64,000 nt of DNA, from the NCBI GenBank assembly GCA_029777945.1, contig JAKORG010000045.1, forward strand, positions 1 through 64,000. Direction: 5' to 3'. The DNA comes from Deltaproteobacteria bacterium. Its GTDB lineage: Bacteria > Desulfobacterota > Syntrophorhabdia > Syntrophorhabdales > Syntrophorhabdaceae. Position 1 is the stretch's first letter. The number at the start of each line of letters is the position of its first letter. Under the pieces are notes generated by a model, which was not told the DNA's origin, made no database searches, and saw only the letters and a program-made list of their open reading frames with translations. Shown piece after piece: positions 1-64,000 of this stretch. The position numbers and the translations under genes were made by a program.

Positions 1-183
1 ACCAGAATCTGGCTTAATAAAACCGGTTATACAGTTAATAAGGGTTGTCTTTCCAGAACCGTTCGGTCCTATAATACCAAAAATTTCTCCCTCATGGACA
101 TCAAAGCTCACATCCATTAATGCCTTTAGTCCACCAAATGTTTTACTTATGCCTTTTACAGATATAATTACGTTATCTTTCAT
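1..183 (-). CDS. livG: Branched-chain amino acid ABC transporter ATP-binding protein LivG (N-terminal part, cut by window edge)
   Basis: Only the first 61 codons are in the window; the gene runs off the left edge. The translation begins MKDNVIISVKGISKTFGGLKA split over an A-loop/beta region and then shows a complete Walker A, GPNGSGKTT, followed by the LivG-type continuation LINCITGFIKPDSG. The FGGLKAL signature before Walker A is typical of LivG/LivF ATPases of the HAAT family. Its ATG overlaps the TGA of livM (ATGA), so the two are translationally coupled. It would energise uptake through LivHM from the cytoplasmic face. The substrate is inferred only from the family. Confidence 0.9.
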   Translation of the reverse strand, partial: MKDNVIISVKGISKTFGGLKALMDVSFDVHEGEIFGIIGPNGSGKTTLINCITGFIKPDSG

Positions 184-1205
184 ACCTTTACCCATCTTTC
201 AAATTGGTGATATTTTCTCTGTAAGTACACCATCAAACCCTCACTTTTGAAAACGATGAAAGCTGTAAGGGCTGCGCAGTAAATAACGATTCTAAATGTG
301 CCGAAAAACCTCAAAAATTCAGAAAGTGGAACGAGAATAAAACTTCCTATGACTGCTCCAACAAGTGTGCCTCCTCCGCCTATTACAACTGAGGCAATGG
401 GAATTATGGAAAAATCAAGGGCAAACAGAGAGAGCCCTGCCCACATATACAGATGGGCAATGTATGCACCACTAAAGCAACCCATAAGGGATGCAATAAA
501 AACTGCCAGGGTCTTTATATACGTAATACTTATACCCGATGCCTTAACTGCCTGGTCATTGTCCTTTACACCCCTTACTGCAAGGCCGATATCCTCATTA
601 ACAAATCTCCTCATGCCAAAAAGGCAGACAAGCATGATAATTATTATTGCATAATGTTCCACGTATTGATGGGGAAAACTGTCAACACCTGCAATCCCGT
701 TTGTGCCTCCTAAGATATTTAATGCCTCGATGACACGGGTAGCAAGTAATGGATACATAAGCGTTACTATTGCAAAGTAAACACCCCTTAAAGGCAGGCA
801 TGGAAGTATTGTTAATGTACAAAACACAGCACCTAATATCGTTGCTATGGGAATTGACAGATAAATGGGAAAATGAAAATAAGAATTAAATATTGCCGAT
901 AGATAACCTCCAACGCCCACAAAGAATGCGCCTCCTAAACAAACAAGCCCAACGTAGTTGGCAAGAAAATCAAATGCAATGGCAAGGATTGAATAAACAA
1001 ACATAATATTTATTACCCTTTTCCAGTAAGGGGCAAGCTCAAGAAAAAAAGGTAGTAAAAGCACCCCCACTATCAGTAGAAGTCTCGGCCCCAGAAGATA
1101 CAGAATCTCTCGCATGGCTGAGATAGCATATATACCCTCTGTTCTTACTTTAATGCCTCTGTCAATTCTCTCTTTTCGCATCATTTCCATAGCTTTCGTT
1201 TCCAT
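180..1205 (-). CDS. livM: Branched-chain amino acid ABC transporter permease LivM
   Basis: The 341-residue inner-membrane permease has about ten hydrophobic segments and the LivM-type cytoplasmic coupling loop (GLAVRGVKDNDQAVKASGI, about residues 210-230) that contacts the ATPase. The N-terminus has a charged extension of about 30 residues before the first membrane segment. It lies 3 bp after livH and overlaps livG by 4 bp, inside the operon binding protein-livH-livM-livG. Family members import leucine/isoleucine/valine but also amides, urea or aromatic acids, so the substrate here is open. No irregularity is visible. Confidence 0.93.
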   Translation of the reverse strand: METKAMEMMRKERIDRGIKVRTEGIYAISAMREILYLLGPRLLLIVGVLLLPFFLELAPYWKRVINIMFVYSILAIAFDFLANYVGLVCLGGAFFVGVGGYLSAIFNSYFHFPIYLSIPIATILGAVFCTLTILPCLPLRGVYFAIVTLMYPLLATRVIEALNILGGTNGIAGVDSFPHQYVEHYAIIIIMLVCLFGMRRFVNEDIGLAVRGVKDNDQAVKASGISITYIKTLAVFIASLMGCFSGAYIAHLYMWAGLSLFALDFSIIPIASVVIGGGGTLVGAVIGSFILVPLSEFLRFFGTFRIVIYCAALTAFIVFKSEGLMVYLQRKYHQFERWVKV

Positions 1206-1208
1206 AAT

Positions 1209-2078
1209 CTAAACCCTCTCTTCCAGTTCTTTCTGCTTACCGAATATGCCCGATGGCTTTATTAAAAGCGTTACAATGATAGCAAGGAGGGCAACCACCA
1301 TCTGATAATGACTTGATAAAAAATGCTCTGTTAAGATCTGGGCAAAACCTATAATAAAAGATGCCAATATGGTGCCGGCCCAGCTACCGAGACCGCCGAT
1401 AACACAAACTGCAATTGCAAAGATCAAAACATTATAACCTGCCTCTACAATTATATTTCCCAGTGGTAAGAGCATAATAGCTGCAAATCCTGCAAGCCCT
1501 GACCCAATTGCAAGAGAGATTATGGCAGTCGTATCTGAATCAATGCCGAGCATCATCGCTGCCCTTTCATCCTGTGCGATCCCCCTCAGAGCAAGACCTA
1601 TCTTATTAAAATGGGTAAAGAGATATAAGAGGATAAAGGTACATACACCTACAATCACTATGATAATCCTCTGATAATCAACTGATACCCCAAAAATTTC
1701 GATAGCCCCTGGATAGAACACGGGGAGGGTAAAGGTCATACCCCTTAATCCCCCCCACCTTAACCCCTCGAGAATTGCAAGACCAATTGCATAGGTTGCT
1801 ATTATCTCAGAGATCTCCATCCCCCTTATCCTGATTACTATTAATCGATAGATAAGGGCACCTATTATACAGGTTATGGCTATACCAAGAAAAATTGCAA
1901 AGGGGTAAGGAAACCCTTCAAATCGATTTAAAAACAACCATGTGATATAACCTGTTGTTATGTAGAGTGCACCGTGAGCAAAATTAGGTAATCTGCTTAT
2001 ACTGTAAACAAGGGTAAACCCAAGAGAAATAATAGCCAATGTTACACTATTTATAATTCCATAAATAAGGATTTCCAC
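1209..2078 (-). CDS. livH: Branched-chain amino acid ABC transporter permease LivH
   Basis: The 289-residue hydrophobic permease is of normal LivH length. It opens with GIINSVTLAIISLGFTLVYS, the usual first membrane helix, and carries the coupling motif ALRGIAQDERAAMMLGI around residues 163-180. It sits 19 bp downstream of the binding-protein gene and 3 bp before livM, in one transcription unit. It forms the heterodimeric membrane pore with LivM. A sigma-54 promoter upstream of the binding-protein gene probably drives it. Confidence 0.93.
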   Translation of the reverse strand: MEILIYGIINSVTLAIISLGFTLVYSISRLPNFAHGALYITTGYITWLFLNRFEGFPYPFAIFLGIAITCIIGALIYRLIVIRIRGMEISEIIATYAIGLAILEGLRWGGLRGMTFTLPVFYPGAIEIFGVSVDYQRIIIVIVGVCTFILLYLFTHFNKIGLALRGIAQDERAAMMLGIDSDTTAIISLAIGSGLAGFAAIMLLPLGNIIVEAGYNVLIFAIAVCVIGGLGSWAGTILASFIIGFAQILTEHFLSSHYQMVVALLAIIVTLLIKPSGIFGKQKELEERV

Positions 2079-2097
2079 CTAACCCCCCTTTTCTTTT

Positions 2098-3363
2098 TTA
2101 CTTCATCCAGGGCGGTAACATTATCTTTCCGTCGGCAACCTTTGGTGGGAATATCTGAACCCTTTTGCCTGCCTGCCACTGGAATATACATGTTACGGCA
2201 CCTTCTTTAGGATCAAAGGACGGGATAATCTGATGGGATTTATCAAATCTCATCCTTCCGTATACACCCATTAAATCTAATGCCTCAAGGGCTTTTATTA
2301 CCTTATCAGGTTCTAAACTACCGGCCTTTTCTATTGCCTCTTTCAGCTGGTATACTGCCATATAGCTTGAGGATGTGCCATAACCTTCAGGCTCTAAGCC
2401 CCATCTCTTTTTATATGCCTCGACGAACTTCATGGTCCAGGGCGTAATCTTTGCCGGTGCATTCCCTCCATTACATACATTGACTATTAAGTATTCACCT
2501 TTTCCACCTGTTGCCTTCCAGAAGCCGGGCTGTTCTGCAGCACAGACAAAACCCAGCGGGATTGCCTTTACCTTCATATCACTCCATTGTTTTAATAATA
2601 CAGCACTCTCAGGCATATCCATCCAGATAAATAAAATTTGAGCACCCTTGTTTTTTGCCTCTGTAAGGCCAAGGGAATAGTCTGTATTCCCTGTAGGGTA
2701 TATCTTCATATCAATGACCTGCCATCCCTTATCTGTTAGTCCTTTTTTCATAAATTCACCGCCTTTACGGGCGTGCTCTACATCCTGAACCATAATATAT
2801 GCCTTATTGAAACCGTATGCCTTTTTCATGTCTTCAAGAAGTGTAATAAATTCATTCATCATGTTAAGGGAGCTGTTGGAATTTCTGAAGCAGTACTTAT
2901 ACTTATCATAGTTATCGGCAACCCTTTTGTTATATAAAGGTGTAAGCGTTCCTGTAGTCACAATGCTTATCTTTTTGTATTTTGACAAAAGATCCATGGC
3001 AGCAAGGGCAGCCTCTGACCTAACAGGACCATCTACAATAAAATCAGCCTTTTTTTCAAGGATTAGTTTTTCTACAGCAAGAAGTGCCTCACTCACAGGC
3101 ACACCAGGCTCAAGGTCCCTTGTATCAATGACTTCCACCTTAAAAGGTCTCTTTTGCCCACCTACTTTAACCCCACCTTGCCCATTAATCTCTTCAACAG
3201 CAAGCTTTATCCCCCTTTCCGCATCCCATCCGTATAAAAATGCAGTGGCCAGCGGGGCACCTATAACGATTGGATTTTCAGCAGAATAAGAAATGCCCCC
3301 ATCTGTTAATAGAAAGCTGGCGACCAAAAAAACACATAGTAATACATAGATTAACTTCTTCAT
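2098..3363 (-). CDS. Periplasmic branched-chain amino acid-type substrate-binding protein (LivK-like)
   Basis: The 421-residue protein has a signal peptide (MKKLIYVLLCVFLVASFLL, cleavage probably near residue 28). Mature features are those of the type I periplasmic-binding fold (Peripla_BP_6): PIVIGAPLATAFLYGWDAER, then AVEEINGQGGVKVGG near the ligand pocket. A GAGGGGGT ribosome site precedes the ATG. It is the first gene of the liv operon and lies about 25 bp behind the predicted start of a sigma-54 promoter. At 421 residues it is longer than classical LivK (about 370), as in the Desulfobacterota-type HAAT proteins that take up varied ligands, so I do not assign leucine specificity. Confidence 0.88.
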   Translation of the reverse strand: MKKLIYVLLCVFLVASFLLTDGGISYSAENPIVIGAPLATAFLYGWDAERGIKLAVEEINGQGGVKVGGQKRPFKVEVIDTRDLEPGVPVSEALLAVEKLILEKKADFIVDGPVRSEAALAAMDLLSKYKKISIVTTGTLTPLYNKRVADNYDKYKYCFRNSNSSLNMMNEFITLLEDMKKAYGFNKAYIMVQDVEHARKGGEFMKKGLTDKGWQVIDMKIYPTGNTDYSLGLTEAKNKGAQILFIWMDMPESAVLLKQWSDMKVKAIPLGFVCAAEQPGFWKATGGKGEYLIVNVCNGGNAPAKITPWTMKFVEAYKKRWGLEPEGYGTSSSYMAVYQLKEAIEKAGSLEPDKVIKALEALDLMGVYGRMRFDKSHQIIPSFDPKEGAVTCIFQWQAGKRVQIFPPKVADGKIMLPPWMK

Positions 3364-3400
3364 AAGACCCCCTCTTTTTCAGATTTTTAAAATATTTATT

Positions 3401-3416
3401 TGCAATAACTATGCCA
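3401..3416 (-). promoter_or_regulatory. Sigma-54 (-24/-12) promoter of the liv operon
   Basis: On the minus strand the sequence reads TGGCATA, then GTTA, then TTGCA. This matches the sigma-54 consensus TGGCACG-N4-TTGCA at ten of twelve positions with exact spacing. The predicted start is near 3390, leaving a leader of about 25 bases with a strong ribosome site before the ATG at 3363. An NtrC-family activator is encoded immediately upstream, and inverted repeats at 3469-3482 and 3510-3526 lie where enhancer sites would be expected. Confidence 0.75.
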
Positions 3417-3468
3417 TATGCCTAACCGTTGAAAAATCTTATTCTACGAAGTTATTAAAACAAGTGTA

Positions 3469-3526
3469 TTTCAAAATTGAAATTTTTAATTGAATGTTTT
3501 TTTTAAAATTTGAAATTTTCTTTCAA
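3469..3526. promoter_or_regulatory. Inverted repeats, candidate enhancer sites for the NtrC-type regulator
   Basis: TTTCAA-AA-TTGAAA (3469-3482) and TTGAAA-N5-TTTCAA (3510-3526) are two inverted repeats built from the same half-site. They lie about 65-120 bp upstream of the -12 element of the liv sigma-54 promoter, a usual distance for upstream activator binding. The region is very AT-rich, so chance is possible. Confidence 0.35.
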
Positions 3527-3726
3527 TCTGGGTTGTTGGTTGTCTTTTTTTTGGGGTAATTATGGACGATGGGTTCTTCTAATTGCCTTATCTCTTTTCT
3601 TAAAAATGATTCGGTTACGTTTAAAATGGCCGATGCCTTTTTTATATTCCACTTCGTGGCATCGAGTACCTTTATAATATGTTCCCTTTTTACCTCGTTT
3701 AGGGTCTTAAAACCCTTGTTTTTCAT
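3523..3726 (-). CDS. Free-standing Fis-type helix-turn-helix protein
   Basis: This 67-residue protein is almost entirely a Fis-family HTH (HTH_8): LNEVKREHIIKVLDATKWNIKKAS followed by a recognition region ILNVTESFLRKEIRQLEE. It parallels the C-terminal DNA-binding domain of the adjacent regulator (TLQEIEKDYILKILENTRW...), so it looks like a duplicated output domain without receiver or ATPase. It starts 41 bp after the regulator gene on the same strand and ends before the liv promoter. It may compete with or assist the full-length regulator at the same sites; that role is inference. Confidence 0.7.
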   Translation of the reverse strand: MKNKGFKTLNEVKREHIIKVLDATKWNIKKASAILNVTESFLRKEIRQLEEPIVHNYPKKKTTNNPD

Positions 3727-3767
3727 AAAATTATTTTATGCAAAAAAAATGCCAGTAATTCCTGGAA

Positions 3768-5129
3768 TTACAATCTCGATTGATGGGCAATGCCGTAATC
3801 TTTTAATTTTTGCCTGAGTGTTGGCCTTGAAATTCCCAATATCTCACATGCCTTACCAAGATGCCACCGTGTATTTTCGAGAATTTTGAGGATATAATCC
3901 TTCTCTATCTCCTGAAGTGTTAATTCTTTTTTGGCCATCTGTTCCTTTGCAAAGAATTTCTTACCCAGTAGAGGTATAATGAGTTCAGAAGGTATAACAT
4001 CACTTCTTGCATTTATTGCAGCGTGGGTGATAATATTTTCAAGCTCCCGAACATTACCAGGCCAGTCGTATTTCATCATCTCTGATATGGCATGGCCTTC
4101 AATCTTTTTTATATTTTTTTTCAAAGTATAGTTAATCTTTTTTAAAAGATAATCCACAAGTAAAGGGATATCAGATTTTCTCTCCCTCAGTGGAGGCACC
4201 TTTATTGTGGTTACACTAAGTCTGTAATACAGGTCTTCACGAAAAAGACCGTCTTGCACCATCTGCCAAAGGTCCCTGTTAGTTGCTACAATTACCCTTG
4301 CATTCGAGTGAATCCGCCTCTCACCTCCTATACGCTCAAATTCTTTCTCCTGCAAAAATCTTAAAAGTTTTGGCTGTAGCTCTAAGGGAAGTTCACCTAT
4401 CTCATCAAAAAAAACAGTCCCTTCCCCAGCGAGTTCTATCTTACCCTTTTTTGTTGTTATGGCACCTGTAAAAGACCCCCTTTCATGGCCAAAAAGTTCG
4501 CTTTCCAGTAATGTCCCCACTATGGCAGAACAGTTAATGGCGCGGAACGGTTCGTTTTTGTATGGGCCATGCATGTGTATTGCCCTGGCAATCAATTCTT
4601 TCCCTGTGCCTGTCTCACCTTCTATAAGCACTGTTACCCTATTTTCGGAAAGGATCCCTATGGCCTTGAACACCTCTTTCATTATCTTGCTCTTACCAAT
4701 AATCCTTCCTTCCTCGTATTCATTCTCTAACGTGCCTGAGATTTCTCTTGCGCCATCAGAAGACGAATCGAGAGATTTAAATGCCTTTTCTATGGCGTTT
4801 TCAAGCTCTTCCACATCAATAGGTTTTGGTATATATTCAAAAGCCCCTGATTTTACAGCCTTTATTGTCGTTTCCATGTCATGAAATGCAGTAATGATTA
4901 TAATGGGGCACTGTCTTTCCTTTAACTTTTCTATTAAATCTATGCCGTTCATATCTGGTAGCCGGACATCGAGTATTATTACATCGGGCCTGAACAAACG
5001 ACTTTTATTCAAGCCTTCCTGGGCATTTATTGCGCATTCAATTATATAACCCTTTTCAGATAAGAACATTTCAAAAGATTCCAAAAGTGAGCGTTCATCG
5101 TCAATAATTAAAATCTTGCCCTTTTTCAT
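3768..5129 (-). CDS. Sigma-54-dependent response regulator, NtrC family
   Basis: The 453-residue regulator has an N-terminal receiver domain with phospho-acceptor D54 and the DD pair at residues 10-11. An AAA+ domain follows with Walker A GETGTGKE (171-178), the sigma-54-contacting loop as GSFTGA (218-223; the commonest form is GAFTGA) and Walker B FFDEIGELP (240-248). The C-terminus is a Fis-type HTH ending GISRPTLRQKLKDYGI. It overlaps the histidine kinase gene by 4 bp (ATGA) and is therefore its partner. The nearest sigma-54 promoter is that of the liv operon, its most likely target. Confidence 0.93.
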   Translation of the reverse strand: MKKGKILIIDDERSLLESFEMFLSEKGYIIECAINAQEGLNKSRLFRPDVIILDVRLPDMNGIDLIEKLKERQCPIIIITAFHDMETTIKAVKSGAFEYIPKPIDVEELENAIEKAFKSLDSSSDGAREISGTLENEYEEGRIIGKSKIMKEVFKAIGILSENRVTVLIEGETGTGKELIARAIHMHGPYKNEPFRAINCSAIVGTLLESELFGHERGSFTGAITTKKGKIELAGEGTVFFDEIGELPLELQPKLLRFLQEKEFERIGGERRIHSNARVIVATNRDLWQMVQDGLFREDLYYRLSVTTIKVPPLRERKSDIPLLVDYLLKKINYTLKKNIKKIEGHAISEMMKYDWPGNVRELENIITHAAINARSDVIPSELIIPLLGKKFFAKEQMAKKELTLQEIEKDYILKILENTRWHLGKACEILGISRPTLRQKLKDYGIAHQSRL

Positions 5130-6634
5130 AGCTTTTCCCTTAAAGGAAGGGTGATATTAAAACACATCCCCTTTGGTTCTCTCAGAGAGGCTGTTATAGA
5201 ACCATTGTGTGCTTCTATTATCCTTTTCACATTTGTTAAACCGAGGCCTGTTCCCTTCTTCTTAATACTGAAAAATGGGTCGAATATATAGGGAAGATAT
5301 TCAGGGGAGATGCCAGGACCATTATCACTTATCAATATTTGAATATTATTGTTAAACTTTGTTTTTATTTCGATAGTCCCTCTTTTGGGTAATGCCTCTA
5401 TGGAGTTTAAAAATATATTTATCATGGCCTGCTCGATCTTTTCAAAATCTATTAGCGTTTGAGGCATGATCTTTGAATAAAGTTTTTTTATTTTTAATGC
5501 CTTTTCCTTTATCTTTACTTCAAGCACACCAAGGGATGAATCAATAACCGTATTTACTTGAATGGGTTTTAGATTTAATTTTATGGGTTTTGCAAAATCG
5601 AGCATTTCATCCAGTATGTGCTCAAGTCTTGAAAGTTCCTGCACTATTATCTCTATTCTTCTTTTATCATAAACATTATTAAAATCTGTCTTTTTCGATA
5701 TAATCTGAATGTTCATCTTAACAGAAGATAGGGGGTTTCTTATTTCATGGGCCAAAGATGTTGTCAACCTCCCTATATGGGCTAACCTTTCCGATTCCCT
5801 TATTCTTCTTTCAGTCTCCATACGTTCTGTAATATCCCTACAGATGCCAGCAACGGCAAACTTACCCTGATATATGATGCCTTTAACCTTATTTTCAGTG
5901 GGATAGATATTACCGTTTTTATGACGCCTGAAATACATATAGAGGTCTTTTGAATCCTTTCCTGCAACCCTTCTTTCGTATAGTCTTTTAACCATAGAAA
6001 GAGACTGATGTGCCACAAGGTCTGAATAGCGCATGCCTATCATTTCATTTAATGTGTAACCGTGCAAATCACAAAAAGCCTTATTTGCAAAAACTATTAT
6101 ACCATCTTGATTTACAAAATACCCATCGTTTATGTCTTCAACGAGGATACGATACTTTCCTTCTGACTCAACAAGCTCCTTTGTCCTCTTTTCAATTTCC
6201 ATTTCAAGGTTTTGAGCATATTCTCTGATTTGCTTTTCATGGAGGGATTGAAAATAGTCGCTGAATCTCGTAATCGTGTAGAACAGGGTTTTATTAAGCC
6301 TTTCAATAGCATCTCTCAATGCCCTACCCTTCATCTCTTTTATCAAAATGGGTATGAGCACTATCCTAATAACTTCATATGCATGTTGAACCTCAGACAG
6401 AGAAAAACCACCCTTAAGTCTTAATTCTGTTATCCACTGAATATGTTCATCTGTCTTTGATAGGTCATCTTCCACAAGGGCGGCATAGTTTGCATCAAAA
6501 GCCTTTGAAACGGTGATCTTTAATTCATTTACCGGTCTTTCACTGTACCTTTTACTAACATGGGTATGAAGATGGTTTATCCATTTGTCTATTATATATT
6601 CTCTATTTTTCTGGAGTATATTTGCCAGTTTCAC
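5126..6634 (-). CDS. PAS-domain sensor histidine kinase with RsbRD-type N-terminal domain
   Basis: The 502-residue, apparently soluble kinase lacks membrane segments. Residues about 5-145 resemble the RsbRD N-terminal domain (ending AIERLNKTLFYTITRFSDYF). A PAS domain spans about 157-270 (YRILVEDINDGYFVNQDGII... DITERMETERR). HisKA follows with phospho-accepting H296 in LAHEIRNPLSS, then HATPase with DNGPGIS and KGTGLGL. It probably senses a cytoplasmic signal and phosphorylates the regulator it overlaps. The start is GTG without a visible Shine-Dalgarno; a good promoter ends only a few bases upstream. Confidence 0.9.
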   Translation of the reverse strand: MKLANILQKNREYIIDKWINHLHTHVSKRYSERPVNELKITVSKAFDANYAALVEDDLSKTDEHIQWITELRLKGGFSLSEVQHAYEVIRIVLIPILIKEMKGRALRDAIERLNKTLFYTITRFSDYFQSLHEKQIREYAQNLEMEIEKRTKELVESEGKYRILVEDINDGYFVNQDGIIVFANKAFCDLHGYTLNEMIGMRYSDLVAHQSLSMVKRLYERRVAGKDSKDLYMYFRRHKNGNIYPTENKVKGIIYQGKFAVAGICRDITERMETERRIRESERLAHIGRLTTSLAHEIRNPLSSVKMNIQIISKKTDFNNVYDKRRIEIIVQELSRLEHILDEMLDFAKPIKLNLKPIQVNTVIDSSLGVLEVKIKEKALKIKKLYSKIMPQTLIDFEKIEQAMINIFLNSIEALPKRGTIEIKTKFNNNIQILISDNGPGISPEYLPYIFDPFFSIKKKGTGLGLTNVKRIIEAHNGSITASLREPKGMCFNITLPLREKL

Positions 6635-6895
6635 TTTTTAAAATTCTATCTTTGTAAAAATTGTTAGTCAAGATATTATGGTGATGTGAAAATTTTTTTC
6701 TTGACAGAAAAATTTCAATTTAATAGAAGATGAAATATAGGGGGGTTATGATAGATAAATATATTTTTTTAGCAATTAAAGCATTAGTTATAAAACCAAA
6801 AACCCCCTCAATTACTAAATCAAAGCCTATTTTAAATCATGATTTACTTTAATAGGATACACTTTTAATTTAATTTAATTTGCCAGGAGAAAAGT
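6635..6895. other. Divergent intergenic region between kinase and nuoE-like genes, with palindromes
   Basis: This 261-bp AT-rich region separates the leftward kinase operon and the rightward nuoEFG-nfnAB operon. It contains a perfect 14-bp palindrome TAAATCATGATTTA (6833-6846), 50 bp before the nuoE start, and distant complementary arms GGGGGTT (6741-6747) and AACCCCC (6801-6807). I see a TTGACA at 6701 but no well-spaced -10, so the nuoE promoter is not fixed. The palindrome could be a redox-regulator operator; the family is unknown. Confidence 0.35.
6643..6671 (-). promoter_or_regulatory. Sigma-70-like promoter of the kinase-regulator operon
   Basis: On the minus strand TTGACT (6671-6666) and TAGAAT (6648-6643) are separated by 17 bp. 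The predicted start falls at about 6636, essentially on the GTG at 6634, which would give a leaderless mRNA. Confidence 0.55.
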
Positions 6896-7345
6896 ATGTC
6901 AGATACCATTGATTTAATCTTTGAAAAGTATGAAAGGGCTCAGGATCAGCTAATACCTATACTACAAGAAGTGCAAAGACAATACGGATACGTGTCTCCT
7001 GAGGCTGTTAAAAAAATCTCCCGTTATCTTAAGATTACAGAAAATCAGATTTACGGTGTTTCATCCTTTTATGCCCAGTTCCGCTTTTCAGCCCCTGGCA
7101 GACATTCTATAAGGGTGTGTCTTGGCACAGCGTGTCATGTCAGGGGTGGAGCAACACTGCTTGAGATGCTGGAGAGGGAACTGGATATTAAGTGTGGTGA
7201 CACGACCTCAGATAAACGCTTTGATTTAGACCGTGTTGCATGTCTTGGATGCTGTGCATTATCTCCTGTGGTGCAGATAGACAAAGATATATACAGTCGT
7301 ATGACTGTAACAAAATTAGCGGAGTTGTTGAAGAGCTATGAATAA
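6896..7345 (+). CDS. NuoE/HydC-type [2Fe-2S] subunit of an NADH-linked oxidoreductase
   Basis: The 149-residue thioredoxin-like ferredoxin subunit matches NuoE/HoxE/HydC throughout. An N-terminal helical part is followed by cysteines C75, C80, C116 and C120 (C-x4-C and C-x3-C), the usual ligands of the N1a-type [2Fe-2S] cluster. A clear AGGAG ribosome site precedes the ATG. It is the first of five overlapping genes; the next begins 8 bases before its stop. With the NuoF-like subunit it would form the NADH-reacting module. Because there are no membrane Nuo genes, this is a soluble enzyme rather than complex I. Confidence 0.9.
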   Translation: MSDTIDLIFEKYERAQDQLIPILQEVQRQYGYVSPEAVKKISRYLKITENQIYGVSSFYAQFRFSAPGRHSIRVCLGTACHVRGGATLLEMLERELDIKCGDTTSDKRFDLDRVACLGCCALSPVVQIDKDIYSRMTVTKLAELLKSYE

Positions 7346-9218
7346 ATTAAAAAATAAAATAACACTGGCAAAAAACAAATGGAAGGATTTAGAGGACAAT
7401 AAAATCCCCATCATCTTTGTAGGTGCAGCCTCATGTGGCCGTGCAGCTGGTGCCCTTGAGCTCATGCCGGAGATTGAAAAATTTATTGGTGAACACAATA
7501 TAAATGCAGAAATCTTGCAGGTAGGCTGCATTGGTCCGTGCTATCTTGAACCCCTTGTGGATATAAAGATGCCTGGTCAACCCCGCATCAGCTATTCAAA
7601 TGTGAATGCAAAGGTTCTTTCCAATATACTAAAATCCCATCTTTTGGATGGTATACCATATACAAGAGCGGCCATAGGAAATTTCAGCAAAAATACCTTT
7701 ATGGACATACCCCCTCTATTTGAACATCCTATGCTGAAACCCCAGGTGAGGATAGTGCTTAGAAATTGTGGGATTATAAATCCTGAAGATATAGACCACT
7801 ATCTCGCAACAGATGGATATCAGGGCTTTATGAATGCCCTGACAAAGACCCCTGAAGAAGTGATAGGTATTGTGCGTCAGGCTGGACTGAGAGGCAGGGG
7901 TGGAGCTGGATTTCCTACTTACAAAAAATGGACTGTGTGCAGAAACGCTCCAGGTGATGAGAAATATCTAATATGTAACGCCGATGAGGGAGACCCCGGT
8001 GCATTTATGAACAGGTCTCTTATAGAATCAGATCCCCATGCAGTCCTTGAAGGTATGCTCATAGCAGGTTATGCAATAGGCGCAAACAAAGGCATAGTAT
8101 ATATAAGGGCAGAATATCCCCTTGCCATAGAGAGATTAAAAAAAGCCATATCTCAAATGAGAGAATACGGTCTTTTGGGCAAAAATATACTCAAATCGAA
8201 TTTTAGTTTTGATATAAAGATCAAAGAAGGGGCTGGTGCCTTTGTATGCGGTGAAGAAACAGCCCTTATTGCCTCCATTGAAGGTAAAAGGGGTATGCCC
8301 CGTTCAAGGCCACCTTTTCCTGCCATATCAGGGCTTTTTGGCTGCCCAACCATTATAAACAATGTGGAGACATTGGGAACTTTACCCAATATCCTAAGAA
8401 ACGGTGCAGATTGGTATAACAGATTTGGAAAGGAAGGGAACAGGGGAACAAAGACATTCTCCCTTGTGGGAAAAATAAGAAGATCAGGTCTCATAGAGGT
8501 TCAGCTTGGCACAACCTTAAGGGAAATAATATTTGATATAGGCGGAGGGGTTCAGAAGAATTTCAAGGCCATTCAAACAGGTGGGCCATCAGGTGGATGC
8601 CTTTCTGAAGAGTTTCTTGATCTGCCTGTGGATTATGAATCCTTAGCTGCTGCAGGATCTATTATGGGTTCTGGTGGATTAATCGTTATGGATGAAGACA
8701 CCTGCGTGGTGGATGTGGCAAAGTATTTTCTCGATTTTACCCAGAAAGAATCCTGCGGTAAATGTATCCCATGCAGGGTAGGCACAAAACACATGGTAGA
8801 GATTTTAGACAGGATAACAAAAGGAGAAGGCAACACCGAAGACCTACTGACCTTAAGGAATCTCGGGGATACAATAAAAAAAGGGGCACTGTGCGGGCTC
8901 GGTCAGACTGCACCCAATCCTGTGTTAACAACTTTAAGGTATTTCAGAAATGAGTATCTTGAACATATAAAAGAAGGCCGTTGCCGTGCCGTTGTTTGCA
9001 AAAGCTTAATAGAATACAGGGTTATAAAGGAAAAATGCACAGGCTGTCAGTCTTGTGTAAGGGTATGTCCAACAGGGGCCATATCAGGTCCACGGTCAGA
9101 GCCTCACAATCTTGACCCCACTAAATGCATAAAATGTCGCTCCTGCTATGAGATATGCCGTTTTGATGCTATTGCCGGTGATGCAATAGTTATTCGCACT
9201 GCGGAGAAGAGATCATGA
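7338..9218 (+). CDS. NuoF/HydB-type NADH-binding flavoprotein with extra Fe-S domains
   Basis: The 626-residue protein has HydB architecture. An N-terminal thioredoxin-like domain (ASCGRAAGALE and VGCIGPCYLEP) leads to the FMN/NADH core with GLRGRGGAGFPT and CNADEGDPGAF. The [4Fe-4S] loop ESCGKCIPCR follows, and a C-terminal two-[4Fe-4S] ferredoxin domain (CTGCQSCVRVCP, CIKCRSCYEICR) ends the protein. Classical complex I NuoF lacks both terminal domains; HydB of electron-bifurcating hydrogenases and similar enzymes have them. It would oxidise or reduce NAD(H) through FMN and pass electrons to ferredoxin-like clusters. It overlaps both neighbours, indicating coupled synthesis. Confidence 0.9.
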   Translation: MNKLKNKITLAKNKWKDLEDNKIPIIFVGAASCGRAAGALELMPEIEKFIGEHNINAEILQVGCIGPCYLEPLVDIKMPGQPRISYSNVNAKVLSNILKSHLLDGIPYTRAAIGNFSKNTFMDIPPLFEHPMLKPQVRIVLRNCGIINPEDIDHYLATDGYQGFMNALTKTPEEVIGIVRQAGLRGRGGAGFPTYKKWTVCRNAPGDEKYLICNADEGDPGAFMNRSLIESDPHAVLEGMLIAGYAIGANKGIVYIRAEYPLAIERLKKAISQMREYGLLGKNILKSNFSFDIKIKEGAGAFVCGEETALIASIEGKRGMPRSRPPFPAISGLFGCPTIINNVETLGTLPNILRNGADWYNRFGKEGNRGTKTFSLVGKIRRSGLIEVQLGTTLREIIFDIGGGVQKNFKAIQTGGPSGGCLSEEFLDLPVDYESLAAAGSIMGSGGLIVMDEDTCVVDVAKYFLDFTQKESCGKCIPCRVGTKHMVEILDRITKGEGNTEDLLTLRNLGDTIKKGALCGLGQTAPNPVLTTLRYFRNEYLEHIKEGRCRAVVCKSLIEYRVIKEKCTGCQSCVRVCPTGAISGPRSEPHNLDPTKCIKCRSCYEICRFDAIAGDAIVIRTAEKRS

Positions 9219-11455
9219 CAAAAGAAAAAACCGTATCCATAACAATCGACAACAAAAAACTCCATGTAAAACCAGGTTTAACCATCCTTCAAGCTGCAAA
9301 GGCAAATAACATCTATATCCCCTCCCTGTGTGCCTTTGAACACCTGCCCTCTTACGGTGCCTGCCGGTTATGTATTGTTGAGGTCGATGGCATAAGGGGC
9401 TTTCCTACATCGTGCACAACACCTGTTGAGGATGGTATGGTAATAAGAACAGAGACACAGGAGTTAAGAAACCTGAGACAGGAAGTTTTAAAACTACTTT
9501 TAAGTGAACACCCGGCAAGCTGCCTTTTCTGCTCCGACAAAGAAGAATGCATTAATTTTCAAGGGACTATAAGAAAGGTAGGCAATACAACGGGATGTAG
9601 ATACTGCCCCAATGACCATAGGTGTGAAATCCAGACCATTGTAGAAAAAATAGGTCTCACAGAGACATCGTATCCGGTCTATTATAGAAATTTTCCCGTT
9701 GAAAAATACGACCCGTTTTATGACAGGGATTACAATCTATGTATATTATGCGGCAGGTGTATCAGGGTTTGTAATGATATAAGGCTAAATGGGACATTAA
9801 GTTTCAAACAGAGGGGGCAAAAGACGACCATAGGTCCTGCCTTTGATAGAACACATCTTGAGGCAGGATGTGAATTTTGCGGCGCCTGTGTGAATGTGTG
9901 CCCCACAGGGGCATTAAGCGTAAAAACAGGAAAATGGTACGGTAAGCAAGACAAAGAGGGAGAAACAACATGTAATTTCTGTTCCATAGGCTGCAAATTG
10001 ATACTTCAGACTAAAAACGAATCAATAGTAGATAGCCTTCCTGACTATGATTCACCCCTTGATAAAGGGCTTATATGTGTGAAGGGACGCTTCTCAATTA
10101 CAGAATATGTTCATAGCCCATGGAGATATAGCACGCCCATGGAGATGACACCTGTGGGCTACAACAATATAACCTGGGAAAAGGCATTAGATATTGCTGC
10201 TGAAAAGATAAAGGGTGTAAAACCCGATGAAGTCCTTATGCTCATTTCTACCCAACTTTTGAACGAAGATATCTATTGCACACAGAAATTTATGAGAAAA
10301 ATCATAGGTTCGGAACATATAATTCCTACCCCCCTTATATATCTAAACAATGATTTTGCAACATACTGGAATCTATGCACAGAATCCCAGCCACTGGAGG
10401 TTATAGAAAACACACAGTTTATCTTCACAGTGGGCTTTGATTCAACCTATGGGTATTCACCGATCGGTATCAGGATCAAAAAGGCTGCAAAGGCAGGGGC
10501 ATATCTTGTAACACTAAACGATAAAGAAACAAATCTCGATTTATTGGCCAGTGCATCCTTTCAAGTAGAAAAAAAGGCATGGTATGATGTAATCGAGATA
10601 CTCATTGCAAGGGATGGCAAAGAAAAAAAACATACTGAAGCTCAAAAGATATTAAAAGAAGGTGCCATAGATTTAAACAGGTTAAAAAAGTCTTTATCAA
10701 AGACCAAAGATAAATTAATTGTTTTAGGTCAGGATATACTGAACCACCCTGAAAGGACAAGGCTCCTTGATAGATTTGAAAAAACCATAACTAAAGGTGG
10801 GTGGAAGATAATCGTTGCAAACCCATATACAAATCTTAAAGGCACACTTATGTTAGGCGGGTTTCCATATATTATGCCAGGCGACATTTTGAAGACTCAA
10901 ACAGGAGAAAAGGTTAAAACTATCAAGACCCAGATAGTGAATTTTGATTTAAATAAAAAAAGAAAGCTCATATATATCATAGGTGATGCCCCTGATTTAA
11001 TGATACCTGATTGTGATTTTCTTATTTATCAGAATGCACTCCCTGCTTCGTTTAAAAAAATGCCTGACCTTATCCTACCTTCTAATTTATTTCCAGAAAC
11101 AGATGGAACAATAATAAACATGGAAGATAGAATTTTAATGGTAAAAAAGGTCATAGAACCCTATATGGAATCAAAACCTGACTGGTGGATTATTAGTGCC
11201 ATAGGTGAAAGGTTAAAAAAAGGAAAGTTCCAGTTTAAAGACATGCAATCAATTCATGGAGAGATTAAAAAGTTAATAAAGGGGTTCCCCAAGATTAAAG
11301 ACAGGCTCGAATTTTCAAGGATAAATGCAGCTGGCAGTAAAAAAACAGCAAGATTCACCCCTGTGCCTGAAGCAAAAAGGGCTATTTATAGAGGCATAGC
11401 CCTATCAGAGGTTGTGTCAGGCATGAAGGTCATTGAAAGGAGTTTAAATGAATAA
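9215..11455 (+). CDS. NuoG-like multi-cluster Fe-S subunit with a degenerate molybdopterin-type domain
   Basis: The 746-residue protein begins with a [2Fe-2S] ferredoxin domain (C39, C50, C53, C67). A His-Cys3 cluster follows (H99, C103, C106, C112), then two ferredoxin [4Fe-4S] motifs (C176-C186 and C219-C229) and the [4Fe-4S] lead-in of the molybdopterin family (C253, C256, C260, C288). The remaining 450 residues follow the NuoG fold, but I find no Sec/Cys-Arg or His pair of a formate dehydrogenase, so no catalytic molybdenum site is expected. Its ATG overlaps the nuoF stop (ATGA). It probably wires the NADH module to the NfnAB-like flavoproteins encoded next. Confidence 0.82.
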   Translation: MTKEKTVSITIDNKKLHVKPGLTILQAAKANNIYIPSLCAFEHLPSYGACRLCIVEVDGIRGFPTSCTTPVEDGMVIRTETQELRNLRQEVLKLLLSEHPASCLFCSDKEECINFQGTIRKVGNTTGCRYCPNDHRCEIQTIVEKIGLTETSYPVYYRNFPVEKYDPFYDRDYNLCILCGRCIRVCNDIRLNGTLSFKQRGQKTTIGPAFDRTHLEAGCEFCGACVNVCPTGALSVKTGKWYGKQDKEGETTCNFCSIGCKLILQTKNESIVDSLPDYDSPLDKGLICVKGRFSITEYVHSPWRYSTPMEMTPVGYNNITWEKALDIAAEKIKGVKPDEVLMLISTQLLNEDIYCTQKFMRKIIGSEHIIPTPLIYLNNDFATYWNLCTESQPLEVIENTQFIFTVGFDSTYGYSPIGIRIKKAAKAGAYLVTLNDKETNLDLLASASFQVEKKAWYDVIEILIARDGKEKKHTEAQKILKEGAIDLNRLKKSLSKTKDKLIVLGQDILNHPERTRLLDRFEKTITKGGWKIIVANPYTNLKGTLMLGGFPYIMPGDILKTQTGEKVKTIKTQIVNFDLNKKRKLIYIIGDAPDLMIPDCDFLIYQNALPASFKKMPDLILPSNLFPETDGTIINMEDRILMVKKVIEPYMESKPDWWIISAIGERLKKGKFQFKDMQSIHGEIKKLIKGFPKIKDRLEFSRINAAGSKKTARFTPVPEAKRAIYRGIALSEVVSGMKVIERSLNE

Positions 11456-12305
11456 GATTTTAGAACTCAGAATGATTGTGCCTAACATGCATCTTATTAA
11501 AATCGAGGCACCTGACATTTCAAAAAAGGTAAAACCTGGACAATTTGTGATAGTAAGGCCTGATGAGGAAGGTGAAAGGATCCCCCTGTCTGTTGCCGAT
11601 TGGGATCAAGAGTCTGGCACCATTACCATCATATTCATGGAGGTAGGCGCTTCTACTTCAAGGCTTGCGTCATTAAAACCCAATGATTATGTGGCTACTT
11701 GTGTTGGTCCATTGGGTAATGCAACGGAGATTAAATATTACGGCACTGTCATGTGCGTTGCAGGGTGTTATGGTATTGGAAGTATATATCCTGTAGCTAA
11801 GGCATTAAAAGGGGAAGGCAATAAGATAATCACAGTTTTCGAGGCAAGAAGTTCATATCTTATATACTGGCTTGATAGATTCGTTGGATTGTCAGAAAAA
11901 ATCTTTACAATAACCCGCGATGGAAGCTCAGGTTATAAAGGCCATGTAAAGAGGCTTCCCGATATAATCCATGGCCTTTCACAATTACCGGACATCATAA
12001 TCGTAAACGGATGCACATATCTTATGGCACAGACATCGAATATAACAAAAGATTTAAATATACCCACTATTGTAAATTTAAATCCCATAATGATTGATGG
12101 AACAGGCATGTGTGGTGTATGCCGTGTTACAGTGGCAGGTAAAATGAAATTTGCCTGTGTGGACGGTCCTGAATTCAACGGCCATGAGGTGGACTGGAAA
12201 GAGTTTTTAGCAAGGAGAAAGGCATACATGGAGGAAGAGACACTGTTTTTCAGGCGCAGTGAACCAGAGTCTAAATTACATAAAGAAGGGAAGTGTCAGG
12301 TATGA
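11448..12305 (+). CDS. NfnA-like FAD/[2Fe-2S] subunit (ferredoxin-NADP reductase type, SudB family)
   Basis: The 285-residue protein has the ferredoxin-reductase fold: an FAD-binding beta barrel (GQFVIVRPDEEGERIPLSVAD), a nucleotide domain (CVAGCYGIGSIYPVAKAL) and a C-terminal [2Fe-2S] loop MIDGTGMCGVCRVTV...FACVDGPEF. In NfnA such a loop supplies an Asp and three Cys ligands, all present here. It starts 8 bases before the nuoG stop behind AAAGGAG, and ends in an ATGA overlap with the nfnB-like gene. In NfnAB this subunit handles NAD(H). Here the NuoF-like subunit also does so, so the division of labour is uncertain. Confidence 0.87.
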   Translation: MNKILELRMIVPNMHLIKIEAPDISKKVKPGQFVIVRPDEEGERIPLSVADWDQESGTITIIFMEVGASTSRLASLKPNDYVATCVGPLGNATEIKYYGTVMCVAGCYGIGSIYPVAKALKGEGNKIITVFEARSSYLIYWLDRFVGLSEKIFTITRDGSSGYKGHVKRLPDIIHGLSQLPDIIIVNGCTYLMAQTSNITKDLNIPTIVNLNPIMIDGTGMCGVCRVTVAGKMKFACVDGPEFNGHEVDWKEFLARRKAYMEEETLFFRRSEPESKLHKEGKCQV

Positions 12306-13717
12306 GTGAAGAAAAGATAGAAAAAACCTCTAAGATTGATTTAGACCGCACAGAGATGCCAAAACAACCACCTGAGATAAGAAGGCACAATTTTAATGAG
12401 GTTGCCCTCGGTTATACAGAAGAGCTTGCCATAAAAGAGGCAAAGAGGTGTTTACAGTGCAAAAAGCCGAGATGCAAAACAGGCTGCCCTGTAGAGATTG
12501 ACATACCTGATTTTATTGCCTGTATAGTAAAGGGTGATTTTTCAGCAGGTATTAAAAAGATAAAGGAAAAGAACTGTCTGCCAGCTGTGTGTGGTAGGGT
12601 ATGCCCTCAAGAAACGCAGTGTGAATCAAAATGTATTCTTGCAAGCAAAAAAGGGGAGATAGCCATAGGAAGATTAGAGCGGTTCCTTGCAGATTGGGAG
12701 GCAGCACAGGGTAAAATAGATTTACCTAAAAAGGCAAAACCCACAGGGAAAAAGGTAGCCGTTGTCGGTTCAGGCCCTGCAGGTATAACAGTTGCAGGGG
12801 ATCTGATACTTTTAGGGCATGAGGTAACGATTTTTGAGGCACTCCACAGGCCAGGTGGGGTCTTAACATACGGCATACCGGAATTTAGACTTCCAAAGGC
12901 AATCGTGGCAAGGGAAGTAGAATACATAAAGATGCTCGGTGTTAATGTTATAACAGACTTTGTTGTGGGTAAAACACGATCTGTTGATGAGCTCTTAGAA
13001 GAGTTCGATGCAGTTTTTATAGGCACCGGTGCAGGTCTACCGTGGTTCATGAACATACCTGGAGAGAATTTAAATGGCGTATATTCAGCAAACGAATATC
13101 TTACAAGGATGAATCTCATGCAGGGATACAGATTTCCTGCGTCATCAACCCCTGTAAAAAAACATACAAGGGTAGCTGTCGTAGGCGGTGGTAACGTGGC
13201 AATGGATGCAGCAAGAACTGCCCTTAGAATGGGCGCCAGTGAAGTAAGGATTATCTACAGACGTTCCCACGCTGAACTTCCTGCAAGGCTTGAGGAAAGT
13301 GAAAATGCAGAGGAAGAGGGCGTAATTTTCAATATGCTCACATTACCTATAAGATATATTGGTGATGAAAACGGCTGGATTAAAGAAATAGAATGTATAA
13401 AAATGGAATTGGGTGAACCTGATGCTTCAGGCAGAAGAAGACCCATAGAGATTCCCAATTCAAACTTTATAATCCCCACTGATGCTGTTGTATGTGCCAT
13501 TGGAAATAGCCCCAATCCCCTTGTCCCTTCTACCACACCGGGCCTTGACACAACAAGGCATGGAACCCTTGTTGCTGACCCTGAAACAGGTAAAACTACC
13601 CGTGACAGGGTGTGGGCAGGAGGGGATATTGTAACAGGGGCAGCAACGGTAATCCTTGCTATGGGTGCAGGGAGAAAGGCTGCCCGTTCCATCCATGAAT
13701 ATCTCATGGGAAAATGA
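12302..13717 (+). CDS. NfnB-like NADPH-dependent flavoprotein (GltD/SudA family, probable bifurcating subunit)
   Basis: The protein of about 471 residues has an N-terminal two-[4Fe-4S] domain (CLQCKKPRCKTGCP and CGRVCPQETQCESKC). An FAD domain follows (VAVVGSGPAGITVAGDL, then GGVLTYGIPEFRLPK), then an NADPH domain (VAVVGGGNVAMDAARTA) and the closing WAGGDIVTGAATVILAMGAGR. I start it at the ATG in the ATGA overlap with nfnA at 12302; a GTG three codons earlier is possible. In NfnAB this subunit carries the bifurcating FAD and reacts with NADPH and ferredoxin. It is not the small subunit of a glutamate synthase here, because no large subunit is present and an nfnA partner is. Confidence 0.88.
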   Translation: MSEEKIEKTSKIDLDRTEMPKQPPEIRRHNFNEVALGYTEELAIKEAKRCLQCKKPRCKTGCPVEIDIPDFIACIVKGDFSAGIKKIKEKNCLPAVCGRVCPQETQCESKCILASKKGEIAIGRLERFLADWEAAQGKIDLPKKAKPTGKKVAVVGSGPAGITVAGDLILLGHEVTIFEALHRPGGVLTYGIPEFRLPKAIVAREVEYIKMLGVNVITDFVVGKTRSVDELLEEFDAVFIGTGAGLPWFMNIPGENLNGVYSANEYLTRMNLMQGYRFPASSTPVKKHTRVAVVGGGNVAMDAARTALRMGASEVRIIYRRSHAELPARLEESENAEEEGVIFNMLTLPIRYIGDENGWIKEIECIKMELGEPDASGRRRPIEIPNSNFIIPTDAVVCAIGNSPNPLVPSTTPGLDTTRHGTLVADPETGKTTRDRVWAGGDIVTGAATVILAMGAGRKAARSIHEYLMGK

Positions 13718-13741
13718 CGTTCAATGAAAAAAATATTTTAT

Positions 13742-15460
13742 TTACGATAGGCGGTACTTATTTGTAATAGGCATTCTTCTGTCCCTTCCAAAGGCCCGGG
13801 GGGTAATCTTAATCCCCGGTGGTGACTGCCTTCTTTTGTATTCATTTACATCGATCATGCTGATTACCCTTTCAGCCTCAGACTTGTCTATCTCATCCTT
13901 TGAAATGATCTCCTCTATGGTAAGGTCATCCTCCACATACATCTTGATTATGGGGTCTAATTTCTCATAGGGCGGCAGTGTATCCGTATCCTTCTGGTTA
14001 GGCCTTAGCTCTGCAGTGGGTTCTTTTTTCATTATGTTTTCAGGGATTACAGGACTTATTGAATTTCTATATGTGCCCAATTTATAAACCATTGTTTTTG
14101 GGACATCTTTGAGCACTGCAAAACCTCCTGCCATATCGCCGTATAATGTGGCATAACCTACGCTCATCTCAGATTTGTTTCCTGTAGTTAATACAAGCCA
14201 GCCAAATTTGTTTGAAAATGCCATAAGGATGTTTCCCCTAATCCTTGCCTGAATATTTTCTTCTGTAATATCCATCTTTAAGCCTTTAAAGAATGGCTCA
14301 AGGGTTCTCAAGTATGATTCGTATATTTCATCAATTGGGACTTTAATGAGGTTTATATGGAGGTTACTGGCAAGCTCTACTGCATCCCTTAATGATTCAT
14401 CTGATGTAAACCTTGAAGGCATAAATAATCCTGTTACATTTTCTCTTTCCAAGGCATCTACGGCAATAGTTGCCACTAAAGCCGAATCAATGCCCCCGCT
14501 TATTCCAAGGACAACCTTTTTAAAACCGTTCTTTTTTGTATAATCAGAAAGACCTAAAATAAGGGCATTATACACCTCTTCCTCTTCAGTGGAAATATAA
14601 TGCCTTTCAAGTTCAATGAGTTTTATCTTTTTTTTGTTTTTAATCTCACTGGAGATGTCTATGTGACCTGTAACACGTTTTTTCGTTTTTCCATCTTTTT
14701 CGCTCTCGATTTGTATAAGCTCTTCTTCTAATAAGTCTACGATGAGCAAATCCTCTTTAAATGCCATTGCCTTTGCTATAATCTTTCCTTTTTTATCCAT
14801 TACAAAACTCTGTCCATCGTATATAATTTCGTCCTGACCGCCAACGAGGTTTGCATAAACCACAAATACACTGTTTTCTTGGCTTGCCCTGCTGATTACC
14901 TTTTCTCTAAGGTTTATTTTACCTACATAATAGGGTGAGGCGCTTATATTTATAATAAGAGTGGCACCTGAGGCAGCCTGGATTGCTACAGGCCCATTTC
15001 TATGCCAAATATCCTCTGAAATATTTACGCCAAATAAAAGTCCGGCATAGTTTGCCACATAGGTCTTTGTTCCTGGCGTGAAATACCTTCTTTCGTCAAA
15101 AACGCCCTGATTTGTTAAAAACATCTTGTGAAACACCCCTTTTATATTGCCATTGTAAATGATAGATGCTGCATTAAATATACGGCCGTCTCTTTTATCC
15201 ACAAAACCCACGACAGCAACAATATCATAAACATCCATAGCTAACTTATTTAAAAATTTTAAATTATCATCTATAAATTTCGTTTTAAGGAGCAGGTCTT
15301 CAGGAGGACATCCTGTGATTGCAAGTTCAGGAAATGCTATAATATCTACATCGAGGGATTTTGCCATCTCTATATTTTCCTTAATCTTTTTATAATTACC
15401 CTCAAGGTCACCTACGATGAGATTAATCTGGCCTATGGCTATTCTGTATATTTTTTCCAT
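13742..15460 (-). CDS. nadE: NAD+ synthetase with degenerate glutaminase domain
   Basis: The 572-residue protein has an N-terminal nitrilase-like glutaminase domain (about 1-270) and a C-terminal synthetase domain with the P-loop VLGISGGIDSALVATIA. It adenylates deamido-NAD and amidates it to NAD+. In the glutaminase triad E45 and K112 are present, but the nucleophile position, normally Cys in ICEDxW, is Ser148 (NISEDIWH, codon TCA). The channel motif LPNY-VFDE also reads LTNQGVFDE. The glutaminase is therefore probably inactive and the enzyme ammonia-dependent. It is convergent with nfnB, 24 bp away. Confidence 0.92.
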   Translation of the reverse strand: MEKIYRIAIGQINLIVGDLEGNYKKIKENIEMAKSLDVDIIAFPELAITGCPPEDLLLKTKFIDDNLKFLNKLAMDVYDIVAVVGFVDKRDGRIFNAASIIYNGNIKGVFHKMFLTNQGVFDERRYFTPGTKTYVANYAGLLFGVNISEDIWHRNGPVAIQAASGATLIINISASPYYVGKINLREKVISRASQENSVFVVYANLVGGQDEIIYDGQSFVMDKKGKIIAKAMAFKEDLLIVDLLEEELIQIESEKDGKTKKRVTGHIDISSEIKNKKKIKLIELERHYISTEEEEVYNALILGLSDYTKKNGFKKVVLGISGGIDSALVATIAVDALERENVTGLFMPSRFTSDESLRDAVELASNLHINLIKVPIDEIYESYLRTLEPFFKGLKMDITEENIQARIRGNILMAFSNKFGWLVLTTGNKSEMSVGYATLYGDMAGGFAVLKDVPKTMVYKLGTYRNSISPVIPENIMKKEPTAELRPNQKDTDTLPPYEKLDPIIKMYVEDDLTIEEIISKDEIDKSEAERVISMIDVNEYKRRQSPPGIKITPRAFGRDRRMPITNKYRLS

Positions 15461-15561
15461 TTTTTATCTCCTTTCCATAAGTTAATCAGAAGATGATATT
15501 TTTTACTGATATTATGATATGGAGAAAGTGGTGTCAATAAAGGTTTTGTGAAATTTTTTCA

Positions 15562-15589
15562 TTGACAGTTGTTGTATATGGATGATACT
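15562..15589 (+). promoter_or_regulatory. Sigma-70-like promoter of nikR
   Basis: TTGACA (15562-15567) is followed after 16 bp by GATACT (15584-15589). The predicted start lies near 15596, so the NikR-like half-sites at 15582-15588 and 15602-15608 cover the -10 and start region, consistent with autorepression. Confidence 0.5.
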
Positions 15590-15608
15590 TTTTTAAAAAA
15601 AGTGTTAC
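15582..15608. promoter_or_regulatory. Tandem NikR-like operator upstream of nikR
   Basis: ATGATAC (15582-15588) and GTGTTAC (15602-15608) are direct repeats with 13 bp between them. The same spacing and half-site recur, in the opposite orientation, in front of the TonB receptor gene. The element overlaps the predicted nikR promoter. Assignment to NikR is by position and by resemblance to GTGTTAC-type sites of deltaproteobacterial NikR. Confidence 0.55.
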
Positions 15609-15620
15609 AGAAGGCTTAAT

Positions 15621-16037
15621 ATGGCTGAAGTAGTAAGGTTCGGTGTTTCCCTTGATAGGGAACTCCTTGAAAGGTTTGATAATCTAATAAAAGAAAAAAA
15701 CTATTCAAACCGTTCAGAGGCCATAAGGGATCTCATAAGGGAGGAATTCGTAAAAAGAGAGTGGATTGAAGGGGATGATGTGGCCGGTGCAATTGTGTTA
15801 ATTTATGACCACCATAGAAAAGACCTGTTAAACAAAATAACGGACATACAGCACAACTATCAAAATGTCATAATATCAACCCAGCACATCCACTTAGACC
15901 ATGACAACTGCCTTGAGATTATCGCTGTGAGGGGAAATCCAAAAGAAGTAAAAAAACTTGCCGATATATTAAAGGCAATAAAAGGGGTAAAGCATGGTGC
16001 ATTGAGCATGTCAAGCACAGGCAAAGAGATTATATAA
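15621..16037 (+). CDS. nikR: Nickel-responsive transcriptional regulator NikR
   Basis: The 138-residue protein has an N-terminal ribbon-helix-helix and a C-terminal ACT-like nickel domain. The nickel ligands are all present, offset by two from E. coli NikR: H78, H89, H91 and C97 (in STQHIHLDHDNCLE). The DNA-contacting strand reads VVRFGVSLD, placing Arg6, Gly8 and Ser10 where E. coli NikR has Arg, Thr and Thr. An AGAAGG ribosome site precedes the ATG. It heads a cluster of a TonB receptor and a metal ABC transporter and presumably represses it when nickel is ample. Confidence 0.95.
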   Translation: MAEVVRFGVSLDRELLERFDNLIKEKNYSNRSEAIRDLIREEFVKREWIEGDDVAGAIVLIYDHHRKDLLNKITDIQHNYQNVIISTQHIHLDHDNCLEIIAVRGNPKEVKKLADILKAIKGVKHGALSMSSTGKEII

Positions 16038-16057
16038 TTTTATTTTTTTATATTTTG

Positions 16058-16084
16058 GTAACACAAAATTAAAAAAAATAACAC
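16058..16084. promoter_or_regulatory. Tandem NikR-like operator upstream of the TonB receptor
   Basis: GTAACAC (16058-16064) and ATAACAC (16078-16084) are direct repeats separated by 13 bp; on the minus strand they read GTGTTAT-N13-GTGTTAC. They lie between nikR and the receptor gene, the second copy ending just before the GGAGG ribosome site. This suggests separate nickel control of the receptor/ABC genes. Confidence 0.55.
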
Positions 16085-16094
16085 TGGAGGCTTA

Positions 16095-18182
16095 ATGAAA
16101 AAAACAGTTGCAATGTTTTTTATTTTAACTTTTCTTTCAACAATGTTATTGCTCGAGAATTGTTATGCCCAGGAAACAAAAAAGGTGGAATTATCAGATA
16201 TTGTTGTTACTGCAACAAAATACAAAAAAGAAAAAACACAGTTTACACCCGTTGAACCTGTTGATACACCTTATGGTACACAATATAATATAGTAACATC
16301 AGAGCAGATAACACAGCAGACACCCCTTGACTTTCAAGCAACCTTGAGGGATGTGCCAGGGGTGATGATACAGACAAAAAACCTTGCAGGAAGCCAAACA
16401 AGCCATAGCCTGTATATCAGGGGTAGAGGTGCAAGTCATCCAAGCACTGACATAATAATCCTCTTTGACGGCGCACCTCGATTTGGTGCAATTTTTGGCC
16501 AGGTTTTAGGAGACAGTATTGCTGTATCTACAATTGACAGCATAGAAGTATATAAAAGTCCTCAACCCTCTGTATTTGGTAATGCCTATGCCATGGTCAA
16601 TATACTGCCTAAACATACAAAAAAGGAAGGGAGGGAGGCAGAATTAAATATAAACGGAGGAAGCTACGAAACAATAAATGAGAGTTTATCTGCAGGTTTT
16701 AAGGATAAAAGATTCGATATTTATGGGGCGCAGAACCTTTTTTATACAGGCGGCCACAGACCGGATTCCGATGCATCTCAAAAAAACTATTATTTAAATA
16801 CAGGTTATCAGTTAAACAGGGAGTGGAATTTGAGATTTCTCGCAAACTATGTTGAGGCAGCGACAGATGCACCAATGCCAGATAAAGTTTCTAATGCAAC
16901 AAACGGGGTTAACTGGCCTCAGGCAGAACGTTATGAAACAGAATCTTTTTTTACAACCCTTACACTAAATAATGAATATGAAGACAAAAAAGGGTTTGTT
17001 AAGGCCTACCTTGATAGAACTGATTTTTATCTTCTCCAGGAACTAACAAACGGCAAACGTTATGGAGGAGGCACAGGTGGGCTAAAGTCTAAACAGGAAA
17101 TAATGCTATATGGTTTAAGGGGTAAGGAAATATTTCAATCCTGGCAGAGAACAGAGTTTATTTTAGGTGTAGATCTGGATATGACGGCATTGAAAAATAT
17201 ACAGAGTACATATAGTGGTGCTTCAGCTCCAGGTATTAATGGTGGCAAGGCAAGAAGGGTCTGGGATTTTCCAGATACCATGCTCTTCTCGCCATATGGT
17301 GCCATAAGCCATTTAATCGGAAGCAAAGAGGGTTTTTTCGCAATCCCTTCGATAGGCGCAAGATACTACAATCATAATCAGTTTAAGGATAAATGTGGGT
17401 TTCAGGCCGGCCTTGTCTTTGGATATTCAAATACAGGTCTTAATATAAACTATTCAAGGGGCATAAATTATCCCACACCTGTTGCCCTTATGAACTTTGT
17501 GTTAGAAGGTTCATTAGTAAACAACGCAAGGGAATACTGGAGGCAAATAAAACCAGAGGTTGTAGACCATTATGAGGCAGGCATTAAACATACAATACCC
17601 AATAAGGCATCTATGGGCGCTACAATCTTTAAAGATTTAGGAAAGGATAGATTTCTCACCTACATGTCTGGAGCCACCATACCTGCCCAATTTAACGACC
17701 CAATAGGCTATTATGAAATAAAAGGCCTTGAGATTACAGGCTCATTTACCCCTTTTAGGGATTTTGAACTATTTTCTGCTGGAACATGGATGCAATCAGA
17801 GGCAAAAGGTGGAAACGGGCAAAAAAGCGATAAACTTCCATATACCCCTGGATTCCAGTTCCAGGCAGGTATTAAATGGACATTTCTTAAAAAATATAAG
17901 TTTTTTATAGATATGCAACACCTAAGGGATCTTTATCAGGGCACATTTGCAAGGAGTAATACCTTTAACACGCCAAACATTACATCAAAGGACAGGCTAA
18001 ATGACATCACTACATTAAATGCAAGATTTGCATATATGTTCCATTATAAAAAAATGCACATAACCGATTCTGAATTATCTCTTGCCATAAACAACATACT
18101 AAACAAAAGATATGAATATGCAAAGGGATATCCTATGCCTGGAATAACAATATTAGGTGGGATGAGCTTAAAGTTCAGATAA
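16095..18182 (+). CDS. TonB-dependent outer-membrane receptor, probably for nickel (or nickel chelate)
   Basis: The 695-residue receptor has a signal peptide (cleavage likely after ...ENCYA, residue 25) and a TonB-box-like segment LSDIVVTA just after it. A plug domain follows (EQITQQTPLDFQATLRDVPG, LYIRGRG, IDSIEVYKSP), then a long beta-barrel whose last strand ends SLKFR. GGAGG precedes the ATG. It directly follows nikR and precedes a metal-type ABC transporter, so nickel or a nickel complex is the likely cargo. The family alone would also allow iron, cobalamin or zinc ligands. Confidence 0.88.
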   Translation: MKKTVAMFFILTFLSTMLLLENCYAQETKKVELSDIVVTATKYKKEKTQFTPVEPVDTPYGTQYNIVTSEQITQQTPLDFQATLRDVPGVMIQTKNLAGSQTSHSLYIRGRGASHPSTDIIILFDGAPRFGAIFGQVLGDSIAVSTIDSIEVYKSPQPSVFGNAYAMVNILPKHTKKEGREAELNINGGSYETINESLSAGFKDKRFDIYGAQNLFYTGGHRPDSDASQKNYYLNTGYQLNREWNLRFLANYVEAATDAPMPDKVSNATNGVNWPQAERYETESFFTTLTLNNEYEDKKGFVKAYLDRTDFYLLQELTNGKRYGGGTGGLKSKQEIMLYGLRGKEIFQSWQRTEFILGVDLDMTALKNIQSTYSGASAPGINGGKARRVWDFPDTMLFSPYGAISHLIGSKEGFFAIPSIGARYYNHNQFKDKCGFQAGLVFGYSNTGLNINYSRGINYPTPVALMNFVLEGSLVNNAREYWRQIKPEVVDHYEAGIKHTIPNKASMGATIFKDLGKDRFLTYMSGATIPAQFNDPIGYYEIKGLEITGSFTPFRDFELFSAGTWMQSEAKGGNGQKSDKLPYTPGFQFQAGIKWTFLKKYKFFIDMQHLRDLYQGTFARSNTFNTPNITSKDRLNDITTLNARFAYMFHYKKMHITDSELSLAINNILNKRYEYAKGYPMPGITILGGMSLKFR

Positions 18183-18199
18183 AGGAAAAGGCAAAACCA

Positions 18200-19021
18200 A
18201 TGAAAAAGGCCATAATAATTTTAACCATGTTTTTATCAATTATCGGAATTTTATCTTATACCAGTCAAAAGGGATTAACATCAGAAAGAAAATACTTAAT
18301 CATAACGTCAGATACGCTACTTGCCAATATGGTATCATCCCTTCTGCCAAAGGAAAGGTATTCTGTTGAAGCAATTTTACCACCTGACCAATGCCCTGGC
18401 CACTATGACATAAAAATCAAGGATATGGAAAAGATAAAACATTCAGAACTTATTGTATCCTTTAGAGATATGCCTTTTTTAAACAACAGTGCCTTTAATG
18501 AAAAAACAAGGATATTTGTGGATTCAAAGGGTCATAACTGGATGTCCCCGAATCATTATGAACATGGTCTAAAGATGATCAGCAATATACTTATAAATCA
18601 TTTTAAACAGGATGCATTGACAATCGAGAGATTAAAGGATAAGGAAATGAAAAGATTAAAAGAGGCAACAATTAATCTGAAAAGGCTCATAAAGGATAAT
18701 GGCTTATTGGGGAAAAAGGTAATTGCTTCATCTATGCAAAAAGAACCCCTCGAATGGATGGGTTTTAAAGTGGTTGCCGAATACGGTAGACAGGAATCTT
18801 TAAGCACAAAAGACATTGTGAGGCTAACAAAAATTGAAAAAAAAGGAGAGGTAATTCTTGTGGTGGATAACCTCCAGTCAGGTCCTAATGTGGGTAAATC
18901 CATAGCAGAGGCCATAGGTGTCCCCCATGTGGTACTTACTAATTTTCCTTCTGAAAAGGGCTATATTGAGACACTGAAAGAAAATGTATTAACCATAATA
19001 AATGCATTAAACAAAAGATGA
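18200..19021 (+). CDS. Periplasmic metal-binding protein of the ZnuA/TroA cluster, altered ligand set
   Basis: The 273-residue protein has an N-terminal hydrophobic segment (signal peptide or anchor, about 1-24) and a cluster 9 (ZnuA/TroA) fold. Two usual metal-ligand positions keep His: H68 in CPGHYD and H112 in GHNWMSP. The third, normally His in an SHxAFxYF-like motif, reads SSMQKEPLEWMGF. The fourth, normally Glu, is Asp in VVDNLQSGPN. It lacks the acidic His-rich loop of ZnuA. With nikR and the receptor upstream, nickel is the likely ligand, possibly as a complex. It overlaps the ATPase gene by 4 bp. Confidence 0.82.
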   Translation: MKKAIIILTMFLSIIGILSYTSQKGLTSERKYLIITSDTLLANMVSSLLPKERYSVEAILPPDQCPGHYDIKIKDMEKIKHSELIVSFRDMPFLNNSAFNEKTRIFVDSKGHNWMSPNHYEHGLKMISNILINHFKQDALTIERLKDKEMKRLKEATINLKRLIKDNGLLGKKVIASSMQKEPLEWMGFKVVAEYGRQESLSTKDIVRLTKIEKKGEVILVVDNLQSGPNVGKSIAEAIGVPHVVLTNFPSEKGYIETLKENVLTIINALNKR

Positions 19022-19800
19022 ATTGTTCACCTTACATTGAATTAAAAGACATTTCAGTGAAAAAGGGAAGTTCTGTTATCCTTCACAGGATAAATCTAAG
19101 CATTAATAAAAACGAATTTGTAGGCGTTATCGGGCCAAACGGGGCAGGTAAATCAACGCTTCTAAATGTCATAGCAGGTCTTGAGAGGTTTGAAGGAACA
19201 CTATGGCTCTTCGGTGAAAAGGAATCATGGACGCGGGACAGAAAAAAAAGATTAAAAATAGGATATCTGCCACAGCTTTTTCAAATAGAAAGAAGGTTTC
19301 CTGTTAATGTGTTGGAGCTTGTTATGACAGGTGTCACAGGTCGCATAGGATTATTTCATTTTCCAGAAAAAAAATATCTATATGAGGCATACGACATAAT
19401 GGACACGCTCAGAATAAGACATTTAGCAAAAAAACCAGTAGGAATATTATCAGGGGGAGAGCGTCAAAAGGCTCTTCTGGCAAGAACATTGATGCAAAAG
19501 CCAGATATGTTGCTACTCGACGAGCCAACGGCAAACCTCGATATTGCTGTTCAAAAAGAATTTTTTGACCTCGTTACAGGGATACACAAAATGGGAAATG
19601 TAACGATTTTGCTTGTCACCCATGATTTTAACCTTTTACCGCAAGCAATGGAAAGGGCGATTCTATTAAGTGAGGGTAAAGTAATCTTCGACGGTCATAC
19701 ATGGGATACGCTCTCAGGGGAAAGGCTTTCTAAAATATTCGATATAAATCTTGAGACATTCAAACGTAATGGAAAGAGATTTATTTCTTATGATGGCTGA
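19018..19800 (+). CDS. Metal ABC transporter ATP-binding protein (ZnuC-like)
   Basis: The 260-residue ATPase has Walker A GPNGAGKST (about 38-46), Q-loop YLPQLFQIERRFP, signature LSGGERQKALLART and Walker B LLLDEPTANLD, all intact. The HxxxR-type ZnuC region before the signature matches the manganese/zinc/iron chelate family. Its ATG overlaps the binding-protein stop (ATGA), and the permease gene starts inside its last codons. It powers the presumed nickel importer. Confidence 0.9.
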   Translation: MNCSPYIELKDISVKKGSSVILHRINLSINKNEFVGVIGPNGAGKSTLLNVIAGLERFEGTLWLFGEKESWTRDRKKRLKIGYLPQLFQIERRFPVNVLELVMTGVTGRIGLFHFPEKKYLYEAYDIMDTLRIRHLAKKPVGILSGGERQKALLARTLMQKPDMLLLDEPTANLDIAVQKEFFDLVTGIHKMGNVTILLVTHDFNLLPQAMERAILLSEGKVIFDGHTWDTLSGERLSKIFDINLETFKRNGKRFISYDG

Positions 19801-20623
19801 AATTATTGACACCATTACATACCTGCCTGTTCAAAGGGCTATAATTGCCTCTCTGTTATGCGGGATCAGCTGTTCCTTTTTATCCGTCTTTGTAGTGCTT
19901 ATGAAAATGCCCTTAATAGGCGTTTCAATGTCCCATGCAGCCTTTGCCGGTGCTGTCCTCGGGATATTATGGGGTTTGAACCCATTTCTCTCAGGCCTTT
20001 TGATGTGTCTTATTGTAGCAGGTGCTTTAGGTCCTCTATCAGACCGCACAGATTTGGCACCTGAAAACATGCTGGGCATTATATTTTCCTTTCTCATGGG
20101 CATTGCATTTCTCGGCATGGGTATTATTTCAAAGACAAGGGCCACTGCCTTAAACCTCATGTGGGGTAGCCTTTTGACCCTTTCTAAGACTGACATCATA
20201 ATACTTTCATTGGCAACCATCTGTGTTGTCCTGTTCGTTGTTTTGTTTTTTAAAGAAATCAAACTTATTGTTTTTAACAGGCGCCTTGCATATTTAAGTG
20301 GCATCCCGGAAAAACCTATCTATTACACCCTTTTATTCTTAACAGGCATGGTTGTTTCATCGAACCTCAGCACTGTGGGAGGGTTGCTTATCTTTGCCCT
20401 CCTTGTTCAGCCAGGGGCTGTGGCACTGCAACTCACATACAATCTCAAGTTGTTTTTCCTTATTGCCGTTATATCAGGGGTGGCATCCTGTTTGTTTGGT
20501 CTAATCCTTTCCTATGTTTTTGATATACCTTCAGGCGCATCGATAGTGCTTGTCTCTACCTCCATATTTGCACTGGCATACATATTTTCACCGAAAAAAA
20601 ATACAAAAAATAGAGGGGTTTAA
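19790..20623 (+). CDS. Metal ABC transporter permease (ZnuB/ABC-3 family)
   Basis: The protein of about 277 residues has eight or nine membrane segments and family landmarks such as GVSMSHAAFAGAVLG and STVGGLLIFALLVQPGAVAL. I choose the ATG at 19790 (MMAEIIDT) because GGAAAGAG lies 11 bases upstream and the overlap with the ATPase gene is then short. A TTG at 19751 and an ATG at 19769 are in frame but have no better ribosome site. It forms the homodimeric inner-membrane channel. Confidence 0.88.
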   Translation: MMAEIIDTITYLPVQRAIIASLLCGISCSFLSVFVVLMKMPLIGVSMSHAAFAGAVLGILWGLNPFLSGLLMCLIVAGALGPLSDRTDLAPENMLGIIFSFLMGIAFLGMGIISKTRATALNLMWGSLLTLSKTDIIILSLATICVVLFVVLFFKEIKLIVFNRRLAYLSGIPEKPIYYTLLFLTGMVVSSNLSTVGGLLIFALLVQPGAVALQLTYNLKLFFLIAVISGVASCLFGLILSYVFDIPSGASIVLVSTSIFALAYIFSPKKNTKNRGV

Positions 20624-20628
20624 TTGAT

Positions 20629-21264
20629 ATGATGGATTATGAAATCTATAAAAAAAGAAGGGATTTTTTTAACAGACACGCCCAAAGGTGGGATGATATG
20701 TGGTACAAGGATACCTCCACAGGTCAATACGTTAAACACAAAAAAGGATTTGAAAGGCTCTTTAATCTTCTGCCTTTAAAAGAAGGGGATAGTGTGCTCG
20801 ATGTTGGTTGTGGAACAGGTATCCTCGTTCCTTATATTTTAAATCGTATAAAAGATAAAGGTGTTTTATACGAACTGGATTATGCATATGAAATGCTTTA
20901 TATCAACTATAACCTCCACAGAGAAAAAAATGTAAATTTTATCCTTGCAGAGGCTGAAAATACACCTTTTAAAACATGTGTGTTTGATCTGATTATTTAC
21001 TTTTCTTGTTTTCCCCATTTTCACGATAAGAAAAACGCCCTTTTGTCCATGGTGAAGACTTTAAAGAGAGATGCCTATTTTATTGTGAGTCATTTTGATT
21101 CATCTGAAGAGCTTAACATGCACCACGCTTCTTATGAGGCTGTTATGCATGACCGCCTACCCAATGAAAAGACAATGAGGCATTTGTTTTATACAGCAGG
21201 ACTCAGTATTCATAATTTTATAGATGAAACGGGTTTTTATTATATTATGGCAAAAAAACAATAA
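20629..21264 (+). CDS. Class I SAM-dependent methyltransferase, last gene of the nickel cluster
   Basis: The 211-residue UbiE-like Rossmann methyltransferase has motif I SVLDVGCGTGILVPYI (about 58-73), motif II region YELDYAYEML and an acidic post-I segment AEAENTPFK. It starts 5 bp after the permease stop, so it is co-transcribed with the metal transporter. Its substrate is unknown. The position suggests a role in making or modifying a metallophore or metal cofactor, but it might equally be a passenger gene. Confidence 0.75.
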   Translation: MMDYEIYKKRRDFFNRHAQRWDDMWYKDTSTGQYVKHKKGFERLFNLLPLKEGDSVLDVGCGTGILVPYILNRIKDKGVLYELDYAYEMLYINYNLHREKNVNFILAEAENTPFKTCVFDLIIYFSCFPHFHDKKNALLSMVKTLKRDAYFIVSHFDSSEELNMHHASYEAVMHDRLPNEKTMRHLFYTAGLSIHNFIDETGFYYIMAKKQ

Positions 21265-21285
21265 TTAAATGGATTGTTTGTTTTT

Positions 21286-21765
21286 TTACTTTAATTGAAA
21301 AAAAGAGCGTATCTCCTGTGGAACGCCTCTAAAATCGAGATGCTTCATAACATCTTCCATTGTATATCTCTTTAATCTTCTAAAATAACCGTTTGCCTTT
21401 GCACATACATGTCCCGATGAATTCTCAATAATCCCTGTCACATTATATGTATTATGAATTACCTCGAGCACCTGTCCCTTTGCCCTATAAGTTTCTTTAC
21501 TAATAATAGGCCTTTTGAATTCTATCTCCATCTTTGTCGTGGCAGAGATGACCTTTGTCTCTACAAATAGGGCCCACCACATAACTTCATCGAGTATGCC
21601 TGCCACAATACCACCGTGCATCATCCCATCGTATCCTTGAAATCTTTGATCTGCAATAAACTCACAAAATACGGTGCCATCGGCATATTGAATTTCAAGA
21701 CCTAACCCGCCTGTTGCAGGTCCACAAAAGAAACACGTTTTGTAACCGGGTAATAATCCTGTCAT
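21286..21765 (-). CDS. PaaI-type hotdog-fold thioesterase
   Basis: The 159-residue single-domain hotdog protein has the PaaI/4HBT signature MMHGGIVAGILDEVMWWA (about 53-70), followed by TKMEIEFKRPI and GIIENSSGHVCAKANGYF. Such enzymes hydrolyse acyl-CoA thioesters in the cytoplasm. It also has an N-terminal CFFC pair (residues 12-15). It is convergent with the nickel cluster and stands alone, with an AT-rich upstream region. The acyl substrate cannot be told from sequence. Confidence 0.8.
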   Translation of the reverse strand: MTGLLPGYKTCFFCGPATGGLGLEIQYADGTVFCEFIADQRFQGYDGMMHGGIVAGILDEVMWWALFVETKVISATTKMEIEFKRPIISKETYRAKGQVLEVIHNTYNVTGIIENSSGHVCAKANGYFRRLKRYTMEDVMKHLDFRGVPQEIRSFFQLK

Positions 21766-22132
21766 AAAATAAAAAACCTCCTGTTATAAATTTTTATATA
21801 TGAAGAGGATGATTTATATTATAATCTTTAGACCACAAAGGCAATAATTCATAACAGTTTTTGCAAAAGAAATCATTTATAACTCCCTCCACATTATGGA
21901 CACCCCCCTAAGTTTGGTTTACCACTGATTTGTGATGGCCTATATGGAGTGAAAAGAAGACTCGATGCAGGATTGAAGGTTCAAATTATGCTTAAGCCAT
22001 AAGAGATGGCCTCTTAAGTGTGTGGTTCATCTGAATCGTATTGCTTTTGGAAAATAAATATGTCGACAAAATTTAAATAGATTATTGCATATCATCTTTT
22101 GGTATGTTACTAAATTATTTTAGAGACTTTCC
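21766..22132. other. Intergenic region upstream of selA with a stem-loop
   Basis: This 367-bp gap between the divergent thioesterase and selA holds no credible gene. A stem-loop can be drawn at about 21990-22017: TTAAG-CCAT pairs with ATGG-CCT-CTTAA, leaving a three-base bulge. No tRNA-Sec gene or known riboswitch is recognisable. It may be a long selA leader or decayed sequence. Confidence 0.3.
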
Positions 22133-23524
22133 ATGAAAAATCTATTAAGACAGATTCCAAAGGTTGATGAAATAATAAAACACAAAAGATGGGCTGAACT
22201 TGAGTTAAAATATCCTAAAAGCACACTGAAAAATTCTTTGAGGCTTTGTCTCGATGAAATAAGAAAAGACATATTGGCTACCAGGATAACAACAATCCCC
22301 TCTATCGAAGATATGTTAGAAAAAGTGGAGTCTTATTCAAGGCTTGAGATATCACCTAATCTAAAGAGGGTAATCAATGCAACGGGGATCATTATACATA
22401 CAAACTTAGGAAGGTCGCTTCTTGCAGACAATGCCATAGAGGCAATTAAAAATGTGGCCTTACACTATTCAAACCTTGAATATGACCTCGAATCAGGAAC
22501 CAGAGGCTCAAGGTACAACCACTGCATAAAAATCATAAAAAGACTTACCAATGCTGAAGATGCCCTTGTAGTTAACAACAATGCAGCGGCAGTGATGCTC
22601 GTGCTAAATACCCTTGCTGAGGGTAAAGAGGTTATTATATCAAGGGGTGAACTTATAGAGATAGGTGGTTCTTTCAGGATACCCGATGTTATGAAAAAAA
22701 GCGGGGCTATACTAAAAGAGGTAGGCACAACGAATAGGACTTATATTAAAGACTATGAAAACGCCATATCCTCTTTAACAGGTCTTTTTATGAAGGCACA
22801 CACGAGCAACTATGTAATAAAAGGCTTTGTAGCCCAAATCAAAACAGAGGACCTCGTGGCTATTGGCAATAAATATAACATTCCCACATATTTAGATGCA
22901 GGAAGCGGTCTGATGTTTCCATTTCTGGGATCAGAAGCTACAGGTGAGCCATGTATAAGGGATGAGATAAAAAAGGGTATTGACATTATATCCTTTAGCG
23001 GTGACAAACTTTTAGGTGGCACACAGGCTGGAATTATAATAGGTAAAAAGACATTTATAGAGCAATGTAAATCGAATCCTTTAACAAGGGCATTGAGACC
23101 TGATAAGTTTACCCTTGCAGGCCTTGAAAGCACATTGATTTTATATCTTGATGAAAAAAAGGCTAAAGAATCTATTCCAACACTGAAGATGATATTAGAA
23201 GATGATAGAACGCTTAAGAGAAGGGCACTTGTTTTAGCAAAGAGGTTAAAAAAGCATAATCTTCCCATATATGTAGATGTCATCCCTACTTATTCAGAAG
23301 TGGGAGGCGGCTCTTTTCCTGATGTTAAGTTACCTTCTTATGCCTTTACAATAATCCCTGAGGATATACCATTAGGTGTGTTTGAAGAAAAATTAAGACA
23401 GCTTAATACTCCTATTATTGCCCGCATAGAAAAGGAAAGGCTCATATTTGATGTAAGAACAGTCCTGAAAAAAGACGAAGAGGACCTCATAAGAGGTATT
23501 ATAAAGGCATCATCGCCTAACTAA
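22133..23524 (+). CDS. selA: L-seryl-tRNA(Sec) selenium transferase SelA
   Basis: The 463-residue PLP enzyme converts seryl-tRNA(Sec) to selenocysteinyl-tRNA(Sec) using selenophosphate. SelA hallmarks are all present: the N-terminal domain LLRQIPKVDEII, INATGIIIHTNLGRS, YDLESGTRGSR, ALVVNNNAAAVML and the PLP-lysine segment SFSGDKLLGGTQAG. It shows that the organism makes selenoproteins. The usual partner selB is not the next gene (a pseudouridine synthase is), and neither selB, selC nor selD is in this window. The ribosome site before the ATG is weak. Confidence 0.95.
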   Translation: MKNLLRQIPKVDEIIKHKRWAELELKYPKSTLKNSLRLCLDEIRKDILATRITTIPSIEDMLEKVESYSRLEISPNLKRVINATGIIIHTNLGRSLLADNAIEAIKNVALHYSNLEYDLESGTRGSRYNHCIKIIKRLTNAEDALVVNNNAAAVMLVLNTLAEGKEVIISRGELIEIGGSFRIPDVMKKSGAILKEVGTTNRTYIKDYENAISSLTGLFMKAHTSNYVIKGFVAQIKTEDLVAIGNKYNIPTYLDAGSGLMFPFLGSEATGEPCIRDEIKKGIDIISFSGDKLLGGTQAGIIIGKKTFIEQCKSNPLTRALRPDKFTLAGLESTLILYLDEKKAKESIPTLKMILEDDRTLKRRALVLAKRLKKHNLPIYVDVIPTYSEVGGGSFPDVKLPSYAFTIIPEDIPLGVFEEKLRQLNTPIIARIEKERLIFDVRTVLKKDEEDLIRGIIKASSPN

Positions 23525-23538
23525 CTTCTTGTTACCCC

Positions 23539-24480
23539 ATGGATAATAGGGAATTAAACAAAAAAACAAAAACAGCACTAAATATAATCAATATAGTAGC
23601 AAACGACGAGGGAAAGAGGTTAGACATTTATATATCTCAAGCATTCTCTATTACAAGAACAAAGGCAAAAATGTTGATAGAAGAAAATTACATCACCGTG
23701 GACGGAAAGACAACAAAGCCTTCCATAAAGGTAAAAAGGGGTATGCATATAAAAGGCGAGATACCAGAAGAAGAACCCCTTTCTATAGAGGCCCAAGATA
23801 TACCACTAAATATTATTTACGAAGATGAGTACATACTGACAATAAACAAACCCTTCGGGATGGTTGTCCATCCATCCTTTGGCCATAAGGATAAAACCCT
23901 TGTAAATGCAGTGCTTTCCCATTTAAATGTCACATGTTATGAAAATGCTCCCATTCCAAGGGCAGGCATTGTCCACAGACTTGATAAGGACACAACTGGT
24001 GTAATACTTGTGGCAAAGGATTCAAAAACCCAGGACATGCTTTCCAACATGTTTAAAAAAAGGGAAATTTTAAAACAGTATAGGGCTGTGGTAGAAGGTA
24101 TTATAAAAGAAGATACCATAATAATCGAAGGAAATATAGGCAGACACCCCACAGAGAGAAAAAAGATGGCTGTTTTAAAAACAGGTGGAAGAGAAGCCAT
24201 TACCGTTGTTAAGGTTCTGGAGAGGTTAAAAAATTTTTCCTATGTTGAGGTATATCCAAAGACAGGTAGAACCCATCAGATAAGGGTGCACTTATCCTAT
24301 ATAGGCCATCCTGTTGTAGGAGACGAAACTTACGGGAAGAGGGCAAAACATGCATCAAAGAGGATACTCCTCCATGCATATAAGTTAGATTTCATTCATC
24401 CTTTAAAACATACCCCCATATCTTTATGTGCCCCTGTGCCAGATGACATCGAGGCATTTATCCAATCCCATAGAGTTTAA
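23539..24480 (+). CDS. RluA/RluD-family ribosomal RNA pseudouridine synthase
   Basis: The 313-residue protein has an N-terminal S4 RNA-binding domain (RLDIYISQAFSITRTKAKMLIE, about 27-48) and a pseudouridine synthase domain with the catalytic motif GIVHRLDKDTTGVILVAK, plus YVEVYPKTGRTHQIRVH and HPVVGDETYG. It would isomerise uridines in 23S rRNA or tRNA; RluD and RluC-type targets cannot be separated by eye. It lies 14 bp downstream of selA on the same strand. No clear Shine-Dalgarno precedes the ATG. Confidence 0.92.
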   Translation: MDNRELNKKTKTALNIINIVANDEGKRLDIYISQAFSITRTKAKMLIEENYITVDGKTTKPSIKVKRGMHIKGEIPEEEPLSIEAQDIPLNIIYEDEYILTINKPFGMVVHPSFGHKDKTLVNAVLSHLNVTCYENAPIPRAGIVHRLDKDTTGVILVAKDSKTQDMLSNMFKKREILKQYRAVVEGIIKEDTIIIEGNIGRHPTERKKMAVLKTGGREAITVVKVLERLKNFSYVEVYPKTGRTHQIRVHLSYIGHPVVGDETYGKRAKHASKRILLHAYKLDFIHPLKHTPISLCAPVPDDIEAFIQSHRV

Positions 24481-24594
24481 TCTAAAAAAATTCATTAAAA
24501 TTTATCTTTTTTTATGTTAACATAAAAAGCTTTCTGCCTATGGCAAAAAAACAATTAGAATATGCAAATAATATAACAGGAGGAACTGTGAAAG

Positions 24595-26145
24595 ATGAGT
24601 CTTATTGAAGCATACATAATTACATTTATTGCAAGTTTTTGTTCTCTCGTTATAGAGATGGTGGCAGGTCGTATCTTAGCACCCTTTGTTGGCGTCTCCA
24701 TCTACACATGGACAAGCATCATAGGCGTCATACTTGCCGGTATAAGTATAGGTGCATATATAGGTGGAAAGCTTGCCGATAGATATCCCACAAGAAAAAC
24801 CCTCGGCTGGTTACTTTTGATCTCTGGTATAACATCCCTTACAATCATACCCCTTACATATGCCATTGCTGCATATAGATTCCCGGTTTCTCTTATGATG
24901 AGGATATTTATCGTAACAACTATCATCTTTTTTATCCCTGGTTGTGTGCTGGGCACTATTTCTCCTGTTGTTGTAAGGCTTACATTAAAAAATCTTGAAA
25001 AAGCAGGTAATGTTATAGGAAAAATTTATGCCTTTTCCACATTAGGTGCCATAATCGGAACATTTGCCACAGGATTTTTTCTTATTTCTTATATGGGCAC
25101 AAGAAGTATAGTTTTTACCATGGGAATCATATTAATACTTGCTGCAATTTTTTCTGGGTCTCTTATCAAAACAAAGAAGATGGCAGTATTATTTTTGATT
25201 ATTGCAATACCCTTTTTGTGGCTCATATATCACTACATGTATAAACCGCCTCTGACAAAACAAACATATCTATACAAAGAAAGTGACTATTTCACAATAA
25301 AGCTAACAAAAACAACAAGCTCCGATGGAAAAACACCCCTTGAGGCATTGATTCTCGATAATCTTATCCACTCTTATGTTGCCCTGAATAACCCTTATCA
25401 CATTGAATATGAATACGAAAGGATATATTCCGATGTATTGAAATGGAAGTTTAAAAAGGATGAACACTTTAAAAGCCTTACTATTGGTGGTGGTGGATAT
25501 ACATTCCCCAGATACATGGAAGTATATTATCCAAAAGCAGACATAGATGTAGTAGAAATTGATCCTGAGGTGACAAAGATAGTTTACAATCACTTAGGAC
25601 TTCCCAGGGATATCCGTATTAGAAGTTTTAATGAGGATGGAAGATGGTATGTGATGAATTGCAAAGAAAAATACGACCTCATATTTACCGATGCCTATAA
25701 TGACCTTTCCATACTTTACCACTTAACTACAAAAGAGTTTTTACAACAGCTTAAAGATATCATGAAGCCAAATGGACTTCTTATGTCCAATATTATAGAC
25801 AATTTTCAAAAAGGTGCGTTTTTACCATCTTATATGAAGACACTCGCTGAGGTCTTTGGAAAAGACAATATCTACCTTGTATCAATAAATCCAGACTTTG
25901 AAAATACCAAAATAAGCACATTCATAGTTATTGCGTCCAATGGTAAAATGGATATTGACAATTTTGTCCGTTTTGTCAGGACAGAACTTAAAGATCACGC
26001 AAAATCTTATGTGGTACCAAAAAACATGGTAGAAGAATTTATAAATAAAAAATATGCTATTGTAATAAGGGATGACTACGCACCAGTTGACAACCTTATT
26101 GCCCCTGTATTTGAAGAAAGATTCGGTTATAACAGAAAAAGTTAA
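24595..26145 (+). CDS. Membrane-anchored spermidine synthase-like protein (fused transporter-like and SpeE-like domains)
   Basis: The 516-residue protein has an N-terminal half of six or seven membrane helices (LVIEMVAGRILAPFVGVSIYTWTSIIGV, a signature of this fused family). The C-terminal half (about 220-510) is a Rossmann domain with the SpeE-like LTIGGGGYTFPRYMEVYYP, VVEIDPEVTKIV and FTDAYND. Soluble SpeE makes spermidine from putrescine and decarboxylated SAM; the membrane-fused members are of uncertain function. GGAGG precedes the ATG by 11 bases. It appears to be a single-gene unit followed by a tRNA. Confidence 0.85.
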   Translation: MSLIEAYIITFIASFCSLVIEMVAGRILAPFVGVSIYTWTSIIGVILAGISIGAYIGGKLADRYPTRKTLGWLLLISGITSLTIIPLTYAIAAYRFPVSLMMRIFIVTTIIFFIPGCVLGTISPVVVRLTLKNLEKAGNVIGKIYAFSTLGAIIGTFATGFFLISYMGTRSIVFTMGIILILAAIFSGSLIKTKKMAVLFLIIAIPFLWLIYHYMYKPPLTKQTYLYKESDYFTIKLTKTTSSDGKTPLEALILDNLIHSYVALNNPYHIEYEYERIYSDVLKWKFKKDEHFKSLTIGGGGYTFPRYMEVYYPKADIDVVEIDPEVTKIVYNHLGLPRDIRIRSFNEDGRWYVMNCKEKYDLIFTDAYNDLSILYHLTTKEFLQQLKDIMKPNGLLMSNIIDNFQKGAFLPSYMKTLAEVFGKDNIYLVSINPDFENTKISTFIVIASNGKMDIDNFVRFVRTELKDHAKSYVVPKNMVEEFINKKYAIVIRDDYAPVDNLIAPVFEERFGYNRKS

Positions 26146-26155
26146 TAAAGATTTC

Positions 26156-26184
26156 TTGATTTATTTCAACGAATTTTTTAAAAT
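26156..26184 (+). promoter_or_regulatory. Promoter of tRNA-Gly
   Basis: TTGATT (26156-26161), 17 bp, then TAAAAT (26179-26184). The predicted start near 26191 is just before the mature tRNA 5' end at 26194. Confidence 0.55.
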
Positions 26185-26193
26185 TAAAAATGT

Positions 26194-26269
26194 GCGGGCA
26201 TAGCTCAGTTGGTAGAGTGCAAGCTTCCCAAGCTTGATGCCGCGGGTTCGACCCCCGTTGCCCGCTCCA
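26194..26269 (+). tRNA. tRNA-Gly (anticodon CCC)
   Basis: A complete cloverleaf of 76 bases. The acceptor stem is GCGGGCA/TGCCCGC, the D arm GCTC...GAGT, the anticodon stem CAAGC/GCTTG with loop TTCCCAA (anticodon CCC), and the T arm GCGGG/CCCGT with loop TTCGACC. The discriminator T is followed by an encoded CCA (26267-26269). It decodes GGG. Confidence 0.96.
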
Positions 26270-26412
26270 GATAATATAAATTTATAAGTTTTATCTCCCA
26301 AGAAACCCCCAAATGTGTTTTATATCCAAAATACTTCATATACATCAAAAAAAAGAGATATTTACTCCGTTGACAATGATGCTTTTTAATAAAAGTTTGT
26401 AGAAGGCACCTA

Positions 26413-27216
26413 ATGGAAAAAAACGTGTTTAAAACAACATATAAAGTAGAAAAGATGGATTGTCCTAATGAAGAACATTTAATCCGTATGGGCCTTAAAG
26501 ATTTAACTAATGTAAAATCAATTGTCTCTGATATACCTAAAAGAATACTATATGTTTATCATTATGATAGCCCTGATGAGATAACAGAACGTATAAATAA
26601 TCTAAATCTTGAGCCCCGTTTGATTACTACAGAAAAGTTTAATGATAATGCCCAAACTGATGTAAAAAGTCAAAAAAAGGTGCTTATACAGGTTCTCATT
26701 ATTAATCTTTTTTTCTTTAGTCTTGAGGTTATTACAGGGCTTTTAGCAAATTCTATGGGCCTTGTTGCAGATAGCCTTGATATGCTTGCAGACAGCATAG
26801 TTTATAGCCTTTCTCTCTTTGCAGTAAGGGCACCCACATCAAAAAAGAAGTTAGTTGCAGCTGTAGCAGGTTTCTTTCAGATGTCTCTGGCAATATTGGG
26901 TTTTATTGAAGTCATAAAAAGAACAATAGGATATGGTGATGACCCTGACTTTAAGATTATGATTGTCATATCTTTATTAGCATTAATCGGTAATGCCATA
27001 TGTCTATATCTGCTTTATAAGTCAAAGAGCGAAGAAGCCCATATGAAGGCAAGTATGATATTTACATCTAATGATGTTATTGCCAATTTAGGCGTAATTG
27101 TAGCAGGTATCTTTGTTTATTTAACAGAATCGAGAATGCCTGACCTTTTAATAGGGGCAATAATATTTTTAATAGTTGCAAGAGGCGCCTACAGGATTAT
27201 AGGGCTTTCTCGATAA
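26413..27216 (+). CDS. CDF-type cation transporter with N-terminal HMA-like domain
   Basis: The 267-residue protein starts with a metal-chaperone-like fold of about 75 residues (VEKMDCPNEEHLIRMGL) in which the usual CxxC of HMA domains is reduced to one cysteine. Five or six membrane segments follow, with the CDF metal-site pattern LVADSLDMLADSIVY and a later pair SNDVIANLG. Such proteins export divalent metals by proton exchange. It stands alone after tRNA-Gly, with AGAAGG before the ATG. I recall this MDCPxEE-headed subfamily mainly from Bacteroidota, so lateral transfer is possible. Confidence 0.82.
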   Translation: MEKNVFKTTYKVEKMDCPNEEHLIRMGLKDLTNVKSIVSDIPKRILYVYHYDSPDEITERINNLNLEPRLITTEKFNDNAQTDVKSQKKVLIQVLIINLFFFSLEVITGLLANSMGLVADSLDMLADSIVYSLSLFAVRAPTSKKKLVAAVAGFFQMSLAILGFIEVIKRTIGYGDDPDFKIMIVISLLALIGNAICLYLLYKSKSEEAHMKASMIFTSNDVIANLGVIVAGIFVYLTESRMPDLLIGAIIFLIVARGAYRIIGLSR

Positions 27217-27398
27217 AATAAAAAACATATGAAATTTTGAAGACCCATACTCATTGGCCACTAATGTCCTCTTTTGCCTCACAATATACGGGCCCACCGG
27301 GTGACTCCAACCATTAACTAATGTCACTATTTATTTCCCATAAGAAGCCAGATTTGTAAAGAAAGCCCTTGGGCTCAATCGTTTTTGTTGTTCATGCA

Positions 27399-27788
27399 TT
27401 ACGAACCATCTCCAATAAGGGGCAACACTTTATCTATGTGAAAATAGACAAGGTACTTTGTTTCCCTTTCATAGGATTGCTGCATTTTATATGTCTTTTT
27501 CCTTCTTAATGTTTCTATTAATGGACTATTTGCTTCCTCTTTTATCTTTGTAAGATACAAACGTTTACCTACATAATTTTCTCCATCCTCTTTAAAAAGG
27601 AATGCAGCATAGGGATTGGTTTCAAGATTTTTATGGGTAAGCCTGTCTGCCATAATAAAGGCAATAGTCTCTTCATCTATAAAGTGTGGCCTTGAATAGA
27701 TTGCCACATTCACAATGCCTTTTGCATCTGCAGTTGCCAATATACCAATACCCTTTTTCTGTTCAAAATAATCATTTAGCTTCATCAA
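27399..27788 (-). CDS. Pyridoxamine 5'-phosphate oxidase-family flavin-binding protein
   Basis: The 129-residue protein has the split-barrel FMN-binding fold: GIGILATADAKGIVNVAIYSRPHFI, then IAFIMADRLTHKNLETNPYAAFLF. It lacks the C-terminal PNPOx signature, so it is a general flavin- or heme-binding family member and not a proven vitamin B6 enzyme. It is divergent from the photolyase gene 85 bp away; a second split-barrel protein lies beyond tspO. Function unknown, perhaps a flavin reductase-like activity. Confidence 0.75.
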   Translation of the reverse strand: MMKLNDYFEQKKGIGILATADAKGIVNVAIYSRPHFIDEETIAFIMADRLTHKNLETNPYAAFLFKEDGENYVGKRLYLTKIKEEANSPLIETLRRKKTYKMQQSYERETKYLVYFHIDKVLPLIGDGS

Positions 27789-27873
27789 TACCCCCTGTTT
27801 GGTATAAAAATTGGATAGCTAATTATAGCAAAATTTATAAAGGAATGGTAGATTTATATGAGGCAATAATATT

Positions 27874-29220
27874 ATGGATAGGCGAAGAGTAAGGACCATC
27901 AGATATGGTATTCGAAACAAAGGCCCTGTAGCATACTGGATGAATAGAGACCAGAGGGCCAATGATAACTGGGCACTAATTTTTGCCCAATCTCTGGCAA
28001 TAGAACAACATCTTCCATTATGCGTTGTCTTCTGCCTTTCCCCTCAATTTTTCAATACTACCTTAAGACACTATGATTTTATGCTTGAAGGCCTAAAAGA
28101 AGTTGAGGCAGATCTGTTACACAAAGAGATACCATTTTTTCTCATTTCAGGGACCCCTGAAAAAGAAATCCCAAGATTTATCAGCTCTCACAGAGTCAGT
28201 TCGCTCATTACTGATTTTGATCCATTGAAAATAAAAAGGGATTGGAAGGAACGTGTAGCCCGTGAAATTGCTATCCCCTTTTTTGAGGTTGATGCCCATA
28301 ACATCGTTCCATGCTGGGTAGCATCTGAAAAACTCGAATACGGTGCATATACTATAAGACCGAAGATTCGTCATCTTTTAAAAGATTTTCTTACAGAGTT
28401 TCCGCCAGTACAGAAACATCCCTTTCAGTGGAAAAAGAAGCCAGCTAAAATTGATTTGACATCCATAAGAAAAGGGCTTACAGTTGATAGATCTGTGTCC
28501 CCTACTGCCTGGATAAAGCCAGGAGAAAAGGCAGCTCATGAACAATTAGAGAATTTTATTAAGAAAAGGCTGGGCAGGTATAGTAGAGAAAGAAATGACC
28601 CCAACTGTCAGGGGCAGTCAGATCTTTCGCCCTATCTTCATTTCGGTCAAATTTCAGCACAGAGAATAGCCCTTGAGGTATTAAAAGCACGGATTGGAAA
28701 TGATGAAAAAAATGCTTTTCTCGAAGAGCTTATAATCAGGAAGGAATTATCTGACAATTACTGCTTTTACAATAATAATTATGACCGTTTTGAAGGCTTT
28801 CCTACCTGGGCACAAAAGACCTTAAATGACCATAGAAATGATCACAGAGCATACATATATTCCCTTAAAGCATTTGAAGATGCAAAAACACATGACGATC
28901 TCTGGAATGCAGCGCAAGTTGAGTTAGTAAAATGTGGCAAGATGCATGGATATATGAGGATGTACTGGGCAAAAAAGATTTTAGAATGGTCTGAATCTCC
29001 AGAAGCAGCCCTTGAAATAGCTATTTATCTCAATGACCGCTACGGGTTAGACGGCATGGACCCTAATGGTTACACTGGTATTGCCTGGAGTATTGGCGGG
29101 GTTCACGATAGGCCATGGCGCGAAAGACCGATCTTTGGTAAGGTGCGTTACATGAGCTATTCGGGCTGTTCAAAAAAATTTGATGTACAATCGTATATAC
29201 AGAGGATAGCAAACTTATGA
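27874..29220 (+). CDS. phr: Class II CPD photolyase
   Basis: The 448-residue protein matches class II deoxyribodipyrimidine photolyases: an N-terminal antenna domain (GPVAYWMNRDQRANDNWALIFAQ) and a C-terminal FAD domain with SDLSPYLHFGQISAQ, ELIIRKELSDNYCFYN, KCGKMHGYMRMYWAKKIL and NDRYGLDGMDPNGYTG. It repairs UV-induced cyclobutane dimers using blue light and FADH-. Its stop overlaps the tspO start (ATGA). A photolyase implies at least occasional exposure to light, which is notable in an otherwise anaerobic gene set. Confidence 0.95.
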   Translation: MDRRRVRTIRYGIRNKGPVAYWMNRDQRANDNWALIFAQSLAIEQHLPLCVVFCLSPQFFNTTLRHYDFMLEGLKEVEADLLHKEIPFFLISGTPEKEIPRFISSHRVSSLITDFDPLKIKRDWKERVAREIAIPFFEVDAHNIVPCWVASEKLEYGAYTIRPKIRHLLKDFLTEFPPVQKHPFQWKKKPAKIDLTSIRKGLTVDRSVSPTAWIKPGEKAAHEQLENFIKKRLGRYSRERNDPNCQGQSDLSPYLHFGQISAQRIALEVLKARIGNDEKNAFLEELIIRKELSDNYCFYNNNYDRFEGFPTWAQKTLNDHRNDHRAYIYSLKAFEDAKTHDDLWNAAQVELVKCGKMHGYMRMYWAKKILEWSESPEAALEIAIYLNDRYGLDGMDPNGYTGIAWSIGGVHDRPWRERPIFGKVRYMSYSGCSKKFDVQSYIQRIANL

Positions 29221-29696
29221 AATATATCTTAAAATATATTCACTATATTCTTGTCCCTATCTTTTATATTGCTATTGCAAAGGCAGGTGCTTCCTTTACC
29301 ATGCAGGGTATTTCATCGTGGTATCTGACAATCACAAAACCTCCATACACACCTCCAGGCACTGTAATAAGTATCCTGTGGACAATCATTTATATACTCA
29401 CTGCCATTTCCTTTATCCTTTTTGTTAATAAAGGTAGGGGTAAAAAATACTTCTGGCACATTATAGGGCTTTTTCTTGTAAATGGTATAATAAATGCGTT
29501 CTGGAGCTATATCTTTTTTGTCTACCACAAAATTTTTCTTGCTTTTCTTAATGCAGTGCTTATATGGATTAGTGTAGCACTCCTTATGGTAGCCCTGTGG
29601 AGACATTCTATAATAGCCAGTCTACTCCTTGCTCCTTATCTTGTATGGACTTCATTTGCTACCTATCTCGCCTTTATCATATACAGGTTAAATTGA
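29217..29696 (+). CDS. tspO: TspO/MBR family tryptophan-rich sensory protein
   Basis: The 159-residue integral membrane protein has five helices and the family motif WYLTITKPPYTPPGTVISILWTIIY (shown here as two joined landmarks near residues 30-55), plus NAFWSYIFF and APYLVWTSFATYLAF. TspO proteins bind porphyrins and related ligands in the membrane and can regulate pigment or stress responses. It overlaps the photolyase gene by 4 bp. The pairing suggests protection against light-excited porphyrins; that is inference. Confidence 0.93.
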   Translation: MKYILKYIHYILVPIFYIAIAKAGASFTMQGISSWYLTITKPPYTPPGTVISILWTIIYILTAISFILFVNKGRGKKYFWHIIGLFLVNGIINAFWSYIFFVYHKIFLAFLNAVLIWISVALLMVALWRHSIIASLLLAPYLVWTSFATYLAFIIYRLN

Positions 29697-29847
29697 GTCT
29701 CTTAGTATACCTGTTCACATACTAACATGAAGTGAACTGTTTGGCACCATAAGCATTCTTGTACCATTTTAAATTTTCTTATTTCACACAACAGCTTGAT
29801 ACTTTTAATAAAATACAGTATAATCCGAATTTAAAAGGGCTCAGGGT

Positions 29848-30324
29848 TTGAAAATTCCTATAAAGACTCAAAAAGGCACTATAAACATTACAGAAAGGTT
29901 AAAAGAGCTTAATAGAACAGAAAATTGTGCGGTTCTTGCGACATTAAATAATGGACATCCCTACACCTCGCTGGTAAACTTTGCTTTCACACCTGATTAC
30001 AGGGCAGTGCTCTTTGCTACACCAAAGGCAACGAGTAAATACCGCAACATACTCAAAATGCAAAGTGTGGCCCTTCTCATTGACAATAGAACAAAATCTG
30101 CCCAAAATTTGATGGATTTAGAGGCTGTAACAATCTTAGGAACAGCACATCCTGTTAAAAGGGGCAACAGGTGGGAAGACCTTGCAAAAATATATATAGA
30201 AAAACACCCCATCCTTGAGGAGTTTGTCCGCTCACCAACTACAGCATTGATAATCGTAAATATAAAAAGATGTATACATGTAAGTAAATTTCAAAGTATC
30301 AGTGTTTGGGATGCCCAGGCATAG
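29848..30324 (+). CDS. Pyridoxamine 5'-phosphate oxidase-related FMN-binding protein
   Basis: The 158-residue split-barrel protein reads NCAVLATLNNGHPYTSLVNFAFTPDYRAVLFATPKATSKYRNI in pieces along residues 27-70, typical of PNPOx-like and heme-utilisation (HugZ-like) proteins. It starts with TTG at 29848 after AAAAGGG. It lies 150 bp downstream of tspO. The catalytic role is unknown; candidates are flavin-dependent reduction or heme handling. Confidence 0.78.
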   Translation: MKIPIKTQKGTINITERLKELNRTENCAVLATLNNGHPYTSLVNFAFTPDYRAVLFATPKATSKYRNILKMQSVALLIDNRTKSAQNLMDLEAVTILGTAHPVKRGNRWEDLAKIYIEKHPILEEFVRSPTTALIIVNIKRCIHVSKFQSISVWDAQA

Positions 30325-30801
30325 ACCTATCAACTTATTCAGTATGGATAATAATCTCTAATGATTTTCAATCAAATCTGAGATTCTCTCAATCAGTTCA
30401 TATATTTTAAGTGTCGGTTAATAACTATGTGTATTGAAAAAATTACATTCGAAGCAAAAAATATAATTTGTATCCACAAGGTTTTGACACTTATGCCTCC
30501 TGGTTTTTTATGTAGAATACGAGAATACAATTGTGTCATCCATGGCAAAAAAATTATCCTTGAATAATATAATGGTAATGGTTATGATAAACACAAAATA
30601 TTTAGAGGCCAGAAATGGATGCTAAAGAATACTGCCTTTTAAGCCTCTTGTAATTTTAAGGACCTTCTTTATACAGGCCACCATCTAACACGGAAGTCTT
30701 TATAAACAAGGTTACCAAGAAAATAAAAGGGTTGAGATTTTAATCTTTATGAAGGTATCAAGATCAAGTGCTGAATTATAGATAATTTATGGAGGTTTGC
30801 A
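30325..30801. other. Intergenic region before the OFA transporter, nothing recognised
   Basis: This 477-bp AT-rich stretch has no ORF with coding character. AGAGGC near 30604 and GCCTCT near 30645 could pair to close a loop of about 35 bases, but I recognise no riboswitch or sRNA family. A GGAGG site at 30791-30795 belongs to the next gene. Confidence 0.35.
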
Positions 30802-32046
30802 ATGGGTGAACAAAATTTGGAAAAAAAACGTTGGTTTCTCGCCATCTCAGGTGTCGTAATCATGCTTATCTTAGGCACTGTTTATGCATGGTCTGTATTT
30901 GTAAAGCCTATTGTGGCAATGCATGGCTGGGAAGTTAAGGTTGTGCAAAGGGTTTTCATGCTTATCATTGGTGTAATCGGTGTTTCAGCGGCCTTAGGAG
31001 GTTTGCTGGTAGACAAAAAGGGACCAAGATTTGTCGCCATAATAGGCGCGCTTTTCTATGGCGGCGGAGTTTTGCTTGGTGGTGTTGCACTGCATATGGG
31101 TAATTTTTGGTTTTTGCTTTTTGGATACGGTCTTATTGCCGGCATAGGTAATGGTTTGGCATACGTCGTACCAATTGCCACTTTAATCCGCTGGTTTCCT
31201 GATAAAAGAGGCATGATTACAGGTCTTGCTGTTATGGGTTTTGGCTTTGGTGCCTTTTTTATCGGTATGATTATCCCTGGTCTTATCAACAAAGTCGGTG
31301 TAGCAAATGCTTTTTTTATCCTTGGTGCAGTGTATCTAATATTTAATCTTCTGGCATCGTCTATCTTAAAAAACCCACCTGCTGGCTGGCTCCCCAAAGG
31401 TTTTACACCGCCTCCTACCACTGTTAGTGCAGCAGATTCTTTTAGCTGGAATGAGGCTAAAAGAACACGCCAGTGGTATATGCTATGGAGTATGCTGTTT
31501 TTGAATGTTACAGCGGGCATGGGGCTTCTATCCAAATTATCTCCTATGGCACAAGATGTTATTAAAATAGCTCAAAAGGTTGATGACCCGGCAAAACTTG
31601 CAGTGCTGGGTGGTGGTGTTCTGGCAACGGCCTCCATTTTTAATGGACTGGGACGCCTTTTCTGGGCTGCTGTTTCAGACAAAATAGGCCGCAAAGGCAC
31701 CTACATGGTTATGTTCATAACGCAGGCAATTCTTTATATCCTTCTTCCTCAAATTACAAGCGTGCTCATCTTTACAATTATTGCATGCTATCTTCTCTCC
31801 TGTTTAGGGGGTGGTTTTGCTGTTATGCCGTCTTTTACAGCAGATACATTTGGTCCTACTTATATAGGCAGGGTTTACGGTTTTCTTCTCACTGCATGGG
31901 GTGCGGCAGGTGTTGTCGGTGGTTTTGTGTTTGCCGAATTCAACAAAGAGCAGTCACTTTTCACTGCCGCGGGTTGCCTGCTTGTAGGATTTATAATCGC
32001 CCTAATGTTTAAACGGCCCAAACATGTTTCAGAATATAAAAAATAA
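30802..32046 (+). CDS. OFA-family MFS transporter (oxalate/formate antiporter type)
   Basis: The 414-residue, 12-helix major facilitator begins RWFLAISGVVIMLILGTVYAWSVFVKPI, the opening typical of OFA-family (TC 2.A.1.11) transporters. It carries GRLFWAAVSDKIGRKGTYM in the middle loop. Members exchange monocarboxylates or dicarboxylates such as oxalate, formate or lactate. GGAGG precedes the ATG, and a strong terminator follows, so it is a single-gene unit. The substrate is unassigned. Confidence 0.88.
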   Translation: MGEQNLEKKRWFLAISGVVIMLILGTVYAWSVFVKPIVAMHGWEVKVVQRVFMLIIGVIGVSAALGGLLVDKKGPRFVAIIGALFYGGGVLLGGVALHMGNFWFLLFGYGLIAGIGNGLAYVVPIATLIRWFPDKRGMITGLAVMGFGFGAFFIGMIIPGLINKVGVANAFFILGAVYLIFNLLASSILKNPPAGWLPKGFTPPPTTVSAADSFSWNEAKRTRQWYMLWSMLFLNVTAGMGLLSKLSPMAQDVIKIAQKVDDPAKLAVLGGGVLATASIFNGLGRLFWAAVSDKIGRKGTYMVMFITQAILYILLPQITSVLIFTIIACYLLSCLGGGFAVMPSFTADTFGPTYIGRVYGFLLTAWGAAGVVGGFVFAEFNKEQSLFTAAGCLLVGFIIALMFKRPKHVSEYKK

Positions 32047-32075
32047 AAAAATATAATTTTTATACACAATTATTA

Positions 32076-32108
32076 AGGGCGTCGGTAATAAACTGGCGCT
32101 CTTTTTTT
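32076..32108 (+). terminator. Rho-independent terminator after the OFA transporter
   Basis: A 10-bp stem AGGGCGTCGG (32076-32085) pairs, with three G-U pairs, to CTGGCGCTCT (32093-32102) around a 7-base loop and is followed by T7 (32102-32108). Confidence 0.8.
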
Positions 32109-32208
32109 AAACACACTGTAAATCATCAACCAAATTTAAAATTTTTGTGTTTCTATATAAATCCTCCACTGACTATTTTAAAATAGATTTAGCTGTGTCC
32201 ATGGTTTC

Positions 32209-33447
32209 TTATTCCTCATCCGGTCCTTCTTCTTCGATTTCTGGTATAGATGGTTTGGCCATTCCAAGACCGAGCATCTCTATCTCTTCTGTGGGTGCCT
32301 TTGGAATCAGGTGTCGAGGCAAAAAGGCAGCATTAGCAATAAGTGTTGGAAATACTGCGCTGGCTATTACAGCAAGAACAAGAAAGGAATATTGTTGCTG
32401 GGTTATAATGTTATGAGTAAATCCGAAAAGGGCAGAAATGGTTCCAAATGTAAGTCCTGTGGACATTAAAAGCGTATAGTACCATCTTTCATTGCGTTCG
32501 CGGCGAAATAAACTGATAAAAGGAAAAAGACCAAATATCTTTGAAAAAACTTTACCTGCAAGCAAAATGATAAAGACAACTGGACCGGACACAACAGCAG
32601 GGAGAGAGACAAGCATACCGGCGCGGAGAAAATAAAAGGGGGTCAAAAAACCAACAGTTAATGTTCGCACACGTCTAACCCAAAAAGTGTCTTTAGCAGC
32701 ACCTCCAGCCATTACCATACCTGCAATATACGCAGGTAAGACTGCTTCGCTGCCTGACCAAATTGATAGTGCACCTAATCCGAAAAGTATCAACAAAAGC
32801 CATTTGGTCCTTATTGCAGCAGTACGAAACGCATACAGATGCGTTATAAAACGTGTAGCAATTGGTAGAAAGATAATGACAATTGCTGACACTATTATAA
32901 ATATCAGTGTTTTATAGGTAAATGGTGCAAAAATAAGGCCCAGCGCAATTACCGTGCCAAGGTCATTTACAAAACATGCACCTAAAACGCCTTTACCGAA
33001 TTCTGTTTTATTAAGACCAGTTTCAAGCATTACTGCATAGACAACGGCCATTGAAGTTGTGGAAAGGGCAATTCCGCAAAGCAGGCTTGCTTGCAAAGTC
33101 CACCCTAAAACATAATATGCAATGCCAGCACAACCAAAAAATGGGGCAAAGAAACCCACCAAACCTACAACACTTACCTCCTTAAGCTTTGTTCGAAGCA
33201 CATAAGGGTCAAGTTCTGCTCCTGCCAAAAAGGTCAATAGAACAGCACCAGTGGATGCCAAAAAGCGTAACCATTCAGCATTGGAACTCAATAAATCTCC
33301 TTTACCAAGAGCGACCACTACTGTCCCTGCTACTGCCCCCACGCATATTTCAACAAGGGCTATTGAAATCCGTAAATGGTTTGCAAGGATTGTTGCACCC
33401 ACAGCCAGCGAAAGCCACAAAGCAACGATTTTAAAAGTCTCTTCCAT
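32209..33447 (-). CDS. Cation/proton antiporter (CPA family), fluoride-riboswitch controlled
   Basis: The 412-residue membrane protein has about twelve helices of the Na+/H+ exchanger (CPA2-like) fold: VALWLSLAVGATILANHLRI, LTFLAGAELDP, GIALSTTSMAVVYAV and GVLGACFVNDLGTVIALGL, where the ND motif is the ion-binding region. It has no RCK/TrkA-N domain. A fluoride riboswitch lies about 150 bp upstream in its leader, and its ribosome site AAGGAGGAGT includes AGGAGT, the exact complement of the aptamer's ACTCCT. It therefore probably acts in fluoride tolerance, exporting fluoride or balancing protons/cations; the transported ion is unproven. Confidence 0.87.
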   Translation of the reverse strand: MEETFKIVALWLSLAVGATILANHLRISIALVEICVGAVAGTVVVALGKGDLLSSNAEWLRFLASTGAVLLTFLAGAELDPYVLRTKLKEVSVVGLVGFFAPFFGCAGIAYYVLGWTLQASLLCGIALSTTSMAVVYAVMLETGLNKTEFGKGVLGACFVNDLGTVIALGLIFAPFTYKTLIFIIVSAIVIIFLPIATRFITHLYAFRTAAIRTKWLLLILFGLGALSIWSGSEAVLPAYIAGMVMAGGAAKDTFWVRRVRTLTVGFLTPFYFLRAGMLVSLPAVVSGPVVFIILLAGKVFSKIFGLFPFISLFRRERNERWYYTLLMSTGLTFGTISALFGFTHNIITQQQYSFLVLAVIASAVFPTLIANAAFLPRHLIPKAPTEEIEMLGLGMAKPSIPEIEEEGPDEE

Positions 33448-33598
33448 TAAAACTCCTCCTTAATGATTTACAAGTATTATCTTCAACGTTTGGCGAATTT
33501 CACAACTTTAACATGTTAGATACATGTTTTTATATTTGTTTTGTACGGTGGGAAATCGATAATTACGATAACCCCAGCCAAACATTAAAGTTTAAAGC

Positions 33599-33644
33599 AG
33601 GAGTCATTAGCCTTTAGGGCATTTAGAGGTGAACCCCATCACCT
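33599..33644 (-). ncRNA. Fluoride riboswitch (crcB motif)
   Basis: On the minus strand the leader begins AGGTGATGGGGTTCACCT (33644-33627), continues CTAAATGCCCTAAAGGC and ends TAATGACTCCT. This matches the crcB-motif consensus GGnGATGGnGTTCnCC...TAA...GC/GC...TAATGACTCCT. Stem 1 is AGGTGA/TCACCT; stem 2 is GCC/GGC. The pseudoknot pairs loop GGGGT with ACTCC, with one G-U. The 3' ACTCCT (33604-33599) can pair with AGGAGT in the antiporter ribosome site (33457-33452), suggesting translational control relieved by fluoride. Confidence 0.9.
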
Positions 33645-33649
33645 TTTTA

Positions 33650-33678
33650 AAATTAACATAATTTTATATTTTTTTCAA
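33650..33678 (-). promoter_or_regulatory. Candidate promoter of the fluoride riboswitch-antiporter transcript
   Basis: On the minus strand TTGAAA (33678-33673), 17 bp and TAATTT (33655-33650) predict a start at about 33643, exactly at the 5' edge of the aptamer. The -10 match is modest. Confidence 0.4.
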
Positions 33679-33785
33679 TATAAATGGTGTTGCTCCTTTA
33701 TTTTTTGCCCGTCTACTATAAAACTATTCAAATGGCCTTTAAAAATTTATTTGCTTTATCCCTTATATGTTTATAAATTATATTT

Positions 33786-34547
33786 ATGGAAAAGGTTTTT
33801 ATAAATATCCCTTACAAAATTGTATCCAAGAACATAAAAAGGGTTTTGGAGCTCGATGTAGGCGCAGAGATTTATATAGAAAATAACCTGCTCGACGAAA
33901 TTTCAATGGATGAGGCAAAGGAACTCGGAAAAAATCTAAAAGAGTGCGGGATTGAAACTACAGTCCATGCACCTTTTATGGATTTAAGCCCTGGTGGATT
34001 CGACAGGGCAATTAAGAGGGTTTCTATTGACAGGATTAAAAAGGCAGTAGATGTGGCCAAAAACATTGATGCAAAGGCAATAGTGTGCCATCCAGGTTAT
34101 GATAAATGGCGTTTTGACGGCAATGAACAGATGTGGCTTGAAAGCAGCATAGAAACATGGAGCGAGGTATTAAGTCACGGAGGAAAAGAAATGGAGGTTC
34201 TTCTTGAGAACATTTTTGAAGAGACCCCGTCAACTTTTATTGCCCTCTTTGGTTATTTCAGAGAAAAAAATCTGTATTTCTGTTTTGATACAGGACATTT
34301 TAACCTCTTCTCAAAGGTGGATTTAGAAGAGTGGCTTTTGCCCCTAAAAGATAAGATAAGGGAAATGCACATCCACGATAATCATGGAAAATCAGACGAA
34401 CATCTCCCATTGGGAAGAGGGATTTTTCCCTTTAGAGAGCTTAAATCTTTTATCAAAAACACAACGGGTATTCGTTTTACCACAGAGTTCCATAGCGAAA
34501 AACATGCCTTAGAAAGTATTAAAAATCTAAAAGAATTTTTAAGATAA
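33786..34547 (+). CDS. Sugar phosphate isomerase/epimerase-like TIM-barrel protein (AP endonuclease 2 family)
   Basis: The 253-residue xylose isomerase-like TIM barrel keeps the metal-site landmarks in order: TTVHAPFMDLSPGG, AIVCHPGYD, LLENIFEE, FCFDTGHFNLFS, EMHIHDNHGKSDEHLPLGRG and TEFH. Members include sugar isomerases and inosose/hydroxypyruvate enzymes, so the substrate is unknown. It precedes the ADP-forming acyl-CoA synthetase genes by 63 bp but those have their own promoter. No clear ribosome site precedes the ATG. Confidence 0.78.
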   Translation: MEKVFINIPYKIVSKNIKRVLELDVGAEIYIENNLLDEISMDEAKELGKNLKECGIETTVHAPFMDLSPGGFDRAIKRVSIDRIKKAVDVAKNIDAKAIVCHPGYDKWRFDGNEQMWLESSIETWSEVLSHGGKEMEVLLENIFEETPSTFIALFGYFREKNLYFCFDTGHFNLFSKVDLEEWLLPLKDKIREMHIHDNHGKSDEHLPLGRGIFPFRELKSFIKNTTGIRFTTEFHSEKHALESIKNLKEFLR

Positions 34548-34566
34548 ATCTCCTTTAAAAAGTTGT

Positions 34567-34595
34567 TTGACATAAATAAACCACTTTGTTATCAT
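34567..34595 (+). promoter_or_regulatory. Sigma-70-like promoter of the acyl-CoA synthetase genes
   Basis: TTGACA (34567-34572), 17 bp, TATCAT (34590-34595). The predicted start at about 34602 leaves only some 9 bases before the ATG at 34611. Confidence 0.6.
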
Positions 34596-34610
34596 GGATT
34601 GTAAAAGATT

Positions 34611-35213
34611 ATGTTCGATGAAAAATTAAAAAGGTTATTTTCCCCTAATTCTATTGCTGTTATAGGTGCCTCTGACAGTTTTGATAAACTCGGTTACCAT
34701 GTTATGAAAAGCCTTGTAAAAGGCAATTGTAAATCCCCGATATACCCTGTAAATCCCAATGGGCAAAACATCTGGGGAATAAAGACATATCCATCCCTTA
34801 CAAGTATACCCTATCCTGTGGATTTGGCAGTAATTGTTGTGCCTGCCAATAGTGTGCCCGGCGTTCTATATGAATGCGGTAAAAAAGGTATAAATGGTGT
34901 TGTTCTTATAACAGCAGGATACAAAGAAATCGAGGCAGAGGAAGGAAAAATTCTCGAAGAAGAAGTAAAAAGGATTGCCACAGAATTTGAAATCCCCATT
35001 ATTGGCCCCAATACATTCGGTTTTGTAAACCTTACTGAAGGCGTTAATGCTTCCTTTACATACGAATTTTCCCTTATTAAAAGGGGGGGGAGTAACCCTC
35101 ATAAGCCAAAGCGGTGGATTCTGCCACATTTGCGGATTTCTTGCAATGGAAGAAAGGATGGGGATGGCAAAACTTATGAGCTTAGGGAACAGGGTCAACA
35201 TAGATTTCCCTGA
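34611..35213 (+). CDS. ADP-forming acyl-CoA synthetase alpha subunit, N-terminal part (frameshifted)
   Basis: The first 160 residues are a CoA-binding Rossmann domain: SPNSIAVIGASDSFDKLGY, GYKEIEAEEGKILEEEV, PIIGPNTFGFVN. After ...FSLIKRGG at a run of eight G (35083-35090) the frame is lost and some 40 unrelated residues follow to the stop at 35213. With seven G the reading would continue KRGGVTLISQSGG in frame with the next segment, giving a normal alpha subunit of about 463 residues. The enzyme makes ATP from acyl-CoA, ADP and phosphate. The extra base may be a mutation, phase variation or sequencing error. Confidence 0.8.
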   Translation: MFDEKLKRLFSPNSIAVIGASDSFDKLGYHVMKSLVKGNCKSPIYPVNPNGQNIWGIKTYPSLTSIPYPVDLAVIVVPANSVPGVLYECGKKGINGVVLITAGYKEIEAEEGKILEEEVKRIATEFEIPIIGPNTFGFVNLTEGVNASFTYEFSLIKRGGSNPHKPKRWILPHLRISCNGRKDGDGKTYELREQGQHRFP

Positions 35214-36003
35214 GGCCGTAAGGTATTTTATGGAACAAGATGAAGCAACAAAGGTAATAGCATTATATATTGAAGGCATAGATGAGCCGAAAAGGCTTTT
35301 TAAAACCATTGATTCAATTAAAAACAAGAAGCCTGTTATTGCGTATAAGGCAGGGAAAAGTGAAAAAGGTGATGCAGCAAGTCGCTTTCATACAGGAAGC
35401 CTCGCAGGAAATTATATGATTTGGAAAGGCGCCCTTCGTCAGACAAATATACTTGAAGTAAATTCAGTAGAAGAGCTTATTGATACTGCTAAGGTATTAG
35501 ACTTATGCCCTTTTATGAAAGGAAACCGTGTGGCAGTCCTTTCAAGTCAGGCAGGACCGGGAATGATTGCTGCAGATGCCCTTGAAATGTCAGGTATGGT
35601 GCTTTCGAAGTTTTCCTCGCAAACACAAGAAAATATCGATAAACTCTTGCCACCTTTTGCCATAAGGACAAATCCCGTTGATATGGGACCTGCGTGGTAT
35701 AGCCCAGAGACTATATTAAATATCTTAAAGATAGTTGCACATGATGAAAACACAGACGGCATTATATTCATTGCCATCTTTGCCTCTGCCAATCTAAATC
35801 TCACAAAACATATGGAAAACATTATAGAAGGAATGGAAGAGTTTAAAAAACCGGTTATAGCATGTTTAAATGCCCCCCTGGGCATTTGGGATGAAGAGAT
35901 AAAAAACTTAGATGGGAAAAAAGGGATTGCCATAATTCATACACCTGAAAGGGCTGCAAGGGCAATGGCAAACCTATGGGAAATCTCAAGATTAAAGGAT
36001 TAG
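35047..36003 (+). CDS. ADP-forming acyl-CoA synthetase alpha subunit, C-terminal part (frameshifted)
   Basis: This frame contains the rest of the alpha subunit from about base 35091: VTLISQSGGFCHICGFLAME, then GMAKLMSLGNRVNIDFPE, KPVIAYKAGKSEKG and AASRFHTGSLAG with the conserved phospho-accepting His. It ends in the second succinyl-CoA-synthetase-like domain (RVAVLSSQAGPGMIAAD, NPVDMGPAW). The nominal ATG at 35047 lies in the overlap with the upstream fragment and has no ribosome site, so it is not a real start. Together the fragments form one gene. The beta subunit follows after 3 bp. Confidence 0.8.
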   Translation: MLPLHTNFPLLKGGGVTLISQSGGFCHICGFLAMEERMGMAKLMSLGNRVNIDFPEAVRYFMEQDEATKVIALYIEGIDEPKRLFKTIDSIKNKKPVIAYKAGKSEKGDAASRFHTGSLAGNYMIWKGALRQTNILEVNSVEELIDTAKVLDLCPFMKGNRVAVLSSQAGPGMIAADALEMSGMVLSKFSSQTQENIDKLLPPFAIRTNPVDMGPAWYSPETILNILKIVAHDENTDGIIFIAIFASANLNLTKHMENIIEGMEEFKKPVIACLNAPLGIWDEEIKNLDGKKGIAIIHTPERAARAMANLWEISRLKD

Positions 36004-36006
36004 AAG

Positions 36007-36663
36007 ATGGAAAAGATTCTACTTGGAATAGATGCCCTCGAATTTTTAAAAAAAGAAGGATTTTCTATCCTTGAGAGCAGAATTACCATTTCCGAGGAGA
36101 CTGCAGCATCACATGCAAAAGAGATAGGCTTCCCTGTTACCCTTAAGATCTCATCAAAAACAATAATACATAAAACAGAATTTAATGGAGTAAAAACTCT
36201 TCTTTTAAACGAAAAAGAGGTTAAAAGTGCCTTTAATGAGATTGTCCATACCTTTAATGTGTTGGGAAGGGCAAGAGACCTCGATGGTATAATAGTCCAG
36301 GAAACGGGTAAGGGCTTAGAATTTATAGTGGGTGTATACATGGATAGGCAATTCGGACATGTAATTATGTTCGGTCAAGGAGGTATTTATGTGGAGGCTT
36401 CAAAGGATGTATCTTTCAGACCAATTCCAATAACGAGAAAAGATGCTAAAGCAATGATGGAAGAGCTTGACGTCTGGAAAATTATTACAAGCCCGAGGCA
36501 GAAAAAGATAAATCCCGCCATGATAGAAGATTTTCTCCTAAAGATATCAGAATTTGTTGAAAAAAATAAAATGATTGAGGAAATGGACCTTAATCCTGTT
36601 TTTATTTCAGAAAAGATAAACATATGCGATGCGCGCATAAAGATTTGTGAAGAAAACAGATAA
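36007..36663 (+). CDS. ADP-forming acyl-CoA synthetase beta subunit (ATP-grasp)
   Basis: The 218-residue ATP-grasp domain protein reads LEFLKKEGFSILESRITIS, AKEIGFPVTLKISSKTIIHKTE, GIIVQETGKGLEFIVGVYMDRQFGHVIMFGQGG and EMDLNPVFI, the standard order for the ACD beta subunit. It binds ATP/ADP and receives the phosphoryl group from the alpha-subunit His. It lies 3 bp after the alpha gene. The intact beta gene argues that the enzyme is in use despite the apparent alpha frameshift. The acyl substrate (acetyl-, branched or aromatic) is not evident. Confidence 0.88.
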   Translation: MEKILLGIDALEFLKKEGFSILESRITISEETAASHAKEIGFPVTLKISSKTIIHKTEFNGVKTLLLNEKEVKSAFNEIVHTFNVLGRARDLDGIIVQETGKGLEFIVGVYMDRQFGHVIMFGQGGIYVEASKDVSFRPIPITRKDAKAMMEELDVWKIITSPRQKKINPAMIEDFLLKISEFVEKNKMIEEMDLNPVFISEKINICDARIKICEENR

Positions 36664-36674
36664 AAGGAAGAAAT

Positions 36675-36905
36675 ATGGAAGAGACCTGTAAGTACTATAA
36701 CACATGCCCTATCTTAACGGGTAAGATCCATTTAGAAGAGAACAAACTCGATGAATATAAGGCAAGGTTCTGTAAGGGAGAAAAAAATGCGTGGAATAAA
36801 TGCATCCGTTTTCAGGTAAGGGAGATTGTAGGAAGGTGCCCCCTTGATATCATGCCAGATGCCTCTATGAGTCCTGAAGAGGTCATCGAAAAATATGATT
36901 TATAA
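36675..36905 (+). CDS. Small cysteine-containing protein, unknown function
   Basis: The 76-residue protein has five cysteines (C5, C11, C33, C43, C55) in the order C-x5-CP, FCKGEKNAWNKC, GRCPLDIMP. I recall similar small proteins with a C...YC-G-x-C-R...P pattern in Desulfobacterota genomes, probably metal- or Fe-S-binding. It starts 11 bp after the beta subunit gene with AAGGAAG before the ATG, so it is the third gene of that operon. Function unknown. Confidence 0.65.
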   Translation: MEETCKYYNTCPILTGKIHLEENKLDEYKARFCKGEKNAWNKCIRFQVREIVGRCPLDIMPDASMSPEEVIEKYDL

Positions 36906-36941
36906 TTTATGATTCCCAGCTGAGCCCGCGCAGTAAAAAGC

Positions 36942-37187
36942 TTATGGTTTAGATATAAATATATCTTTGTATTCAGGAATATATACAACCTTTGTCTTTT
37001 CCTTTTCGCCTTTTAATATTTTTATATCCGTTTTTCTAATATGGAACACCTCGGAGAGATAGTCTATGAGTTCCCTATTTGCCTTCCCCTCAATGGGTTG
37101 AGAAGTGAGCTTTACTCTAAAAATATCCCCCTCTTTTTTTATTTCCCTTTTCTTTGCATTGGTTATGACCTTTATTACTATGTTCAT
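36942..37187 (-). CDS. DUF167 (YggU) family protein
   Basis: The 81-residue protein shows the DUF167 pattern: VKVITNAKKREIKKEGDIFRVKLTSQPIEGKANRELIDYLSE in pieces along residues 5-50, then DIKILKGEKEKTKVV. The fold is small alpha/beta and the function is unknown. It lies between two rightward genes on the opposite strand and is a normal length for the family. Confidence 0.88.
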   Translation of the reverse strand: MNIVIKVITNAKKREIKKEGDIFRVKLTSQPIEGKANRELIDYLSEVFHIRKTDIKILKGEKEKTKVVYIPEYKDIFISKP

Positions 37188-37244
37188 TGCCTATAATTAT
37201 ACATTTTTCTTTACAAAAACCAAGGTTATAGATTATAAAAAAAC

Positions 37245-37841
37245 ATGTTTTTTAAAAAAGATGCCTGTAAATCATTGTTTTTTTACCTGTTTTTTCTGCT
37301 TTTATTTTCTATTACATTACCTCACGGTATTCTTGCCCAGGAAGAGGAAAGTAAGTATCTACCCACCTTTGGCAAAGGAAGTATAAAGATAAGGTTATAT
37401 ACAGATTATTTTTGTGGACCCTGCGATCAATTAGAAGCACAGATAGAAGGTCTTTTAAAAACCCTTACTGAAAAAAATATCATCACCATTACCTTTATCG
37501 ATGTGCCTTTTTCCCAATACTCTTCCATATATGTTAAACATTTTCTATATGCCTTAAACAAAAAAAGATCCCTTGATTTTGCCTTAAAGACAAGGAAAGT
37601 GCTTTTTAGTGCAGCAAAAAATAGGATAGTAGATGCAAAGGGTCTTACGGCATATCTAAATCAGAACCAAATTGATATTAAGCCCTTTGATGAAAAAGGT
37701 GTATATCAAATCTTTGAAAACTATCTTAATAAAGAAGATAAAATAAATGTTACACCAACCTGTGTAATTATTGAAGATGAAAAAAAAGAATTTTTTAAAG
37801 GTATTAACGATATTACAAATGCATTAAAAAGATTAATGTAA
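37245..37841 (+). CDS. Periplasmic thioredoxin-like (DsbA/DsbG-type) disulfide protein
   Basis: The 198-residue protein has a signal peptide (hydrophobic about 10-28, cleavage likely after HGILA) and a thioredoxin fold beginning RLYTDYFCGPCDQLEAQIE. The redox pair is CGPC, and a cis-proline motif occurs later in NVTPTCVIIED. The insertion between them resembles DsbA-type helical domains. It probably exchanges disulfides in the periplasm. The radical SAM gene follows 26 bp downstream. Confidence 0.78.
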   Translation: MFFKKDACKSLFFYLFFLLLFSITLPHGILAQEEESKYLPTFGKGSIKIRLYTDYFCGPCDQLEAQIEGLLKTLTEKNIITITFIDVPFSQYSSIYVKHFLYALNKKRSLDFALKTRKVLFSAAKNRIVDAKGLTAYLNQNQIDIKPFDEKGVYQIFENYLNKEDKINVTPTCVIIEDEKKEFFKGINDITNALKRLM

Positions 37842-37867
37842 TGTCACCTACACTGGCCTAACTCTAT

Positions 37868-39118
37868 ATGCTAATAGAAAACACAATAACCTATATTGCC
37901 AGAAAAAAAAATGCACAGTATCTTAAGTTTCATCCAGTGGACAGAATGCCCATATCGAAACGGCATGACAATGCCCCTCTATTATTGTACATACACATCC
38001 CTTTCTGTGAAGAGTTATGTCCTTATTGTTCATTCAATAGGGTCGTATTTAGAGAAAGTCTTGCCAGAGAATATTTTAAGGCATTAAGAAAAGAACTTTT
38101 AATCTATAAAGAATTAAATTACGATTTTTGCGGACTGTATGCAGGTGGTGGAACACCTACTGTGCTTATGGATGAACTGGAAGAAACCTTGCACCTTGCC
38201 AGAAGCATCTTTTATATTAAAGAGATTTCTGTTGAGACAAATCCGAATCACCTAACCCCATCAAATATAAAAAAATTAAAGTCCATGGGCATAAACCGTC
38301 TTTCTGTAGGTGTCCAAAGCTTTAACGATGAGATACTCAAGGCCACAGAGAGATATCATAAATATGGAAGTGGTAAAGAAATACAAGATAGGCTTAAGGA
38401 AACACTTGGCCATTTTGATACATTAAACGTGGATATGATTTTTAATTTCCCCATCCAGACAATGGAAATTCTTGAAAAAGACCTTTCAATGTTAATTGAA
38501 CTCGATGTAGACCAGATAACGTATTATCCTTTAATGGTATCTTCATCAACAAAGGCTATGATAGACAAAAAGATAGGAACTGTGGACTATGGAAGGGGAA
38601 ATAAAATGTATCTTAAGATTACAGATGCCCTTTCAGGTAAATACATGGCATCAACGGCTTGGTGTTTCTCGAAACATAAATCCCTTATTGACGAATATGT
38701 GGTCCACTATGATGAGTATGCAGGAACAGGCAGTGGTTCCATTGGTTATCTAAACGGATGTGCCTATGCAAATACATTCGATATAAACCTCTATATATCC
38801 CAAATAAATAAGGGTATTCTTCCTGTTATGGCAAAAAGGGATTTTACATTAAAAGAAAGGATAAGCTACGATTTTTTAATGAAACTTTTTGGTTTAAAAT
38901 TAGATTTAGATGAGCTCCAGAGAAAACATAGAGTCCATGCATTCAGATATCTTTTCCCAGAAATTATATTTTTCATGTTAACTGGTGCCTTAAAAAAGCA
39001 CGGAAAAATACTCACCCTAACTGAGAAAGGTCAATATTACTGGGTAATTATGATGAGGGAATTTTTCATCGGGGTAAACAACTTTAGAGATTACTGTCGG
39101 TCCATGCTAAATATCTGA
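37868..39118 (+). CDS. HemW/HemN-family radical SAM protein
   Basis: The 416-residue protein has the radical SAM cluster motif FCEELCPYCSF (CxxxCxxC) near residue 48, followed by YAGGGTPTVL, SVETNPNHLT and LSVGVQSFNDEILKATER, all typical of the coproporphyrinogen oxidase-like family. The HemN-specific substrate motifs are not recognisable, so a HemW-like heme chaperone or related enzyme is likelier than true coproporphyrinogen III dehydrogenase. The C-terminal HemN_C-like part is present (RISYDFLMKLFGLKLD). Confidence 0.8.
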   Translation: MLIENTITYIARKKNAQYLKFHPVDRMPISKRHDNAPLLLYIHIPFCEELCPYCSFNRVVFRESLAREYFKALRKELLIYKELNYDFCGLYAGGGTPTVLMDELEETLHLARSIFYIKEISVETNPNHLTPSNIKKLKSMGINRLSVGVQSFNDEILKATERYHKYGSGKEIQDRLKETLGHFDTLNVDMIFNFPIQTMEILEKDLSMLIELDVDQITYYPLMVSSSTKAMIDKKIGTVDYGRGNKMYLKITDALSGKYMASTAWCFSKHKSLIDEYVVHYDEYAGTGSGSIGYLNGCAYANTFDINLYISQINKGILPVMAKRDFTLKERISYDFLMKLFGLKLDLDELQRKHRVHAFRYLFPEIIFFMLTGALKKHGKILTLTEKGQYYWVIMMREFFIGVNNFRDYCRSMLNI

Positions 39119-39174
39119 CCTTAGGAACTAATACTTTCCAGAGTGTTCTCTCTCACTTAATAATGGCTTTTTAA

Positions 39175-39204
39175 TTGACATAAAATATATTTTTTTCGTA
39201 TTAT
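39175..39204 (+). promoter_or_regulatory. Sigma-70-like promoter of the TRAP transporter genes
   Basis: TTGACA (39175-39180), 18 bp, TATTAT (39199-39204), about 50 bases before the permease ATG, which has AAAGGAG upstream. Confidence 0.6.
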
Positions 39205-39255
39205 TCAACATTCGAATTTTAAAATTTTAACCTTTTTTAAAGGAGAAAAAAAATA

Positions 39256-41115
39256 ATGCGAGAGCTTAAAGGTATACCAGCATATATCCTTGGCACAATT
39301 TGTGTTGCATTTATCGCATGGTCTGTTTATGGCGCCATAAAACCTATAGAAACGTATATATTCAGAATGGTTCACATGGGTTTTATATTTGCCCTTTCCT
39401 TTCCCTTCTATCCTTTTTTAAAAAAACAGAAAAAATGGGTTATCTTTTTTGATATTTTTCTGGCTTTATTGGCTGTCTCAACTTTAATATACCCACTATT
39501 AGATGTGGATAGTTTTATAAGAAGGTCCACATTACCAGAGCCGCTGGATTTCTTTATGGGCATTGTAATCATTGTGCTCATTATTGAGGTATCGAGGCGT
39601 ATTGTAGGTTTGACTTTTACATTTGTGCTTATAGGTTCGCTTCTTTACTGCTGGTTAGGTAATTATATACCAGGTCCATTAACCCATAGAGGATATGAAT
39701 TAGACAGAATTGTAGGTCATATGTATATGACACTGGAGGGTATCTTTGGTGTGCCTTTGTCAGTGAGCGTTTCTTTTGTAACATTATTTGTTGTTTACGG
39801 GACATTTATGGATGCAGCAGGGGCAGGTAATTTCTGGTTGGAATTATCTTTTGCGGTTATGGGTAGAGGTCCTGCAAGTGCAGGCAGAGGTGCTGTAATC
39901 ACAACGGCACTGCTCGGTGGACCTCAGGGTAGTGGTGTTGCTACTACCATGTCCGTATCCCCTGTTATGTGGCCCATTTTAAAAAAGGCAGGTTATTCAC
40001 CCAATATGGCAGCAGGGCTCATCTCTGCAGGTGGAATTGGTGCAGTGCTCTCCCCACCTCTTATGGGTGCAGCTGCATTTCTTATCATGCAGTTTCTAAA
40101 TGTCTCTTTTTGGGATGTAGTTATCATGGTAATTTTTCCTACTGTTTTATACTATCTCGGCACACTTTTTCTTGTTGAACTGGAAGCAAAAAAATATAAT
40201 TTTGCACCTCCTGAGACAATGGGCAAGACATTCAAAGAGGTTATGAAAACCTATTGGTATCATCTTGTTTCCCTTGCAGTGCTTGTGGCTTTACTTGTAA
40301 TAGGCCGTTCACCAGAATCAGCAGCCATATGGGCAATAGTTGCTACAATTGCAACGAGTTTTTTAAGTAAAAATAAAGAAGAATGGTTAACACCAAAACA
40401 CATTATTAAGGCAACAATTGAAGGTGCCCAAAATATGATTCCCGTTGCAGCACTTCTTGCAGCAGCGGGTATGATAGTTGGTATGTTCTCGCTTACAGGG
40501 CTTGGTTTAAAAATTTCGAGCCTAATTATGTCTTTAAGCGGTGGAATTCCTGTTGCTGCCCTCTTTCTTGCATTATTAGCATCCATGATAATCGGGTTGA
40601 GTTTACCTATAACTGCTACATATATTATGACAGTCGTTATGGTGGCACCTGCCCTTGTGAAGGTAGGTATACCCATGCATGTAGTCCATCTTCTTGCATT
40701 TTATTTTGCCGTTTTATCAGAGGTTTCACCCCCTGTGGGGCTATCTCCTTCTGCTGCAGCGGCAGTAACAGGGGGAAATCCTTTCCGTGCCATGATGCAG
40801 GCATGGAAATATTCTTTGCCTGCATTTCTCGTTCCTTTTCAGTTTTCTTCAACCCTTGTAGGAACAAACCTGTTAATTTTAGGCAGCAATTTAAAAGGAT
40901 TTACAATCGCACTATCTTCGAGCTTGATCTCTTTATTTTATCTATCCTTAGGCATAATAGGCTATCTAAAAAACCATATTTCCATAATAGAAAGGGCATT
41001 ACTTATAGTATGTTCTATTGTTATAACCTTTATCCCCGTTGATTTTACACCACAGGGCATTATACCCCTTGTAGTAGGTGCAATAATTGTGGTAATACAT
41101 CTTAAGAAAAAATAA
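39256..41115 (+). CDS. TRAP transporter fused permease (small and large subunits, TAXI type)
   Basis: The 619-residue membrane protein fuses the 4-helix DctQ-like and 12-helix DctM-like parts, as is usual for TAXI systems. Landmarks are GRGPASAGRGAVITTALLGGPQGSGVATTMSVSPVMWP, split over residues 205-245, and AGGIGAVLSPPLMGAAAF, with a second half SLPITATYIMTVVMVAPAL and VSPPVGLSPSAAAAVTGG. Transport is driven by a Na+ or H+ gradient. The binding-protein gene follows after 14 bp. The substrate is unknown; glutamate or other organic acids are known for relatives. Confidence 0.92.
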   Translation: MRELKGIPAYILGTICVAFIAWSVYGAIKPIETYIFRMVHMGFIFALSFPFYPFLKKQKKWVIFFDIFLALLAVSTLIYPLLDVDSFIRRSTLPEPLDFFMGIVIIVLIIEVSRRIVGLTFTFVLIGSLLYCWLGNYIPGPLTHRGYELDRIVGHMYMTLEGIFGVPLSVSVSFVTLFVVYGTFMDAAGAGNFWLELSFAVMGRGPASAGRGAVITTALLGGPQGSGVATTMSVSPVMWPILKKAGYSPNMAAGLISAGGIGAVLSPPLMGAAAFLIMQFLNVSFWDVVIMVIFPTVLYYLGTLFLVELEAKKYNFAPPETMGKTFKEVMKTYWYHLVSLAVLVALLVIGRSPESAAIWAIVATIATSFLSKNKEEWLTPKHIIKATIEGAQNMIPVAALLAAAGMIVGMFSLTGLGLKISSLIMSLSGGIPVAALFLALLASMIIGLSLPITATYIMTVVMVAPALVKVGIPMHVVHLLAFYFAVLSEVSPPVGLSPSAAAAVTGGNPFRAMMQAWKYSLPAFLVPFQFSSTLVGTNLLILGSNLKGFTIALSSSLISLFYLSLGIIGYLKNHISIIERALLIVCSIVITFIPVDFTPQGIIPLVVGAIIVVIHLKKK

Positions 41116-41129
41116 AAAGGAGGAAGACT

Positions 41130-42119
41130 ATGAAAAGATATGCAAAGTTTTTAGTCTTGTTATTTGTTATTACAGGCCTTTTAACACTGGCAGACAACTC
41201 ATGGGCACAGCGTAAATTTTCCTTTAGCATTGCCACAGGTGGGACAGGTGGTGTCTGGTATCCATTAGGTGGTGCAATAGGTGGCATAATAAGCAAAAAT
41301 GTCCCAAACACAGATGCCACTTCAGAAGCAACAACAGCGGCAATAGATAATATGAAGCTTCTTCTGGCAGGCAGAGCAGGCATGGCATTCGCTTACGATT
41401 ACCATGTGGTGTGGGCAAATGAGGGTAAACTTACCCTTGTGGCCAAAAAACAGTTACCCTTCCGTGTTGTTATGGGTTTTTATGAACAACCACTACATAT
41501 TGTCACAAAAGAAGGAACAAACATTAAATCTATTATGGATTTAAAAGGAAAGAGGGTATCAACGGGAGCACCAAATAGCGGAACAGAAGAACAGGCAGAT
41601 TATGTATTAAAGGCACTTGGAATCGACTGGAATAAAGATTTAAAAAGGGAAAAGCTTTCTGCCACAGAGTCCGTTGCAGCCATGAAAGATGGCAAGATCG
41701 ATGCCTTCTTCTGGAGCGGTGCTGTACCTACATCATTGATAATTGACCTTGCATCCACACCTGGACTCAAGATGGTATTGCTTCCTGTAAGTGGCAAAGA
41801 GGCAGATATGATATTTAAGGCAAACCCTGGTGTATTTCATAAAACACACTTTTATAAAGGTTGTTACAGCAGTGTAGATAAAGATATAGATGCTATTGCC
41901 ATCACTGCAGTGCTTGTAGCAATGGATAATTTTCCTGAAGACACAATGTATAAGATTGTAAAAGAAATCTTTGCAAATACATCGGATATTATACCTGTAT
42001 GGAAAGGCGCAAAGGATTTAACTCCTAAATCAGCGGTGAGCCAGTTGACACCTGATGCCCTTAAATACATCCACAAAGGCGCATTAAAGTTCTACAAAGA
42101 AAAAGGCGTGATTAAGTGA
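41130..42119 (+). CDS. TAXI-family TRAP solute-binding protein
   Basis: The 329-residue protein has a signal peptide (cleavage probably after NSWA, residue 26) and the TAXI signature FSIATGGTGGVWYPLGGAIG near the mature N-terminus. ATTAAIDNMKLLLAGRAGMAF and VSTGAPNSGTEEQADYVL follow. It delivers ligand to the fused permease encoded immediately upstream, and GGAGG precedes its ATG. A perfect terminator follows the gene, closing a two-gene operon. Confidence 0.93.
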   Translation: MKRYAKFLVLLFVITGLLTLADNSWAQRKFSFSIATGGTGGVWYPLGGAIGGIISKNVPNTDATSEATTAAIDNMKLLLAGRAGMAFAYDYHVVWANEGKLTLVAKKQLPFRVVMGFYEQPLHIVTKEGTNIKSIMDLKGKRVSTGAPNSGTEEQADYVLKALGIDWNKDLKREKLSATESVAAMKDGKIDAFFWSGAVPTSLIIDLASTPGLKMVLLPVSGKEADMIFKANPGVFHKTHFYKGCYSSVDKDIDAIAITAVLVAMDNFPEDTMYKIVKEIFANTSDIIPVWKGAKDLTPKSAVSQLTPDALKYIHKGALKFYKEKGVIK

Positions 42120-42177
42120 ACAATTTGAGCTGTTTAAGATAAGTTAGGGAAAAAGCATTAGCTTTAAGATATATTTT

Positions 42178-42210
42178 GAGTCGCAGGTTTTTCCTGCGAC
42201 TCTTTTATTT
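42178..42210 (+). terminator. Rho-independent terminator after the TAXI-TRAP operon
   Basis: A perfect 10-bp stem GAGTCGCAGG (42178-42187) pairs with CCTGCGACTC (42193-42202) around a T5 loop and is followed by TTTTATTT. It also sits just past the stop of the leftward QueG-like gene but lacks a U tract in that direction. Confidence 0.9.
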
Positions 42211-42891
42211 CCTTTTTCCAGAGCAGGCCTTAATACACAAACCGCATATATGATGACCTAAATTTCTTTTATTTTTAAAGGTGGTTAACATATTGTAGCA
42301 GGCTATGTGGTCAAATTTATAAGGATCATCGTCTATGGCAAAGGCAGGGCACACATCTTTACAGGCATGGCAATCTCCACATGAAAAATACGATATATCA
42401 TCGCTACCAAAATCAAAGGCTATCAATGGCATATCAGTAAGGATCGTATTATATCTTACCTGGGCGCCGTAAACAGGGTGTATGAGGAGATTATTTCTTC
42501 CAACCCAGCCAACACCTGCGATTACCCCGATCTTTTTATGGGATATATGGGCCTTTTGATTTTTCCAATCTACAAGCTGCGATGCAGCAAAGGGTAATGC
42601 ATTATAACCCCTTTTCTCTATTTTTCTTGCCAGTAGATAACCTATCATATCGAGCCTATAATTTAATTGTCTGTAGTGATTTAGATATAACAATGTAGGT
42701 CCATCTGTAAGGGTGTCTATCACAGCTTTTGATAATACAAGTCCAAAAGAGATGGCAAAAGGTAATTTTGATTTAATGGCATTATCAATTTGGATAAGGT
42801 CTTTGTCGTAATATGACATACTGCCTATGCCGTAAACATCTACATCAAATTCTTCAAGCCACTTCCCTATTATTTGATTGTTCTCTTCCAA
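42205..42891 (-). CDS. QueG-like double [4Fe-4S] protein (short form)
   Basis: The 228-residue protein aligns with the DUF1730/epoxyqueuosine reductase family: IGVIAGVGWVGRNNLLIHPVYGAQVRYNTILTD in pieces near 120-150, then the two cluster motifs CGDCHACKDVCPAFAI and CGLCIKACSG. It is much shorter than QueG (about 340-380 residues) and lacks its C-terminal HEAT-like part, so it is probably a related reductase rather than the queuosine enzyme. It lies 20 bp downstream of mnmG on the same strand. Confidence 0.75.
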   Translation of the reverse strand: MEENNQIIGKWLEEFDVDVYGIGSMSYYDKDLIQIDNAIKSKLPFAISFGLVLSKAVIDTLTDGPTLLYLNHYRQLNYRLDMIGYLLARKIEKRGYNALPFAASQLVDWKNQKAHISHKKIGVIAGVGWVGRNNLLIHPVYGAQVRYNTILTDMPLIAFDFGSDDISYFSCGDCHACKDVCPAFAIDDDPYKFDHIACYNMLTTFKNKRNLGHHICGLCIKACSGKRK

Positions 42892-42911
42892 GGCTTCTCC
42901 TCTTTTTAAAA

Positions 42912-44777
42912 TTATTTAAAAATACCTGTCTTTTTAAAATATATCATCAGGGCAGTAATAGCTGCAGGTGTCACGCCTGGTATCCTCGATGCCTGACCAA
43001 TAGACAGTGGTTTTATCCGTGAAAGTTTTTCTACAATCTCCCGTGAAAGTCCGGGCACCTCTTCGTATCTAATATGTTGGGGGATCTTTTTCTCTTCCAT
43101 CTTTTTTGCCCTGTTTATCATTTCAATCTGTCTATCTTTATAGCCGTGATATTTTATATTGAGTTCCACCTGATATGCCACATCTTCATCTATATCTCTT
43201 ATCCTATCTTCAATCTTTTTAAGATGTTCTATGGTTACACCGGGCTTTTTTAAAAGTTCTTCAAGGGTTATGGGATTTTTTATAGGTTCCAGACCATGAT
43301 TTTTTAACATCTCTTCTGTCTGCTTCGAGGGCCTGAGCCTAACGGATCTTAATATCTCGTGAACATTCTCTATCCTTTTTTTCTTTTTTACCACCATGTC
43401 ATATCTTTTTTTGCTAACAAGCCCGATAGAATAGCCTTTCTCTGTTAAACGCAAGTCTGCATTATCCTCGCGCAAAAACAATCTATTTTCCGCCCTTGAG
43501 GTAAACATCCTGTATGGCTCATCCACCCCTTTTGTAACAAGGTCATCTATCATAACACCTATGTATGCCTCATCTCTACCGAGTATAAATTCATCCTCTC
43601 CCTTTGCCTTGAGTGCAGCATTAATACCTGCTATGAGACCTTGTGCCGCTGCCTCTTCGTAGCCTGTTGTGCCATTTATCTGACCTGCAAAAAACAGATT
43701 CTTAATTCTTTTTGTCTCAAGGGTTGGAAAAAGCTGTGTTGGATTTGCAAAATCGTATTCTATTGCATATCCAGGCCTTGTGATCTCCACATTCTCAAGA
43801 CCTTTTATGCTTCTTAACATCCTCATCTGTATATCGAGGGGTAAACTTGTGGCAAGTCCGTTGGGATAATATTCTACAGTATCAAGACCTTCTGGCTCAA
43901 TAAATATCCTGTGCCTTTCCTTTTCCCTAAATTTTACCACCTTATCCTCTATGGAAGGGCAGTATCTTACCCCGGTTCCCTTTATTTTACCCGTATACAA
44001 AGGAGACCTATCAAGCCCTGATAAAATGGCCTCGTGGGTTGTAAGATTTGTATATGTAAGGTAGCAAGGAACGAGCTTGTTTTTTATCTTTTTTGTGAGA
44101 AATGAAAAAGGCCTTGGGGGATTGTCGCTTTCTTGAGGCTCTAATTTTGAAAAATCGATGGTCCTTCCGTCGAGTCTTGGACATGTGCCTGTCTTTAACC
44201 TGCCTATTTCGAATCCGAGCTCTTTTAGGCACAGAGAAAGCCCAACTGAAGGAAAGTCACCCATCCTTCCTGCCTCAAAATGCTCAAGCCCAATATGGAT
44301 CAGGCCCCTGAGAAATGTGCCTGTTGTAAGAATTACTGTCTTTCCATAGAATTTTTCTCCCCATTTTGTTTCAACCCCTGTAACCTTTTCATCATCAACC
44401 AAAAGTCTTTCAATTATTCCCTGTCTAATCAATAAATTTTCCTGCATCTCAAGTCTTTTTTTCATCCTTAAGGCATATCTCATCTTATCTGTCTGGACCC
44501 TTGTGGACCTTACTGCAGGACCTTTTTTCATATTTAGTATCCTGAACTGTATACCTGCTGCATCAGTATTTATTGCCATTTCGCCGTCTAAGGCATCTAT
44601 TTCCTTTACAAGGTGACCCTTACCAATACCTCCCACTGCAGGGTTACAGGACATAAAGGCTATATGGTCCAGATTTATTGTGATGAGAAGTGTCTTTGCC
44701 TTCATCCTCGAGGAAGCAAGGGCTGCCTCACATCCTGCGTGACCTGCACCAACCACAATTACATCAAATACGTCCAT
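42912..44777 (-). CDS. mnmG: tRNA uridine-5-carboxymethylaminomethyl(34) synthesis enzyme MnmG (GidA)
   Basis: The protein of about 621 residues begins MDVFDVIVVGAGHAGCEAALAS, an FAD-binding Rossmann motif. It continues with family landmarks SCNPAVGGIGKGHLVKEIDALDG, MKKGPAVRSTRVQTDKMRY and YCPSIEDKVVKF, and the C-terminal helical domain ending PLSIGQASRIPGVTPAAITALMIYF. With MnmE it modifies the wobble uridine of several tRNAs. I prefer the ATG at 44777 over a GTG at 44798 because family members start about five residues before DVIVVG and AAGG lies 6 bases upstream. Confidence 0.96.
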   Translation of the reverse strand: MDVFDVIVVGAGHAGCEAALASSRMKAKTLLITINLDHIAFMSCNPAVGGIGKGHLVKEIDALDGEMAINTDAAGIQFRILNMKKGPAVRSTRVQTDKMRYALRMKKRLEMQENLLIRQGIIERLLVDDEKVTGVETKWGEKFYGKTVILTTGTFLRGLIHIGLEHFEAGRMGDFPSVGLSLCLKELGFEIGRLKTGTCPRLDGRTIDFSKLEPQESDNPPRPFSFLTKKIKNKLVPCYLTYTNLTTHEAILSGLDRSPLYTGKIKGTGVRYCPSIEDKVVKFREKERHRIFIEPEGLDTVEYYPNGLATSLPLDIQMRMLRSIKGLENVEITRPGYAIEYDFANPTQLFPTLETKRIKNLFFAGQINGTTGYEEAAAQGLIAGINAALKAKGEDEFILGRDEAYIGVMIDDLVTKGVDEPYRMFTSRAENRLFLREDNADLRLTEKGYSIGLVSKKRYDMVVKKKKRIENVHEILRSVRLRPSKQTEEMLKNHGLEPIKNPITLEELLKKPGVTIEHLKKIEDRIRDIDEDVAYQVELNIKYHGYKDRQIEMINRAKKMEEKKIPQHIRYEEVPGLSREIVEKLSRIKPLSIGQASRIPGVTPAAITALMIYFKKTGIFK

Positions 44778-44833
44778 AATTAGCCTTATAAAATACACTA
44801 AATCCTGAAAGAATAAAAGGGTTGTATTTTTAA

Positions 44834-45394
44834 TTATAAACCTAATTGCTCGCCTATTTCCTTCATGGCATCCAGGCTAATCTGAACAAATTCTTCAATG
44901 GACAGCCCAATGGCTTCGCACTCCATAATGTTATCTCTGTTCACCGATGCGGCAAATGCCTTTTCCTTCATTCTTTTTATTACAGATTTAGGCTTAACGC
45001 TTGCAATTTTCTTATCAGGATATACAAGAGTCGTGGCCACAATAAGACCTGTAATGGTTTCTCCTGCCGCAAGGCCGTGTTGTAACTCTGTATGTCTTTT
45101 TTTTCCTGTTAAGGCTTCGTTATGCATTACAATAGCCTCTATAATTTCCGGCTCCACACCTTTTTCTTTTAATATCCTCTCAGTTTCTATCCCATGCCGA
45201 TTTAAATCACCGTTTACAAGTTCTATATCAAGGTCATGGAGTAGCCCTGCCAATCCCCACATCTTTTCATCCCTTCCTAACCTTTTAGCAAGGGCCCTCA
45301 AAACCGCCTCTGAAGCATAACAGTGGTTAAGCATCCTACCATTTTTAATATATTGATGAAGTAACTCCACTGCCTCTTCTCTTGTCATAGGCAT
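44834..45394 (-). CDS. HD-domain phosphohydrolase-like protein
   Basis: The 186-residue single HD domain has metal ligands H22 (NHCYASE), the HD pair in LAGLLHDLDIE, and two later His in NRHGIETE and AIVMHNEAL. This pattern fits HDIG-type proteins that hydrolyse phosphate esters of nucleotides or similar compounds. GGGAGGATG precedes the ATG by 8 bases. It lies 56 bp upstream of mnmG on the same strand. The substrate is unknown. Confidence 0.82.
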   Translation of the reverse strand: MPMTREEAVELLHQYIKNGRMLNHCYASEAVLRALAKRLGRDEKMWGLAGLLHDLDIELVNGDLNRHGIETERILKEKGVEPEIIEAIVMHNEALTGKKRHTELQHGLAAGETITGLIVATTLVYPDKKIASVKPKSVIKRMKEKAFAASVNRDNIMECEAIGLSIEEFVQISLDAMKEIGEQLGL

Positions 45395-45592
45395 AATTTC
45401 ATCCTCCCTTGAATTTTTTTAAGACTTTTTATTATTGATATATTGATAACATTTTCTCTTTATTTTTAAAAGCATGGGGTCACTTTTAATGGATTAAAAA
45501 AGTTGATATTTTTTGAAAAGTTTATTATTAAATGGTTAGTTGAAGCACAGATAGATTCAATAACCAATCAAAAATACTCAAAGGGGGCAAAA

Positions 45593-46045
45593 ATGAATAA
45601 AATAGGTATCTTGACATGTTCAAACACCACACAGGAACTGGGTTGTTCATCGTATCTATGCTTTCAGGATTTTTACGAAAACGCCGGTGCTTTTAAAAGA
45701 TATGCAAACAGAGATGACAAGACAGTGATTGCAGGTATTATAAACTGCTCAGGCTGTCCCACAGCCCATGCCCCTGAAAAACTTCTCAATCGTATAAAGT
45801 CTCTCACAGAAATTGGAATAAGTGCAATTCACCTCGCTACATGTGTTACACTCTTATGTCCCTTTAAAGAAAGGTATCTCACTATGCTAAAAAATAATTT
45901 TCCTGAAATAGAATTTATTGAGGGGACCCATGACCAGGCCCCTGGAATAACACCGGAAATGTTCATAGGTGCTATGAAGCATATGCTTACACAACCAAAA
46001 CCAAGCATTTCAAATATTATTAAAAAGACAGTAAAAAAGACATAA
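45593..46045 (+). CDS. CGGC-domain putative metal-binding protein
   Basis: The protein of about 150 residues resembles the CGGC domain family: GILTCSNTTQELGCSSYLCFQDFYENAGAF, split across residues 4-33, then AGIINCSGCPTAHAPEKLLNRI and IHLATCVTLLCPF. The eponymous CGGC reads CSGC here. Eight cysteines suggest metal or Fe-S binding. I start it at 45593, behind AAAGGGGG, not at an in-frame ATG 90 bases earlier, which would add an unrelated 30-residue extension. Function unknown. Confidence 0.75.
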   Translation: MNKIGILTCSNTTQELGCSSYLCFQDFYENAGAFKRYANRDDKTVIAGIINCSGCPTAHAPEKLLNRIKSLTEIGISAIHLATCVTLLCPFKERYLTMLKNNFPEIEFIEGTHDQAPGITPEMFIGAMKHMLTQPKPSISNIIKKTVKKT

Positions 46046-46156
46046 AAGGTGTTTTTATTTAATTTTTAAGACTTTCAATGCACATTGGAAAAGACATCAG
46101 TATCAGTTTGAGACAAAGAGTAGGATTATAACTGCCCTATAATTGAAAAATTTTTC

Positions 46157-46273
46157 ATGAACCCTATTCCTTCTGGTATCAAAGGCTCTGTGATAAACAT
46201 TGAAGGCCTGAAATACATAAATGGCGTTGGATTGAAGGGCATTCCAAGTAAAGCAAAAAATTTTGTGATTTAA
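46157..46273 (+). pseudogene. Short ORF, possible remnant of a coding sequence
   Basis: A 38-codon frame starts at ATG 46157 and reads MNPIPSGIKGSVINIEG and on through KYINGVGLKGIP to TAA at 46273. The composition is protein-like (INIEGLKYINGVGL faintly recalls a STAS-domain strand-helix), but it has no ribosome site and no continuation. It lies in the 264-bp gap between the CGGC gene and dppC. A decayed gene is the likeliest reading, with low confidence. Confidence 0.2.
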
Positions 46274-46288
46274 TTGGGTAGTAAAAGA

Positions 46289-46302
46289 GGTTTTTAAAAA
46301 CC
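46289..46302. terminator. Weak palindromic terminator-like element
   Basis: GGTTTTTAAAAACC is a perfect 14-bp palindrome. On the minus strand it is followed by TCTTTTAC just after the dppC stop; on the plus strand by CGGTTTTTT after the CGGC gene region. It could act in both directions, but the AT-rich stem is weak. Confidence 0.35.
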
Positions 46303-46309
46303 CGGTTTT

Positions 46310-47146
46310 TTATTCTACCTGGTATCTCCTTCTTGGATCAAAGATATCTCTCAACCCTTCTCCTAAAAGATTATAACCCATTACTGTTAGAAATATGGCA
46401 AGCCCAGGATATAGACTTAACCACCATGCCACCTCAATGTTGTCCTTTGCCTGGGTTAGTATGTTCCCCCAGCTCGGGGTTGGCGGCTGAACCCCTATAC
46501 CTAAAAAACTCAATGCCGACTCTGTTAATATTGCCCCACCTATCCCAAGGGTAGCCACTATATAAACAGGGGTTAAGGCATTGGGCATTATATGTCTGAA
46601 TATGATTCTCTTTTCTGAAAAACCCTGAGCCTTTGCAGCAAGGACAAACTCTTTATTTTTAATACTTAGAACCTCTGCCCGCACAAGACGGGCAATCCCC
46701 ATCCAGTTTGTAAAACCTATCACTATCATAATGTTCCAGATGCTTGGTTCAAGAAGGGCTATTACGGCAAGGATGAGAAAAAATGTAGGAAAGCACATCA
46801 TTAAATCCACAAACCTCATGATAATTTCATCTATGATCCCACCGTAATAGCCTGATATTGCACCTATGGCAATGCCGATTAAAACTGCAATGCCTACAGA
46901 TACAAAACCCACAAGTAGAGAGATTCTGCTTCCATAGATAATCCTCGCAAAAACATCCCTGCCCAATGAATCCGTTCCAAAAGGATGTTCCATTGATGGA
47001 GGGGCAAGTATGTTTTTCATGTCAGGCTCCAAGGGGTCATGGGGTGATATAAAAGGTGCACAAAGGGCACATAAAAACATTGGGATCAGTATAATAACCC
47101 CTATAAGTGCAAGATTGTGTTTTATGACCCTTCTTATTAATTCCAT
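46310..47146 (-). CDS. Orphan DppC/OppC-type ABC transporter permease
   Basis: The 278-residue permease is complete: an N-terminal OppC_N segment (SPHDPLEPDMKNILAPPSMEHPFGTDSLGRDVFARIIYGSR in pieces), six membrane helices and the coupling loop EFVLAAKAQGFSEKRIIFRHIMPN. Such proteins pair with a DppB-type permease, binding protein and ATPases for peptides, nickel or sugars. None of those partners is adjacent; the neighbour upstream is a secreted cyclase-repeat protein. Partners may lie downstream of other promoters elsewhere. Confidence 0.88.
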   Translation of the reverse strand: MELIRRVIKHNLALIGVIILIPMFLCALCAPFISPHDPLEPDMKNILAPPSMEHPFGTDSLGRDVFARIIYGSRISLLVGFVSVGIAVLIGIAIGAISGYYGGIIDEIIMRFVDLMMCFPTFFLILAVIALLEPSIWNIMIVIGFTNWMGIARLVRAEVLSIKNKEFVLAAKAQGFSEKRIIFRHIMPNALTPVYIVATLGIGGAILTESALSFLGIGVQPPTPSWGNILTQAKDNIEVAWWLSLYPGLAIFLTVMGYNLLGEGLRDIFDPRRRYQVE

Positions 47147-47184
47147 TTATACCACATAGTTTTTAGTCCCATCCTAAATAGTGC

Positions 47185-48114
47185 TCATTCCAGCTCTGCC
47201 AATGCCCATGCAACAAAAAGGGTTGTTTGGGTATTTTTCTTTGCCATTTTGTTGAACTGAATGGGTGTATTACTCGTAAATGAACCATCCTCATGCTGAA
47301 CCTTTGCCAAATAATCTTCGGCCTTTTTTATTGCATCCTTTTTATCCTTAATTTTAGAAAGTGCCATAATTGCATATGCTGTTACCTCAGGGTCTTCTGG
47401 AACCTTATCGTGCATCATGGCAAATCCACCTGAATTTCTCTGCGATTTTAAAAGCCAATCAACTGCATCACTTACAAAAGGTGTGGATGGAGAAATACCC
47501 GAAATTAAAAGGGCCCTTATGGTCCATGCAGTGCTTATTGCAAGGGAAGGAGACCCTTTAGGCATTCCATATCCTCCATCAGGATTCTGGCATCCTTGAA
47601 GCCAGTCAATTGCCTTTCTCACAGTAGGGTCATTTCCTTTAACGCCGGCATCTATAAAGGCATTCAAAACAACGGCCGTATAAATAGTTAAGGCCGCACC
47701 CTCTTTCCCTATCCTTTTAAAACCACCAGATTCATCCTGGACACTTCTTAAATATTCAAGGCCTTTTTTTATGGCATCCTCTCCTACGCCTGCCTGCTTT
47801 AAAGCTATTATGGCAAAGGCAGTATGGGCAGTGTTATTATTCCAGCTTCCATCTTGCTTCTGGTCCTTTAAAATAAAATCTATACCTTTAGCTGCCTTAT
47901 CATCATGAACCTTTTTCATCTTCAAGACCTTGACTGCCCAGCTTGTTGGCTCTGCCTCAGGTGGAAATTCACCCTTTAGTCTTGACCAGGCACCATTTTC
48001 ATATTGAACTGAAATAATATGGGCAATGGATTTTTTTGTAACATCCTGTGATTGAGAGAAAACGATAAAGGGAATGAGAACTAAAAAAATAACTAATAAA
48101 ATCTGTCTTTTCAT
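47185..48114 (-). CDS. Secreted prenyltransferase/squalene-oxidase repeat protein
   Basis: The 309-residue protein has a signal peptide (1-20, ...LIPFIVFS) and about six repeats of the alpha/alpha-toroid type, each with a QxxDGSW-like turn: DQKQDGSWNNNTAHTAFAI, SVQDESGGFKR, GCQNPDGGYGM, SQRNSGGFAM, VQHEDGSFTSN. The DxDD cyclase motif of squalene-hopene cyclase is not seen, so it is probably not a terpene cyclase but a binding or scaffold toroid. It lies 38 bp upstream of the orphan dppC. Confidence 0.82.
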   Translation of the reverse strand: MKRQILLVIFLVLIPFIVFSQSQDVTKKSIAHIISVQYENGAWSRLKGEFPPEAEPTSWAVKVLKMKKVHDDKAAKGIDFILKDQKQDGSWNNNTAHTAFAIIALKQAGVGEDAIKKGLEYLRSVQDESGGFKRIGKEGAALTIYTAVVLNAFIDAGVKGNDPTVRKAIDWLQGCQNPDGGYGMPKGSPSLAISTAWTIRALLISGISPSTPFVSDAVDWLLKSQRNSGGFAMMHDKVPEDPEVTAYAIMALSKIKDKKDAIKKAEDYLAKVQHEDGSFTSNTPIQFNKMAKKNTQTTLFVAWALAELE

Positions 48115-48214
48115 AATGCCCCTCCTGTAAATATTTTATAAGTTTTATAATACATATAAAAACATGGTGTGTCAAAAAACTTTTTGCAGTTTCAAAAAGG
48201 CAACTAAAAAGTAT

Positions 48215-48243
48215 TTGACAAATACACTGTTTTAAAAGATAAT
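48215..48243 (+). promoter_or_regulatory. Sigma-70-like promoter of the MFS exporter
   Basis: TTGACA (48215-48220), 17 bp, GATAAT (48238-48243). The predicted start at about 48250 is only some 6 bases before the GTG at 48256, so the message would be nearly leaderless. Confidence 0.6.
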
Positions 48244-48255
48244 GTAGCCGTTCAT

Positions 48256-49419
48256 GTGAAGAAAAAACCCCTTATAATTTTAAGTTTTTCTCACCTTGCC
48301 ATAGATATAAATCAGGGGGCTTTACCTGCACTTTTACCTTTTTTCAAAGAAAGCCTCGGTCTTTCATATGCCCTCGCAGGGACTGTTATCCTTTTCTCAA
48401 ACCTTTCATCTTCCATAATCCAGCCCCTTTTCGGCTATATATCGGATAGGAAGTCGCTAAAGTGGATACTTCCCCTATCCCCTTTAATTGCAGGGTCTGG
48501 GATTGCCCTGAGTGGATTTGCACCGAATTATCTTTTTCTTATTTTTCTTGTAATAGTAAGCGGCATAGGGGTGGCACTTTTTCATCCCGAAGGTTTTAAG
48601 GTTGCCTACTCCTTTACAGGGGCAAAAAAGGCAACTGGTGTCTCGATCTTTGCCTTTGGTGGAAGCATGGGGATTGCCTTAGGTCCAATCATAGCAATTA
48701 CTGCCTGTACATATCTTGGCTTGAAGGGAACACCTGTTATAATAATCCCCAGTCTTTTAATATTTTTATTGATAATACTAAATAGGCATATGCTTAAACC
48801 TGAAAGGGACATAATTAAAGATAAAAAAGAAAAAAATGTAAGTTCAGTCACAAGAACTCAGAAGATGTCTTTTGTGCTCCTTGCGACCCTTGCAACGATC
48901 AGGGCCCTGACACAATTAGGAATGGCAACGTACATCCCTTTCTATTACATAAATTACCTTAAAGGAAATCCCATTTACGCAGGTAAACTTGCCACGACAT
49001 TCCTCATATCAGGGGCCATAGGAACCCTTATGGGCGGTCCTATAGCAGATTATTTAGGACATAAAAGATTCCTTCTTGGAACCCTTTTTATTTCAGCCAT
49101 TCTATTGAACCTGTTTTTTTACACATCAGGATATGCAACCTTTTTACTTCTTGCCCTATCAGGCATGATACTTATATCCTCTTTTGGTACCACAACAGTA
49201 ATGGGTCAGATCCTTTTGCCAAAACATCTGGCCATGGCATCGGGAATAATGGTAGGATTAACGATAAGCGCAGGAGGGCTGGGGCTCACACTACTGGGAG
49301 CCATAGCAGATAGATGGGGTGTTCCCTATGCAATAAGAACAATCACCCTTCTTCCCCTTTTTGCATTTCTATTAGGCCTTTTTGTGAAATACCCCCAAAA
49401 AACTCCAGGGTTAAAATAG
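48256..49419 (+). CDS. MFS transporter, fosmidomycin-resistance (Fsr) type
   Basis: The 387-residue, 12-helix transporter opens LSFSHLAIDINQGALPALLPFF, characteristic of the Fsr group, with LFGYISDR between helices 2 and 3 and the mid-protein PIADYLGHKRFLLG. It is probably a drug/metabolite:proton antiporter. It starts with GTG at 48256 right after a predicted transcription start, without a Shine-Dalgarno. It is convergent with the cysteine synthase gene. Confidence 0.87.
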   Translation: MKKKPLIILSFSHLAIDINQGALPALLPFFKESLGLSYALAGTVILFSNLSSSIIQPLFGYISDRKSLKWILPLSPLIAGSGIALSGFAPNYLFLIFLVIVSGIGVALFHPEGFKVAYSFTGAKKATGVSIFAFGGSMGIALGPIIAITACTYLGLKGTPVIIIPSLLIFLLIILNRHMLKPERDIIKDKKEKNVSSVTRTQKMSFVLLATLATIRALTQLGMATYIPFYYINYLKGNPIYAGKLATTFLISGAIGTLMGGPIADYLGHKRFLLGTLFISAILLNLFFYTSGYATFLLLALSGMILISSFGTTTVMGQILLPKHLAMASGIMVGLTISAGGLGLTLLGAIADRWGVPYAIRTITLLPLFAFLLGLFVKYPQKTPGLK

Positions 49420-49464
49420 GCTCCATGTAATAACTACCTAAAGTCCTTTTTTGATTATAAAAAA

Positions 49465-50373
49465 TTAAGGCGGGCACTTGGCGCAGATGGACCTAAACTG
49501 CATGGTGCTCAAATAACGGTCTCCCCTATCAGGAAGGATTACTACTATTGTCCCTTTATTGATTTTTTCCGCAATTTTTAAGGCAATAGCTACTGCTGCA
49601 CCGCTTGATGTACCCACAAAAATACCTTCATGCTGGGCAAGAAGCCTTGTGGCCTCAAATGCCTCTCCATCGTTTACGAGGTATCTTTCATCAAGAAGGG
49701 ATGGGTCAAATATTTTAGGCACAATGGATTCTGTCATGTTTTTCAGCCCCTGAATGGTATGACCCATAACAGGCTCAACGCCTACAATTTTTATATCAGG
49801 TTTTATAGATTTTAAATATTTTCCTGTGCCCATGAGTGTTCCTGTTGTGCCCATACCTGCCACAAAGTAATCAACATCGCCCTTTGTCTGCCTTATAATC
49901 TCAGGGCCCGTTGTTTCAAAATGGGCAAGTATATTATCAGGATTTTCATACTGATTGGGCATGTAATATTTATCAGGCTCTTCTTCCAAAAACTTGTGCG
50001 CCATCTTTATGGCACCATCTATATTTTCCCTTGCAGGCGTTAAAAACACCTGTGACCCGAGACCTTCTAATATTAACCTTCTTTCCATGCTAACGCATTC
50101 GGGCATACACAGCTCAACCTTGTATCCCTTTGCTGCACCTATCATTGCAATGGCTATCCCGGTATTTCCTGAGGTAGGCTCAAGTATAGTCTTGTCCTTT
50201 GTGAGTTCCCCCCTTTCCTCAGCTTTCTGAATCATATAAAGGGCTGGCCTATCTTTTATGGAGCCACCAGGATTACAACCTTCGAGTTTGCATAAAATCC
50301 TGACCCCAGGCTTTCTATTGATGTTTATAAGTTCAACAAGGGGGGTGTTGCCTATTGCCTCAAGAATATTCAT
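49465..50373 (-). CDS. Cysteine synthase (O-acetylserine sulfhydrylase family)
   Basis: The 302-residue PLP enzyme has family motifs in order: IGNTPLVELINI, the PLP lysine in NPGGSIKDRPALYMI, EPTSGNTGIAIAMIGAAKGY, VAGMGTTGTLMGTGKYL and GTSSGAAVAIAL. It ends with FRSICAKCPP, close to CysM-type C-termini. It makes cysteine from O-acetylserine (or phosphoserine) and sulfide. A GGAGGTTTG ribosome site precedes the ATG. CysK and CysM cannot be separated here, so I give no symbol. Confidence 0.92.
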   Translation of the reverse strand: MNILEAIGNTPLVELININRKPGVRILCKLEGCNPGGSIKDRPALYMIQKAEERGELTKDKTILEPTSGNTGIAIAMIGAAKGYKVELCMPECVSMERRLILEGLGSQVFLTPARENIDGAIKMAHKFLEEEPDKYYMPNQYENPDNILAHFETTGPEIIRQTKGDVDYFVAGMGTTGTLMGTGKYLKSIKPDIKIVGVEPVMGHTIQGLKNMTESIVPKIFDPSLLDERYLVNDGEAFEATRLLAQHEGIFVGTSSGAAVAIALKIAEKINKGTIVVILPDRGDRYLSTMQFRSICAKCPP

Positions 50374-50495
50374 AAAACAAACCTCCGATTTAAAAGCTAT
50401 TATAAAATAGCAGAATATTTTTATTTAAACAAGGCATATTTTTTTAAGGCATTGAATCCATATCAATTATGTTTTATCTTTTAAATAAAAGTCCC

Positions 50496-51329
50496 ATGAA
50501 AGTTACACCATACTGTAAAAATTGCTTGAAAGCACTTGCTGAGAAAACCTGTTATCTTTCTCATGCTGGTAAAGACGTGCTATTAAATTGTTTTATGATT
50601 ATTGATGAACTCTTTGGTTCAGATATTACACCACCGGCCATTGCGAATAAGATTCATATGCTAATAAGAGAAAAGACAGGTGTAGCTGATCCTTATGCAG
50701 AAAAAAAGGATAAAGAGGTGTCCATTGCAAAAAGGGCAATTATGGAATTAGATGAGCTTTTTAGTTTTGACCTTGAAGATGTTTTAAAATTTTCTGCTTT
50801 AGGAAATTCAACAGACACCTTTCTCGATGCAAAGACTAATTTTTTAGACCTAAGTGACATTAAATTTTATGCTGAATTGGATAAAATAGAAAAAGAGATA
50901 GACAGGGAAGAAAAGGATGTCCTTATCCTGGGCGACAATGTTTCTGATTTTTTATTTGATATGAAACTTATTCGTTTTCTTGAAAACAGGGGTAAAAATG
51001 TATACTATGCTGTAAAAGAGGCGCCTGTTCAGAATGACCTGTGCATGATCGATGTGTTTAAATATCAATTTGACAAAATTTTTAATAACATAATCTCAAC
51101 AGGAACAAACAAAGTGGGCATAGAAAAAAAAGATTTAAAAGGAAAAATTATGGAATTATGGGAAAGGGATGCAGTGGTGATTGCAAAAGGTATGGGTAAC
51201 TTTGAAACAATTTCAGAATTCAGGGATGGAAAAAAGTTTATACACATTATGAAGGTAAAGTGCCCATCGATAAGCGAGGCAATCTCTTTTCCTGAAGGAA
51301 GTTATGTTGCAATAGTTCGTAAATTTTAA
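50496..51329 (+). CDS. DUF89 (ARMT1-like) family protein
   Basis: The protein of about 277 residues starts MKVTPYCKNCLKAL, with the N-terminal CxxC usual for bacterial/archaeal DUF89 proteins. The core motifs are LILGDNVSDFLFDMKLIRFL (metal-binding GDN...D), VYYAVKEAPVQNDLCMIDV and AVVIAKGMGNFETISEF. Relatives include metal-dependent phosphatases active on damaged sugar phosphates. I prefer 50496 to an in-frame ATG at 50469 because of the family N-terminus; neither has a clear ribosome site. It precedes the dnaJ-like gene by 31 bp. Confidence 0.8.
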   Translation: MKVTPYCKNCLKALAEKTCYLSHAGKDVLLNCFMIIDELFGSDITPPAIANKIHMLIREKTGVADPYAEKKDKEVSIAKRAIMELDELFSFDLEDVLKFSALGNSTDTFLDAKTNFLDLSDIKFYAELDKIEKEIDREEKDVLILGDNVSDFLFDMKLIRFLENRGKNVYYAVKEAPVQNDLCMIDVFKYQFDKIFNNIISTGTNKVGIEKKDLKGKIMELWERDAVVIAKGMGNFETISEFRDGKKFIHIMKVKCPSISEAISFPEGSYVAIVRKF

Positions 51330-51360
51330 TACAATGTAGTATTATAAAGGTGATATAGAC

Positions 51361-52278
51361 ATGGGAACAAAAAAAGACTATTATGAAATATTAGGTGTTC
51401 CAAAAAACGCCTCAGACGAGGACATAAAAAAGGCTTACAGGAAACTTGCACTAAAATATCACCCTGATAGAAACCCAAACAACAAAGAGGCAGAGGAAAG
51501 GTTTAAAGAAATAAATGAGGCATATGCTGTTTTAAGTGATAAGGAAAAGAGAAAACAGTATGATACATTCGGCATGAGTGGCTTCCAGCAGAGATATACA
51601 GAGGAGGACATATTCAGAGGTTTTAATATCGGAGACCTTTTTAGGGATTTAGGTTTTGGAAGTGGTGATATTTTCAGCACCATATTCGGCAGACAGTCAG
51701 GCAGAGGATCAAGGCAAAGACAACAATATTATGATGTTGGAGATTATATATCAAGAGAGCAACAGTCGAGTATTGGCCTTGATTTAAACTATGAGCTTGA
51801 AATACCTTTTATGGATGCCATAAGAGGGGCCACAAAAAGGGTGTCTTTTAAAACACAAACAGGGACAGAAGTATTAGATGTTAAGATACCCAGAGGAATA
51901 GAATCTGGAAAAAAATTAAGACTTAAAGGCAAGGGCAATATTGACCCATTTACAGGCAAAAGGGGTGACCTATATATAACTATAAAAGTCGGTGACCATC
52001 CCGTGTTTAAAAGAACAGGAAATGATATATATGTTAAACATACGGTAAAGTTAACGGATGCTATATTAGGAACTACCGCAGAGGTCCCGTCAGTTGATGG
52101 CCCGAAACAGGTGAAAATTCCCCCTGGAGCAAAGAAGATAAGGCTAAAAGGCTTAGGCATTCCGGATGAAAAAGGTGGAAGAGGCGACCAATATGTAGAG
52201 ATAAACATAGAAGTGCCTAAAAAGATAACGGATAGACAGAGATACCTAATAGAGGAATTAAAAAAAGAAGGCCTTTAA
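51361..52278 (+). CDS. DnaJ-class co-chaperone (CbpA-like, no zinc finger)
   Basis: The 305-residue protein has an N-terminal J domain with HPD (KYHPDRNPN), a Gly/Phe-rich linker ([18 protein letters not shown]) and the C-terminal substrate-binding domains ([20 protein letters not shown]... [16 protein letters not shown]... [15 protein letters not shown]). It lacks the CxxCxGxG repeats of true DnaJ. It stimulates DnaK ATPase activity. Its stop TAA shares a base with the next ATG, coupling it to an unknown protein upstream of groES-groEL. Confidence 0.93.
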
Positions 52279-53057
52279 TGTTACCGAGAAGACACATACT
52301 TGATGTTTGGGAACTTGTAAAAGATGAAAAAGAACTACTTTCCATGGCAACGATAAACCTCGCCATAGATGCGGTAAAGTTCATGGATGGAAGGGATAAA
52401 AAGGACCATCTTGTTGAGGCCCTCGAATTAAACGAGTTCATCTGCTTTATGTTTCCCATGAAAAGACCTGGAAATAAGTCACTGCTCTTCCATGTTATTT
52501 CTGACTTAATTGGCCTTCTTATCTATGGTGTGCCAAAAAAGACAAAGCATAGTCTTGAAATAGTTGAAACGATAAACTATTCTGCAAAGAATATGAGAAT
52601 ATATCCTGTCATAGAGGTATGGAATACATTAAAAGAACGTATTTATAAAAAAAAGCATGGTGCCATGAGCATAATTGAAGGCTTTATCAAAAAGATAAAG
52701 ATAGAGATGGACATTATTGAAAACTATCCCTTTATAGAAGACATATTTTTTGAATCTAAAAATGCCTTGAAAAGCTGGTTGCCATCATTTTCAAGATACT
52801 ATGATAAAAAAGGAAAGACGATTTTAAAGGCTTACGAAAAATGGTGGGATGTATGGAAATGTAAAGAAGATAAAGATGCAATATTAAAAGGCATGGTGGA
52901 TAGACTATGTCTCCAAGCAGAAACAGAATACGATATAAAACTCGATAATGAAAGCATTTTCTTGTCTATAAAAGAAGACAAAGAAGGAAACAGATTAGAA
53001 AATAACTACTTTTCCAAATGGTATAAAGAGGGCATAAATTTATTGTTAAAAATTTAA
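52278..53057 (+). CDS. Unrecognised helical protein coupled to the DnaJ-like gene
   Basis: The 259-residue protein has no family I can name. It is Lys/Glu/Ile-rich, predicted mostly alpha-helical and soluble, with no signal peptide. Features include LSMATINLAIDAVKFMDGRD near the start and a Trp-rich stretch YEKWWDVWKCKED near residue 195. It starts on the last base of the dnaJ-like stop codon, so it is translationally coupled, and ends 100 bp before groES. A chaperone-associated role is suggested by position only. Confidence 0.7.
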   Translation: MLPRRHILDVWELVKDEKELLSMATINLAIDAVKFMDGRDKKDHLVEALELNEFICFMFPMKRPGNKSLLFHVISDLIGLLIYGVPKKTKHSLEIVETINYSAKNMRIYPVIEVWNTLKERIYKKKHGAMSIIEGFIKKIKIEMDIIENYPFIEDIFFESKNALKSWLPSFSRYYDKKGKTILKAYEKWWDVWKCKEDKDAILKGMVDRLCLQAETEYDIKLDNESIFLSIKEDKEGNRLENNYFSKWYKEGINLLLKI

Positions 53058-53066
53058 CTTGCCTTA

Positions 53067-53095
53067 TTGACAAAACTCATTGTCATTCTTATATT
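53067..53095 (+). promoter_or_regulatory. Sigma-70 promoter of groES-groEL
   Basis: TTGACA (53067-53072), exactly 17 bp, TATATT (53090-53095). The predicted start is near 53102, inside the CIRCE-like inverted repeat. Confidence 0.75.
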
Positions 53096-53099
53096 AATT

Positions 53100-53126
53100 T
53101 TAGCAATCAATTTAAATAATGGCTAA
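53100..53126. promoter_or_regulatory. CIRCE-like operator (HrcA site) upstream of groES
   Basis: TTAGC (53100-53104) and GCTAA (53122-53126) are separated by 17 bp, the same outer arms and spacing as CIRCE (TTAGCACTC-N9-GAGTGCTAA). The inner arms AATC and AATG agree less well, giving about 14 of 18 matches. It begins 4 bp after the -10, where HrcA represses. Outer symmetry extends to TTTTAGC/GCTAAAA. Confidence 0.6.
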
Positions 53127-53157
53127 AAACTAAACAAATAAAGGAAAGGAGTGTGAA

Positions 53158-53451
53158 ATGATGAAGATTAAGCCATTACAGGACAGAATTCTTGTCAAAA
53201 GGATCGAGGAAGAGGAAAAGACAAAAGGAGGGATTATAATCCCCGATGCGGCAAAGGAAAAACCGCAGGAAGGGAGGGTCATTGCAGTTGGAGATGGAAA
53301 GCTGCTTGATAACGGCACAAAGGCACCCTTGACTGTAAAGGTAGGCGACAAGATACTCTTTGGAAAGTATGCGGGAACTGAAATCAAGATCGAGGGTGAA
53401 GAACATCTTATCTTAAGAGAGGATGATGTCCTCGCAATAGTTGAAGATTAA
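53158..53451 (+). CDS. groES: Co-chaperonin GroES
   Basis: The 97-residue heptameric lid of GroEL reads [35 protein letters not shown] in pieces along residues 3-40, including the mobile loop [12 protein letters not shown]. The ends are standard: [38 protein letters not shown] lies 6 bases before the first of two adjacent ATGs. groEL follows after 18 bp. A sigma-70 promoter with a CIRCE-like operator stands upstream. Confidence 0.97.
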
Positions 53452-53454
53452 TGA

Positions 53455-56010
<2,556 letters not shown>

Positions 56011-56024
<14 letters not shown>

Positions 56025-57042
56025 TTAAGACCTTTGCACCTCTAATTTTTCTGTTTTTTAGCTCATAAAGGGCAATATTTGCATCTTCAAGCTTATATAT
56101 CTGGACCTCTGGTTTTATGGGGATACGGGATGCGACCTCTAAAAATTCGGATATATCCTTTCTTGCCACATTTGCCACGCTTTTTATCTCCTTTTCAAGC
56201 CAAATATGGATAGGATAATCTATCTCAGATAATAATTTCCTATCATGGTATTCCTTTCTTATGGCATTTATCACGAGCCTGCCGCCTTTTTCGAGGTTTT
56301 CAAGACCTTTAATCACAGGTAACCATACAGGGGTGGTATCTATTGAACAGTGTAGCCTTTCCGGTGGTTTCTCATCCACATTCCCTGCCCAGAAGGCCCC
56401 GAGCTCCATAGAAAATCTCCTTTCTTCTTCGCTTCTTGCAAAAACAAAAATCTTTGATTGAGGATACAAGAACCTTGCTAATTGAATCACAATATGGGCT
56501 GATGCCCCAAAGCCAATAAGTCCAAGATTCATCCCATCTTTAATACCTGTAAGTCTTAATGAACGATAACCTATGGCCCCTGCACACAGAAGGGGCGCTG
56601 CCTCTATATCTGAGAAGATACGGGGAATCTTAAATGCAAAATCCTCTTGAACCTTCATGTATTCTGCATATCCACCGTTTTCATCCCTACCTGTGGCCTT
56701 AAAATCCTCACAGAGATTTTCATTACCTTCTTTGCAGAAACTACATCTACCGCACGATGAGTATATCCATCCCACACCAACCCTATCGCCTACCTTTAAT
56801 GTCTTTGTTTCATTACCTGCCTCAACTATTTTCCCTATTACCTGATGGCCTAACACCATAGGAAAGATTGAAGGAGATGTCCTTCCTTCAATCTCATCGA
56901 GTTCGGTATGACAGACACCGCATGCCAAAACCTCTATAAGCACCTCATTTTCTCTAATGGAAGGGATGGGAAGTTCAGCCATCTTCAAAGGATTTGGTTT
57001 TTCCCTCATATCTACTGTGCCTTCAAGAATCATTGCACGCAT
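56011..57042 (-). CDS. Zinc-dependent alcohol dehydrogenase
   Basis: The protein of about 343 residues is a medium-chain dehydrogenase. Catalytic zinc ligands are in ACGVCHTELDE, LGHQVIGKI and LLCAGAIGYRSL; the structural zinc has four Cys in CGRCSFCKEGNENLC. The nucleotide fold LGLIGFGASAHIVIQLA is a variant of GxGxxG (GFGASA). I start it at 57042 because GGAGG lies 5 bases upstream; an ATG four codons earlier overlaps the cyclase stop. It oxidises alcohols or reduces aldehydes with NAD(P). It is third of four closely spaced leftward genes. Confidence 0.88.
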
Positions 57043-57053
57043 ATAAACCTCCA

Positions 57054-59012
57054 TTATTTTTCTGTGAATATTACAACCTCTTTTTTCTCAAGCTCTATTA
57101 TCTCTGAAGGTTCATCTTTTCCCAATTCAACTATCTCGTATATTTCAACGGGTTTACTTTTTCCCTTAACTGCCACTCTGTCAAGTCCCCTCACCCTTAT
57201 ATGCCATATGGTTCCATCGATTATCTTATCCTTTATTTTTTCAAAGGTGGTATCTGTTATAATGATATTTGTGTTGTATTTCCTTGTAAGACCCTCTACC
57301 CTTGCGCCAAGGTTTACGTTATCACCAATAACGGTATAATCCATCTTTTTACCTTCAGCACCGATATTTCCCACAATAACCTCGCCGGTATTTATACCGA
57401 AACCTACATCGAGGGGCGTTTTTCCCTCTAATATCCATTTTTGTCTAAGTTCTTTAAGTCTTCTTAACATATGAAGGGCACATTTAACGGCAAGCTCTGC
57501 ATGGTTCTCCTGCGGTATAGGGGCATTCCAGAATGCCACTATCTCGTCTCCCACGAATTTATCGAGGGTGCCATCCCATTTGAATATAATATTTGTCATC
57601 TCTCCGAGGTATTCGTTTAATATCTTAACAACCTCTTCAGGTCCATGTTTTTCTGAAAAAGTAGTGAAACCCCTTATATCTGAGAATAACACTGTCACTT
57701 CTTTTCTTTCACCGCCAAGTTTTGCTAAATTAGGATTCTTTATAAGCTCATTTACGACCTTTTCAGTAACGTAACTTGAAAACATTCCCCTAATGCGTTT
57801 TGCATATCGTTCTTCTGTGGCATATCTGTATGCAGTTATAACAAAATATGTGACGATAATATTGCTTGTTGCATAGCTTAATGTTATCCATAAATTTTTT
57901 GAGAAAAAGAAATAATAAGATATTAAAGACAACGCAGTAATAAACAAAAATGCAAAGATTGCACCAAATATTGCCCTTAATTGGACAATGAGAACAGTAA
58001 AAATTATACCAGATATGAGAATGATAAGCACATTTGTAAGGTTTGTTATCTTATAAATAAAATCCTGTCTCAGTATTGAGGCAATGACATTGGTATGTTT
58101 TTCTATCCCTGGCATGGCAGCAGCAGTGGGGGTAACCCTTAAATCATAAATACCTACTGCCATGGCGCCTATTAGAACAATTTTATCCTTTATGACAGTG
58201 GGATTCACCTTATCTTCCAGTATATCTACTATGGAAATGTAAGGGAATGTCCCATCAGGGCCGTAATAATGGATAAGTGCCCTACCCCAGAAGTCAGTGG
58301 GTATAAATTTATCACCCAGTTGAATACCCTGAGTGGCCCTCAATGTCATTGCCTCTATGGGTAGCCCTAAATAGACCCTGGCAGTCTGCAAATCAATAGA
58401 AGGAAATATCTCACCGTCGAATTCAATGTTTAACACCTCCCATCGTAACACACCATCTTTGTCCGGGAACATATTTATGTACCCTAAGGCTTTTGAGGCA
58501 CAAATGAGGTCCTTGACAGGGAGCAAAGCACTATGGGCACTTAAGGGAGGAAAGATCTTGAAGTAATCGGCATTTCTTATTATAGGAAAGGCATTGTCGT
58601 ATAGCGCTTCCTCTGCAATCTTTGCCTTATCACCTTTAAAATCAAATACAATGGGCAGTATTATATTCCCTGCTGATTTTAATGAATATGCAAGAATTTT
58701 ATCATCCTTTGCAGGTTCACTGAAAATTATATCCACCATTATGACTTTAGCGCCCATGGCCTTGAGTCTATCTATAATCTGGGCGATTTTTGCCCTGTCC
58801 CAAGGCCACCTTCCTATCTTTTCAAGGCTTTTATCATCTATTGCCGCAATTATTATTTCAGGGGGTGCCACCCCTTTACCCCTTACCTTATAACGGGTAT
58901 CGTATATGAGCTGTTCGAGCTGTTCTAATGGTAAAAGCCTGATGATTGCAAACACAGAAAACAGAATTGCAATAAGAATCCCTATGGATATTGGGATAAG
59001 TTTTTTTCGCAT
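57054..59012 (-). CDS. CHASE2-domain class III adenylate/guanylate cyclase
   Basis: The 652-residue membrane protein has an N-terminal helix, a large extracytoplasmic CHASE2 domain (about 30-330; AAIDDKSLEKIGRWPWDRA, IVLIGAMAVGIYDLRVTPTAAAMPGIEKHTN) and three membrane helices (about 330-410). The C-terminal cyclase domain (about 440-630) has both metal aspartates in VLFSDIRGFTTFS and KFVGDEIVAFWNAP. It would make cAMP (or cGMP) in response to an external signal. The MetE-like gene ends 2 bp upstream and the dehydrogenase follows closely. Confidence 0.92.
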   Translation of the reverse strand: MRKKLIPISIGILIAILFSVFAIIRLLPLEQLEQLIYDTRYKVRGKGVAPPEIIIAAIDDKSLEKIGRWPWDRAKIAQIIDRLKAMGAKVIMVDIIFSEPAKDDKILAYSLKSAGNIILPIVFDFKGDKAKIAEEALYDNAFPIIRNADYFKIFPPLSAHSALLPVKDLICASKALGYINMFPDKDGVLRWEVLNIEFDGEIFPSIDLQTARVYLGLPIEAMTLRATQGIQLGDKFIPTDFWGRALIHYYGPDGTFPYISIVDILEDKVNPTVIKDKIVLIGAMAVGIYDLRVTPTAAAMPGIEKHTNVIASILRQDFIYKITNLTNVLIILISGIIFTVLIVQLRAIFGAIFAFLFITALSLISYYFFFSKNLWITLSYATSNIIVTYFVITAYRYATEERYAKRIRGMFSSYVTEKVVNELIKNPNLAKLGGERKEVTVLFSDIRGFTTFSEKHGPEEVVKILNEYLGEMTNIIFKWDGTLDKFVGDEIVAFWNAPIPQENHAELAVKCALHMLRRLKELRQKWILEGKTPLDVGFGINTGEVIVGNIGAEGKKMDYTVIGDNVNLGARVEGLTRKYNTNIIITDTTFEKIKDKIIDGTIWHIRVRGLDRVAVKGKSKPVEIYEIVELGKDEPSEIIELEKKEVVIFTEK

Positions 59013-59014
59013 CT

Positions 59015-60010
59015 TTATGTTGTTTTTTTAGATTCCACGGATAGTTCTTTTAAAAGCACCATGGCCTTTATGGCAACCTCTTCCCTTAGGCTGCCCAATC
59101 CACAACTTGTTGTGACGATAAGTTCTTTAATATTATTATCTAAAACATCCTTTAAATGGCCTTTGAACTTAAAGAGTAGCTCTTCCATATCCTTTAAGTT
59201 TTTTTCCATAACGATATCAGAAGAGGGGACAATACCCGGTGAAAGAACACCGCCCCTTTTTAAAAAACCCTTTAGCTCATCTCTGAAATAGAATATGGTT
59301 TCCAGGTAATTAAAGGCATCGTAATTTATAATATCCACTTTAGTATTCAAAAGAACAGACCAATCCGTATTTCCGCAGCAGTGCACACCCCTTATGGCCT
59401 CAATACCTGTCAAAACTTCATCAAAGATGGAAATGACCTCATCTTTATCAACTGATACATATGCAGAGCCAAACGACACCATATAAGGCTCGTCAAAAAA
59501 GATGATGATTTCCTTATCAGGCACCTTTGATTTGATTTTATCTACCATCCACCTTGCCTTCATGTGAATAGATTTTTTAATGATGTCATAATAACTGTAG
59601 TTATAAATAATGGGCACACCCTTTTCGTCTTTTAGCCCGAGCCCCATACTAAAGGGGCCGGTAAGCTGGCATTTGATAAATTTCACCTTGTCTGAAACCT
59701 CATTTATCCTGTCGAGAAACCTGTAAAATCCAGGACTCATCCTTTCAGATATTGCAAATTTAGAGATATCCCCTGCCTCAACATACTCATAGAACTTCTC
59801 TATACCTTCTGTTTCCTCAGTGTTTACAAAAACAGAATTTTTCTCGAACACAACGGACGGCACATTTTCTAAAAACGGGGCATACATGTTTTCATCTGGT
59901 GACCTCTTTGGCAGTTGGGGCCAGAAGGGCACTTCAAAACATACATCAAAGATCATATCTATTGCCTTATCTACATCAGTGAAAGGAAGGCTGCCTATAC
60001 CTGTTATCAC
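59015..60010 (-). CDS. MetE C-terminal-like / UROD-fold methyltransferase-type protein
   Basis: The 331-residue protein resembles the zinc-dependent catalytic half of cobalamin-independent methionine synthase and related UROD-fold proteins: ITGIGSLPFTDVDKAID, KCQLTGPFSM, IIFFDEPYMVSFG, GVHCCGNTDW and a closing TTSCGLGSLR. His and Cys in the last two motifs are the expected zinc ligands. The N-terminal half of MetE is absent, as in short 'core' forms that may use methylcobamide proteins. It starts with GTG behind AGGTGG. The methyl donor is unknown. Confidence 0.75.
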   Translation of the reverse strand: MITGIGSLPFTDVDKAIDMIFDVCFEVPFWPQLPKRSPDENMYAPFLENVPSVVFEKNSVFVNTEETEGIEKFYEYVEAGDISKFAISERMSPGFYRFLDRINEVSDKVKFIKCQLTGPFSMGLGLKDEKGVPIIYNYSYYDIIKKSIHMKARWMVDKIKSKVPDKEIIIFFDEPYMVSFGSAYVSVDKDEVISIFDEVLTGIEAIRGVHCCGNTDWSVLLNTKVDIINYDAFNYLETIFYFRDELKGFLKRGGVLSPGIVPSSDIVMEKNLKDMEELLFKFKGHLKDVLDNNIKELIVTTSCGLGSLREEVAIKAMVLLKELSVESKKTT

Positions 60011-60110
60011 TTGTCCACCTCTTATTTTCTATCAAGCTGTTTTAAACTTGTAGCACACATTTCATTGGCTGTAAAGAAAAATACTCGGTGTTTTAAGTGC
60101 CTCCACCTCA

Positions 60111-61727
60111 TTATACCTTTTGGGTAGGTTTAAATGCCTCTTTTTTCTTCCATTTCCTCTGGGATAAGAGGGCAAATCTATGGGCCTCATCCCTTATCAT
60201 GACCAGAGTTTTTAAAACAGGGGAAAAGGACGGCAAAAGCAGTGGATTTTTTCTTTTAGGGACATAGATTAAATCCTTCATACCGTCTCTTCTCAATCCC
60301 TTTGCGATCCCAATTGTATCGATGTGGAGATTCATCTCGTTTAAAACCCTTAAGGCAGATGAAAGTTGCGCCTTCCCCCCATCTATAATGATAAGTTCTG
60401 GCATAGGTTTAATATTTTCGTCTTTCAATCTCCTTGACAAAACTTCCATTATAGAAGATGTATCGTCCATTGGCGTTGCATCTCTAATATGAAATACCCT
60501 ATACCCCTCTTTTTTAGGTTTAAAGTTTTCGAATACCACCATCACACCTGTTGGATGTTTTCCATGGATATGGGATATATCGTATGCCTCTATCCTGACA
60601 GGTGACCTTTTCAAATTTAAAACCTTCTTAAATGTTACATCAAGTCCATCTTCACCCTTTTCGTATAGATTTTCCACTGCAAGGGCTATGAACGAATCCA
60701 CATTCCCTGAACCAGGGCATTTTATCTTCGTTTTTATATTTCTATTCTCTTTTAGAAAATCTTCAAGATAATTTCTATCCTCAATGTCCTGGGATATTAT
60801 TATCTCTTCAGGGACAGTGTGATTTTCATAGAACTGGAAAATAATGGAAGATATGGCGCTATCAATAGATGATGGCGCATACGATTTTTTGTACGTTTTC
60901 TTAGAAATCAACACACCCCTTCTGAATATGAGGACAACTGCCTTTAATTCACCAGACATCTCGAGAAATCCCCAAACATCTCTATTTTTTCCTAAATGTT
61001 CATGGACATGCTGCTTTTCTGTTAATTTTTTTATGGCCTCAAACCTCTCTTTCAAAATCCTGGCATCTTCAAAACGCCATTCCCTGGCTGCCTTCTCTAT
61101 CTCTTTTTCAAGATTGTCCAGGATCTTTTTGTCTTTCCCTGACAAAAAATCAACGAGTTCTAAAACGATTTCCCTGTATGAATTTTCGTTTACATTTTTT
61201 TCACATGGAGCCAAACATCTATTCATCTGAAACAGGATGCATGCCCTTTTTCTCTTTTTAAAGACCGTGTTTTTACATCTTCTTACAGGGTAAAAGGTAT
61301 GGATGACCTTTAAAATGTCCTTTATATCCCCAATATTAGGATAGGGACCGAAATACATTGAACCGTCATCCTCTATTTTTCTTGTTACATAAAGGCCAGG
61401 ATATGGCTCATGTATTGTCACCTTCAGGGATAAATAGCTTTTGTCGTCTTTGAGGTCTATATTGTATCTGGGCTTGTGCTCTTTTATCAGGTTATTTTCT
61501 AAAAGAAATGCCTCTTTTTCATTTTTTGTTAAAATTGTTTCTATATGGATTATTTTCTCTACAAGGCGTTTTGTCTTTGAATCCTTCTGGCCATCCCTTA
61601 AATAGCTTTTTACCCTTTCTTTTATACTTTTTGCCTTGCCAATGTATATTACCCTGTTTTGACCGTCTTTGAATATATAAACACCTGAAGAATCAGGTAA
61701 TGATTCAATCATTTTATCATTTAACAA
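60111..61727 (-). CDS. uvrC: Excinuclease ABC subunit C, lacking the C-terminal HhH domain
   Basis: The 538-residue protein has an N-terminal GIY-YIG nuclease (PDSSGVYIFKD, VIYIGKAKSIKERVKSYL), a Cys-rich segment (RRCKNTVFKKRKRACILFQMNRCLAPC in pieces), a UVR domain (about 200-235) and the RNase H-like C-terminal nuclease with AYDISHIHGKHPTGVMV, IIDGGKAQLSSAL and RDEAHRFAL. It ends about 15 residues later; the usual tandem helix-hairpin-helix (about 60 residues) is missing. The downstream frame hits TAA then TGA with no HhH-like sequence. Confidence 0.94.
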   Translation of the reverse strand: MLNDKMIESLPDSSGVYIFKDGQNRVIYIGKAKSIKERVKSYLRDGQKDSKTKRLVEKIIHIETILTKNEKEAFLLENNLIKEHKPRYNIDLKDDKSYLSLKVTIHEPYPGLYVTRKIEDDGSMYFGPYPNIGDIKDILKVIHTFYPVRRCKNTVFKKRKRACILFQMNRCLAPCEKNVNENSYREIVLELVDFLSGKDKKILDNLEKEIEKAAREWRFEDARILKERFEAIKKLTEKQHVHEHLGKNRDVWGFLEMSGELKAVVLIFRRGVLISKKTYKKSYAPSSIDSAISSIIFQFYENHTVPEEIIISQDIEDRNYLEDFLKENRNIKTKIKCPGSGNVDSFIALAVENLYEKGEDGLDVTFKKVLNLKRSPVRIEAYDISHIHGKHPTGVMVVFENFKPKKEGYRVFHIRDATPMDDTSSIMEVLSRRLKDENIKPMPELIIIDGGKAQLSSALRVLNEMNLHIDTIGIAKGLRRDGMKDLIYVPKRKNPLLLPSFSPVLKTLVMIRDEAHRFALLSQRKWKKKEAFKPTQKV

Positions 61728-61831
61728 TGCTGCTACCCCTTAAAAATTTTATATATTATCTGTATCATATCTTTCAGTAAAATGTCGATTACAGATTTCT
61801 GTTACTTTGATTCAAAAATATAAAAAAACCC

Positions 61832-61860
61832 TTGACAAAATAAAAAGTTACGAGTATAGT
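61832..61860 (+). promoter_or_regulatory. Sigma-70 promoter of mraZ (division/cell-wall cluster)
   Basis: TTGACA (61832-61837), exactly 17 bp, TATAGT (61855-61860). The predicted start near 61867 lies inside the MraZ-type repeats. Confidence 0.75.
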
Positions 61861-61894
61861 TGGTTTAATGTGGTAAATGGTGTTATAGTGTGGT
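61860..61894 (+). promoter_or_regulatory. MraZ operator: four direct repeats at 10-bp spacing
   Basis: TTGGT (61860), GTGGT (61870), GTGTT (61880) and GTGGT (61890) recur with exact 10-bp periodicity between the -10 element and the mraZ ATG at 61901. MraZ proteins bind GTGGG-type direct repeats with this periodicity in their own promoters, so this is almost certainly the autoregulatory site. Confidence 0.8.
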
Positions 61895-61900
61895 ATAAAA

Positions 61901-62341
61901 ATGTTTGCAGGTAGATACGAATACGCCATAGACGATAAAAGCAGGGTAAGTATCCCGTCCAAATTCAGGGAGATTCTCTCTGCAAAATACGACATGCGTC
62001 TCATATTGACGAACCTTGACGGTTGTATTGTGGCGTATCCCTATCAAGAGTGGGTGAATATACAGGAAAATATATTAAAAAAGGAACAACTTAATAAAGA
62101 TGCAAGAACCTTTTTGAGGTATTTCTATTCAGGGGTTACTGAATGCCCTATAGATAAGCTTGGGAGGGTACTGTTACCACAATCATTAAAAACTGATGCC
62201 ATGATAAAAAAGAATGTGGTCATTGTGGGGATGGGCAAAAAAATAGAAATCTGGGCAAAAGAGACATGGGAAGAGCTTGTTCGCAAGGCAACCTCTGACC
62301 CTGACAAGGTAGCTGATATAGTTTCTGAGCTGGGCCTTTGA
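61901..62341 (+). CDS. mraZ: Transcriptional regulator MraZ
   Basis: The 146-residue protein has two AbrB-like double-psi-barrel repeats, each with the DxxGR core: FAGRYEYAIDDKSRVSIPSKFRE near the start and ITECPIDKLGRVLLPQSLK-like sequence (GVTECPIDKLGRVLLP) in the second half. It forms a ring that represses the division/cell-wall operon. Its stop overlaps the rsmH TTG start. A promoter and four operator repeats lie just upstream. Confidence 0.96.
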   Translation: MFAGRYEYAIDDKSRVSIPSKFREILSAKYDMRLILTNLDGCIVAYPYQEWVNIQENILKKEQLNKDARTFLRYFYSGVTECPIDKLGRVLLPQSLKTDAMIKKNVVIVGMGKKIEIWAKETWEELVRKATSDPDKVADIVSELGL

Positions 62342-63207
62342 TTGCTTTAGCTCATAATCCCGTTCTTGTTAGAGAAGTAATAGAACATTTAATTTCCGAA
62401 AAGTTTAATATTTTTATTGATGCAACAGTAGGTGGTGGGGGACATGCCTCAAGTATTCTTAGGCATAACGAAAAAGTTAGACTTATAGGATTTGATATTG
62501 ATGAATATGCCTTAAGCGTTGCTAAAAAAACCTTAGAACCTTTTGGAGAAAGGGTGACATTGATAAAGGGAAATTTTAGGGACCTGAAAAAACACTTGAA
62601 CGAAGAGGGAATCAATACCTTTGACGGAATATTATTCGACTTAGGTATATCCATGTATCAGATATCAGGCAAAAGGGGGTTTAGTTTTTACGATGATTGC
62701 GACCTCGATATGAGAATGGATATGGCACAGGACAAAACAGCGTTTCATGTCATAAACACCTATAATTTTGAAACATTGAGAAGAATAATAAAAGATTACG
62801 GTGAGGAGTTTAAGACAAATGCCATTGCAAGGGCAATTATAAATAGGAGAAAAAAAGGGCCTATTCAGACTGCCCTGGAACTTGCCGACTTAATCGTAAA
62901 GGTTAAAGGCAAAAAGGGGAGATTACACCCTGCTACAAAGACATTCCAGGCAATAAGGATAGAGGTAAACAGGGAATTAGAAAATCTATCTATGGGTTTA
63001 AAAGATGCAATAGATATGTGTGCATCTAAAGGAAGGATAGGTGTTATATCATTTCATTCATTAGAGGACAGGATTGTAAAAAATATGTTTAAAAGCGATA
63101 AAAGACTGCATGTAATTACAAAGAAACCTATAACACCGTCTAAAGATGAAATGGAGAAAAATCCGGCATCGAGAAGTGCAAAATTGAGAATCGCAGAAAA
63201 ATTATAG
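62338..63207 (+). CDS. rsmH: 16S rRNA (cytosine(1402)-N(4))-methyltransferase RsmH
   Basis: The 289-residue SAM-dependent enzyme carries ALAHNPVLVREVIEHL at the start, DATVGGGGHASSIL (SAM motif), FDGILFDLGISMYQI, RGFSFYDDCDLDMRMD, HPATKTFQAIRIEVN and VISFHSLEDRIVKN, all diagnostic. It methylates C1402 in the ribosomal decoding centre. I accept the TTG at 62338, which overlaps the mraZ stop (TTGA). It is second in the mra/fts cluster. Confidence 0.96.
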   Translation: MIALAHNPVLVREVIEHLISEKFNIFIDATVGGGGHASSILRHNEKVRLIGFDIDEYALSVAKKTLEPFGERVTLIKGNFRDLKKHLNEEGINTFDGILFDLGISMYQISGKRGFSFYDDCDLDMRMDMAQDKTAFHVINTYNFETLRRIIKDYGEEFKTNAIARAIINRRKKGPIQTALELADLIVKVKGKKGRLHPATKTFQAIRIEVNRELENLSMGLKDAIDMCASKGRIGVISFHSLEDRIVKNMFKSDKRLHVITKKPITPSKDEMEKNPASRSAKLRIAEKL

Positions 63208-63215
63208 AGGGGATT

Positions 63216-63533
63216 ATGGAAAGGATTTATGTACATAGCAAAAACGGTAATAATTATGCAACATCTTATTCTTATAAAGATAAAAAGTCAATGATCTTAT
63301 ATATATTGTGCATTTTTATACTTGCCATTTCGTATTTTATTTTAAGGATGTTAACGGCTGAACTAAGGGAAGACTTGATATTTCAGCTCTCAAAGGAAAG
63401 GGAGATTATAAAAACAAACCAGAGTTTAAAAATAGAACTTTCCGGGATTACAAAAAAAAGGTATTTAGAGCTTAAGGCCATGGAAATCGGCCTTAAAAAA
63501 CCAAAAGAAGAGGAGGTTGTGGTATTGAGATGA
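63216..63533 (+). CDS. ftsL: FtsL-like cell division protein
   Basis: The 105-residue protein has a basic N-terminal tail, one membrane helix (ILYILCIFILAISYFIL, about 27-43) and a periplasmic coiled-coil-like part (REIIKTNQSLKIELSGITKKRYLELKAMEIGL), the topology and size of FtsL. Sequence identity in this family is always low, so the call leans on its position after rsmH. It would bridge FtsB/FtsQ and FtsWI in the divisome. Its stop overlaps the next ATG (ATGA). Confidence 0.75.
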   Translation: MERIYVHSKNGNNYATSYSYKDKKSMILYILCIFILAISYFILRMLTAELREDLIFQLSKEREIIKTNQSLKIELSGITKKRYLELKAMEIGLKKPKEEEVVVLR

Positions 63534-64000
63534 ATAAAAAGGCTAAAAGAAGGGCCTTTTTTATCTGCCTTGCCATATGCCTTATGAACTTATCCTTAGC
63601 TATTAAGATAACGGAAAGGTTTAATATAAAAAGAATTTCTGACCAAGTGCATCACGAAGCCAGTGGCCTTAGCATTGTAGCTGCAAAGACACAGGAAGGA
63701 AAACAAAACGACCTGATTGAAGAGAAAAAAGGAGAGATAAAAGAGGTCCAGGCAGTAGAGGTCAAAAAGTCAATAGAAGCCAAAGACATAAAGGTTAGTT
63801 TAAAAAACGAAGACAACGAGATAGAGCCCATGTTTTTTATCACCGTCCTCATAGTGTGCCATATGATTAAAAATAAGGTATTAGACAGGGATGTGCTTAT
63901 ACCGTCTTCTAATAACACATGGAAAAAACCCTTTCAAATTTTAAAGGATAAGGACAGGGAAGGTATAAAAAATATTTCAAACATGATAGGTAAAGGGGTA
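63530..64000 (+). CDS. Membrane-anchored protein of unknown family (cut by window end)
   Basis: The frame stays open from ATG 63530 to the window edge (157 codons). It has a basic start (MNKKAKRRAFF), one hydrophobic helix (about 10-25) and a charged Lys/Glu-rich linker (about 60-95). A less charged segment follows (EPMFFITVLIVCHMIKNKVLDRDVLIP), then more charged sequence. Its ATGA overlap with ftsL places it where ftsI/pbp usually stands, but no PBP dimerisation motif is visible in the part seen. It may be a long N-terminal extension of a PBP or an extra divisome protein. Confidence 0.6.
   Translation, partial: MNKKAKRRAFFICLAICLMNLSLAIKITERFNIKRISDQVHHEASGLSIVAAKTQEGKQNDLIEEKKGEIKEVQAVEVKKSIEAKDIKVSLKNEDNEIEPMFFITVLIVCHMIKNKVLDRDVLIPSSNNTWKKPFQILKDKDREGIKNISNMIGKGV

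Follow-up and report, generated by a model that had tools for sequence, protein, structure and literature searches.

Fluoride riboswitches (crcB motif, RF01734) usually precede genes for the fluoride exporters Fluc (CrcB) and CLC-F; among the gene classes associated with these riboswitches, Na+/H+ antiporters rank next in frequency after the exporters, and pH balance has been proposed as the role of the riboswitch-linked antiporters (PMC11139923). In the window analyzed here, i.e., the whole 64,000-nucleotide stretch from a member of the Syntrophorhabdaceae, a PF00999 transporter, unrelated in sequence to Fluc and CLC-F, likewise lies directly behind a fluoride aptamer. Whereas an antiporter as a target of this riboswitch is already known, what is new is the absence of Fluc alongside it: the antiporter in the window represents a defined subfamily found mostly in genomes without Fluc, an exclusion not met in the literature searched, which is not proof of novelty. 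The leader shares with the described crcB motif a complete aptamer, in which neither stem nor the pseudoknot is missing, and the placement of this aptamer at the 5' end of the leader, but differs in having a 140-nt link to the ribosome site, a 14-bp bridging stem, a competing linker element and no intrinsic terminator. The features of the locus, each with its basis, are as follows.

33650..33678 (-), promoter-like element TTGAAA (33678-33673), N17, TAATTT (33655-33650); sequence
33591..33652 (-), fluoride riboswitch aptamer RF01734; full-length cmscan match, covariation in 24 related aptamers
33643-33640 with 33631-33628 (-), aptamer P1; sequence
33637-33633 with 33604-33600 (-), aptamer pseudoknot, GGGGT with ACTCC; fits GGNGU:ACUCC
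33620-33618 with 33612-33610 (-), aptamer P2; sequence
33599..33604 (-), ACTCCT, pseudoknot 3' strand, also a candidate anti-Shine-Dalgarno; sequence, fold
33577..33590 (-), 14-bp bridging stem, 5' strand CTTTAATGTTTGGC; MFE fold, shuffles
33567..33579 (-), linker element GGCTGGGGTTATC, rival pairing partner for the aptamer strand AATGACTCCTGCTT (-13.7 kcal/mol); shuffles, relatives
33481..33494 (-), 14-bp bridging stem, 3' strand GCCAAACGTTGAAG; MFE fold, shuffles
33452..33460 (-), ribosome-binding site AGGAGGAGT, partial complement of ACTCCT; sequence, fold
32209..33447 (-), cation/proton antiporter, 412 aa, PF00999, N161-D162 motif; Pfam, alignment, structure model

Aptamer and promoter in the antiporter leader

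A first-pass annotation of this DNA had placed both crcB-motif stems and a GGGGT/ACTCC pseudoknot in a minus-strand leader at 33644-33599, had described a promoter-like TTGAAA-N17-TAATTT at its 5' edge, and had named a covariance search with RF01734 as a check. That search (cmscan) yielded a slightly longer, end-to-end match on the minus strand at 33652-33591 with 58.8 bits and an E-value of 9.7e-14, i.e., 25 bits over the curated RF01734 cut-off of 34 bits, with all helices intact, and stems, pseudoknot and promoter-like element are all present where they had been claimed. When 24 fluoride aptamers from the window genome, its family and its phylum were aligned, standard pairs made up 98.6% of the pair cells and two-sided changes were found in all three helices. 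Judged from sequence and covariation, the leader RNA is a genuine fluoride riboswitch aptamer that is predicted to bind fluoride. An accidental or decayed match is highly improbable; while the antiporter orthologue in genome G025 has a degenerate aptamer under the Rfam cut-off, so that the family may lose aptamers, the score of the match in the window, its whole helices and the conserved placement of promoter and gene led us to reject an artefact.

With regard to the promoter, TAATTT by itself is a weak match to the -10 consensus, and a generic promoter scan did not list the TTGAAA-N17-TAATTT element. The element also contains an extended -10, TG-T-TAATTT (33658-33650; TGTTAATTT), and TGnTA occurs 14-17 nt upstream of P1 in 14 of 15 leaders of the family in which a fluoride riboswitch precedes a dynamin-like GTPase gene; this common position is stronger evidence for the promoter than its low consensus score. 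Since the extended -10 ends at 33650, transcription is expected to start approximately at P1.

The antiporter, its orthologues and the known exporters

The gene behind the aptamer starts with an ATG at 33447, 143 nt past the aptamer end, and forms a single-gene unit, as its neighbors at 30802-32046 and 33786-34547 are on the opposite strand. The latter, divergent gene encodes a TIM-barrel protein that resembles the cobamide-remodelling enzyme CbiR, under the NCBIfam cut-off (74.6 vs 105 bits).

The antiporter matches PF00999 (Na_H_Exchanger) with 117 bits (cut-off 26.2; E 1.2e-33), and a structure model built from nine sequences (mean pLDDT 76) has NapA, KefC and PaNhaP as its closest PDB matches in Foldseek, consistent with the earlier designation of the protein as CPA-type. 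Because the match to the NCBIfam CPA2 model TIGR00932 is below the cut-off (103.3 vs 238.3 bits), we claim membership in the CPA superfamily only. The protein shares a predicted fold and the conserved D162, preceded by N161, with NapA, KefC and NhaP, but it is only about 20% identical to them and is without the regulatory C-terminal domain that KefC has. D162 is invariant in an alignment of nine members, and of 77 readable orthologues, 73 have ND and 4 have TD at the ion site; ND, along with STGLTFG, is a motif of the subfamily, and an N before the ion-site aspartate is typical of NhaP-type exchangers.

A scan of named genomes, mostly metagenome-assembled, identified 80 orthologues with 59-73% identity from many phyla, including Nitrospirota, Omnitrophota, Planctomycetota, KSB1, Acidobacteria, Actinomycetota and Bacteroidota; the family is represented by, e.g., L080 (Syntrophorhabdaceae; 73% identical) and L112 (Syntrophorhabdus; 69% identical). 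With our own covariance model, R2, an aptamer was detected within the 300 nt ahead of the start codon for 62 of the 80 (distances 16-241 nt), a count to be read in light of the fact that some contigs stop short of the leader. Close family orthologues in G002, G011 and G031 have aptamers above the Rfam cut-off, while the one in G025 (L042 / L080) scores 41.8 bits with model R2 and has altered pseudoknot strands (GATTGGGTTC, AACCACTT), which suggests that this aptamer may be decaying or may have changed in ligand binding. In G001, another family genome, the contig begins within the antiporter gene. The earlier proposal that the antiporter is a fluoride-response gene is supported by these many orthologues, from many phyla, with an aptamer in their leader. 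In four further loci (L126:633-694, L156:612-675, L134:514-578 and L114:1451-1521), the aptamer is located 0.9-2 kb upstream of the antiporter, possibly at the head of an operon that has another gene ahead of the antiporter. Two loci have two fluoride aptamers ahead of one antiporter gene, approximately 70 nt (L081:2217-2450) and 540 nt (L120:1793-2464) apart.

Fluc (PF02537) was found in none of the 39 family genomes, and was detected in 10 of the 14 members of the control set. The only CLC protein found in the window genome (G000) reads GSGIP/GREGP, which is not the CLC-F signature described in PMC11139923, and this signature was also absent from the CLC proteins examined in the family genomes. 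Across the phylum, Fluc was present in 6 of 37 genomes that carry the antiporter subfamily as compared to 96 of 210 without it (p 0.0009) and in none of the 12 with a close orthologue (p 0.0017), and in the Omnitrophota (the phylum of G305) in none of 6 genomes with the antiporter as compared to 67 of 139 without it (p 0.03); these p-values ignore shared ancestry, and many of the genomes are incomplete. The antiporter subfamily thus tends to exclude Fluc in two phyla. Fluc was also missing from 45 of 50 antiporter-bearing genomes, mostly from other phyla; CLC proteins were found in 22 of these, with no CLC-F signature (GREGT/V) seen among them and the motif unreadable by script in six or seven loci. 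Distant members of the antiporter subfamily were found with Fluc (crcB) genes within about 0.6-2 kb in G123, G160, G218 and G252, where the two likely form one fluoride gene cluster.

Candidate expression platforms

The full aptamer, the promoter at its edge, the target of one gene only and the recurrence of this layout among orthologues together make it quite probable that the leader works as an ON-type fluoride riboswitch for the CPA-superfamily antiporter of the lineage's fluoride response. The first-pass annotation had proposed translational control, on the grounds that the ribosome site contains AGGAGT (33457-33452), to which ACTCCT (33604-33599) is exactly complementary. The sequence confirms the complementarity, but this identity alone would be weak evidence, since CTCCT hardly varies among fluoride aptamers and AGGAG is found in any strong ribosome site. 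The proposed masking of the Shine-Dalgarno sequence (SD) would have to act across approximately 140 nt. In the MFE fold of the window leader, ACUCCU pairs with the SD and the linker is closed by a 14-bp stem (CUUUAAUGUUUGGC with GCCAAACGUUGAAG) that sets ACUCCU beside AGGAGU (z -4.1), and only 2 of 500 shuffled linkers matched the strength of this stem. By contrast, the SD effect calculated with ViennaRNA, which does not model pseudoknots and underrates the cost of long loops, was no better for the native linker (3.7 kcal/mol) than for shuffled linkers (3.5 +/- 2.1 kcal/mol), and a rival pairing of the aptamer strand is conserved. An SD switch in the window is therefore plausible rather than established.

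The rival pairing involves the linker element GGCUGGGGUUAUC, which pairs with the aptamer strand about as strongly (-13.7 kcal/mol) as the SD does (-13.4 kcal/mol) and which is also able to fold with 33558-33550 into a local hairpin, as seen in the MFE fold. Pairing as good was obtained in 2 of 500 shuffles for the window, 1 of 500 for G031 and 0 of 500 for G025, and it is kept in these two long-linker relatives with compensatory changes; in G025, aptamer strand and linker have changed together and the SD pairing has been lost.

Orthologous leaders appear to use more than one platform. Among 12 loci with linkers of at most 23 nt (16-23 nt), nine form 7-13 bp directly between the aptamer 3' strand and the SD, and the remaining three show 5 bp or pairing next to the SD; in G011, which has such a short linker, blocking the pseudoknot strands lowered the calculated cost of opening the SD from 12.7 to 1.2 kcal/mol. 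An intrinsic terminator is present in the leader of 23 loci, many of them with linkers of 95-115 nt. The long linkers of the window (143 nt), G031 (157 nt) and G025 (177 nt) belong to neither type.

A second RF01734 site in the window genome (C87:29990-30053, minus strand, 52.1 bits; loci L002, L041) is located 57 nt upstream of a gene encoding a dynamin-like GTPase (PF00350). This pair recurs in most riboswitch-bearing genera of the Syntrophorhabdaceae and, outside them, in two further families of the phylum (L014, L028), and the searched literature contained nothing relevant on dynamin with the fluoride riboswitch or crcB, which is not proof of novelty. Thirteen dynamin leaders yielded a consensus fold with CUCCU:AGGAG pairing (RNAalifold), and bridging stems exceeded those of shuffles in 13 of 14 (z -2 to -4), L024 being the exception. 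SD masking with a bridging hairpin is thus probably used in the window genome, as predicted for this dynamin leader, which would make the same arrangement credible, not proven, for the antiporter. In G031, a fluoride riboswitch, a dynamin-like GTPase gene and an enolase gene follow each other in one direction (L077:322-3456), an apparent fluoride operon; enolase is a known fluoride target.

Two readings of the antiporter leader have to be weighed. ACUCCU:AGGAGU pairing across the bridged linker may be the sole functional alternative, with the linker-element pairing incidental; this purely translational switch, which we consider a tenable but tentative reading, is favored by the ACUCCU:SD pairing in MFE as well as centroid folds, by the shared architecture of the dynamin-GTPase leaders in the same genome and family, and by the direct SD pairing in most short-linker antiporter relatives, yet the native linker masks the SD no better than shuffles do, G025 retains the linker pairing and not the SD pairing, and the SD pairing in G031 is weak. 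Alternatively, a local anti-aptamer stem (AAUGACUCC with GGGGUUAU) may alternate with the linker hairpin (about 33574-33550) and act on transcription, through termination that is cryptic or depends on Rho, or on the stability of the RNA, with the SD complementarity a by-product of the invariant CUCCU. We hold this second reading with similar reserve: the stem is as strong as the SD pairing, beats nearly all shuffles in the window, G031 and G025, and matches in position that of terminator-type orthologues (e.g., G056), but a search of the window leader for an intrinsic terminator found none, and a script likewise found none in the other two long leaders, L112 and L080. Because shuffles match the SD effect and because the linker pairing, not the SD pairing, is kept in G025, we regard the two as about equally likely; they may also be successive steps of one ON switch.

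Proposed role in the fluoride response

Under such a two-step ON switch, the aptamer 3' strand would, without fluoride, be caught first, probably by the linker element; once the whole leader has been made, the ribosome site AAGGAGGAGU, brought adjacent by the 14-bp stem, would capture the strand and antiporter expression would stay low. As fluoride rises, a Mg-F complex would lock the pseudoknot and thereby keep its 3' strand AAUGACUCCUGCUU from alternative partners.

The antiporter itself would most likely exchange Na+ or K+ against H+. In bacteria, Na+/H+ antiporters as a rule bring protons into the cell; proton import would acidify the cell and lower the pH difference that traps fluoride as a weak acid, so that, we infer, the antiporter could stand in for an exporter, which could explain how it replaces Fluc even if it moves no fluoride itself. 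The protein may export fluoride directly, but its conserved, cation-type site gives this no support. A broader proposal, that the subfamily represents a third solution to fluoride, replacing Fluc and CLC-F in the genomes that carry it by removing fluoride, whether through direct transport or through an inflow of protons that allows HF to leak out, appears rather unlikely. In the genomes without Fluc in which the pair of riboswitch and antiporter recurs, the antiporter may be the main fluoride defense.

The window genome, with no Fluc or CLC-F signature found and two genes under a predicted fluoride switch, provides a clean test case; if the antiporter alone confers fluoride resistance, the list of fluoride defense strategies would become longer. 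As one orthologous gene is found with two or more expression platforms (a terminator or direct pairing with the SD) as well as a long-linker form, it also provides a good system for studying the evolution of riboswitch expression platforms.
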